From: Brevundimonas sp. UBA4609
Lineage (GTDB): Bacteria > Pseudomonadota > Alphaproteobacteria > Caulobacterales > Caulobacteraceae
Reading direction: 5' to 3'
Assembly: GCA_002386585.1 (NCBI GenBank)
Contig: DGIZ01000146.1
Location: forward strand, 1 to 39,184
Length of the DNA: 39,184 bases
Below, piece after piece: positions 1 through 39,184 of this stretch. Positions within the stretch are counted from its first letter, which is position 1. Every line of letters starts with the position of its first letter. The position numbers and the translations under genes were made by a program. The notes under the pieces were generated by a model, which worked only from the letters and a program-made list of their open reading frames with translations, had not been told where the DNA came from and did no database searches.

Positions 1-2032
1 GACGGTGCAGATGGCGGGCGGTTCGGTCGAAACCGCCGGCGCCGGCGCGCACGGCGTCGCCGCCGTCGACGGAGGGAACCTCACGGTTTCGGGCGCGGCC
101 GTCGCGGCGAACGGCGCCGGATCGTCGGCGATCTACCTCGCGGGCAGCGAGGCGAACGCCGTGTCGATCACCGGCGGGAGCCTGAGCGCCGCCGACGGCG
201 CGATCATCCTTTCCGAAGGCGGGACGGGCGTGGTCTCGATCGGGGGCACCGCCGTGCTTAACCCCGCCGTCGTCAACGGCCGGCCCCTGCTGGCGCAGGT
301 GAGCGACGACGCCGCAGGTGTGGCCAGCGACCTGACGCTGAACATCGCCGACATGCCGTCGCTTGCGGGCGACATCGTCGTCGACGCATCGACCCTCGCC
401 TATAATCTGAGCAACAGCAGCTGGACGGGCGATCAGCGCCTGATCGGTTCCGGAAGCGCGAGCAGCGCCGGCCTGATCGCTTCGCAATGGACGGGCGACC
501 TGCTCGCCGACCCCGGCAACACCGCCGACGTGTCCCTGGCGCAGGGCAGTCTCTGGACCGGCCTGGCGCGAAATGCGGCCGACATCACGATCGACGCCGA
601 CAGCGCCTGGAATCTGACTGGCGATTCCAGCGCGATCGGCGCAGTGACCAACGCCGGCGTGATCCAGTTCCTGGCGAGACAGGACGGCTACAGCACGCTG
701 ACGGTCGGCGGCTATACGGGCGGCGCAGGGAGCCGCATCGGCTTCAACACCTATCTCGGCGACGACGCCTCGCCCACCAACCTGCTGGTGATCAATGGCG
801 GTCAGGCCGGCGGCACGACCACCATCCTGGTCAACAATACCGGCGGCCCCGGCGCGCTGACCGTGGACGACGGCATTCGGCTGGTCCAGGTGACCGGCGG
901 CGGCGCGACGACGGCCGAGGCCTTCACGCTGGGCCAGCGCGTCGTGGCGGGCGCCTATGAGTATCAGCTCTTCCGGGGCGGCGACTCCGATCCGGGCGAC
1001 TGGTTCCTCAGGTCTCATCTCAAGAGCGAGGATCCGAACGGGCCCGACATTCCGATTTATCGTCCTGAGACGCCGCTCTACGCGCCTATTCCTGCGATCG
1101 CGCGACAGATGGCCCTTTCAGCCCTGGGCACGCTGCACGAGCGCGTCGGCGATCAGGAAAATCTTCGGGGCTCGGCGGAGCAGCGAACCTATATGAACGG
1201 CGCCTGGGGGCGACTGTTCGGGGCGCGGCTGGACAACCGCTGGGGCGGAACGGCCGAGGCGCGGGCCGAGGGCGATCTGGTCGGGTTCCAGACCGGGCTC
1301 GACCTCTTCCGGCGGACGACGGACAGCGGCCGTCGTGATCACGTCGGCCTGTATGTGGCCTATACCGACCACGACGCGTCGATGAGCGGCCTTGCACGCG
1401 GGATGCGGGATCTGGAGGTGGGCCGCCTGCAAACGGACGGCTCGTCTGTCGGGGCTTACTGGACGCATTTCGGCCCGACGGGCTGGTATGTCGATACGGT
1501 CCTGCAGCAGAGCTGGTACGACATGGAGGCGACGTCCCTTTATGGCTCCGGGGCCTCGACCGAGACGACCGGATACACGGCGTCGCTCGAGACCGGCTAT
1601 CCGATCACCTTGCGAGAGAGCTGGCTAGTCGAGCCGCAGGCGCAGATCGTCTACCAGGATGTGCGGGTGGACGGGACGCAGGACCAGTATTCCAGCGTCG
1701 ACTGGGATGAAGGGTCGGCCTGGACCGGGCGGATCGGGGCGCGTCTGCAATACACCCGGCGCGACGCGCGCGGGACGCTTTGGCAGCCCTATGGACGGAT
1801 CAATCTCTGGCGCGCCTTCTCCGGCCAGGACGGCGTGATCCTGGGGCAATCCTCCCCCTCGATCGAGAACCGGTTCGGCCACACGGCGCTGGAAGTCGGC
1901 GGCGGCCTCACCGCTCGCGTGAGCACGAACGTGAGCCTCTACGGCCAAGCCAGCCATCGGTGGACGATCGACGGCGACCAAAGCCGCCAGACCGCCACCG
2001 AAGCCGTCTTGGGTCTTCGTATAAACTGGTAG
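1..2032 (+). CDS. Autotransporter (type Va secretion), 5' end cut by the window
   Basis: The reading frame is open from the first bases, so the N-terminus and signal peptide lie outside the window; about 676 residues are visible. The first ~330 residues are Gly/Ala/Ser/Thr/Asn-rich short repeats typical of a beta-helical passenger, including a pertactin-like stretch with LLVINGG and TILVNN. The last ~280 residues (from about NGAWGRLFGARLDNRWGG) form an autotransporter beta-barrel and end LGLRINW, with the terminal aromatic residue used for outer-membrane insertion. It should display or release an adhesin-like passenger at the cell surface. The ligand cannot be told from sequence. It converges on the DUF6607 gene with 17 nt between the stop codons. 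Confidence 0.9.
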   Translation, partial: TVQMAGGSVETAGAGAHGVAAVDGGNLTVSGAAVAANGAGSSAIYLAGSEANAVSITGGSLSAADGAIILSEGGTGVVSIGGTAVLNPAVVNGRPLLAQVSDDAAGVASDLTLNIADMPSLAGDIVVDASTLAYNLSNSSWTGDQRLIGSGSASSAGLIASQWTGDLLADPGNTADVSLAQGSLWTGLARNAADITIDADSAWNLTGDSSAIGAVTNAGVIQFLARQDGYSTLTVGGYTGGAGSRIGFNTYLGDDASPTNLLVINGGQAGGTTTILVNNTGGPGALTVDDGIRLVQVTGGGATTAEAFTLGQRVVAGAYEYQLFRGGDSDPGDWFLRSHLKSEDPNGPDIPIYRPETPLYAPIPAIARQMALSALGTLHERVGDQENLRGSAEQRTYMNGAWGRLFGARLDNRWGGTAEARAEGDLVGFQTGLDLFRRTTDSGRRDHVGLYVAYTDHDASMSGLARGMRDLEVGRLQTDGSSVGAYWTHFGPTGWYVDTVLQQSWYDMEATSLYGSGASTETTGYTASLETGYPITLRESWLVEPQAQIVYQDVRVDGTQDQYSSVDWDEGSAWTGRIGARLQYTRRDARGTLWQPYGRINLWRAFSGQDGVILGQSSPSIENRFGHTALEVGGGLTARVSTNVSLYGQASHRWTIDGDQSRQTATEAVLGLRINW

Positions 2033-2049
2033 GGCGGAGGGAACCGTCC

Positions 2050-3033
2050 TCAGGGGCGGGTCGCCTCGTTGATCAGGGCGCGAGCCCGTTCCGCCGCCGC
2101 CTCGGTGGTCAGTTCGCCGGCGTTGATCTTGTCCGCCATCTCCATCAGGGCGGCGCTGGTGACGGCGCCGGTGTCGGCGACTTCCTGCACATGGACGCCG
2201 CCGTCGCGGGTGATGACGGCGTCCCAGGCGGCGCGGACCTCGGCCCAATAGGCCTTCGTCGCGGCCCAATAGTCGTCGCCGGGCTTGGGTTCGAAGGCGG
2301 CGGACGCGTCATAGGTGTTGACCACGTCCTCCTGCACCATGGCGCGAGGTTCGCCGCCGTCGCGGCCGGTCATCTTGACGTTGTCCTGGATATGGACCCA
2401 GCCGCCGGGACGGATGACGTGGCGATTGGTCCCGAGATAGCGATCGTAGACCGGGTTCCGCACGGCGTCCCGGCGAGCCAGGGGGCGCCAGGTCGGGCCC
2501 GAGGTCCAGACCGTCATGCCGTTGTCGTAGCTCCAGCGCCCCACGCCGCCGTAACGGGGCGAATCGTCCGTCTGCCACACGGTCTGGGACCAGGCGCCCC
2601 GACGGTCCTCAGGGGACACAGGCGTCAGGGTCCACTGGTCGGGGCTGGCGTAGGTCAGAACGGTCTCGGGCTGATAGGTCCAATCCTGGCGCCAGTGCTT
2701 GACGAGGATGGTCTGGCCCTCGTGATACATGACCAGGATGTGCTGCAGGCTGATGCGGTCGCCCGTGTCATGGACGACGCGCACGATCTCCGTCCCGCCG
2801 GACGTCTTGGGTTCAAGCGGCTGATAGTCGGCTTGCAGGCCGACGGTTTCACGCATGTTGAAACGCACGCGATAGTCGCCGACCTGGGCCAGGATGGCCT
2901 GGCGGTCGCGTTCAAAGGCGCTGGTCGGGGCCGGTGACGACGCCTGGGTCTGGGGCGAGGTCGAGGCGAGGGGCAGGGCCTGGGCGGCGGAGGCGCCGGT
3001 CAGCAGGGCCGCAGCGATCAGGATGGCGCGCAT
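2050..3033 (-). CDS. DUF6607 family exported protein, partner of a TonB receptor
   Basis: The protein is 327 residues when started at the ATG that opens a clear signal peptide (MRAILIAAALLTGASAAQA, then LPLAS). The open frame extends further upstream, but that part overlaps the receptor gene and is Arg-rich, so it was not used; a second possible start lies at 3078. The mature part is rich in Trp and Tyr (for example HWRQDWTYQPETVLTY and the GPTWRPLARRD region), a pattern I associate with DUF6607 proteins that accompany haem/iron TonB receptors. It starts about 54 nt after the receptor stop on the same strand, so the two are probably one iron-responsive unit. The function is unknown; a periplasmic or outer-membrane accessory role in haem use is inference from context. 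Confidence 0.75.
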   Translation of the reverse strand: MRAILIAAALLTGASAAQALPLASTSPQTQASSPAPTSAFERDRQAILAQVGDYRVRFNMRETVGLQADYQPLEPKTSGGTEIVRVVHDTGDRISLQHILVMYHEGQTILVKHWRQDWTYQPETVLTYASPDQWTLTPVSPEDRRGAWSQTVWQTDDSPRYGGVGRWSYDNGMTVWTSGPTWRPLARRDAVRNPVYDRYLGTNRHVIRPGGWVHIQDNVKMTGRDGGEPRAMVQEDVVNTYDASAAFEPKPGDDYWAATKAYWAEVRAAWDAVITRDGGVHVQEVADTGAVTSAALMEMADKINAGELTTEAAAERARALINEATRP

Positions 3034-3086
3034 CGGTTGTCCGTTCTTGTGCAGGAGAGCTTCGCGTTTGTGGGTCATGAGGCGGT

Positions 3087-5300
3087 TCACAGGCGGATGT
3101 TCAGCGAGACGCCGACATTGCGGCCCGGTTGGGTGAAGGCGTCGAGCGTGGCGGGACGGGTGCCGACGGCGGGGCGGTTCAGGCCGCGCACGTCGCTCCA
3201 CCAGGCGTATTTCTCGTCGAAGACATTGAAGACGCCGGCGCGCAGGGTGGCCCGCTCGGTCACGTTCCAGAAGGCGGTGATGTCCAGCAGGGTGAAGCGC
3301 TCGCCCGGCCAGCACAGGCCGCCGCCGCATTCGTGGTTCGACTTTCTGTCCGACCAGGTGACGGTGGCGCTTCCGCCCCAGACGCCCGAGGGGGCGGCGT
3401 AGTTCAGCCCGCCGACCAGCTTGATCGGATCGACGCTGGTCAGGGCGCCGCGTTCGCCGTCCGTCTCCTGCTCTCCGTCTGCGAAGGAGGCGGCGACGAT
3501 GGCCGAGAGGCCGTTGTCCCAGTGGATGTCGCCGCGCGCTTCCAGGCCCCAGATCTCGACCTTGGTCAGGTTGACGTACTGATAGATCAGCGGATCGACG
3601 CCCGGCACGCCGGTCCCGCTCACCACCACCTGATTGATGAAGTCGTCGTATTCCGTGCGGAAGGCCGTGGCCTGCAGCGAAAGGGCGCCGCCGAAGGCCT
3701 CCAGATTGCGGAAGCGGAAGCCACCCTCGATGCTCTCGCTGGTCTCGGACTTCAGGTCTGGATTGGGGATGGACTCATAGCCGAACACCGGGTTGGCGAA
3801 GAAGTTGTTCACTTGCATGGGCGAGGGCGCTTTGAAGCCCTGGGCGTAGTTGGCGAAGACGCCGAAGTGGTCGTCCGCCCAGTAGATGGCGCCGATCTTG
3901 GGCGACAGATGGCTGTCGCTCTGGCCTTCGGCCGGGGCCGGGAACAGGGCGTCGGCCTTGGGCGTCAGCTCATACCAGTCGTAGCGTAGGGCCGGAATGA
4001 TGCTGAGACGGCCGCCCAGCAGATCGATCTCGTCCTGGATGAACAGGCCCGCCAGGTCGAACTCGGTCTTGGGGAACGGACGGGCGGGGAAAGGCTCGCC
4101 CATCGGCGGGACCGTGCCGTCGCGGATTCCTTCCTGGGTGGTGCGCGACCAGTCGACGCCGAAGGTGACACGGTGGCGAACCGCCTCGCCGCCGAAGCTC
4201 TTGGAACCCTGCGCCGCCAGGCCCCAGACGGCGTTATCGAAGGTCACGTCGCGGGTGCGATCGCCCAGCGTCGGACGCTGCTCATAGGTGAACTGGCGCG
4301 TCGTCGCATCCTGCCAGAAGACGGCGGCGGAGCCGGAATCGAGCCCCAGGAAGTCGTCAAAACGCCAGTCAAGGCTGACGCGGTCTCGCTGCGTCTCGTC
4401 CTGGGCGCTCAGGCCGGTGACGGAGGCGGAATAGCTGCTGAGCGCCTCGCCCTCCATGTCCTGGTCGAAGTGGTCGTAGGTCAGGCGCAGAGTGTGATTG
4501 GGCGCTGCGTCCCAGACCAGCTTGGCCAGCACGGCGTTGGAGGCGAAGTCCTGAGGGTTGGGCTGGGTCCGCGCGGCGCCGACGCCGCCCGTTTCGGCCA
4601 TGTTCTCGGTCTCCTGGGAGTCGCGACGGGTGTAGGCCAGCAGGCCTGACAGGGACCCGCTGCGCCCGGCTAGGGCCAGGCCTTCGGTCCAGCCCTCGTC
4701 GGCGGAGTTGTAGCCGACCCGCGCACGGGCGCCGAAGCTGCGGCCCGCCTCGATGAAGTCGGTCGGGTCCTTCGAGGTGAAGCTGACCGCCCCGGCGATG
4801 CCGTCCGAGCCGTAGAGGGCCGAGGCCGGACCGCGCAGGATCTCGACCGACTTGACCAGATCCAGATCGTTGTAGCCGCCGCGCCCCACAGCCTGCGCCC
4901 CGAAGGCGAAGCCGTCCGGCACCCGCACCCCGTCCTGCACGATCAGCACCCGGTTGCCGCCCATGCCGCGGATGGTGAAGCCCGAATTGCCGTCGCGCCC
5001 GGCGCCCGACAGGGCGGCCGAGAAACGGGCGGGGCTTGTCGGAACGCTGACGCCCGGCTCGAACCGGATCAGGTCCTTGATGTCGGTGACCAGATTGGTC
5101 TCGATCGCCTCGGCGGTGATGACGCTGACGCTGGCCGGAACTTCATCGGCCCGGCGTTCGGTGCGGGTGCCGACGACGGTGACGGGCGCCACCCGCACCG
5201 GCTGGTTCAGATCGATCGCGGAGGCAGCCTCCTCGGCGATGGCCGGGAAGGCGGCGGCGAGGGCGGAGAGCCCGGCGGAAATCATCAATAGCGAACGCAT
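3087..5300 (-). CDS. TonB-dependent receptor, haem/hemoglobin type (HutA/HmuR-like)
   Basis: This outer-membrane active-transport receptor has 737 residues from the ATG at 5300; a GTG nine bases upstream is an alternative. A signal peptide (MRSLLMISAGLSALAAAFPAIA) is followed by a plug domain containing VTVVGTRTERRADEVPASVSVI, FTIRGMGGNRVLIVQDGVR and EILRGPASALYGSDGIAGAVSF, then a ~550-residue beta-barrel ending NVGVSLNIRL. The barrel contains FAVFANYAQGFKAPSP-like motifs (here FGVFANYAQGFKAP) and NPDLKSETSES, usual for haem and siderophore receptors. The plug style and the DUF6607 partner favour the haem/hemoglobin receptor family. A Fur-like element lies about 37 nt upstream. The ligand is an inference. 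Confidence 0.88.
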   Translation of the reverse strand: MRSLLMISAGLSALAAAFPAIAEEAASAIDLNQPVRVAPVTVVGTRTERRADEVPASVSVITAEAIETNLVTDIKDLIRFEPGVSVPTSPARFSAALSGAGRDGNSGFTIRGMGGNRVLIVQDGVRVPDGFAFGAQAVGRGGYNDLDLVKSVEILRGPASALYGSDGIAGAVSFTSKDPTDFIEAGRSFGARARVGYNSADEGWTEGLALAGRSGSLSGLLAYTRRDSQETENMAETGGVGAARTQPNPQDFASNAVLAKLVWDAAPNHTLRLTYDHFDQDMEGEALSSYSASVTGLSAQDETQRDRVSLDWRFDDFLGLDSGSAAVFWQDATTRQFTYEQRPTLGDRTRDVTFDNAVWGLAAQGSKSFGGEAVRHRVTFGVDWSRTTQEGIRDGTVPPMGEPFPARPFPKTEFDLAGLFIQDEIDLLGGRLSIIPALRYDWYELTPKADALFPAPAEGQSDSHLSPKIGAIYWADDHFGVFANYAQGFKAPSPMQVNNFFANPVFGYESIPNPDLKSETSESIEGGFRFRNLEAFGGALSLQATAFRTEYDDFINQVVVSGTGVPGVDPLIYQYVNLTKVEIWGLEARGDIHWDNGLSAIVAASFADGEQETDGERGALTSVDPIKLVGGLNYAAPSGVWGGSATVTWSDRKSNHECGGGLCWPGERFTLLDITAFWNVTERATLRAGVFNVFDEKYAWWSDVRGLNRPAVGTRPATLDAFTQPGRNVGVSLNIRL

Positions 5301-5598
5301 CGGCGGCACCCCGTTGGAAACAGGCCCTGCCTTTAGTGCGAACGATTATCAGAATCAATCTAAGTTCGGTTCGAGCCCCAGATTCATCACTTGCCGTTCG
5401 ATCCTCTGCGCGTTGGCGATGCCGAACTTGCGACTAGGCACCCTTGATTCAAGGATGAGGCTGCGGCTGAAAAATAGGGTGTGGTGCGAGGAAGTTTCGC
5501 CTGATCGCCGCCGCAGCTTCATTCGGCTGTGACCGGCTCGTCGCGCACGCGACATTCAGCATCTCTAGGTCTGATCCGCTTTCTCAGGGGGTAAGACC
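5301..5598. promoter_or_regulatory. Divergent intergenic region between two TonB receptors
   Basis: This 298-nt stretch separates two divergent receptor genes and must carry both promoters. Besides the Fur-like box it holds a 13-nt palindrome, CCTTGA-T-TCAAGG, at 5442-5454, and a weak Pho-box-like pair (CTGTGAC, then TCGTCGC four bases later) around 5527-5543. A 66-codon antisense frame across it has no ribosome site or recognisable composition, so I do not call a gene there. The right-hand gene has a good ribosome site (CAGGGGGTAAGACC, then ATG). Confidence 0.45.
5337..5357 (-). promoter_or_regulatory. Candidate Fur/iron box before the haem-type receptor
   Basis: In receptor orientation the site reads TGATTCTGATAATCGTTCGCA. 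It contains GATTCTGATAATC, an inverted repeat GATT-N5-AATC close to the Fur core GATAATGATAATC. It lies 37-57 nt upstream of the receptor start, where a promoter would be. The match is by eye; no matrix was run. Confidence 0.5.
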
Positions 5599-8157
5599 AT
5601 GAAGCCGATCAGCCTCAAGCGTGGATTCCTGGCGGGCGCCGCCGTAGCGGGTCTGATGGCGACCGGAGCCGCCCACGCCCAGAGCGTTTCGCCGGGGGAG
5701 GCGACGACCGCCGTGGACGACATCGTGGTGACGGCCCAGCTGCGCGCTCAGGACCCGATCGAGGTGCCCTTCGCTCTGACGGCCTACAGCGGCGACTTCC
5801 TGGAAAACCTGGGCGTGCAGGAGTTCGACCAGCTGTCGGCCTTTGTGCCGGGCTTCCTGGTGCAGAACCAGTCGCCGAACAATCCGGGCTTCGTGATGCG
5901 CGGCATCACTTCGGACTCGGGCGCGGCTACCGCCGAGCCGCGCGTGTCGGTGTTCCAGGACGGGGTGTCGATCTCCAAGTCGCGCGGCTCCTATGTCGAA
6001 CTGTTCGACATGGAGCGGATCGAGGTGGCCAAGGGGCCGCAGTCGACTCTCTATGGTCGCGGCGCCCTGATCGGCGCGGTCAATCTGGTGCAGAACCGCG
6101 CCCGTCCGGGCCAGTTTGACGCCGGCGCTCGCATCGAGGCGGGCGACCTGGATTATCGCGCGGTCGAGGGCTTCGTGAACGCGCCCGTCGGCGAGACCGG
6201 CGCCCTGCGCCTGGCGGCGCGGATGAAGACGCGCGGCGGCACGGTCGAGAACCTGCTGGGCGGCGAGGACTATAATTCGATCGAGACCAAGGCCCTGCGC
6301 CTGTCGGGCGCCTGGGCGCCGACCGACAATCTGCGCGCCGATCTGATCGCCAACTATCAGACGGATACGGCCAGCGGCACCTCGTTCAAGTCGATCGCCT
6401 ATGATCCGTTCGACCCGAGGACGGGCGCCTCCCTGGGCGGTCGTGCGCCGTGGGAAGGGGCGGCCCTGACGCCGGGCGCTGATTTCGACGGCGGCGTCAG
6501 CCTGGGTCTGGATCGCGAGGTCTGGGGCGTGACGGGCCTGGTGAAGTGGGATCTGTCGCCGTCGCTGACGCTGAACTCGACCACGGCCTATCGCCAGTTC
6601 GACTCGACCGAGGTGTTTGATCCGGACGGCACGTCGCTGCCGCTGCTCACGGCGGCCGAGCACGCCTATGGCGAACAGTGGAGCCAGGAGTTCCGCCTGA
6701 ACTTCGACAACGGCGGCCGCTTCTCTGGCTTCGTCGGCGCAGGCTATTTCAACGAGGAAGGCTTCCAGCGGATGCCGACCCAGTTCGACGAGCGTCTGGC
6801 CCTGCTGCAACTGGCGACGCCGCTGGGCGATCAGCGGCTGAAGATGTTCTACGCCGCGCCGACGCCGTTGCTGATGGGCGGCATCTTGCAGTCCATGCTG
6901 CCTGCCGCGGCGCATCCGCTGATCCCCGGCATCGTCGGCAATCTGAAGCCCGCCCATATCGAGACGGCGACGAACCGGGCTGATCTGACCTCCTATGATC
7001 TGTTCGGTGATCTGACCTTCAAGGCGACCGACCGGTTGGAGTTCTCGGGCGGGGTGCGCTGGACGCGCGACGACAAGACCACGGGCTATTCCGCGGCGGT
7101 GCTGAACGGCCGTTCCATCGCCGGCGGCCTAGTGGCGGTGCAGACCCTCGGCGTTCAGGCCCAGCAACTGGCTCAGGCTGGAGACCTAGCCGGCGCTCAG
7201 CGGCTGCAGCAGCAGATCACGGCCATCCTGACGGGGCTGGCGACGCCAGGCGCGGCCGATCTGCCGCTGGCCTCGGGCTTGCCTCTGTTCGCGCTGACCG
7301 CTCAGCCGACCGCCAATAACGGCGACCTGATCCAGGCGGATCACGAGGACGACGGCTTCACCTGGCGTCTGACGGCGCGCTACGCCCTGTCGGACGACGC
7401 CAGCCTCTACGCCAACTATGCGCGCGGCCGTCGCCCCGAGGTGCTGGAGGTGCGCGGCCCGTCCGTTCCGCTGGGCGCCCCGACCTTTGAAGTCATCCCC
7501 GCCGAGACCGTCGACAGCTTCGAGGTCGGCTACAAGACGGCGCTGATGGATCGCCGTCTGCGGCTGGACGGGGCGGTGTTCCACTACGCCTACGACAACT
7601 TCCAGACGACCGAGCAGGACGGCACCCGCTTCGTCACCGTCAATGCGGGCAAGGCGAACGCCTATGGGTTTGAGGGCCAGGTCGCCTTCGCCGCGACGCC
7701 GACCTTCGATCTGTTCGGCACCTACGGCTACAACCACTCGCGCTTCGACGGGGGCGCGCGCGACGGCAATCGCTTCCGCCTGTCGCCGGACCACATGGCC
7801 TCGTTCGGCGCGACCTGGCGCCTGCCGGTCGAGGCCGGGACCATCGAGGTCCAGCCAACCTACACCTGGCAGTCCAAGGTCTTCTTCGATGACGACAACG
7901 ACCGCCCGGAGCTGCAGACCGGCAACTTCGTCGCCGACACGGTGCAGGACGAATACCAGGACGGCTACGGCCTGCTGAACCTGCGGGTGCGCTACGCCCC
8001 GTTGTCGGGGAACTGGGGCGTCGAGGCCTTCGGCGACAACATCCTGGACGAGGAATACATCAAGGACGCGGGCAACACCGGCGATGCGCTGGGCCTGCCG
8101 ACCTTCATCGCCGGACGAGGCGCCAGCTATGGCGTCGCCTTCACCCTGCGCTACTGA
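5599..8157 (+). CDS. TonB-dependent receptor (substrate unknown), upstream of phoD
   Basis: The protein has 852 residues with a signal peptide ending GAAHAQS. The plug begins VDDIVVTAQLRAQDPIEVPFALT and includes FVMRGITSD, VSVFQDGVSISKSRGSY and RIEVAKGPQSTLYGRGALIGAVN, which is the TonB receptor plug pattern in the style of caulobacterial and sphingomonad receptors. The barrel contains SLYANYARGRRPEVLE and NILDEEYIKDAGN and ends SYGVAFTLRY with a terminal Tyr. The start is set by a strong ribosome site. The phosphatase gene begins 11 nt after its stop, so the two are almost surely co-transcribed; this suggests uptake linked to a phosphoester substrate. That link is inference from context. Confidence 0.88.
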   Translation: MKPISLKRGFLAGAAVAGLMATGAAHAQSVSPGEATTAVDDIVVTAQLRAQDPIEVPFALTAYSGDFLENLGVQEFDQLSAFVPGFLVQNQSPNNPGFVMRGITSDSGAATAEPRVSVFQDGVSISKSRGSYVELFDMERIEVAKGPQSTLYGRGALIGAVNLVQNRARPGQFDAGARIEAGDLDYRAVEGFVNAPVGETGALRLAARMKTRGGTVENLLGGEDYNSIETKALRLSGAWAPTDNLRADLIANYQTDTASGTSFKSIAYDPFDPRTGASLGGRAPWEGAALTPGADFDGGVSLGLDREVWGVTGLVKWDLSPSLTLNSTTAYRQFDSTEVFDPDGTSLPLLTAAEHAYGEQWSQEFRLNFDNGGRFSGFVGAGYFNEEGFQRMPTQFDERLALLQLATPLGDQRLKMFYAAPTPLLMGGILQSMLPAAAHPLIPGIVGNLKPAHIETATNRADLTSYDLFGDLTFKATDRLEFSGGVRWTRDDKTTGYSAAVLNGRSIAGGLVAVQTLGVQAQQLAQAGDLAGAQRLQQQITAILTGLATPGAADLPLASGLPLFALTAQPTANNGDLIQADHEDDGFTWRLTARYALSDDASLYANYARGRRPEVLEVRGPSVPLGAPTFEVIPAETVDSFEVGYKTALMDRRLRLDGAVFHYAYDNFQTTEQDGTRFVTVNAGKANAYGFEGQVAFAATPTFDLFGTYGYNHSRFDGGARDGNRFRLSPDHMASFGATWRLPVEAGTIEVQPTYTWQSKVFFDDDNDRPELQTGNFVADTVQDEYQDGYGLLNLRVRYAPLSGNWGVEAFGDNILDEEYIKDAGNTGDALGLPTFIAGRGASYGVAFTLRY

Positions 8158-8168
8158 GGACCAGAGCC

Positions 8169-9848
8169 ATGACCATGAACCGTCGCGGCCTTCTGGGCCT
8201 GTTCGGCGCGGGAGCGGCGGCGGGCTGCGCCACGGTCCCGACGGGCGAAGGCGTCGCTGTCGCCTTCGCCCACGGGGTGGCCTCGGGCGATCCGGCGACC
8301 GACCGGGTGATCCTGTGGACGCGCGTGACTCCGGCGGACGACCAGGCCGGGCCGGTCTCGGTCGTCTGGCGCGTGCTGGACCGGGAGGGCGATCGCGTCG
8401 TCGCCTCGGGCCGGTTCGAGACGGGGCCTGAGCGCGACTATACGGTCAAGGCCGACGCGGCGGGCCTGCGCCCCAGCCGCGACTATCGCTACGACTTCGC
8501 TGTGGGCGACACACGCTCGCCTGTGGGCCGCACCCGCACCCTGGCGGCGGAGGGCGTCGCGCCGGTCAATCTGGCGGTGGTGTCGTGCCAGTTGCACCCC
8601 GGCGGCCTGTTCAACGCCTATGAGGCGATCGCCGCCCTGCCGACCCTCGACGCCGTGGTCCATCTGGGCGACTACATCTACGAATACGGGGCGGATTCCG
8701 ACGCCTATGGCATGGCGACCGGGCCGATGCTGGGCCGCGTGCCCGAGCCGGCGCACGAGATCGTCTCCCTGGCCGACTATCGGCTGCGCCACGCCCAGTA
8801 CAAGCGCGACGCCGACCTTCAGGCCGCCCACGCCCGCGCGCCCTTTATCTGCGTCTGGGACGACCACGAGACGGCCAACGACGCCTGGCTGCACGGCGCC
8901 GAGAACCACCAGCCCGAGACCGAAGGCGACTTCGCCCAGCGCAAGGCGGCGGCGCTGAAGGCCTATTATGAGTGGATGCCGATCCGCGAGGCCGCGCCGG
9001 GCGCGCTGAAGGAGGCGATCCACCGCAGCTTCCACTTCGGCGATCTGGCCAGCCTGATGATGGTCGAGACCCGCCTGACCGGCCGCACCGAACCGTTGGC
9101 CTATGACAAGGATCTGACCGCCAAGGACGGCCCCGACGGCGAGCCGGTGCTGGACCTGGACGCTTTCCGCGCCCTGCTGAACGATCCCGCTCGCGACCTG
9201 ATGGGGGCGCAGCAACGCGACTGGCTGAAACGCGAACTGACCGCCTCCAAGGCCAAGGGCCGTCCGTGGCAGGTGCTGGGCAATCAGGTCGTCATGGCGC
9301 GGGTGGTCGGTCCCGACGTGTCGCGCACCCTGACCGAGGCCCAGGTTCAGGGCCTGATGGCCCAGATCCCCGAAGCCTATCGCGACCAGTTCGAACAGGC
9401 CCTGTTCCTGTTCAAGATGGGCCTGCCGTTCAACCTCGACGCCTGGGACGGTTATCCGGCCGGGCGCGAGCGCCTCTACGCAGCCTTCGTCGAGGCGGGG
9501 GTGCAGCCCATCGTCCTGGCCGGCGACAGCCACGCCTTCTGGGTCAATGAGCTGAAGGACGCCAGCGGTGCGCGCCGGGCGGTGGAGTTCGGGACCAGCG
9601 CAGTCTCCAGCCCCTCGATCGGCGACGCCATCGGCGGCTTCCCCCTGGGCGCGGCGCTGATGCAGGCCAATGACGAGGTGCGCTTCTGCGATCAGTCGGC
9701 CAAGGGCTTCATCCTGCTGACCCTGACCGAGGACCGGGCCGAGGCGGCCCTGATGCAGGTCTCGACCATCTTCGCCAAGCCGTTCGAGGTCACGACGCTG
9801 AAGCGGGTCGGCGTGAACCGCGCCGATGGGGCGATCACGGGCGTCTGA
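8169..9848 (+). CDS. phoD: PhoD-like alkaline phosphatase/phosphodiesterase, exported
   Basis: The protein has 559 residues. The N-terminus (MNRRGLLGLFGAGAAAGCATV) combines a twin-arginine-like motif and a lipobox-like AAAGC, so Tat export and possible lipid anchoring are likely. An N-terminal PhoD domain follows (FAHGVASGDPATDRVILWTRV), then the metallophosphatase core: VVSCQLHPGG, VVHLGDYIYEYG, VWDDHETANDAW and, near the C-terminus, VLAGDSHAFWVNEL. These carry the Asp, His and Asn metal ligands expected for the Fe/Ca PhoD family. It would hydrolyse phosphomonoesters or diesters outside the cytoplasm. It follows the TonB receptor by 11 nt and converges on the MarR gene with 10 nt between the stops. 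Confidence 0.88.
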   Translation: MTMNRRGLLGLFGAGAAAGCATVPTGEGVAVAFAHGVASGDPATDRVILWTRVTPADDQAGPVSVVWRVLDREGDRVVASGRFETGPERDYTVKADAAGLRPSRDYRYDFAVGDTRSPVGRTRTLAAEGVAPVNLAVVSCQLHPGGLFNAYEAIAALPTLDAVVHLGDYIYEYGADSDAYGMATGPMLGRVPEPAHEIVSLADYRLRHAQYKRDADLQAAHARAPFICVWDDHETANDAWLHGAENHQPETEGDFAQRKAAALKAYYEWMPIREAAPGALKEAIHRSFHFGDLASLMMVETRLTGRTEPLAYDKDLTAKDGPDGEPVLDLDAFRALLNDPARDLMGAQQRDWLKRELTASKAKGRPWQVLGNQVVMARVVGPDVSRTLTEAQVQGLMAQIPEAYRDQFEQALFLFKMGLPFNLDAWDGYPAGRERLYAAFVEAGVQPIVLAGDSHAFWVNELKDASGARRAVEFGTSAVSSPSIGDAIGGFPLGAALMQANDEVRFCDQSAKGFILLTLTEDRAEAALMQVSTIFAKPFEVTTLKRVGVNRADGAITGV

Positions 9849-9858
9849 GCCGAGCCGT

Positions 9859-10323
9859 CTAGGCGCCGGTGTCGCAATCGTTTGGGCCGACAAAGTCCTC
9901 CACCAGGTCGGACAACTGCAGGAGCAGCGCCTCGAACGCCGGGGTCACGGTTTGGAGTTCACGCAGGTTGCGCGCCGAAAGCGTCGCCAGAACCGCCTCG
10001 CCCCTGGGCGTCAGGCGCACATGAACCTTGCGCCGGTCATGGACGGCGCTGTCGCGTGTGATCAGGTCTGCCGCGACCAGGCGGTTGACCAGTTCGGCCG
10101 TGCTGTGGGGGCGTAGCAGCAAGCGGTTGGCCAGGTCCCCGACCGTCATCTCGCTGGTGAAACTCTGCGCCTTGATCGCCAGCAAGGCCTGATGTTGCTG
10201 GGATGTCAGGCCCGCCGCCTTGGCTCCCTGTTCGGCGAAGGCCAGGTACCGCCTGATGGTGAAACGGAACCGGGCCAGGGATTCGAAATCCGCCTGGGTC
10301 AGTTCGGTGGAGGGATGCGACAT
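9859..10323 (-). CDS. MarR family transcriptional regulator
   Basis: This is a 154-residue winged-helix regulator. I start it at MSHPSTELTQADFESLARFRF; the frame is open further upstream but overlaps the preceding small gene. Visible family features are TSQQHQALLAIKAQ (helix 1-2), MTVGDLANRLLLRPHSTAELVNRLVAADLITR (recognition helix region) and the wing DRRKVHVRLTPRGEAVL. It is the last gene of a three-gene unit, 19 nt after the small membrane protein. The palindrome before the first gene (10824-10842) is a likely autoregulatory operator. The signal sensed is unknown. Confidence 0.85.
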   Translation of the reverse strand: MSHPSTELTQADFESLARFRFTIRRYLAFAEQGAKAAGLTSQQHQALLAIKAQSFTSEMTVGDLANRLLLRPHSTAELVNRLVAADLITRDSAVHDRRKVHVRLTPRGEAVLATLSARNLRELQTVTPAFEALLLQLSDLVEDFVGPNDCDTGA

Positions 10324-10342
10324 CAGGCGACGACCATACAGG

Positions 10343-10522
10343 CTACAGGTTCTTGTTTCTCTTGATGACGGACCAGCCGATCGCCGACAGGCCGGACAGG
10401 ATGAAGGCCACGCCAATGACGGCCTTGACCATATTCGATGTCAGACTGCCGCTTACCATCAGAAAGATGCCGATCAGCAGCGCCAGCATGCCTGACGCCG
10501 CGAACACGAGCACGGATCTCAT
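10343..10522 (-). CDS. Small two-helix membrane protein (59 aa)
   Basis: This short gene is supported by a perfect ribosome site (GAGGAGGT, five bases before ATG) and by a 4-nt ATGA overlap with the stop of the preceding gene. The product is almost all membrane: one helix about residues 3-22 (VLVFAASGMLALLIGIFLMV), a short turn, a second helix about residues 29-50 (VKAVIGVAFILSGLSAIGW), then a basic tail VIKRNKNL. I do not recognise a family. Its position between an unknown soluble protein and a MarR regulator suggests an envelope-stress or small-molecule response, which is a guess. Confidence 0.75.
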   Translation of the reverse strand: MRSVLVFAASGMLALLIGIFLMVSGSLTSNMVKAVIGVAFILSGLSAIGWSVIKRNKNL

Positions 10523-10800
10523 AACAGACCTCCTCGAGCGGTCGGCGCGGCGTTCAGGGTGTCGGGGACCGGTAGGGGGAAGAAGGTGGTGGTCCCCAGA
10601 ATGGCGTGACCTTGATCCTCTACGGCCATCTGAACCCCGAGGCCCGACAGGGCGAAGCGTGCGGCGATCGAACGCGCCGCAGCTTCGGCCGCCCGCCCGG
10701 AACGGAACATCTGAGCCTCGAAGCGGGGGCGACATTCCAGACGCCAGCCGGCGCCTTCATTGATCACTCGGATGGTTACGTCGTCAGGCGGTGCGGACAT
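10519..10800 (-). CDS. Unknown small protein, first gene of the MarR operon
   Basis: The protein has 93 residues and a good ribosome site (TAGGAGAACGACG, then ATG). It begins MSAPPDDVTIRVINEGAGWRLEC and includes an Ala/Arg-rich helix (SGRAAEAAARSIAARFALSG). No signal peptide or membrane segment is seen. I do not recognise the family. It is translationally coupled to the small membrane protein by a 4-nt overlap, and the unit is preceded by a near-perfect palindrome. Confidence 0.65.
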   Translation of the reverse strand: MSAPPDDVTIRVINEGAGWRLECRPRFEAQMFRSGRAAEAAARSIAARFALSGLGVQMAVEDQGHAILGTTTFFPLPVPDTLNAAPTARGGLL

Positions 10801-10823
10801 CGTCGTTCTCCTATGGGATCAAA

Positions 10824-10842
10824 TATGTCGTAATACGATATA
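10824..10842. promoter_or_regulatory. Palindromic operator candidate before the MarR operon
   Basis: The arms TATGTCGTA and TACGATATA flank a single A and match in 8 of 9 positions. The site is AT-rich in GC-rich surroundings and lies 24-42 nt upstream of the first gene of the operon ending in MarR. Size, symmetry and position fit a MarR-type operator overlapping the promoter. Assignment to this regulator is inference. Confidence 0.55.
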
Positions 10843-10935
10843 ATTGCAAGCGGGCGGCCCCTGGCGGTTCCGTCGCGCCTCGAACGGCGACGTCTTACAG
10901 GCCGAGCACTCGCTGTTCGGCGGGAACCTGGACGA

Positions 10936-11418
10936 TCAGGCCATGGCGCGCGCGGGTGACGCGCGCCATTGCATTGAGCCCAGCCCTACAAGGATCAGAA
11001 GCTTGCCTGTCTCCAGCGCCACGTAGAGCCAGTGGTGCTCAGAGGGCGGCGGTGTTTCTCCGGCGGTGATGAAGGCGATCCGAGCGTCGAGTATCGGCAG
11101 AAGCCATAGAGACTGCGCTGCAAGGACAAGCGCCAGCACGCCCGCGCAGATCCAGAGGCCAAACTGGGCGCTCGTTCGCCCGACCCATGCGACAGCCAGG
11201 GCCAGCAGAACGACCAGGCCCCATTCCACACGCGTGAACAGGGCGAAGGTCGCCTGGCCGACCTCCAGCGCCGTCGCCAGGGTCAGCGACGGCGCCTGGA
11301 ACTTCACCGGCGTGGCCAGGAATGAAACGCCGATCAGCAGGCCCAGCCACAAGGTCGCAACGAAGGCGACGCTGGCGTAACGTGCTGTGGCGTCTGTCGA
11401 CGATCTGTAGCGGGCCAT
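10936..11418 (-). CDS. Four-helix membrane protein of the hmp operon
   Basis: The protein has 160 residues with four predicted membrane helices: about 14-36 (YASVAFVATLWLGLLIGVSFLA), 62-80 (EWGLVVLLALAVAWVG), 88-110 (LWICAGVLALVLAAQSLWLL) and 132-150 (YVALETGKLLILVGLGSMQW). Motifs such as FLATPVKFQAPSLTL, and conserved-looking polar residues in the helices, resemble small DUF4149/TMEM205-like proteins, but I am not certain. It starts 27 nt after hmp with a ribosome site (GGAGCCAGC, then ATG), so it belongs to the NO-response unit. A 9-bp hairpin covers its last codons (10943-10969) and may help end transcription. Confidence 0.75.
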   Translation of the reverse strand: MARYRSSTDATARYASVAFVATLWLGLLIGVSFLATPVKFQAPSLTLATALEVGQATFALFTRVEWGLVVLLALAVAWVGRTSAQFGLWICAGVLALVLAAQSLWLLPILDARIAFITAGETPPPSEHHWLYVALETGKLLILVGLGSMQWRASPARAMA

Positions 11419-11445
11419 GCTGGCTCCATTCAGGTTCTGCGACGG

Positions 11446-12648
11446 CTAGGCCGCGAGGATTTCGTCCGCGGGGCCGAAGAATTCATAGTGGATGCGGTCT
11501 GCGGGGACGCCGGCTTCTCGAAGATCCGACACCAGGGCGCGCAGGAAGGGACGGGGGCCGCACAGATAGTAGTCGGCCTCCTGGATCGGCGTTTGCTGGC
11601 TCAACCAGGCGCCGGAGATGCGCCCTGCATGATCATGGCCGTCGGCGTCATTGGCGGGCGCTTCATAGAAGACGGTGCTGCGCGCGCGCGGATGGGCCGC
11701 CGTCAGGGCGCGGATGTGCGGCCCCATGGCGTGGACCCCGGCGTCATAGGCGCCGTGGACATAGTGGACCTCCGTATCCGCCTTCTCGGCGACCAGGGTC
11801 TCCAGCATCGACACCATGGGCGTCAGGCCGACCCCGCCGGACAGCAGCACGACCGGGCGCTGCGGCGTCTCGGGCAGGAAGAAGTCGCCCGCCGGAGCCC
11901 CGACCTTCAGCACCATGCCGACGCGGGCGTTGTCGTGCAGCCAACCCGAGGCCAGGCCCTTGTCCTCGCGCTTGACCGAGATGCGATATGTCTCGTCGTT
12001 CGGGGCGCAGGAGATGGAGTAGTTGCGCTTGATCGGCGCATGACCGGGGATGTCGAACCAGAAGGTCAGATACTGGCCCGGTCGGTGACGCAGGATCGGG
12101 CCGCCGTCCTTGGGCTTCAGCACGAAGGAGGTGATGACTGCGCTTTCGGGGCGCACCTCGACTACTTCGAAGGCGCGCCAGCCGTTCCAGCCGCCCTTGG
12201 CCGCCGCCAGGTCCTCGTAGATGGCCGCTTCGCGGGTGATCAGGATGTTGGCCAGGAACCAGTAGGCCTCGCCCCAGGCGGTCATGATCTCTTCTGTCGC
12301 GGCTTCGCCCAGAACATGGGCGATGGCGCCCAGCAGGGCCGCGCCGACGTGAGGGTAGTGATCGGGCAGGATCTGCAGGCCGACGTGCTTCTGGGCGATG
12401 CGCTCGACCGCCGCGGCCAGGGCGCCCAGGTTATCGATGTTGGCGGCGTAGGCCAGGATGGCGCCGGTCAGGGCGCGCGGCTGGGAACCGGCGTCGCCGT
12501 GGTGCGAATGGTTGAACAGGTCGCGGATCTCGGGGTTCTGGAACATCCGCGAGTACATTTCGTGGACGATGTCGAGACCGTGTGCCTCGAGCGCGGGAAC
12601 AGTGGCTTTGACAAGCGCGATCGTGCGCTCGCTGAGGGCTTGGGCCAT
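11446..12648 (-). CDS. hmp: Flavohemoglobin, nitric oxide dioxygenase
   Basis: The protein has 400 residues, the normal length of Hmp. Residues ~1-140 are the globin domain, with Tyr32 (helix B) and proximal His88 in ERIAQKHVGLQI. Residues ~150-260 form the FAD domain, with RPGQYLTFWF and RNYSIS for flavin binding. Residues ~265-400 form the NAD domain, with LLSGGVGLTPMVSMLE and YYLCGPRPFLRAL. It oxidises NO to nitrate using O2 and NAD(P)H in the cytoplasm. The start has a good ribosome site (TAGGAGTTTCCTG, then ATG). It follows the DUF1971 cupin by 56 nt and is probably repressed by NsrR through the palindrome at 13047. Confidence 0.96.
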   Translation of the reverse strand: MAQALSERTIALVKATVPALEAHGLDIVHEMYSRMFQNPEIRDLFNHSHHGDAGSQPRALTGAILAYAANIDNLGALAAAVERIAQKHVGLQILPDHYPHVGAALLGAIAHVLGEAATEEIMTAWGEAYWFLANILITREAAIYEDLAAAKGGWNGWRAFEVVEVRPESAVITSFVLKPKDGGPILRHRPGQYLTFWFDIPGHAPIKRNYSISCAPNDETYRISVKREDKGLASGWLHDNARVGMVLKVGAPAGDFFLPETPQRPVVLLSGGVGLTPMVSMLETLVAEKADTEVHYVHGAYDAGVHAMGPHIRALTAAHPRARSTVFYEAPANDADGHDHAGRISGAWLSQQTPIQEADYYLCGPRPFLRALVSDLREAGVPADRIHYEFFGPADEILAA

Positions 12649-12704
12649 CAGGAAACTCCTAGGCGATACTAAGTGGGGGAAGGAAAGGGGGGGGCTGCCG
12701 GCGT

Positions 12705-13031
12705 CTAACCGGGCGGCTCGTTGTAGAAATCGACGCGCATCTTCATCGGCCTTAACGGTTCGACGAAATGGACCTGTTGCGGTTCGATACGGCCCGGCGT
12801 TCCCGGACGGAGCACAGTGGTCATGTGCCGGTCGCGATAGGTCAGGCGGACCTCGCCCTCCAACACCTGGATCAGGCCCCAGGCTCCCGCCTTGAGGCTG
12901 TGATCGGCCCGCAGGGCGGTGGGCAGGGACAAGGCGTCAAACACCGGCGTCGAGCGATAGGGGCTCGGCGCTGAAGCGGCTCGGGCGGCCGGGGCCGGCG
13001 GTTGTTCCAGACTATGCGAGCGGCCGTTCAT
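12705..13031 (-). CDS. DUF1971 cupin (TehB N-terminal-like)
   Basis: The protein has 108 residues. The pattern LPTALRADHSLKAGAWGLIQVLEGEVRLTYRDR, then LRPGTPGRIEPQQVHFVEPLRPMKMRVDFYNEP, matches DUF1971, a small cupin found alone or fused to tellurite-resistance TehB. His and Glu residues in the two cupin motifs could bind a metal. It is the first gene behind the NsrR palindrome and precedes hmp. From general knowledge, tehB-type genes belong to NsrR regulons in enterobacteria, so the placement is consistent. The exact reaction is unknown. Confidence 0.8.
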   Translation of the reverse strand: MNGRSHSLEQPPAPAARAASAPSPYRSTPVFDALSLPTALRADHSLKAGAWGLIQVLEGEVRLTYRDRHMTTVLRPGTPGRIEPQQVHFVEPLRPMKMRVDFYNEPPG

Positions 13032-13046
13032 CGCCCTTGCTCCATT

Positions 13047-13065
13047 GATGCATTATTAATGCATC
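13047..13065. promoter_or_regulatory. NsrR operator (perfect 19-nt palindrome)
   Basis: The arms GATGCATTA and TAATGCATC are exactly complementary around one T. This matches the published NsrR consensus style GATGYATTT-N-AAATRCATC. The site lies 16 nt before the cupin-hmp unit and about 100 nt before nsrR, so it can control both directions. A second half-site, GATGCATAT, is at 13095-13103, nearer nsrR. Confidence 0.8.
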
Positions 13066-13168
13066 TATAGCCAGCATTTGAAACATGCAATGAGGATGCA
13101 TATAATTTCCTGCGGCGCGATGACGCGCTGATCGAGAGCCCCGCCGTCAGCGGCTCCAGAGAGGTTGA

Positions 13169-13594
13169 ATGCGCCTGACGCGCTATACGGATTACGCCAT
13201 GCGGGTGCTGCTCTACCTGGGCGCACGCGAGGATCGGCTGTGCTCGATCGCCGAGATCGCCCAAGCCTACGACATCTCCCAGAACCACCTGATGAAGGTG
13301 GTCAGCGACCTGGTGAACGCGGGCTATCTGGTCAGCGTGCGTGGTCGATTCGGCGGAGTGAGGCTGGCGCGCCCGCCGGCCGAGATCAACGTCGGGGCCG
13401 TGGTGCGCCACACCGAGGACGGCTTCGATCTGGTCGATTGCGGAAACTGCATCATCGCGCCCGCCTGCGGCCTGACGGGCGCGCTGCATCAGGCCCTGGC
13501 CGCCTTCATGAAGGTGCTGGACGGCTATACGTTGGAAAACCTGCTGGCTCGCCGGGTCGACCTGGCGCGTTTGTTCGAACCGTCGGACGCTTAG
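13169..13594 (+). CDS. nsrR: NO-sensing Rrf2 repressor NsrR
   Basis: The protein has 141 residues, the usual Rrf2 length. The N-terminus MRLTRYTDYAMRVLLYLG is characteristic of NsrR. The winged helix continues with SIAEIAQAYDISQNHLMKVVSDLVNAGYLVSVRGRFGGVRLAR. Three cysteines at 91, 94 and 100 (DCGNCIIAPAC) are placed to bind the [Fe-S] cluster that NO destroys, which lifts repression. The ribosome site AGAGAGG lies four bases before ATG. It is divergent from the cupin-hmp-membrane protein unit with the palindrome between them, a standard regulator-target arrangement. Confidence 0.92.
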   Translation: MRLTRYTDYAMRVLLYLGAREDRLCSIAEIAQAYDISQNHLMKVVSDLVNAGYLVSVRGRFGGVRLARPPAEINVGAVVRHTEDGFDLVDCGNCIIAPACGLTGALHQALAAFMKVLDGYTLENLLARRVDLARLFEPSDA

Positions 13595-13703
13595 GGGGGC
13601 TGTTCAAGGCCTGCTCTATTCTTCAACCTGTCTATTCGGACAACTGTTCGAGAGCTTCAGAGATTGTCCGTGGCCATGCCGGCAGGAACCTCCAGCCGAG
13701 TCG

Positions 13704-14249
13704 CTATGCTGAGTGTTCTTCCATCTGTTTGACGAAATCGATCCAATTTTCGTCCTCCATGTGACTTTGGTCACGTACAACCATTTGGTCGTCGATGAAG
13801 ATGTAGGAAGGCACGAGGTTGCTTGGATTCAAGCGCCGCCGCGTATCAGCACCTATTCTAAGAACATGTGATTCGAGCGTGGAACCACCGACAATTGCCG
13901 AAATGTCGTGGGTGTCGTCGGCCGCGATCCAGAAGGTCACCCCGGCACGGGCCATGCCAGGGAGCAAATTCAGAAGTTGCGTGCGCTTAGCGAGACAGGC
14001 TGAACATTTGGATGACAGAAAAACAAGAACGACGTTATGCCCCTGGAGGTCGATGGAGGTGACGGAAGAGCCATCACACTCTCGTCGTCCTTTGAAGTTT
14101 GGTATAATATTTCCGACATTGTTGGCATTAATCAGAATGTAGTTCTCCAATTCCTTGATTCTGCCAGATAATCGAAAAACAAGAAATAAAATCAGTACTG
14201 TAGAAAACAATAAAAATATAATAACAATATCAATAATTCTATCGTTCAT
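13704..14249 (-). CDS. Membrane-anchored TlpA/MauD-like thioredoxin of the peptide cluster
   Basis: The protein has 181 residues. One membrane helix covers residues ~5-26 (IIDIVIIFLLFSTVLILFLVF), followed by a periplasmic thioredoxin-fold domain. The active site is Cys82-Ser-Ala-Cys85 in VFLSSKCSACLAKRTQL. The cis-proline loop is seen in LVPSYIFIDD. Such MauD/TlpA proteins make, isomerise or reduce disulfides in the periplasm. It starts 2 nt after the MauE-like gene and ends the five-gene operon. The first ~130 bases of the gene are strikingly AT-rich compared with the rest of the window, a sign of transfer. In this setting the likely substrate is the two-cysteine precursor peptide, which is inference. 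Confidence 0.85.
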   Translation of the reverse strand: MNDRIIDIVIIFLLFSTVLILFLVFRLSGRIKELENYILINANNVGNIIPNFKGRRECDGSSVTSIDLQGHNVVLVFLSSKCSACLAKRTQLLNLLPGMARAGVTFWIAADDTHDISAIVGGSTLESHVLRIGADTRRRLNPSNLVPSYIFIDDQMVVRDQSHMEDENWIDFVKQMEEHSA

Positions 14250-14251
14250 AT

Positions 14252-14785
14252 TTATTCAATTATCTGCCGACGATGTAAAAGAGACTTTATGTCTTGCATG
14301 TGAATGGAAAGGAGTGCGGCGATCATCGCAACGCCGAAAATCGCGATGAGGTCTATGAAGGCGATGTCATTCATGTCTCCGAACTGGCCGAGATATATTG
14401 CACAGGCAGTTAGCAACCCGATGCTACGTAGAAGGTCGATGCCAGAGACTGTGTGGAGGGAGCTGCCGAAGCAGTTGCATGCGACTGTACTCCGTCGGGT
14501 GAGGGCCAGCGAGATCACGCTCAAGAAGACCAGAAAAAGGGCAGCGGCAGCCATCATGCCGATACGTGCCGCCTCTCCACCGAAGAGTAGAAGCAGGCCA
14601 ACAAGTCCTTCTGCAGTAATGAGGTACAGGGTTGCGCCTCTACTCCATTTACTGCTGACGCCCGTGAGCGCCTCGAGTGCGTTTTGGAATGCTCGGATAT
14701 TTCTTAGCTTGCCTGCCGCTGCCGCCAAGAGAACTAGCATAACGTAGAATCGACAGATTTCGCCGATGTAGGCGACATCGTTCAT
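14252..14785 (-). CDS. MauE/DoxX-like redox membrane protein of the peptide cluster
   Basis: The protein has 177 residues from the ATG at 14785, chosen because it overlaps the protease stop as ATGA; an upstream in-frame ATG at 14836 would add 17 residues overlapping the protease. Four or five membrane helices are visible (for example YVMLVLLAAAAGKL, ATLYLITAEGLVGLLLLFGG and IGMMAAAALFLVFLSVISLAL). The typical MauE motif ACNCFGS, with two cysteines, sits between helices. MauE works with MauD in methylamine dehydrogenase maturation, where several disulfides are formed. No methylamine dehydrogenase genes are present here, so the pair has probably been adapted to the cluster peptide. Confidence 0.82.
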   Translation of the reverse strand: MNDVAYIGEICRFYVMLVLLAAAAGKLRNIRAFQNALEALTGVSSKWSRGATLYLITAEGLVGLLLLFGGEAARIGMMAAAALFLVFLSVISLALTRRSTVACNCFGSSLHTVSGIDLLRSIGLLTACAIYLGQFGDMNDIAFIDLIAIFGVAMIAALLSIHMQDIKSLLHRRQIIE

Positions 14786-15654
14786 TCGATCTGGCCAAGC
14801 CTCCACTGGGGCGCCAAGTCGGCGGGCGCGCGCCAACGGCTCTTGGCGCCTTCTCGTGTCGCGATGACAGCATCAAACCAACCGTCCGTGGTGGTTTTTC
14901 GTGCGCTTGCTCCCACCAACTCTCGGATTGATCTGGATATTTCCCAGGCTAGATCCTCGGTCTGCGGATCGGATCGGATGGGCAGTCCCAAGGCCTCCAG
15001 ATCCCAGCCGGCAAGGGCGAACGTATGTGAATGATGCCCATATAGAAGTCGGTCTATGACGGCCATGTTTGCCGTCGTTGCAACCGACGGAGCTGCGCGG
15101 GCCCGTAATTCCAAGCAGATCTCGTGGGTTTCTAAGCACGATCTGTAGAAGGAGGTGAGCGTCGTGGGGAAGATGTTTTCGCATAGGGTCGTCAAGGCTC
15201 CGACCTGTGCTTCCTCATCGGAGACGCCGAACCAGTTTTTGGCCATTTCGCCGAAAAGCCGCACATCCTGAGCGGAGATCGCTAGGGGAGCCTGTTCGGA
15301 TGCGACTACGCCAGCTTGAAGTAAGGGGTCGATCGGCGAAAACACTGCGACTTGGCCTGCGATGATCTCGTGGGCGCTCAGAGCCACGATGGTGCCTGAC
15401 GATTCACATCTGTCTGGGACGATGAGGGTCAGGTGGTCCGTAAATTCGTGCAGAAGCAAGGCGATCCGCCGCGCGGCATTGACGATTCCGCCCCGGCAAT
15501 AGAATACGACATCCAGCCGCTCGCTCCGCCCCATATCGCGTAAAGCATCGTACAGTGACGGCAGGAGTTCGAGCTCAAGGTTCGAGGCGGCTAAGACTAG
15601 AACCCGGCTCTGTCTTTGGGCTTCGATCTGTTGGATGTAGGGCTGGATTTTCAT
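14782..15654 (-). CDS. SDH-type (ClpP-fold) serine protease of the peptide cluster
   Basis: The protein has 290 residues and no signal peptide, so it is probably cytoplasmic. Residues ~48-115 (LDVVFYCRGGIVNAARRIALL, then TLIVPDRCESSGTIVALSAHEIIAG and FSPIDP) match the serine dehydrogenase proteinase family (SDH/SppA-like, ClpP/crotonase fold). Ser85 in ESSGT is the expected nucleophile. The C-terminal half is less conserved and may contain the lid or substrate site. It starts in an ATGA overlap with the ATP-grasp gene and overlaps the MauE-like gene in the same way. Since the exporter has no peptidase domain, this enzyme is the best candidate to remove the leader peptide. A role in immunity or degradation cannot be excluded. 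Confidence 0.75.
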   Translation of the reverse strand: MKIQPYIQQIEAQRQSRVLVLAASNLELELLPSLYDALRDMGRSERLDVVFYCRGGIVNAARRIALLLHEFTDHLTLIVPDRCESSGTIVALSAHEIIAGQVAVFSPIDPLLQAGVVASEQAPLAISAQDVRLFGEMAKNWFGVSDEEAQVGALTTLCENIFPTTLTSFYRSCLETHEICLELRARAAPSVATTANMAVIDRLLYGHHSHTFALAGWDLEALGLPIRSDPQTEDLAWEISRSIRELVGASARKTTTDGWFDAVIATREGAKSRWRAPADLAPQWRLGQIE

Positions 15655-16664
15655 AGCGCCCTCCTGTTCCGTGCGCCGTCCGACAGAATGCGAGCCGTAT
15701 ACCCTGTCATATCCAGGGCCGGCACGAGTTGTTCGACGAACAGGAACTGTCCGACAGGATTGTTCTCTAGAAAGACGTGTCGACCCTCGGGCGTAACGAT
15801 CAAGTCGATCGCGCCATAAGTCAGGCCGTAGCTATGAACAAAATCCAGGCAGCGACACGAGATATCGGCAGGCAGCGTTTCGGCCTCGTAAAGAATCTCG
15901 GCCGACATATCGCGACAGTCGATCACAGTCCTAGGGTCTGCCTGCGAGTGGATTTTTGCTGCGAACACGCGATCTCCAATAATGGTGACGCGCAGCTCAT
16001 GGGCCTTTGGCACATTGGGTTGAAAGAAACTGGGGAGTTCCACGACCGCGTCGAGCAAGGCGTCATCGTCGTCTGTTATGAGGGTCGTCGAGAGATGGCT
16101 GGCGATCCGGTCTTCGGCGGCGACCTCGTCGGCAGCCAGTATCGGAGACGATAGCGTCTTAAACACCATGTCGCCGTCCACGGCGCGCCGGAACCTGTCG
16201 ACGTCGGTTCGCCGGTTTGTGATGATGGACGACGGAACGTCGAACCCCATTCGGGCTGCCCGAAGGAGTTGCTCGCCTTTCCAGCTTGCGCCTCGCACGG
16301 CGAGCGGGTGACTCATCCAGAAACAATCGAGCGCGTAAAGCATACTGAACAGAATATGCTCCATTTCGCCGTCGGCGTAGGCCTTCTCCTGGGGCGAAAG
16401 CTCGCCGGACCGGTAGCGGAAATCCGCCTTTTGCCTCATCCAGACGGCGCCGATCTCTTCGATCCGCAAGGAGTCCCCTGTGGGGCGATGGGTCAATCCT
16501 CCACCCCACTGTCCATCGGCGAAGGTCAACGTGATGTCGAAAGCGGTTGGAAAATCGTCGAGGTTCAGCCTGAAAGGAGGCGAGGCTGTCGCCTTCAACT
16601 TGGCGGAGACCAGGTCCGCATGGAGGTCAAAGGAGTGGGTGACGATCAGGACGCGTTTCGCCAT
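15651..16664 (-). CDS. ATP-grasp peptide ligase (MvdC/MvdD-like graspetide synthetase)
   Basis: The protein has 337 residues, similar to microviridin-type ligases. The N-terminus KRVLIVTHSFDLHADLVSAKL, with RLNLDDFP and IGAVWMRQKADFRY, matches the pre-ATP-grasp domain of this group, where VWYRR-like motifs are typical. The ATP-grasp core shows FKTLSSP (~168-174), the conserved HELRVTIIGDRVFAAKIHSQ (~222-241), Asp287 in AIDLIV, and FLENNPVGQFLFVEQ (~298-312) with Glu300 and Asn302 as metal ligands. The family joins Asp/Glu side chains to Ser/Thr (ester) or Lys (amide) in a ribosomal peptide using ATP. It lies 78 nt downstream of the precursor gene and overlaps the protease gene by ATGA. Ring pattern and substrate are not deducible. 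Confidence 0.88.
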   Translation of the reverse strand: MAKRVLIVTHSFDLHADLVSAKLKATASPPFRLNLDDFPTAFDITLTFADGQWGGGLTHRPTGDSLRIEEIGAVWMRQKADFRYRSGELSPQEKAYADGEMEHILFSMLYALDCFWMSHPLAVRGASWKGEQLLRAARMGFDVPSSIITNRRTDVDRFRRAVDGDMVFKTLSSPILAADEVAAEDRIASHLSTTLITDDDDALLDAVVELPSFFQPNVPKAHELRVTIIGDRVFAAKIHSQADPRTVIDCRDMSAEILYEAETLPADISCRCLDFVHSYGLTYGAIDLIVTPEGRHVFLENNPVGQFLFVEQLVPALDMTGYTARILSDGARNRRAL

Positions 16665-16697
16665 GCCTGGAGATCTCGAACAGCCTGACTAAGAAGA

Positions 16698-16723
16698 CAG
16701 GGACCCCGCCATGGAGATCCCTG
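16698..16723 (-). terminator. Possible attenuator hairpin between precursor and ligase
   Basis: CAGGGA and TCCCTG form a 6-bp stem with a 14-nt loop. On the minus strand it is followed by TCTTCTTAG. It lies 20 nt after the precursor stop and 34 nt before the ligase start. A partial terminator here would give more precursor mRNA than enzyme mRNA, as is common for ribosomal peptide operons. The stem is short, so this is tentative. Confidence 0.35.
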
Positions 16724-16742
16724 CCTGAGACGATGCTCTAAT

Positions 16743-16937
16743 CTAGCACCAGTAGCCCTTGTCGAGCGGAGCAGGGCGACCGTCAGTGTATTCACTCGCA
16801 CGATACATCCCCTGGCCGGTCGGATCGGTGCAACCGGCGACGGCTACCCCGGCGCGCGCCGTCCATTTGCCGTCCTTCAAACCACTCTGTTTCTTCTCAG
16901 CCAACTTGAACGCGAAGGTTTTCTTTCCGCTTTCCAT
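16743..16937 (-). CDS. Graspetide precursor peptide candidate (64 aa, two Cys)
   Basis: The start at 16937 is supported by AAAGG nine bases upstream; an ATG at 16973 would add 12 residues but has no ribosome site and falls in the palindrome. The leader (~1-30) is basic and amphipathic and contains KKTFAFKLAEKKQ, which could be the ligase recognition helix. The putative core (~31-64) has Cys36 and C-terminal Cys64, acidic residues Asp38, Glu49, Asp52 and Asp59, and possible acceptors Thr37, Thr40, Ser48, Thr51 and Lys60. This is what a side-chain cross-linked graspetide with one disulfide would need. It is the first gene of the operon. I recognise no named precursor family; the role is inferred from position and composition. 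Confidence 0.7.
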   Translation of the reverse strand: MESGKKTFAFKLAEKKQSGLKDGKWTARAGVAVAGCTDPTGQGMYRASEYTDGRPAPLDKGYWC

Positions 16938-16967
16938 AACCAGAGACCTTTCGATTGGTGTGAAACA

Positions 16968-16987
16968 CGACATGGGCGCCCATGTCG
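16968..16987. promoter_or_regulatory. Perfect 20-bp palindrome in the divergent cluster promoter
   Basis: CGACATGGGC is followed directly by its exact reverse complement GCCCATGTCG. It lies 31 nt upstream of the precursor start and about 100 nt upstream of the exporter start. It is a strong candidate operator for a dimeric repressor or activator controlling both transcripts. No regulator gene is found inside the cluster. Confidence 0.6.
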
Positions 16988-17089
16988 CAGAACAACGCTA
17001 CATGGGGCTGGATCGAATGCAAGAGCGATCTATGGTTGATTGGCGTCGGGTAGGACGCGCCGACATCCTCTAAATCACGATGAGCTGTC

Positions 17090-18898
17090 ATGCCTTTAGA
17101 CGCATCCGTTAGCAGCCAAGGATCTATCGCCTTACGGATGCTGTCGCTCTTATGGCCGCGCGACGAGCCGGCTCTCCGCATGAGAGTGATCGCGGCGGTG
17201 ACCTTGATCGTCCTGGGCAAGCTGATCAGCATCAGTGCGCCGCTGATTTACAAGCAGGTAATTGACGCCCTTTCCGGGGGGATGGTGGTGGTCGTGCCCA
17301 TTGTGCTGATCGCCGCCTATGGCGTCGCCAACGTCAGCGCCCAGATAACCGGAGATCTCCGTCAACTGGTGTTCGTTAACGTCGCTCAGCGGGCGATCAG
17401 ACTGACGGCGCTGGAGGTGTTCCAGCACCTGCACCGGCTGTCGATGCGCTTTCATATCCAGCGCCAGACGGGCGGGCTGTCGCGCATCGTCGAACGGGGC
17501 ACCGCCAGCATCGAGTTCCTTCTGGAGCTCGTACTGTTCAGTATATTGCCGACGCTTCTCGAACTGGTGCTGGTCTGCGCTATCCTCTGGCGCTTCTACA
17601 GTTTGGACTTTGCGTTGGTGACGCTGCTCGGCATCGGCGCCTATGTGGCCTTTACGGCTGTTGTCACGCAAAGACAGGTGCATCTGCGGCGAGAGATGAA
17701 CCAGCGGGATGTGGTCGCCAGCATCAAGGCGACCGACAGCATCATCAATTACGAGACCGTCAAGTACTTCAGTGCGGAGCGTCATGAGGCGAGGGGCTAC
17801 GACGCAGCCAGACGCGCCTATGAACGAGCCGCGATCCGCAGTCAGGCCATGCAGTCCGTGTTGACTATCGGTCAGACAGTCATCTTTTCCGCCGGCTCTG
17901 TCGCTGTGATGTTGATGGCCGGGCGCGGCGTGGTCGCTGGCTCGATGACCATCGGCGATTTCGTTCTGGTCAACGCCTACCTGCTTCAACTCTATGCGCC
18001 GCTGAATATGCTCGGGATGGTCTATAGCAGCGTCCGCCAGTCCGTCGCCGACATTGAAGCTATGAGCAAGCTTCTTCAGCAGCCGGTGGAAGTTGAGGAC
18101 TCGCCCCATGCGACCGCCTTGACGGCGCCATACGGCCACGTTCGCTTCGAGCGAGTATCGTTCGACTACGACCCGCGTCGGCGATTGCTGAAAGACGTGT
18201 CGTTCGAGATACCGCCAGGGGGCACCGTCGCGCTCGTAGGTCCTACCGGAGGCGGTAAATCCACGGTCGCGCGACTGCTTTTCCGTTTCTATGATGTCGC
18301 TGACGGATGCATCATGATCGATGGTCAGGATGTGCGGCGAGTCACCCAGGAAAGCCTGCGAAAGGCGATCGGCGTCGTTCCGCAGGACATGGTGCTGTTC
18401 AACGACACGATCTACTACAATATCGCGTACGGTCGTGCCGGGGCTAGCCGGGAAGAAATTGAAAGCGCCGCACGATCAGCTCAAATTCATGATTTTATCC
18501 AGAGCCTGCCCGATGGATATGACAGCCAAGTTGGCGAGCGAGGTCTCAAACTGTCGGGCGGCGAGAAGCAGCGTATCGCGATCGCGCGGGCGATCTTGAA
18601 ACGCCCCTCTATTCTTGTGTTCGATGAGGCGACGAGCGCGTTGGACAGCCGTACAGAGCTCGAGATTCAAGCTAGTCTGCGAGCGGTCTCGGCGGAGCGC
18701 TCCACCCTGATCATCGCCCACCGCCTGTCCACCATAGTGGACGCTGACGACATTCTGGTGATTGATGACGGCCGCGTCGTCGAGCGTGGTCGCCACACGG
18801 AGCTTCTGTGCAAGGGCGGCATATACGCCGCCATGTGGTCGAGGCAAAAGCGAAAGGCAGAGGCGGAGCGGACTGACGCAACTCATCCTGCTGGGTGA
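17090..18898 (+). CDS. Atm1-type ABC exporter of the peptide cluster
   Basis: The protein has 602 residues: an N-terminal six-helix membrane domain (~25-320) and a C-terminal ATPase. Visible motifs are Walker A GPTGGGKST, Q-loop VVPQDMVLFND, signature LSGGEKQRIAIARAIL, Walker B ILVFDEATSALD and H-loop IIAHRLSTI. Membrane-domain motifs such as NYETVKYFSAERHE place it with the Atm1/HMT1 (ABCB7) exporters, normally linked to glutathione-type substrates or Fe-S maturation. There is no N-terminal C39 peptidase domain, so leader removal must be done elsewhere. Its divergent position, sharing a 152-nt promoter region with the precursor, suggests it exports the modified peptide. Confidence 0.88.
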   Translation: MPLDASVSSQGSIALRMLSLLWPRDEPALRMRVIAAVTLIVLGKLISISAPLIYKQVIDALSGGMVVVVPIVLIAAYGVANVSAQITGDLRQLVFVNVAQRAIRLTALEVFQHLHRLSMRFHIQRQTGGLSRIVERGTASIEFLLELVLFSILPTLLELVLVCAILWRFYSLDFALVTLLGIGAYVAFTAVVTQRQVHLRREMNQRDVVASIKATDSIINYETVKYFSAERHEARGYDAARRAYERAAIRSQAMQSVLTIGQTVIFSAGSVAVMLMAGRGVVAGSMTIGDFVLVNAYLLQLYAPLNMLGMVYSSVRQSVADIEAMSKLLQQPVEVEDSPHATALTAPYGHVRFERVSFDYDPRRRLLKDVSFEIPPGGTVALVGPTGGGKSTVARLLFRFYDVADGCIMIDGQDVRRVTQESLRKAIGVVPQDMVLFNDTIYYNIAYGRAGASREEIESAARSAQIHDFIQSLPDGYDSQVGERGLKLSGGEKQRIAIARAILKRPSILVFDEATSALDSRTELEIQASLRAVSAERSTLIIAHRLSTIVDADDILVIDDGRVVERGRHTELLCKGGIYAAMWSRQKRKAEAERTDATHPAG

Positions 18899-19169
18899 TC
18901 AGGGGCGCGCTGAAATCGTCGACTCCACTTGTTTCATTTCTCGCTTTGGGGGCTGCTGAACGGCCTTGTCCCAGCCATAAGCGCGGTCAGGGGGAGCTCC
19001 GGCCGGCGACGCGCCTCCTTAACGAAGCAGGCATTGCGATGTTCTGTGTAGAGCGCCGCCTAAGAGGTTCGAGGCGTGTTGTCGCTCAACCTCGTGTGCA
19101 GGCCGCCAGGTCTGCAGCCTGGTCGTGGAGCGACGAAGGCCCTCGGGACGAGCCCGAGGGCCACGACGG
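18899..19169. other. Intergenic region downstream of the peptide cluster
   Basis: This 271-nt stretch separates the exporter stop from the amidohydrolase stop (convergent genes). I see no convincing gene, tRNA or att-like repeat. Short frames across it have no ribosome sites. The only clear structure is the hairpin at 19138-19162, annotated separately. It marks the right edge of the accessory cluster. Confidence 0.5.
19138..19162 (-). terminator. Terminator hairpin after the M20 amidohydrolase
   Basis: A perfect 10-bp stem (GGCCCTCGGG with CCCGAGGGCC) and 5-nt loop begins 8 nt after the amidohydrolase stop on the minus strand. The downstream tract TTCGTCG is only weakly T-rich. Confidence 0.7.
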
Positions 19170-20621
19170 TCAGTCGCGGTAGTTCAGCGCTGGAGCGCGG
19201 TCGCCCAGCAGGGCGCGGTATTCGAAGTTCGGACCGCGACGCTGCTCGAACTCGGCCTTGGCGGCGGCGATGGTGTCCGGGCTCTGGAACAGTTCGGCGG
19301 TGGTCAGGGCCAGGGTCTTGGCCGCCAGGTGCGCGCCCTTCAGACCGATGGTCGTGCCGGCGGCCACCACGTTCTGCCAGGAGTGGCCTGCTGAACCGGG
19401 GACGAAGGTGGCCGTGGACAGCCCCACCGTCGGCGTGACCCAGGACACGTCCGAAACGTCGGTCGAGCCGCCGAAGTCGCCGCCGATCACGGCGTCCTCG
19501 ATCTGACCGACCGAGGCCAGGTCAGGCTGGGTGGTCAGGGTCTTCTGGATTTCGGTCGCCAGGGCGATCTCTTCGGGCGTCCAGGTGATGCCGCCGACGC
19601 TGCGCAGGTTGCGGTCCATGACATGCATCAGGGCCTCGTTCGGCAGCATGGAATAGACGCCGCCGATGGCTTCGAACTCGACGCGGGTGCCGGTGCCCAG
19701 GGCGGCGCCGTCGGCCGCCAGCTTCACCCGCTCCAGCACGTCGCGCACGATCTCCGGATCGTTGTGGCGGACGTAGTAGTAGGCTTCGGCATAGGCCGGG
19801 ACGACGTTCGGCGCCTTGCCGCCGTCGGTGATGGCGTAGTGGATACGGGTGCGGTCGGGCACGTGCTCGCGCATCATGTTGACCATGTAGTTCAGGGACT
19901 CGACGCCATCGAGCGCCGAGCGGCCCTTGTCGGGCGCGGCGGCGGCGTGGGAGGCGGTGCCGTAGAAGCGGAACTTGCCCGAGACATTGGCCATTGTGTC
20001 GCCCTGGCGGGCCGAGTTCACATTGCCGGGGTGCCAGTGCAGCGAGACGTCGACGTCATCGAAGAGGCCGTCGCGCACCATATAGACCTTGCCCGAGCCG
20101 CCTTCCTCGGCGGGCGTGCCGTAGACGCGCAGTTCGCCCTTGATGTTGTTGGCCTCCATCCAGGCCTTCACGGCGATGGCGGCGTGGACCGAGGCGGCGC
20201 CGAAGAGGTTGTGGCCGCAGCCGTGGCCCGCGTGGCCGCCCGCCGATTCCTGGATCGGGCTCAGGGTCTGCGACAGGCCGGGCAGGGCGTCGTATTCGGC
20301 CAGGACCGCGATGACCGGGCCCTCGCCGGTCTTGAAGCTGGCGAGGAAGGCGGTCGGCTCATTGGCGATGCCGGGGGTCACGGTGAAACCTGCGTCGCGA
20401 AGTTGGCCCTGGAGCAGGGCCGAGCTCTGCGTCTCCTGATAGCCCAACTCGGCGAACTTCCAGATTTCCAGCGCGGCGCTGTCGAGGGCGGCCTGGTTCC
20501 GGTCGACGGTCGAGGTGATCTGTTGTTGCGCCTGGGGCGACAACTCCCCGGCAAGGGCGGGGGCGGCGAAACCGACGAGGGCGGCGGCGAGGGCGAGGGT
20601 TCGCATCGAGACGGGCTTCAT
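19170..20621 (-). CDS. Exported M20D amidohydrolase/peptidase (AbgB-like)
   Basis: The protein has 483 residues from the ATG at 20621, which has GGAG seven bases upstream and opens a signal peptide ending APALAGE; the frame extends upstream only as a non-coding shadow. Metal-site motifs of the M20D family are visible: AEYDALPGLSQ, HAGHGCGHNLFGAASVHAA, GTPAEEGGSGKVYMVRDGLF and SLHWHPGN, with a dimerisation domain in the middle (FRFYGTASHAAAAPDKGRSALD). It should cleave amide bonds of N-acyl amino acids or p-aminobenzoyl-glutamate-like dipeptides, here in the periplasm. It follows a large TonB receptor by 76 nt with a terminator-like hairpin between, suggesting one nutrient-uptake unit with reduced enzyme expression. 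Confidence 0.9.
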   Translation of the reverse strand: MKPVSMRTLALAAALVGFAAPALAGELSPQAQQQITSTVDRNQAALDSAALEIWKFAELGYQETQSSALLQGQLRDAGFTVTPGIANEPTAFLASFKTGEGPVIAVLAEYDALPGLSQTLSPIQESAGGHAGHGCGHNLFGAASVHAAIAVKAWMEANNIKGELRVYGTPAEEGGSGKVYMVRDGLFDDVDVSLHWHPGNVNSARQGDTMANVSGKFRFYGTASHAAAAPDKGRSALDGVESLNYMVNMMREHVPDRTRIHYAITDGGKAPNVVPAYAEAYYYVRHNDPEIVRDVLERVKLAADGAALGTGTRVEFEAIGGVYSMLPNEALMHVMDRNLRSVGGITWTPEEIALATEIQKTLTTQPDLASVGQIEDAVIGGDFGGSTDVSDVSWVTPTVGLSTATFVPGSAGHSWQNVVAAGTTIGLKGAHLAAKTLALTTAELFQSPDTIAAAKAEFEQRRGPNFEYRALLGDRAPALNYRD

Positions 20622-20648
20622 GGGGAACTCCGGAAGCAGAAAAAGCAA

Positions 20649-20680
20649 AGGGGCGGAAGGCGTCTTCGCCTGCCGCCCCT
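20649..20680 (-). terminator. Strong hairpin between TonB receptor and amidohydrolase
   Basis: AGGGGCGG pairs with CCGCCCCT (8 bp); above one mismatch a further 5 bp (AGGCG with CGCCT) closes a TCTT loop. On the minus strand it is followed by TTGCTTTTTC, a good Rho-independent terminator tail. It lies inside the presumed operon, so it probably causes partial termination after the receptor. Confidence 0.8.
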
Positions 20681-20697
20681 GAACGATGAAAGGCTGA

Positions 20698-23600
20698 TCA
20701 GAAGGTCTTGCGGATGCTGGCGTACCAGTAACGACCGTAGGGCTGATAGACCGTTCCGACATAGCCGGCGCCGGACAGCGGCGGCTGCTCGTCGGTGATG
20801 TTGCGCAGGCCGACGCGAACCGCCGTGTCGGACAGCAAGCCGTCGTCGAACTGATACTCGGCGTACAGGTTGGCCGTAATGGTCGAATCCACCGTCCAGT
20901 AGTCGCCGGCCGAGTTGACCAGGCTGCTGTCGTACAGCGACGAGATGTACTGGGTGAACGCGCCGACCGTCAGGTTCTGGTAGCGCCAACTGCCCGACAG
21001 CGACCACTTCCACTCCGGACGGCCCAGATCGGCGATCATGTCGCCCATCCGTCCGCCGAAGGTGATGGCGGGGTCGATCTCGCCCGACTCGCGCGCGGCG
21101 GTCAGGTCCGCCATGCCCGGCGACATCTCCAGATAGTATTTCAGCAGATGAGAGACGTTCAGGTTCAGGCTGAAGTCGCCGATGCTGGTGCCGCGCAGGC
21201 TCCACATCGCGCCCAGATCCAGGCCCTCGACCGTCTGGGGCTGCTGGTTGGTATAGGCGTCGGTGACGTAGAGGACCTCGCCCGCCGCCGCCAGGCCGGT
21301 GCCGGCGAAGATGGCCTGATCAGCCGCCGTGGCGTCGGCGCGGATGACGTTGGGATTGAAGCTGCCCTGCTTGCGCAGCAGGTAGTCCAGGATCAGGGCG
21401 TTCTGGCCGCGGAACAGGCCCACCATGCCGGTCTGTTCGACCTTCCACCAGTCGGCGGTGAAGGTGAAGTCGCCCAGTTGCTCAGGCAGGAAGCGCGGCT
21501 GGACGACCAGGCCGAACGACAGGGTTTCTGATTCTTCGGGCTGCAAGTCCGGGTTACCCGAGCGTCGCTCGGCGGTGAGCTTCCGGACGTGGGTGGTGCT
21601 GATGCTGGTGTAGTCGGGGAAGCTGGTCGGCGGCGTGTAGGAGGCTCCGCACTGGTTCATCCCGGTCATGGCACCGCGACGGATCAGGGCCTCGCAATAG
21701 GCATAGTCGTTGGAGCTGTTGGAGCGGGTGATCACCGTGGCGTTGATCTGCTCAAGGTTGGGGGCGCGGAAGCCCTGGGCCCAGGAGCCGCGGACGCGGA
21801 AGCCGTCGACGAGGTCCCAGGCGGCGGCGATCTTGGGCTTGGCCACGTCGCCGAAGTCCGAATAGTTCTCGAAGCGGCCCGCGAGCTGGACTTCCAGGTT
21901 ATGCACCAGAGGGACGCCCATTTCGGGCGAGACTAGCGGGGCGGCGAACTCGAGATAGGCCGAGAAGACGTCCCGTTCGCCGTAGGTGTCGGGGTTCTCA
22001 GCCGAGTTGATCAGGTCGCTGTAGGTAGCGCCGGACTTGTCCGTATAGCGGATGGTCCCGTCGATACGGCTGTCACGGTCGTCCAACTGGGTCTCGGTGC
22101 GGAACTCGATTCCGGCGGCCATGCCGACCGGACCGGCGGGCAACTGGAACAGGTCAGGGCGCGAAACCTTGAAGTCCCACAGGCCCAGCTCCGTCTTGGT
22201 CTTGCGCACCATGTCGACGCGAATGGCGTCCAAGGCCGCCTGGTCCGACGGGGTGGCGTCGCCGAAACGCGGGTTGGCCGGATCGCCGCCATTGAAGAAA
22301 TTATAGGCGTCAGGTGTCGACTTGGCCGCCCACTCGGCCAGTCGGGTCGTCGAGATGTTGTCGGACACGTCCTTGGCTGAGGCCTCGGACCATAGCAGGG
22401 CCGATTCCCAGTTCCAGCCGCGCCAGTCCCCGCGCAGGCCGCCCAGGATGCGGTATTGCTGATTGGTGACGTCGACGTTGATCGGCCCCATGTCGTTGAA
22501 GCGGTAGCCGGTCAGGCGGATGTCCTGGCCGAAGGGGTTGTAATAGTTCGTGCCGGGAATGGTCATGACGACCGAGGACAGGGTGTTGATCGGCGCCTGG
22601 CGAGCGTGGGACTTGGCGTAATACCCACCCAGTTCGCCGAAGGCCTCGACCGCGTCGTTGATCTGGTAGCGGCCGGTGAGGAACAGATTGAAGCGATCGA
22701 CTTCCGGGATGACCGTGAGGTCTTCCTGTGCGGTGTCAGCGCGAAGGGCCGGGTCCACTGTCGTCGTCTTCTTGAGACACAGGCCGTTGCCCAGGCTTGC
22801 GGCGCAGTTCGCCATCGAATCCGGCTGGATGGTGAAGGTGGTGAAGGATTCGCCGCCGTAGGTGGCCGGGCTGTTCAGGGTGAACTGTCCCCATGGCGTC
22901 AGGGAGGACACGCCGTTGAGCGAGGAATTGTTCTCGAAACCGGTTCCGGCGAACAGCGGCCGCTTATCGTCGGAGGCGGTATAGTCCTGCTCCAGCGTCG
23001 TCAGCTCGTCGCGGTGGTCGTAGTTGAAGAACAGGGAGACGTTGCCGCGCCCCTCGGCGATGTCCTTGCCGCCGTAGAGGGAGAAGTTGAACTCCCGCAT
23101 CCCCGTGCCTTCGGCGCCGCCGTACTGGCTAGAGACGGTCCAGTTGTTCATGTCGTCGCGCAGGACGGTGTTGACCACGCCGGCCACGGCGTCGGCGCCG
23201 TAGATGGCGGCGGCGCCGTCACGCAGCACCTCGAGCCGCTTCAGGCCCGACACCGGGATGGCGTTGGTGTTGTAGGTCAGCACCGGAACCAGGTGCTCGT
23301 TCGCCTGCGACGTCGGGTGGCCCACCACGCGGCGGCCGTTCAGCAGCACCAGGGTGTTGCCGATGCCGAGGTTGCGCAGGTTCACCGAACCGGTGTCGCC
23401 CCGCGCCGAGTTCGAGGTGGCCGGCAGGTAGGAGGAGTTGAAGGTCACGTCGCCCATCTGCGGGATGGAGCGCAGCAGTTCGTCGCCGGAGGTGGCGGCG
23501 GTGGCCTGAATCAACTCCTCGCCCACGACCGTGACGGGCAGAGCCGCCGTCACCTTGGCGCCCCGGATCTGTGAGCCGACGACGACGATCTCGTCGACCT

Positions 23601-23709
23601 GGGTGGCCTCCTGCGAGGCTTCCTGGGCGGTTGCGGCCGTAGCGCCCAACAGGGCGGTGGTGGCCAGCAGGGCCGCTTTCATGCTGTGACGCGCAAAGAT
23701 TGAACTCAT
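20698..23709 (-). CDS. Large TonB-dependent receptor, probably for peptides or amino-acid conjugates
   Basis: The protein has 1003 residues with a signal peptide ending ATAATAQE. The plug includes VDEIVVVGSQIRGAKVTAALPVTVV, VNLRNLGIGNTLVLLNGRRVVG and RLEVLRDGAAAIYGADAVAGVVN, typical of the long caulobacterial receptors in which the plug ring motif is RDGAAAIYG. The barrel contains FRVRGSWAQGFRAPNLEQIN and NPDLQPEESETLSFG and ends RYWYASIRKTF with terminal Phe. Linkage to an exported M20D amidohydrolase and a divergent gamma-glutamyltransferase suggests an amide- or glutamyl-containing substrate. The substrate is inference. Confidence 0.9.
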   Translation of the reverse strand: MSSIFARHSMKAALLATTALLGATAATAQEASQEATQVDEIVVVGSQIRGAKVTAALPVTVVGEELIQATAATSGDELLRSIPQMGDVTFNSSYLPATSNSARGDTGSVNLRNLGIGNTLVLLNGRRVVGHPTSQANEHLVPVLTYNTNAIPVSGLKRLEVLRDGAAAIYGADAVAGVVNTVLRDDMNNWTVSSQYGGAEGTGMREFNFSLYGGKDIAEGRGNVSLFFNYDHRDELTTLEQDYTASDDKRPLFAGTGFENNSSLNGVSSLTPWGQFTLNSPATYGGESFTTFTIQPDSMANCAASLGNGLCLKKTTTVDPALRADTAQEDLTVIPEVDRFNLFLTGRYQINDAVEAFGELGGYYAKSHARQAPINTLSSVVMTIPGTNYYNPFGQDIRLTGYRFNDMGPINVDVTNQQYRILGGLRGDWRGWNWESALLWSEASAKDVSDNISTTRLAEWAAKSTPDAYNFFNGGDPANPRFGDATPSDQAALDAIRVDMVRKTKTELGLWDFKVSRPDLFQLPAGPVGMAAGIEFRTETQLDDRDSRIDGTIRYTDKSGATYSDLINSAENPDTYGERDVFSAYLEFAAPLVSPEMGVPLVHNLEVQLAGRFENYSDFGDVAKPKIAAAWDLVDGFRVRGSWAQGFRAPNLEQINATVITRSNSSNDYAYCEALIRRGAMTGMNQCGASYTPPTSFPDYTSISTTHVRKLTAERRSGNPDLQPEESETLSFGLVVQPRFLPEQLGDFTFTADWWKVEQTGMVGLFRGQNALILDYLLRKQGSFNPNVIRADATAADQAIFAGTGLAAAGEVLYVTDAYTNQQPQTVEGLDLGAMWSLRGTSIGDFSLNLNVSHLLKYYLEMSPGMADLTAARESGEIDPAITFGGRMGDMIADLGRPEWKWSLSGSWRYQNLTVGAFTQYISSLYDSSLVNSAGDYWTVDSTITANLYAEYQFDDGLLSDTAVRVGLRNITDEQPPLSGAGYVGTVYQPYGRYWYASIRKTF

Positions 23710-24056
23710 GACATCTGCATCCCCGTTTTGCGGTCAGTGCGGCCCCTTTGATGAGGCGCCTGTTCCCCGACCATTTTTTCGAAGAGGCGAAATCCTTGAG
23801 CGCTTCTGGATGGAATCCTGCGCGCGCGGCGATTTGCCTCGGTTCGGACTAAAAGCGGCCACAGACGAGGCGTCAACCTCTGCAGAATAAATATTGCCGA
23901 TATCCGAGATATTGAGCGCGATAATCGCTAAGAATCACCCTTGAGGTGCGCTTTTCAGCAATGCTATCGCTATGGATATTGACAAGGTTGTCCTGTCGTC
24001 AGCGCCGAGGCTGTTTTGTCGGCGGCTGCGGGCGGGATTTGCGGCGGGGGAACAGG
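23710..24056. promoter_or_regulatory. Divergent promoter region, TonB receptor / ggt
   Basis: This 347-nt region has no convincing gene. Its middle is AT-rich compared with the flanks. It holds three inverted repeats: ATATC-CGA-GATAT (23900-23912), GCGAT-A-ATCGC (23918-23928) and GACAA-GG-TTGTC (23981-23992), the last beginning with a TTGACA-like -35 hexamer. These are plausible operators or promoter parts for the two divergent genes. No regulator is encoded next to them. Confidence 0.4.
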
Positions 24057-25667
24057 ATGCGTTTTGGTTTCACGAGAGCGGCGACGGCGGTTTCGGCGGC
24101 GGCGCTCATGCTGCTGGCCGGGCCCGGCCTGGCGCAGCAGGCGGCCCAGGTTCGTCCGACGACGGGCAGCGGCGGCGACATCGTCAACTATGGCCAGATC
24201 CACAGCCCGGTGGTCGGGCGGGGCGGCATGGTGGTCAGCCAGAGCGATCCGGCCACCCGCGTCGGCGTCGAGATCCTGCGCCAGGGCGGCAATGCGGTCG
24301 ATTCGGCCGTGGCCGTGGCCTTCGCCGAGGCCGTCACCCTGCCGCGCGCGGGCAACATCGGCGGCTCGGGCTATATGATCGTGCATATGGCCGCCACGGC
24401 GGATCGGCCGGCGCAGGACATCGCCGTCAACTATTACGGCGCGGCGCCCGCCGCGACGACGCCTGAGCTTCTGCTGGGGCCGGACGGCAGGTTCGACCGT
24501 TCCAAGCCGTCGGGCTTCATCAACGTCTCGGTGCCGGGCACGGTGATGGGCCTGTGGGAGGCGCATTCGCGCTTCGGCTCCATGCCCTGGGCCGATCTGG
24601 TCGCGCCGGCGATCCGCCTGGCCGAGGAGGGCTATGTCCTGTCGGACGGGGAGGCGGACGCTACGGCGGGCCGGGCGCGGGTGCTGGCGACGGATCCGGG
24701 CGCGCGCGAGGCCTATCTGAAGCCGGACGGCTCGGTCTACCGCGCGGGCGAGACCTTCCGTCAGCCCCTGCTGGCCGAAAGCCTGCGCAAGGTGGCGAGC
24801 GGCGGGGCGGACGAATTCTACAAGGGCGAACTGGCGCGCCAGATCGTGGCCGGCATCCAGGCCCAGGGCGGCGTGATCACCCTGGAGGACATGGCCGCCT
24901 ATCGCGCCGACGTGTCCGAGCCGATCTGGGGCAGCTATCGCGGGAATCGCATCTCCTTCATGCCGCCGACGGCCTCGGGCGTCAGCGTCGCCGAGGCGCT
25001 GAACCTGCTGGAGCATTTCGACCTGAAGGCCATGGGATGGGGCAGCGTCGACAGCCTGCACCTGATCTCGGAAGCGATGAAGATCACCTCGTCGGACCGT
25101 CGTCTGATCGGGGGCGCGCCGCAGTGGACCACCCCGGCCCACGGCCTGGCCAGCAAGGAATTCGCCGCCGAGCGCGTCAAGCTGATCGCCCTGGACCGCA
25201 CGCTGAAGGCGGCGGACGTCCCCGAGGGCAATCCCTATCCCTATGAGAGCCAGGACACGACCCACTATTCGGTGGCGGACGCCTTCGGCAATGCGGTGTC
25301 GAACACCTACACCCTGTCCAACTCCTACGGCGCGCATGTCGCTCCGGTCGGGACGGGCATCCTGCTGAACAACCACCTGGACAACTTCTCCTGGGGCACG
25401 CGCGGCGAGCCGAACTCGCCCGCGCCGGGCAAGCGTCTGGGCTCGACCATCACGCCGATGATCGTGTTCAAGGACGACAAGCCCTGGCTGATCACCGGCA
25501 CGCCCGGCGGCGGCTACATCATCGCCAGCCTGTCGCCGCTGGCGGCCGGGCTGCTGCGCGACCGCCTGTCGGACCTGAGTCAGGCCTGGATGCTGATGGG
25601 GCTGGGCCTCGTCGCCATGGCGGCGATGACCCTGGCCTTCAAACCCGGCGGCGCGAAGCTGCGCTAG
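24057..25667 (+). CDS. ggt: Gamma-glutamyltransferase with abnormal 3' end (in-frame fusion to an MFS transporter tail)
   Basis: The 536-residue frame starts at 24057, where a signal peptide begins ([28 protein letters not shown]). Residues ~40-489 are a normal Ggt precursor: [17 protein letters not shown] and [12 protein letters not shown] in the large subunit, then the self-cleavage site and nucleophile Thr401 in DTTHYSV, then [22 protein letters not shown] and [11 protein letters not shown]. The usual remaining ~90-100 residues of the small subunit are missing. From about residue 490 the frame continues [32 protein letters not shown] and ends FKPGGAKLR, which looks like the last loop and helix of an MFS transporter. 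The enzyme normally cleaves gamma-glutamyl bonds of glutathione in the periplasm; this product may be inactive. Confidence 0.8.
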
Positions 25668-27070
25668 GCTGCCGCGTCGCGCCAGGCCTTGAGCGCATCT
25701 AGGGCGCGGATGCTCTGCAGACGCTTCTTGGCGCGGCCGCGCTCCTTGGGATGGATGCGCTTGCCGTCTTCATCGACCTTGGGCGCTTCCAGCGGGGGCA
25801 GCAGTCCGTAGTTGATGTTCATCGGCTGGAACTTTGAGCCTTCAAGGTGGCCGCCGGTGATGTGCTCGACCAGGGCGCCCATGGCGGTTTCCGGCGGGGG
25901 CGGAGACAGGTCGCGTCCCAATGCCTGCGCCGCAGCCAGACGGCCGGTCAGCAGGCCCATGGCCGCGCTTTCGACATAACCCTCGACCCCGGTCACCTGA
26001 CCGGCGAAGCGCAGGCGCGGAATGGCCTTCAGCCGCATCTGCTTGTCCAGCAGCCTGGGGCTGTTCAGGAAGGTGTTGCGGTGCAGGCCGCCCAAACGCG
26101 CGAACTGGGCGTTCTCCAGGCCGGGGATCATGCGGAAGACGTCGGTCTGGGCGCCGTATTTCAGCTTGGTCTGGAAGCCGACCATGTTGAACAGGGTGCC
26201 CAGCGCATTGTCCTGACGCAGTTGGACGATGGCGTAGGGCTTGACTGTCGGGTTGTGCTGATTGGTCAGGCCGACCGGCTTCATCGGGCCGTGGCGCAGG
26301 GTCTCGCGGCCGCGCTCGGCCATGACCTCGATCGGCAGGCAGCCGTCGAAATAGGGCACGTTCTCCCATTCCTTGAAGTCCGCCTTGGGGCCGTCCAGCA
26401 GGGCGTCGATGAAGGCTTCGTACTGGGCCTTGTCCATCGGGCAGTTGACGTAGGCCGCCTTGTCGCCGCCGGGGCCTTCCTTGTCATAGCGCGACTGGCG
26501 CCAGGCCACGTCGAAGTCGATGCTGTCGGCGTGCAGGATCGGCGCGATGGCGTCGAAGAAGCTGAGGCTTTCTTCGCCGGTCGCCTTCAGGATGGCGTCG
26601 GCCAGGGCGGGCGAGGTCAACGGGCCGGTGGCGACGATGACGTTGTCCCAGTCTTCCGGCGGAATGCCCGCGATCTCTTCGCGCACAATGGTCACCAGGG
26701 GGTGAGCTTCCAGTCTGGCCGTCACGGCGTCCGAGAAGCCGATGCGGTCGACCGCCAGGGCGCCGCCAGCGGGCACCTGATTGGCGTCGCCGGACGCCAT
26801 GATCAGGCTGTCCAGCGCCCGCATCTCGGCGTGCAGCAGGCCGACGGCGTTGAACTCCCAGTCGTCCGAGCGGAAGGAGTTGGAGCAGACCAGTTCGGCC
26901 AGGCCCGTGGTGTGGTGGGCGTCGGTGCGGACCTGCTCCGGCTCGTCCCGACGCATTTCATGCAGGATGACGGGCACGCCCGCCTGGGCGATCTGCCAGG
27001 TCGCTTCGGATCCGGCGAGGCCGCCGCCGATGACGTGGACGGGGCGGGGAGTGGGGGACGCATTCGACAT
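25664..27070 (-). CDS. trmFO: Folate-dependent tRNA (uracil-5-)-methyltransferase TrmFO
   Basis: The protein has 468 residues, normal for TrmFO. The N-terminal FAD site [19 protein letters not shown] is followed by the family motifs [46 protein letters not shown] and [23 protein letters not shown], and by [13 protein letters not shown] near the C-terminus. It makes ribothymidine at position 54 of tRNA using methylenetetrahydrofolate and FAD(H2). Its stop overlaps the stop of the convergent Ggt-MFS frame by 4 nt. A very long frame on the opposite strand is only its shadow. Confidence 0.96.
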
Positions 27071-27172
27071 GGCGGCCTAATAGCCGCGTGGCGCGCCCCT
27101 GTCATGCGGGGCGTGCGGTCAAGGCTGTCGGAGGACGACGTTCGTCCTTATAAGCGACGGCGGAGGCTGTTC

Positions 27173-28111
27173 ATGACCCATGGATTCCAGATCGATGAAG
27201 CGCTGGCGGATGGTTTTCGTCTGATCCGGCGTCGGCCCGGCAGCGTCTTCGCCTGGGGCGTCGTTCTGGCTCTACCTGTCTTGCTGTCCGCCATCGTCAT
27301 GATCGATCTCTTGATGACGATCGGTCTTGAGGCCATGGCTGAGAATGCAGACGCCAGCCCGCAGGCGCTCGCCGCCATGATGCGGATGCAGGCCTGGTCC
27401 ATGTTGATCAATGTGGTGCAGCTGATCGGTTACGTCCTGATCATCGCCGCCATCTGCCGCGCGGTGCTGTGGCCCGAGCGCGCGCCGGGTCGCTTTTTCG
27501 ATCTTCGAGTCGGCATGGATGAGGCGAGGGTGGCCGTGGCCGGCCTGGCCGTCATGGCGGGCTGCTATGGCGTGATGCTGGTCGTCCTTCTACTGGCCTT
27601 CGCCTTTGGGGCGGCCTTCTGGATGGTGTCCGAAACAGCGGCTGTGGTGCTGGGCGTGGCGGTGGGGTTGGCGGGAATCGTCGGCATCGTCTGGGCGGGG
27701 TTGCGGACCTCCATGATCATGCCGCTCAGCATCGCGTCTCAGGATTTCGCCTTCGTGGAGGGGTGGAAGATGACGAAGGGCCGCGTCGGGATGCTGTTGG
27801 GCCTTTTCGTCGCGACGCTTGCCGTCACGATGGTGGTCCATGTGCTGCTCCTGATCGTGGCGGGATTGATCGCCCTGGGCGTCAGCATTCCCTTCTGGCC
27901 TCAACTGGCGGCCTGGGCCCAGAGCGCGTCGAGCGAGCTTCCGGCCTTCAACCCGCTCGTTGTCGCAGTGGCAGGCGCTGCGGCCTTTATCGCCATTGCG
28001 GCTTATTACGGCGTCATCGTCGCCATCTGGATCGCGCCCGGCGTTTCGGCCTGTCGCCAGATGCTGGCGATGCAGAAACAGGACGAAACCGGCGCGGCTG
28101 CGTTAAGCTGA
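27173..28111 (+). CDS. Polytopic membrane protein, paralogue 1
   Basis: The protein has 312 residues from the ATG at 27173, which has GGAGG eight bases upstream; the frame is open far upstream only because of antisense coding in trmFO. The N-terminus MTHGFQIDEALADGFRLIRRRPGSVFAWG precedes six or so membrane helices (for example VVLALPVLLSAIVMIDLL, LINVVQLIGYVLIIAAICRAVL and VVLLLAFAFGAAFWMV). A cytosolic loop, LRTSMIMPLSIASQDFAFVEGWKMTKGR, is shared in pattern with the next gene (RLCLVAPTTFAEQKIAIKESWAMTRGR). This recalls GlpQ-associated or DUF7847-like membrane domains. The function is unknown. Confidence 0.78.
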   Translation: MTHGFQIDEALADGFRLIRRRPGSVFAWGVVLALPVLLSAIVMIDLLMTIGLEAMAENADASPQALAAMMRMQAWSMLINVVQLIGYVLIIAAICRAVLWPERAPGRFFDLRVGMDEARVAVAGLAVMAGCYGVMLVVLLLAFAFGAAFWMVSETAAVVLGVAVGLAGIVGIVWAGLRTSMIMPLSIASQDFAFVEGWKMTKGRVGMLLGLFVATLAVTMVVHVLLLIVAGLIALGVSIPFWPQLAAWAQSASSELPAFNPLVVAVAGAAAFIAIAAYYGVIVAIWIAPGVSACRQMLAMQKQDETGAAALS

Positions 28112-28131
28112 GCGAGAATCGAGGAGCCAGC

Positions 28132-29022
28132 ATGAGTTTCAACGCCACCGAATCCGCCTTTGAGGGCTTCCGCCTGGCCCGTCGGGCACCGATGGCCATT
28201 CTGGCCTGGGCAGCCGCCTATATCGTGTTCTTCGCGGTCTTCTTCGCCGTGGCCGGCGGCAGCCTGATCAACATCATCAACCTGGCCGAGCAGATCGAAC
28301 AGAGCGCCGAGCCGTCGATGAGCGATCTGACGACCCTGGGGCAGGCTTACGGCGCCATGATGGGGCTGGCCCTGCCGTTGTCGCTGCTGTTCAGCGCCGT
28401 GCTGACGGCGGCGGTGGCGCGCTCCGTCATTCGCCCGGAGGAGAAGCGGTTCGGCTACCTGCGCCTGGGACGCGATGAACTGCGTATCCTGGGAGCCACG
28501 CTGGTTGTGGCGCTGCTGATGTTCGGCGTGATCATGGGCGGCACGGTGCTGGTCAGCGTCTTTGTGGGGCTGGCGGCGAGCATGGGCGCGCCCTTCCTGA
28601 TCCTGCCGGCGGTTCTTGTGGGACTTGGGGTTGCTGCGGTCGCCGTCTGGCTGGCCGTGCGCCTCTGCCTGGTCGCGCCGACGACCTTCGCGGAGCAGAA
28701 GATCGCCATCAAGGAAAGCTGGGCCATGACCAGGGGCCGTTTCTGGCCGCTGCTGGGCATGGCGGTTCTGGCGGGCGTCATGTCCATGCTGGTGGGGCTG
28801 TTGGGCTCCATCGTCATCGCGCCGCTCAACCTGATCTTCGGCGGCCTGGAGAGCCTGGCGGGAGCAGAGACGACCAATGTCGCCACGCTTCTCGTGAAGT
28901 TCTGGCCGGCCCTGCTGGTGTGGGGCGTGGTCAACGCCCTGCTGTCGGCGGCGCAGGCGGCCGTCATCTATGCGCCGTTCTCGGCGGCCTATCTGGGCAT
29001 CAAGGGCGTGCCGCGCGTCTGA
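28132..29022 (+). CDS. Polytopic membrane protein, paralogue 2
   Basis: The protein has 296 residues from an ATG with GAGGAG six bases upstream, starting 20 nt after the first paralogue. The layout is the same: MSFNATESAFEGFRLARRAPMAILAW, then hydrophobic segments (AAYIVFFAVFFAVAGGSLI, LALPLSLLFSAVLTAAVARSVI, ILGATLVVALLMFGVIMGGTVL) and the shared loop with SWAMTRGRFWPLLG. The pair probably arose by tandem duplication and may form one complex. The strong hairpin at 29047-29074 ends the unit. No function is recognised. Confidence 0.78.
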   Translation: MSFNATESAFEGFRLARRAPMAILAWAAAYIVFFAVFFAVAGGSLINIINLAEQIEQSAEPSMSDLTTLGQAYGAMMGLALPLSLLFSAVLTAAVARSVIRPEEKRFGYLRLGRDELRILGATLVVALLMFGVIMGGTVLVSVFVGLAASMGAPFLILPAVLVGLGVAAVAVWLAVRLCLVAPTTFAEQKIAIKESWAMTRGRFWPLLGMAVLAGVMSMLVGLLGSIVIAPLNLIFGGLESLAGAETTNVATLLVKFWPALLVWGVVNALLSAAQAAVIYAPFSAAYLGIKGVPRV

Positions 29023-29046
29023 TCCGACGGCCTCGCTGGAAATGAA

Positions 29047-29074
29047 ACGCCGCGCTCCGACAGGGGCGCGGCGT
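29047..29074. terminator. Bidirectional Rho-independent terminator
   Basis: A 12-bp stem (ACGCCGCGCTCC with GGGGCGCGGCGT, one G-T pair) with a GACA loop is followed by ACTTTTC on the plus strand and by TTTCATTTCC on the minus strand. It lies between the stops of the convergent membrane-protein unit and uvrA and can serve both. Confidence 0.85.
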
Positions 29075-29084
29075 ACTTTTCAGG

Positions 29085-32021
<2,937 letters not shown>

Positions 32022-32041
32022 GGAATCCGGGAACGCGGAAG

Positions 32042-32061
32042 GCCCCGGAACGGTCCGGGGC
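32042..32061 (-). other. Hairpin in the uvrA leader
   Basis: GCCCCGGA and TCCGGGGC form an 8-bp stem with loop ACGG, 20 nt before the uvrA start. There is no T-run after it. It would be part of the uvrA 5' leader and could affect translation or mRNA stability. Confidence 0.4.
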
Positions 32062-32100
32062 GACGACGCTATATGGGGATCAATTCGCCGGAAACAGCAA

Positions 32101-32115
32101 GAACAATATGAGAAC
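32101..32115. promoter_or_regulatory. LexA (SOS) box upstream of uvrA
   Basis: GAAC-AATATGA-GAAC; on the uvrA strand GTTC-TCATATT-GTTC. This is a perfect match to the direct-repeat SOS box GTTC-N7-GTTC used by LexA of alphaproteobacteria. It lies between the hemoglobin stop codon and uvrA, 80 nt before the uvrA start, next to a CATATA -10-like sequence around 32069-32074. Confidence 0.8.
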
Positions 32116-32117
32116 TT

Positions 32118-32645
32118 TTAGCCTGCTTCGGGCGCCCACGGCGTTTCGGGGCGGCGATAGCGTTCGCCGGGGCCGACCAGGACGCCGTTGGCGTTGGCGA
32201 CGCCCAGTTCGAGGCTTTCGGCGATGCGGCGGGCGCGGACGATGAAGTGTTCGGCGGCGACGGGCGGGCATAGTTCGCGGGCGGTGGCTTCGAACAGCCC
32301 CAGCCAGCGGTCGAAATGACGCGCGTCGATCGGCAGGGGCAGGTGTTTGGGCATGGGCCGCCCTTGATACACGCCGGTGGACAGGGCGACGGACGACCAG
32401 AACAGCTTCATCTGCTCCAGATGCGGCCCCCAGTCGTCGATGCGGGCGTCGAAGATCGGGCCGATGAAATCGTCTTCGCGCACCTTGGCGTAGAAGCCCT
32501 CGACCAGGGCGTCGATCATGTCTTCGTCGATGCCGGTTTCGGCGCGGATGCGGGCCACGGCGGCTTCCCTACGTGCGGCGGCTTCGGCTCGATCCGGCGC
32601 AGGACGGTCGATACGGAATGCGACGGGACGATCAGGCGTGCTCAT
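32118..32645 (-). CDS. Group III truncated hemoglobin
   Basis: The protein has 175 residues from the ATG at 32645; the longer open frame upstream lacks a ribosome site. The globin core shows the group III pattern: MIDALVEGFYAKVREDDFIGPIFDARIDDWGPHLEQMKLFWSS (helices B-E) and STGVYQGRPMPKHLPLPI, with the proximal His likely in DARHFDRWLGLF. Group III globins bind O2 and NO with high affinity and are often linked to NO or electron-transfer functions; the exact role here is unknown. The N-terminal ~45 residues are Arg/Ala-rich and extra to the core. Confidence 0.85.
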   Translation of the reverse strand: MSTPDRPVAFRIDRPAPDRAEAAARREAAVARIRAETGIDEDMIDALVEGFYAKVREDDFIGPIFDARIDDWGPHLEQMKLFWSSVALSTGVYQGRPMPKHLPLPIDARHFDRWLGLFEATARELCPPVAAEHFIVRARRIAESLELGVANANGVLVGPGERYRRPETPWAPEAG

Positions 32646-32811
32646 GACGCTCAAGATAGGAGCCGCAAGGCCGAAAGACCATGACGCCGATTGTCCAAGG
32701 GGGCGTGGCGGCCGCATTGCGAAAGCTGAGCCGCAGTTTTGGGGTTGCGTTACGAAACTTCCGTCCCCATCCTTCTATCAGCCAACGCATCAGTGAGGAG
32801 GCAAGACGATC

Positions 32812-32949
32812 ATGATCAGCACCCTGGAAATCGGTTTCGCCCTTTCCATGCCGCTGCTCGTGTTCGCCTATGTCCTTACTCAACCCAAGCCCAAGCCGGC
32901 CCGCATCCGCGCTCGTGACGCTCAACGGCGTCGCGGCCCGCACGCCTGA
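32812..32949 (+). CDS. Possible small membrane protein or leader peptide (45 aa) overlapping the ABC-F start
   Basis: An ATG with GAGGAGG ten bases upstream opens a 45-codon frame: MISTLEIGFALSMPLLVFAY, then a Pro/Lys/Arg-rich tail ending RRRGPHA. Residues ~5-22 are hydrophobic enough for one membrane helix. It overlaps the first 80 nt of the ABC-F gene in another frame. The ABC-F start itself has no good ribosome site, so this frame may couple or control ABC-F translation. It could also be the remains of another gene; no family is recognised. Confidence 0.4.
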   Translation: MISTLEIGFALSMPLLVFAYVLTQPKPKPARIRARDAQRRRGPHA

Positions 32950-34516
32950 CGGCCGAAGCCTCTTCGACAATCTCACGCTCGCCTTCGGGCGCGAACGCAC
33001 GGCCGTCGTGGGTCGCAACGGCGTGGGCAAGACCACGCTGCTGCGCCTTGTCGCTGGTCTGGCCGAACCGGCTGAGGGCGCGATCGCACGCGCCGGAACG
33101 GTCGGCTGGTTGGCGCAGGCGCAGACGCTCGCGGATGATGAGACGGTCGCCGAGACGCTGGGTGTCGCTGCGCCTCTGGCCGTCCTGCATCGCGTGTTGG
33201 CGGGTGAAGGTTCGCTGGACGACATGGCCGAGGCGGACTGGACGCTGGAAGAGCGGATGCAGGCGGCTTTGGTCGAGGTCGGTCTGGCTGATCTGGCGCT
33301 GGATCGCCGTACGGCGGACCTCAGCGGCGGCGAACAGACGCGCCTGCGGCTGGCGGGGCTGAAGCTGGCGGCGCCGGACCTGCTGGTGCTGGACGAGCCG
33401 ACCAATCATCTGGACGCCGAGGCCCGCGCCATGATCGCCGATGTCGTGTCCGACTGGCCGGGCGGGGTGGTGCTGGTCAGCCACGATCGCGCCCTGCTGC
33501 GTCGCGTGGACCGCATCGTCGAGCTTTCCAGTCTGGGCGCGCGGGTGCATGGCGGCGGCTGGGATCTGTATGTCGAGCGTCGCGACGCCGAACGGGCCGC
33601 TGCTGAGCGCGATCTGGAACAGGCGGAACGCGCTATCGGTCGGGTCCAGCGTGAGACGCAGATGGCCCAGGAGCGTCAGGCTCGGCGCGATCGCGCGGGC
33701 AAGGCGGCGCGCGCCAACAGCTCCGATCCCGAGATCCTGCTCGACGCCCAGGCCCAGCGGGCCGAGGAAACCGGCGCGCGTGGTCAGCGGCTGGCGGAAC
33801 GCAAACGCCAGGCGGCCGAGAGCGATCTGGTCGAGGCCCGCGAGCGCGTCGAACGCGTGCGCCAGATGGCGCTGGCCATGCCGCCGACCGGGCTGCCTGC
33901 GGGACGTATGGTGTTGAACCTGAACGAGGCGGTCGTGAGGGCCGATGACGGCCGCCGTCTGCTGGGGCCGATCTCCCTGCGTCTGACCGGGCCGGAGCGC
34001 GTCGCCGTGACCGGTCCCAACGGGGCGGGCAAGACGACCCTGTTAAAGCTGATCGCGGGGCTGACCGAACCATCGGCGGGCTCGGTTGAGCGGCCGGTTC
34101 GCGCGGCCTTGCTGGATCAGCAGGCGGCCATGCTGAAGCCGGACGAAACGCTCGTCGACGCCTGGCTGAGGCTGAACCCGCAGGGCACGCCCAATGCGGC
34201 GCGGGCGGCTCTGGCCCGCTTTCTGTTCCGCAATGTGCAGGCCGACCGCAAGACAGGAGACCTGTCTGGCGGCGAGCGGCTGCGCGCGGCCCTGGCCTGC
34301 GTCATGACCGGGACGCAGCCGCCGCAACTGCTGGTGCTGGACGAGCCGACCAACCATCTGGACATCGATTCCGTCGAGCCGGTGGAGGCGGCGCTGTCAG
34401 GCTATGACGGCGCGCTGGTGGTGGTCAGCCATGACGCAGATTTTCTGGCGAATCTGGGCGTCGAACGAACGATCGTGCTGAAGGACGGTCAACTCCAGCC
34501 TTCGACCACGCCCTGA
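32870..34516 (+). CDS. ABC-F family ATPase (ribosome-associated type)
   Basis: The soluble protein has 548 residues, two ABC domains and no membrane segments. Domain 1 has GRNGVGKTTLLRLVAG, LSGGEQTRLRLAGLKL and LLVLDEPTNHLD; domain 2 has GPNGAGKTTLLKLIAG, LSGGERLRAALACVM and LLVLDEPTNHLD. The linker between them (~230-320) is long, charged and helical (ERRDAERAAAERDLEQAERAIGR, then QERQARRDRAGKAARANSSDPE), as in the P-site tRNA-interaction motif of ABC-F proteins. Such proteins relieve stalled ribosomes or protect them from antibiotics. Which subgroup it is cannot be told by eye. It overlaps the stop of the convergent EAL gene by 28 nt. Confidence 0.9.
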   Translation: MSLLNPSPSRPASALVTLNGVAARTPDGRSLFDNLTLAFGRERTAVVGRNGVGKTTLLRLVAGLAEPAEGAIARAGTVGWLAQAQTLADDETVAETLGVAAPLAVLHRVLAGEGSLDDMAEADWTLEERMQAALVEVGLADLALDRRTADLSGGEQTRLRLAGLKLAAPDLLVLDEPTNHLDAEARAMIADVVSDWPGGVVLVSHDRALLRRVDRIVELSSLGARVHGGGWDLYVERRDAERAAAERDLEQAERAIGRVQRETQMAQERQARRDRAGKAARANSSDPEILLDAQAQRAEETGARGQRLAERKRQAAESDLVEARERVERVRQMALAMPPTGLPAGRMVLNLNEAVVRADDGRRLLGPISLRLTGPERVAVTGPNGAGKTTLLKLIAGLTEPSAGSVERPVRAALLDQQAAMLKPDETLVDAWLRLNPQGTPNAARAALARFLFRNVQADRKTGDLSGGERLRAALACVMTGTQPPQLLVLDEPTNHLDIDSVEPVEAALSGYDGALVVVSHDADFLANLGVERTIVLKDGQLQPSTTP

Positions 34517-36090
34517 CGGCGTCCTCGGATCGCGGGGGTGTTCAGAATGGTGCGCGGCTCAGGCTCGGCCCGGCCGAACAGCCAGCCCTGACCGTGGGTG
34601 ACGCCTAGGTCGCGCAGGGCGTCGGCGATCTGATCCGTCTCGATCATCTCGGCGATGGTTTCGAGTTCCAGCGACCCGCATAGTTCGATTAGATGGGCGA
34701 TCAGGGTGCGCGTACGGGCGTCGGTATGGATATCGCGCACCAGTGCGCCGTCGATCTTCACCGCGTCGACCGACAGGCCGCGCAGATAATCGAAGGAGGC
34801 CGAACCGGCCCCGAAGTCGTCGATGCAGACCTTGATCCCCGCATGGCGCAGGGCGCCCAGGCGCCGGTCGGCGGCGGCCAGATCGGCCAGGGCGGCGGTC
34901 TCCGTCACCTCGACCATCAGGCGCCGACGATCATCGGGCGCCGCAGCGGTCATCTTCAGCAGGGCCGCGACATAGGCGTCGTTGGCCAGGGAGGCGCCCG
35001 AGACGTTGACGGCGATCTTGAGCAGGCCGCCGCCCGGCTCGCGCAGGCGCCGCACCGCTTTTTCCGCTACGGCAAGGTCGAAGCCGTCGATCAGGGCCAG
35101 TTCCTCGGCCATGCGGATGGCGGCGGCGGGGCCTGATCCCTGGCCAAAGCGGGCCAGGGCCTCGAAATGATGGACGGCCCGGGTCTTCAGATCGACGATG
35201 GGCTGGTAATAGAGGGCGAAATCTCGGTCGCGCACGATGCTGCGGAAACGGTCGGCGTCCTTCAGCGTGCGTTGCAGGGAATCGGCGAAGGACAGCTCCG
35301 GATGACCCAGCCCGCCGTCCTTCAGGCAGCCCTCGATGGCGAAGCGCATGGCGCGCAGGGCCGAGGCGGCGTCGCCGCCCAGGGCGCTCTGCGTCGCGAC
35401 GGCCGACAGAACAACACCCTCGGCCTGACCGGCTTTCCGCATTTCCGCCGCCAGATCCCGCGTATCGTCCAGCTTGCGGATCAGGGCGTAGCGGTCGGAC
35501 GTCAGCCGACCCGCGCTGGCTCCGTCGTGAGAGGCGGCGTTGAGCGCGCCGCCGATGCGATGGTGAACCCGCTCCAGCGTGGCGGGATCGACGTCATGCA
35601 GGCCGTTCACGTCGATGAAGGCCAGGGCCAGGCGTTGCAGGGCGCCGGTCTCGCCGCTCGAAAGGCTGGCGTGCGCATGAGTCAGAAAGCCCTCGGCGTC
35701 TCTCGGCGGAACGCCTGCGGCCGGAGACGCGTGGTCGACCTCGAAGGGCTCGCCTTGATAGGACAGGGCGCAGGACCGGGCCGGGGCGATGTCGGGCAGG
35801 GCGAAGACGCGTAAGGTTGCGGGGCGCATCCGGCCGTCGCCACAATCGACCAGAACCTCAGCGGCGGGACTTCTCTGTCCCGGCAGCAGCGCGTCCAGCA
35901 GGTTCCGCAGCGTCGCGGCGCTTTGGACCGACAGGCGCTCGCCGAGAGGGCGGCCGACCCAGGCTGAGGTTTGCTGACCTGCGACGGGGCCGGAACCCAG
36001 GGCGAAGCGCACCACGCCATGCTGATCGACTTCGATCAGCGCGTCAGCGGCTGCGAACGCCAGGCCCAGGAGGCGGGGGGTCAGTGTCAT
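34489..36090 (-). CDS. EAL-domain c-di-GMP phosphodiesterase with degenerate GGDEF
   Basis: The protein has 533 residues. An N-terminal PAS-like segment (~1-110, DALIEVDQHGVVRFALGSG) is followed by a degenerate GGDEF domain (~145-260) in which the signature is replaced by RLTSDRYALI, then a full EAL domain (~280-515). The EAL metal and catalytic set is present: EALARF, VNVSG, EVTETA, IDDFGAGSASF, VKIDGALV, AEMIE and HGQGWLFG. It should therefore hydrolyse c-di-GMP. It follows flbY by 47 nt on the same strand, so it may be read with the flagellar genes and influence motility; that is inference. Confidence 0.88.
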   Translation of the reverse strand: MTLTPRLLGLAFAAADALIEVDQHGVVRFALGSGPVAGQQTSAWVGRPLGERLSVQSAATLRNLLDALLPGQRSPAAEVLVDCGDGRMRPATLRVFALPDIAPARSCALSYQGEPFEVDHASPAAGVPPRDAEGFLTHAHASLSSGETGALQRLALAFIDVNGLHDVDPATLERVHHRIGGALNAASHDGASAGRLTSDRYALIRKLDDTRDLAAEMRKAGQAEGVVLSAVATQSALGGDAASALRAMRFAIEGCLKDGGLGHPELSFADSLQRTLKDADRFRSIVRDRDFALYYQPIVDLKTRAVHHFEALARFGQGSGPAAAIRMAEELALIDGFDLAVAEKAVRRLREPGGGLLKIAVNVSGASLANDAYVAALLKMTAAAPDDRRRLMVEVTETAALADLAAADRRLGALRHAGIKVCIDDFGAGSASFDYLRGLSVDAVKIDGALVRDIHTDARTRTLIAHLIELCGSLELETIAEMIETDQIADALRDLGVTHGQGWLFGRAEPEPRTILNTPAIRGRRQGVVEGWS

Positions 36091-36137
36091 GCCGAAGCCG
36101 TAGACCGCACGCTGTTAAAGAATGGCGATCAGGGGCC

Positions 36138-36578
36138 TCAGGCGGTGCGGTTCAGCGCCACGGCCCGTCCGTCGCCCTGCATCGCCTGACCCGCCGCGCC
36201 GTAGCCCACGCCCTGAGCTCGGGCGCCCGCCACCTCGGCGGCGATGGTGCGGACCAGGCCTTCGGACACCTGGCGGGCCGCTTCGACGGTCACGGCGTGT
36301 TCCGCCAGGACGGCCTCGAAGGTTTCGGTGGCTTCGATCAAGGCCTGCCGGTCGGTTTCGGGCGCAGCGGCGATGGCGGCGGGGTTGGCCTTCACCTGGG
36401 CGGATTCGCGGCGATAGAGGTTGGCCATCTCCTGCGTCTCGGCCACGCCATGGGCCAGATCCTGAGCGCGGTGGGCGCGCATGGCGTCCATTTCCAGCGA
36501 TAGGCGATCGGTCAGGTCTCGGGTCAGGCGGGTCAGGTGCTGCACCCGCAGGGCGGCGGTCTCGACATCGGCGGTCAT
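36138..36578 (-). CDS. flbY: Flagellar protein FlbY-like
   Basis: The protein has 146 residues, mainly helical and rich in Ala, Glu and Arg (ALRVQHLTRLTRDLTDRLSLEMDAMRAHRAQDL, then AETQEMANLYRRESAQVKANPAAI). This matches the small FlbY proteins of Caulobacter, encoded beside flgI and cheL. Its start overlaps the cheL stop as ATGA, so it is translationally coupled. FlbY is connected with flagellar assembly and its checkpoint in Caulobacter; the molecular role is unclear. Confidence 0.75.
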   Translation of the reverse strand: MTADVETAALRVQHLTRLTRDLTDRLSLEMDAMRAHRAQDLAHGVAETQEMANLYRRESAQVKANPAAIAAAPETDRQALIEATETFEAVLAEHAVTVEAARQVSEGLVRTIAAEVAGARAQGVGYGAAGQAMQGDGRAVALNRTA

Positions 36579-36883
36579 GCGCCTTGCTCCTGCATCTTGA
36601 TCATCTGGGCCAGGACGCTGTCGGCCAGGCCGACGCCGCCCGCCTTCACCGTCTGCTGAGCCATGGCGTCGACCAGGAAGCCGCGCCAGGCGGCCTCGCC
36701 TGCGCCGCCGCCGAAGGGAGCCTCGGTGCTGAGGCCCTCGAACATGGGCTTCATCATCTGCGACAGGAAGCTGGCCTCGAAGGCTTCGGCCGTGCGGCGC
36801 ATGGCTTCGAGATTCTGCGGCGGGCCGGGGCGGGCCGGGGTGTCGGCGCGCAGCAGGCCCGGAGAGACGGCGAGAGCGTCCAT
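36575..36883 (-). CDS. cheL: Rod-binding protein CheL (FlgJ N-terminal domain)
   Basis: The protein has 102 residues. The core RRTAEAFEASFLSQMMKPMFEGL, then GGAGEAAWRGFLVDAMAQQTVKAGGVGLADSVLAQMI, is the rod-binding domain found at the N-terminus of FlgJ; the muramidase domain is absent, as is usual in alphaproteobacteria. It probably assists rod assembly in the periplasm. It overlaps the flgI stop by one base (TGATG) and the flbY start by four, so flgI-cheL-flbY is one unit. Confidence 0.85.
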   Translation of the reverse strand: MDALAVSPGLLRADTPARPGPPQNLEAMRRTAEAFEASFLSQMMKPMFEGLSTEAPFGGGAGEAAWRGFLVDAMAQQTVKAGGVGLADSVLAQMIKMQEQGA

Positions 36884-37989
36884 CAGATCACCTCGATCTC
36901 GGCCTGAAGGGCGCCGGCGGCCTTGATGGCCTGCAGGATGCTGATCATGTCGCGCGGGCTGACGCCGAGGGCGTTCAGGCCGTTGACCAGGGTGGAGAGG
37001 GAGGTCGAGCCGCCGACGATCCGCATCTGGCGGCCGGTCTCCTCGGAGATGCTGACGTCGGACTGCGGCACGACGACGGTCTGGCCGCCCCGGCTGAACG
37101 GCTCGGGCTGGCTGACCAGAGGCGTTTCCTGGACCGAGACGGTCAGATTGCCCTGGGCCACGGCGACGGTGGAGATGCGGACGGCCTCGCCCATGACGAT
37201 GACGCCGTTGACCTCGTCGATGATGACCTTGGCCGGGGAATCGATCTGGACCGGCAGGTTCTCGACCCGGCTCAGGAAGCCCGCCATGCCGAAGTTCTGG
37301 GGCGCGCGGATGGCGACCACGGTGCCGTTCTCGGCGAAGGCCGTCTGGGGGTAGGTTTCGTTGATGGCGGCGGCGATGCGTTGCGCCGTGGTGAAGTCGG
37401 GGTTGCGCAGGGTCAGGCGCACTGACGGCATGGAACCGAGATCGAAGCCCGTCTCGCGCTCGACCACCCCGCCCGAGGCGATACGGCCCGCCGTCGGCAC
37501 GCCGCGTGTGATCGAGGAGCCTGACGCGCCCGAGGCCGAGACGGCGCCTGTCTGCACCGACCCTTGCGCCACCGCGTAGATTTCAGCGTCCGCGCCCTGC
37601 AGCGCCGTCACCAGCAGCGTGCCCCCCAGCAGGCTCTTGGCGTCGCCCATGGCCGAGACGCTGACGTCCAGCCGCGAGCCCGGCGTGGCGAAGGGGGGGA
37701 GTTCGGCCGTGACCATGACGGCCGCGACGTTCTTGGTGTTCAGGTTGGCGCCACGGATGTTGACGCCCTGGCGCTCCATCATCCCCTCCAGCGACTGGCG
37801 GGTGAAGGGCGAGTTGCGCACGCTGTCGCCGGTGCCGTTGAGGCCCACGACCAGGCCGTAGCCGATCAGCTGGTTGTCGCGCACGCCCTGCACGCTGGCC
37901 AGATCGCGAATGCGATCCGCGTGAGCGCTCAGGCAGAGGCCGAGCGTCAGGCTCAGGCCGAGCAGTAAACTTTTCACACTTTTCATCAT
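36883..37989 (-). CDS. flgI: Flagellar P-ring protein FlgI; N-terminus chimeric
   Basis: The frame has 368 residues, the normal length. From about residue 58 on (SVRNSPFTRQSLEGMMERQGVNIRGANLNTKNV and onward to LQAEIEVI) it is a typical alphaproteobacterial FlgI. The first ~50 residues (MMKSVKSLLLGLSLTLGLCLSAHADRIRDLASVQGVRDN) read like an enterobacterial FlgI start, and they follow an enterobacterial-type flgH by 7 nt. The switch falls in the conserved NQLIGYGLVVGLNGTGD, about 37815-37890, where both lineages share sequence. The C-terminal part is a good gene; the reading frame as a whole is probably an artefact of joining two genomes. FlgI forms the periplasmic P ring around the flagellar rod. 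Confidence 0.75.
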   Translation of the reverse strand: MMKSVKSLLLGLSLTLGLCLSAHADRIRDLASVQGVRDNQLIGYGLVVGLNGTGDSVRNSPFTRQSLEGMMERQGVNIRGANLNTKNVAAVMVTAELPPFATPGSRLDVSVSAMGDAKSLLGGTLLVTALQGADAEIYAVAQGSVQTGAVSASGASGSSITRGVPTAGRIASGGVVERETGFDLGSMPSVRLTLRNPDFTTAQRIAAAINETYPQTAFAENGTVVAIRAPQNFGMAGFLSRVENLPVQIDSPAKVIIDEVNGVIVMGEAVRISTVAVAQGNLTVSVQETPLVSQPEPFSRGGQTVVVPQSDVSISEETGRQMRIVGGSTSLSTLVNGLNALGVSPRDMISILQAIKAAGALQAEIEVI

Positions 37990-37996
37990 GACCTCA

Positions 37997-38707
37997 TTAC
38001 ATCGGCGAGATGTTCAGGAAGAAACGCTGGAACCAGCCCATGGTCTGCGCTTCATTAATATATCCATTGCCGACATATTCGATGCGGGCGTCGGCCACCG
38101 CCGTCGACAGTACCGAGTTGCTGGCGCTGATGGTGCGCGGGTTCACGACGCCGGAGAAGCGAATAAACTCGGTGCCCTGGTTGATCTCGATCTGCTTCTC
38201 GCCGACCACGCGCAGGTTGCCGTTCGACAGAACCTGATTCACGGTGACGGTAATGGTGCCGGTAAAGGTGTTGTTGGCGGTTGCGCCGCCTTTGCCAGCG
38301 AAATCGTTTTTGCCGTTGGCGCCCACATTGGCCTTCGAGCCGTCTGCGCCCACCAGGCCGTTCAGGCCGGTCGGAATAGCGTCGAGGCCGAAGCTGGCGC
38401 TGCCGTCGCGCGTCGCGTTGGCTGAAGAGCTCTTGCTGGCGCTGACGTTTTCCTGCAGGACGATAGTGAGCGTATCGCCGATATTGCGCGGGCGGCGATC
38501 TTCAAACAGCGGCTGGTAGCCGTAGTTGAGCGGCGCGACGCCCTGAAAAATAGAGCCGTTGACCACCGGCGGCGCGGAAGGCAGCGGCTGCGCCGTCGTT
38601 GCCCCTTCCACCAGCGGCGTGCGCGGCACTAACGCACAACCGTTAAGGGTCAGCAGCATTGTCGCCACCAACCAATGTCCAGGCTTTATGTTCAGTTGCT
38701 TCGCCAC
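37997..38707 (-). CDS. flgH: Flagellar L-ring lipoprotein FlgH, enterobacterial type (probably foreign DNA)
   Basis: The protein has 236 residues from a GTG start. A lipoprotein signal ends [10 protein letters not shown]. The body is almost the enterobacterial consensus: [42 protein letters not shown], then [17 protein letters not shown] and [20 protein letters not shown], ending RFFLNISPM. In Caulobacterales flgA stands between flgG and flgH and the proteins are clearly different. Here the order flgG-flgH-flgI is that of Enterobacterales, and base composition is lower in GC than in the rest of the window. FlgH makes the outer-membrane L ring. I regard this stretch as contamination joined to the contig. 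Confidence 0.85.
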
Positions 38708-38770
38708 GGAGTCACGACCTTATAGATGTGTTGACTTCAGGCCAGCCAGCGCTGGCCCTGATAACCGAAA

Positions 38771-39170
38771 TTAAATCTGCGTTAACTTCTGCAGCATTTG
38801 ATCGGAGGTGCTGATCGCCTTGCTGTTGATTTCATAGGCGCGCTGCGTCTGGATCATGGTGACCAGCTCTTCCGCCACGTTGACGTTAGAGGTTTCCACA
38901 TAGCCCTGATAGAGCAGGCCCGCGCCGTTCTGGCCCGGCGTGCTCTGGGTCGGCGCGCCTGACGCCTGGGTTTCCTGGTAGAGGTTTTCGCCCATGCTGT
39001 CGAGACCGGCATCGTTAATAAAGGTACTGATAGTGAGCTGTCCGACCTGCGCCGGCTTGGTCTGGCCCTGCTGCGTCACGCTCACCACGCCGTCGCGCGA
39101 GATGGTGATGCTGGTGGCGTTGGCCGGGATCGTGATGCCCGGCTGCACCGGATAGCCGGCGTTGTTGACC
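38771..39170 (-). CDS. flgG: Flagellar distal rod protein FlgG, 5' part missing, enterobacterial type
   Basis: Only the C-terminal ~132 residues are present; the frame runs up to the adapter sequence without a start. The visible part ([27 protein letters not shown], then [43 protein letters not shown]) is the conserved FlgG C-terminus, with the rod/hook helix motif [17 protein letters not shown]. It closely resembles enterobacterial FlgG. It belongs to the same foreign segment as flgH. Confidence 0.85.
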
Positions 39171-39184
39171 AGATCGGAAGAGCG
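39171..39184. other. Illumina adapter remnant at the contig end
   Basis: The last 14 bases, AGATCGGAAGAGCG, are identical to the start of the common Illumina TruSeq read-2 adapter. FlgG homology stops exactly one base before. This is untrimmed adapter, not genomic DNA. Confidence 0.93.

Follow-up and report, generated by a model that had tools for sequence, protein, structure and literature searches.

A candidate graspetide cluster of a distinct family, with a ClpP-fold protease and a MauE/TlpA redox pair beside the ligase

Does the short ORF beside an ATP-grasp ligase gene in Brevundimonas sp. UBA4609 encode the precursor of a graspetide, and what would the protease and redox genes next to it contribute to its maturation? 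The window analyzed here is the whole stretch of 39,184 nucleotides of contig DGIZ01000146.1 (assembly GCA_002386585.1, positions 1 to 39,184). We think it probable that the locus is a graspetide cluster belonging to a family of its own, whose product would carry a Ser/Thr2-Asp(n-5) ester and a Cys1-Cys(n) disulfide (core numbering, n being the C-terminal residue), would lose its leader to an SDH-type protease and would leave the cell through an ABC exporter.

RESULTS

Organization of the locus

The six genes named in an earlier note on this DNA all lie at the positions given there (Table 1). The tight spacing that it described was also borne out, since the ligase and SDH genes, like the SDH and MauE genes, overlap by ATGA, and MauE and TlpA are separated by a 2-nt gap. 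For MauE, the ATG at 14785 was preferred over the TTG at 14836, the longer start proposed by the ORF finder. The precursor stop codon occupies 16743-16745; the ATG at 16937 yields 64 residues, and an in-frame ATG upstream, at 16973, would yield 76. Seven terminator-like hairpins were found in the region against 4.7 (sd 2.3) in shuffled sequences, an excess that is not clear, and the promoter scan of the region returned 0 sites against 2.7 expected.

Table 1. Features of the candidate cluster (positions in the window)
Feature	Coordinates	Strand	Remarks
Precursor peptide gene	16743..16937	-	64 aa plus stop; leader 35 aa, core 29 aa, CTDPTGQGMYRASEYTDGRPAPLDKGYWC; relatives adjoin the ligase gene
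ATP-grasp graspetide synthetase (MvdC/MvdD class)	15651..16664	-	Predicted maker of the Thr2-Asp24 ester
Divergent SDH-type (ClpP-fold) serine protease	14782..15654	-	Conserved Ser85 and His210; predicted leader peptidase
MauE-family membrane redox protein	14252..14785	-	Invariant CxCFG
TlpA/MauD-like membrane-anchored thioredoxin protein	13704..14249	-	CxxC is CSAC
ABC exporter, transmembrane and ATPase domains	17090..18898	+	Divergent from the precursor gene; C39 peptidase domain not found
Weak terminator-like hairpin	16696..16710	-	Between precursor and ligase genes

Recurrence of the gene set

The gene set was counted in 21 usable loci selected through the ligase, namely the window and L003 to L022; L001 and L002, whose contigs stop within the SDH gene, were excluded. 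Counts were based on searches of all ORFs, as longest-ORF gene calls misplaced genes in these high-GC loci. The SDH gene, the MauE and TlpA pair and the ABC gene were each found in 20 of the 21 loci, and all four genes together in 20/21. In most of these loci the SDH gene overlaps the ligase gene or sits at most 20 nt away from it. Gene order varies, with SDH on the opposite strand in L014 and MauE and TlpA upstream on the opposite strand in L021. In L003, precursors and ligase are present and the other genes are absent from the stretch covered; the same genome has a complete set at another locus (L033). Among loci located in other ways, MauE and TlpA were absent within 20 kb of the one found via SDH (L034), and the ABC gene within 19 kb of the one found via the precursor (L037).

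In a precursor-led search of 40 genomes of one genus, the genes for precursor, ligase, SDH, MauE and TlpA coincided: all five occur in one and the same set of 12 genomes, next to each other, and the remaining 28 have no comparable matches. Around the window itself, 2 of the 299 genomes sampled from its order and 1 of the 398 sampled from its phylum carry the precursor, with its own genome counted in both figures. The arrangement is far beyond chance: both the precursor and the gene set recur in other genera, Janthinobacterium and Massilia among them, and the precursor has 592 relatives in the database at E <= 1e-3.

The ligase groups with graspetide synthetases

The ligase matches the MvdD pre-ATP-grasp domain of Pfam (PF21068) at 59.5 bits, above the cut-off of 27, and falls below the NCBIfam cut-offs for MvdC, MvdD and TIGR04187. 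Against PDB sequences at E <= 1e-3, 5/5 matches are graspetide synthetases (CdnC, 134 bits; MdnC, 133; MdnB, 98; AMdnB; PruB), with no RimK or GshB among them. A fold search gave the same grouping: the top 32 chains are graspetide synthetases, PsnB and PruB included, and RimK ranks 33rd, with TM-scores of about 0.4-0.5. A RimK/GshB-type identity, for which the RimK model scored 15.8 bits, was accordingly rejected. By PDB sequence and by predicted fold, then, the ligase is a graspetide synthetase of the macrocyclase class, and the concern raised earlier that it might cluster with RimK or glutathione-synthase types can be set aside.

Microviridin and chryseoviridin synthetases (MdnC, MdnB and CdnC) belong to the same ATP-grasp class and provide the nearest solved structures, and their short precursors likewise have leaders with a hydrophobic motif, which reads PFFARFL in microviridins (PMC8939145), FAFKLAEKK here and PFAF in L020. 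Unlike microviridins, the present family has an invariant terminal Cys, one conserved Ser/Thr-Asp pair, and SDH and MauE/TlpA genes beside the ligase. Graspetides of the plesiocin (PsnB), PruB and fuscimiditide types are also made by ATP-grasp macrocyclases of the fold family of the window ligase, and their products are described as hairpins or stem-loops with nested cross-links (PMC13097080, PMC12291112). In contrast to these, the second lock here would be a predicted disulfide between the first and last residues, and the partner genes differ.

Constant core ends and a variable loop

Conservation of the short ORF beside the ligase, on which the earlier proposal hung, extends to 22/22 loci selected via the ligase, with 48 precursor ORFs. 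Each combines a conserved leader with a diversified core, as expected of a graspetide precursor. The window leader contains the motif TFAFKLAEKK and ends in AVAG; its core holds four Ser/Thr, four Asp/Glu and one Lys. Profile searches gave one sub-threshold NCBIfam match for the whole ORF and no Pfam match for a 65-residue query that had a wrong end and lacked the last residues.

Core statistics were drawn from 143 distinct cores, obtained from 175 precursors (55 from the loci and the best 120 of the 592 database matches). Core length ranges from 18 to 33 residues. Cys1, Ser/Thr2, Asp(n-5) and a C-terminal Cys were each found in 143/143 cores, an invariance that may be overstated because the 120 precursors from the database are the closest matches to the profile. 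Every core thus offers a conserved donor and acceptor, Ser/Thr2 and Asp(n-5). Gly(n-3) follows in 139 cores and an aromatic residue at n-1 in 138. The loop contains an Arg in 141/143 cores. Exactly two Cys, one at each extreme end, occur in 140/143 cores, and all three precursors of L021 have a third. The residues before Cys1 are almost constant as well (AG in 171 of the 175 precursors, SG in 3, AA in 1). The resulting VAGC could be taken for a lipoprotein signal, a reading we rejected by eye, as the leaders are charged and have no long hydrophobic stretch and position -3 is often Ser/Thr.

Ser/Thr2 is the sole Ser/Thr in 19 of the 143 cores, and Asp(n-5) the sole acidic residue in 2, which singles out this pair. 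An unlikely but serious alternative holds that each core carries several esters, as in most graspetides, with Ser/Thr2-Asp(n-5) being one among them or having a structural role. Most cores, including that of the window, do hold more than one possible pair. However, 17 of the 19 cores with a single Ser/Thr also lack Lys, so that a second ordinary link is impossible there, and no further fixed hydroxyl or acid position appeared in the 143 cores, counted from either end. Comparison across the family favors one conserved ester and refines the ring number that the earlier note had left unspecified; extra esters are possible in cores with further Ser, Thr, Asp or Glu, which many have.

A divergent SDH protease as candidate leader peptidase

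The window SDH protein scores 48.1 bits against the SDH_protease profile of Pfam (cut-off 31.3), in a match that covers only positions 83-161 of 286, and its predicted structure has a ClpP/SppA fold; a search of PDB sequences gave one match at chance level (E 0.17). Compared with ordinary SDH-family ClpP-fold proteases (PF01972), the GG region, the S-x-G-T motif with the presumed catalytic Ser, a DP and the His are common to seven aligned rows, the third residue of S-x-G-T being Gly or Ala across 14 cluster rows. Ser85 and His210, conserved in 14/14 cluster rows and in two ordinary SDH proteases, are presumably the catalytic residues. The cluster proteins are otherwise divergent: the window copy is 24-26% identical to the two ordinary copies, and three tested cluster proteins score 48-59 bits in Pfam compared with 353 and 324 for the latter.

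As the only peptidase in the cluster, with its presumed catalytic residues kept, the SDH protein is a plausible leader protease. It could instead act in self-protection. In that case, the graspetide family would be the same, the SDH protein would be a copy of the peptide's target, either resistant or serving as a decoy, or would degrade misprocessed peptide, and another host peptidase would cut the leader. Proteases beside graspetide genes may serve either maturation or resistance (PMC13097080), and the graspetides characterized by the time of an earlier survey are described as protease inhibitors (PMC8939145). Moreover, the gene for NosP, the M1 metalloprotease that removes a microviridin leader, lies 0.8 Mb away from the cluster it serves (PMC13039773), which shows that a leader peptidase can be encoded outside the cluster. 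Against this stand the presence of SDH in 20 of the 21 usable loci, in most of them overlapping or close to the ligase gene, the nearly invariant Ala-Gly before Cys1, and the exporters: Pfam scans of three (window, L004 and L020) detected no C39 peptidase domain. We regard a role of SDH outside leader removal as improbable, while giving it real weight. Were the leader protease reading correct, the family would also differ from microviridins in this respect, whose leader cleavage falls to C39 transporters or to NosP (PMC13039773), the candidate here being a ClpP-fold protease.

The MauE and TlpA/MauD-like pair

MauE matches its Pfam family at 76.8 bits (cut-off 27), with CxCFG in 12/12 aligned rows. 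The window TlpA protein lies just under the Pfam cut-offs for Redoxin (25.8 versus 26.6) and AhpC-TSA (23.9 versus 26) and has the CSAC motif, CxxC being present in 12/12 aligned rows. With a MauE profile match, its Cys motif and a CxxC thioredoxin partner, the two proteins constitute a MauE/MauD redox pair. The claim of a disulfide beside the ester is supported by the two invariant Cys and this linked pair, the bond itself being a prediction.

TlpA-type proteins are often reductants. The pair might then keep the two Cys reduced, or the Cys might enter another bond such as a ligase-made thioester, a reading that we find improbable. The charges flanking the TlpA membrane segment (over 12 rows, 1 K/R ahead of the segment and 29 behind it, with D/E at 13 and 15) lend this some weight, since by the positive-inside rule they suggest a redox domain facing the cytoplasm, with which simple periplasmic oxidation fits poorly. 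So do the three Cys of the L021 cores and the capacity of graspetide synthetases to make non-native thioester links (PMC13097080). Two Cys placed at the very ends of nearly all cores nevertheless argue for a disulfide, and matches to the radical SAM family are absent among the cluster genes of the window. Disulfide formation in methylamine dehydrogenase, furthermore, has been put forward as the role of MauE, and mauE has been linked to Cys-rich candidate RiPPs (PMC7794033). The Streptomyces mauE/mauD candidates found by decRiPPter share with methylamine dehydrogenase and with our cluster the MauE Pfam family and the proposed disulfide role, but their precursors contain at least 8 Cys, compared with two Cys and a graspetide synthetase here (PMC7794033).

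That the peptide is instead the precursor of an internal cofactor or redox peptide, as in methylamine dehydrogenase maturation, rather than a secreted bioactive product, is very improbable: MauE and MauD-like genes are present, but the loops vary, up to four paralogous precursors occur per locus (L007), an ABC exporter accompanies nearly all usable loci, and the distribution is patchy both in the genus surveyed and in the order of the window.

Proposed maturation pathway

In the pathway we propose, the ligase would bind the leader at the FAFKLAEKK region and join the side chain of Ser/Thr2 to Asp(n-5), six residues from the C-terminus, releasing one water. MauE, together with the TlpA/MauD-like protein, would oxidize Cys1 and the C-terminal Cys of the core to a disulfide, the SDH protease would cut off the leader after the Ala-Gly preceding Cys1, and the ABC protein would export the finished peptide. 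The latter matches ABC_membrane at 116 bits and ABC_tran at 112 bits in Pfam; its best NCBIfam models, of glucan-exporter and MsbA types, fall below their cut-offs. The ends of the mature peptide would be locked by a constant clasp of 8 residues (Cys1, Ser/Thr2 and the last six), leaving a variable loop, 10-25 residues long, that may face a target. The product predicted for the window has 29 residues and a calculated mass of 3217.369 Da, after subtraction of one water and two hydrogens. The most detailed version, in which ester and disulfide clasp a free loop, the cluster supplies its own ClpP-fold leader peptidase, and the MauE/MauD sites are perhaps cytoplasmic with the disulfide formed before export, is put forward only tentatively.

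Relation to described graspetide groups

The view that no described graspetide family has this gene set agrees with our searches of open-access full text, which returned no description of it; the supplementary tables of the 43-group graspetide survey were outside their scope. Protease neighbors are reported for over half of group 9 and for groups 26, 30, 32 and 40 (PMC13097080), and a term search of the main text of that source, which summarizes groups 1-43, turned up neither SDH nor MauE, thioredoxin or disulfide. Identity with group 9, suggested by the term 'serine proteinase', was dropped, as the precursor cluster to which the group 9 motifs are assigned belongs to an actinobacterial branch (PMC8939145).

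If the proposed reading is true, graspetides would gain a cluster-encoded ClpP-fold candidate leader peptidase and, in addition to the ester, an orthogonal lock in the form of an enzyme-made disulfide, neither of which was found in the open-access papers searched, and a constant clasp tolerating such a range of loops would amount to a natural display scaffold.

Two other settings for these genes were considered and rejected. As a defense system, the ligase, SDH, MauE and TlpA proteins gave no PADLOC match, and the ABC protein matched the mads_3 and mads_8 models. As for plasmid carriage, the ligase has matches in 76 plasmid records, none of which reaches 60% identity; among the 10 plasmid matches listed, seven are annotated as ATP-grasp peptide maturase or MvdC/MvdD and one as a RimK domain protein, and two are unannotated.

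Gene content of the cluster and its recurrence

The gene set in the window is a real, recurrent graspetide cluster with an unusually clear comparative signature. The six-gene arrangement that the earlier note had read from the sequence was borne out, with the precursor, ATP-grasp ligase, SDH protease, MauE and TlpA genes on the minus strand and a divergent ABC exporter all located where it had placed them. Counted from the ATG at 16937, the precursor has 64 residues, and the ligase gene begins 78 nt downstream of the precursor stop codon; ATGA overlaps join both ligase to SDH and SDH to MauE, and a 2-nt gap separates MauE from TlpA. The window is contig C246 of a 3.06-Mb assembly in 270 contigs. 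The adjacent flavohaemoglobin-like, DUF1971 and Rrf2/NsrR-like genes (see table) are not among the neighbours common to related loci, as judged from rough gene calls.

A scan with the ligase as query yielded 22 loci (41-70% identity) from Janthinobacterium, Massilia, Pseudoduganella, Lysobacter-type bacteria, Phenylobacterium, Altererythrobacter, Hellea, Pseudoalteromonas and an alphaproteobacterium, the closest relative among named genomes being a Phenylobacterium assembly (70%), which makes the source of the window a probable relative of Phenylobacterium. Precursors were present in all 22 (one to four each, 48 in total), so the short ORF is indeed conserved beside the ligase. Since the contig ends inside SDH in L001 and L002, both were excluded from gene-set counts. 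Among the 21 loci either given or ligase-found (window, L003-L022), SDH, MauE plus TlpA, and ABC each occurred in 20/21, and the neighbourhood of ligase, SDH, MauE and TlpA that the earlier note proposed to search for thus recurred in 20/21. The exception, L003, is without SDH, MauE, TlpA and ABC within the stretch examined. Three loci were reached through other queries: SDH led to L033, in the genome that carries L003, and to L034, in that of L002, whereas the precursor led to L037. The full gene set was present in L033; MauE/TlpA were not found in the 20 kb examined of L034, nor ABC in the 19 kb examined of L037. With these added, the counts become 23/24 for SDH, 22/24 for MauE plus TlpA, 22/24 for ABC and 21/24 for all four, but the 21-locus counts are fairer because SDH itself selected two of the three. 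The Janthinobacterium and Massilia exporters are only distantly related to that of the window (mostly E 8e-62 to 1e-68; 4e-267 in L010), but an exporter is nonetheless present.

We also examined 40 genomes of the genus containing L004. The precursor profile matched 12/40, and the same 12 carried adjoining genes for ligase (at least 569 bits), SDH (at least 426), MauE (at least 185) and TlpA (at least 217), whereas top scores in the remaining 28 were 162, 42, 71 and 33 bits, respectively; the profiles include rows from this genus itself. This separation depends on score, because E <= 0.001 alone gives 15/40, 13/40, 17/40 and 24/40 genomes. Part of the 12 is probably already covered by L004-L007, L009, L015 and L019. 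With relatedness ignored, the chance that two 12-of-40 sets coincide is 1.8e-10, which overstates the case because the genomes are related.

The ligase belongs with graspetide synthetases

The top NCBIfam models for the window ligase were TIGR04187 (212 bits), MvdD (189) and MvdC (151), each below its strict cut-off, and the RimK model scored 15.8 bits. All five PDB sequences matching at E <= 1e-3 are graspetide synthetases. Using the predicted ligase model (pLDDT 86.2), Foldseek placed chains of CdnC, MdnC, AMdnB, PruB, MdnB and PsnB in positions 1-32 and RimK 33rd, and the peptide-ligase class assigned earlier therefore stands. The domain arrangement in this model is untrustworthy, given TM-scores (normalised to the model) of just 0.35-0.53 and an rmsd of about 16 A. 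K169, K220, E223, R225, D287, E300 and N302 were invariant over 16 aligned relatives, and D287, E300 and N302 align with the AID and FLEINP of MdnC; we take these conserved residues to bind metal or ATP.

A constant core signature

When 5.8 billion proteins were searched with a precursor profile, 592 of 1155 candidates had E <= 1e-3. Among the 120 of these listed, names given were "hypothetical" or "uncharacterized" protein, and some came from Myxococcus, Pyxidicoccus and Hyalangium. Pooled with 55 locus precursors (window included), none dropped, they made 175 precursors with 143 distinct cores of 18-33 residues. Counting n as the last residue, Cys1, Ser/Thr2, Asp(n-5) and a C-terminal Cys each occurred in 143/143; the pattern splitting leader from core itself includes Cys1 and Ser/Thr2, but it fitted 175/175 precursors. 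Gly(n-3) was found in 139/143, and n-1 was aromatic in 138/143. Two Cys were present in 140 cores and three in the other 3, all from L021. In the leaders, an FAF motif is shared and a W at about -11 is present in 175/175; precursor P0082 has AAC.

Ser/Thr2 was the sole Ser/Thr in 19/143 cores, 17 of them also lacking Lys, and Asp(n-5) was the sole acid in 2/143; no core of the 143 combined both. Because of these cores, a single Ser/Thr2-Asp(n-5) ester is the economical reading.

Candidate roles of the SDH protease and the redox pair

By sequence, the SDH found in these clusters forms a divergent branch: the three tested scored 48-59 bits against PF01972, compared with 353 and 324 for two ordinary copies in a single genome (G304). 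It retains GG, DP, His and the serine within S-x-[GA], and its predicted model (pLDDT 80.7) has the ClpP/SppA fold. Hydropathy gave no membrane segment in the window SDH and a marginal one (residues 85-111) in 7/14 SDH rows. The three exporters scanned showed no C39 domain. As protease residues and fold are kept and these exporters show no C39, SDH is the predicted leader-cutting enzyme, most likely acting after Ala-Gly. According to PMC13039773, by contrast, leader peptidases of known graspetides are C39 transporters or, for class I microviridins, the M1 metalloprotease NosP, whose gene lies away from its microviridin cluster; NosP thus weakens the argument from proximity for SDH.

MauE CxCFG and TlpA CxxC were each conserved in 12/12 aligned rows. 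Summed over 12 rows, TlpA has 1 K/R and 13 D/E N-terminal of its membrane segment, against 29 K/R and 15 D/E over the 15 positions that follow it; by the positive-inside rule, this K/R excess points to a cytoplasmic redox domain. No paper mentioning both graspetide and thioredoxin was found in the open-access literature; of three papers combining ATP-grasp with MauE, PMC7794033 alone looks relevant, the other two being judged by title.

The model as a whole (ester, disulfide, SDH leader cleavage and export) seems to us fairly probable; we hold "graspetide cluster" more confidently, and the exact role of each enzyme less so. Separately, L039, in a Lysobacter assembly, appears to encode a multicore graspetide of a different type.

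Additional features observed in the window and elsewhere
Location	Positions	Observation
Window	11446-13594	Flavohaemoglobin-like gene, DUF1971 gene, Rrf2/NsrR-like regulator, next to cluster
L003	6950-7140	Orphan copy: after precursors and ligase, only an apparent short SDH remnant (by eye); beyond it, in convergent orientation, a gene for an aromatic amino acid lyase
L021	5194-5892	Three precursors, extra (third) Cys in core loop
NZ_CP031163.1 (Deinococcus wulumuqiensis plasmid)	448130-448993	Ligase relative, 37.7% identity, top among 10 plasmid matches listed; annotated MvdC/MvdD family ATP grasp protein
L040 (Hellea assembly G306, contig C14)	7959-9250	Second, distant ATP-grasp, with a same-strand ORF (9083-9250) for a small peptide bearing a GG motif
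L039 (G300, contig C218)	4833-8199	Distant ATP-grasp, then small ORFs with leader LGRILAVEELxxVSGA and cores repeating in the manner of TADSGTTADSGTLADSGT
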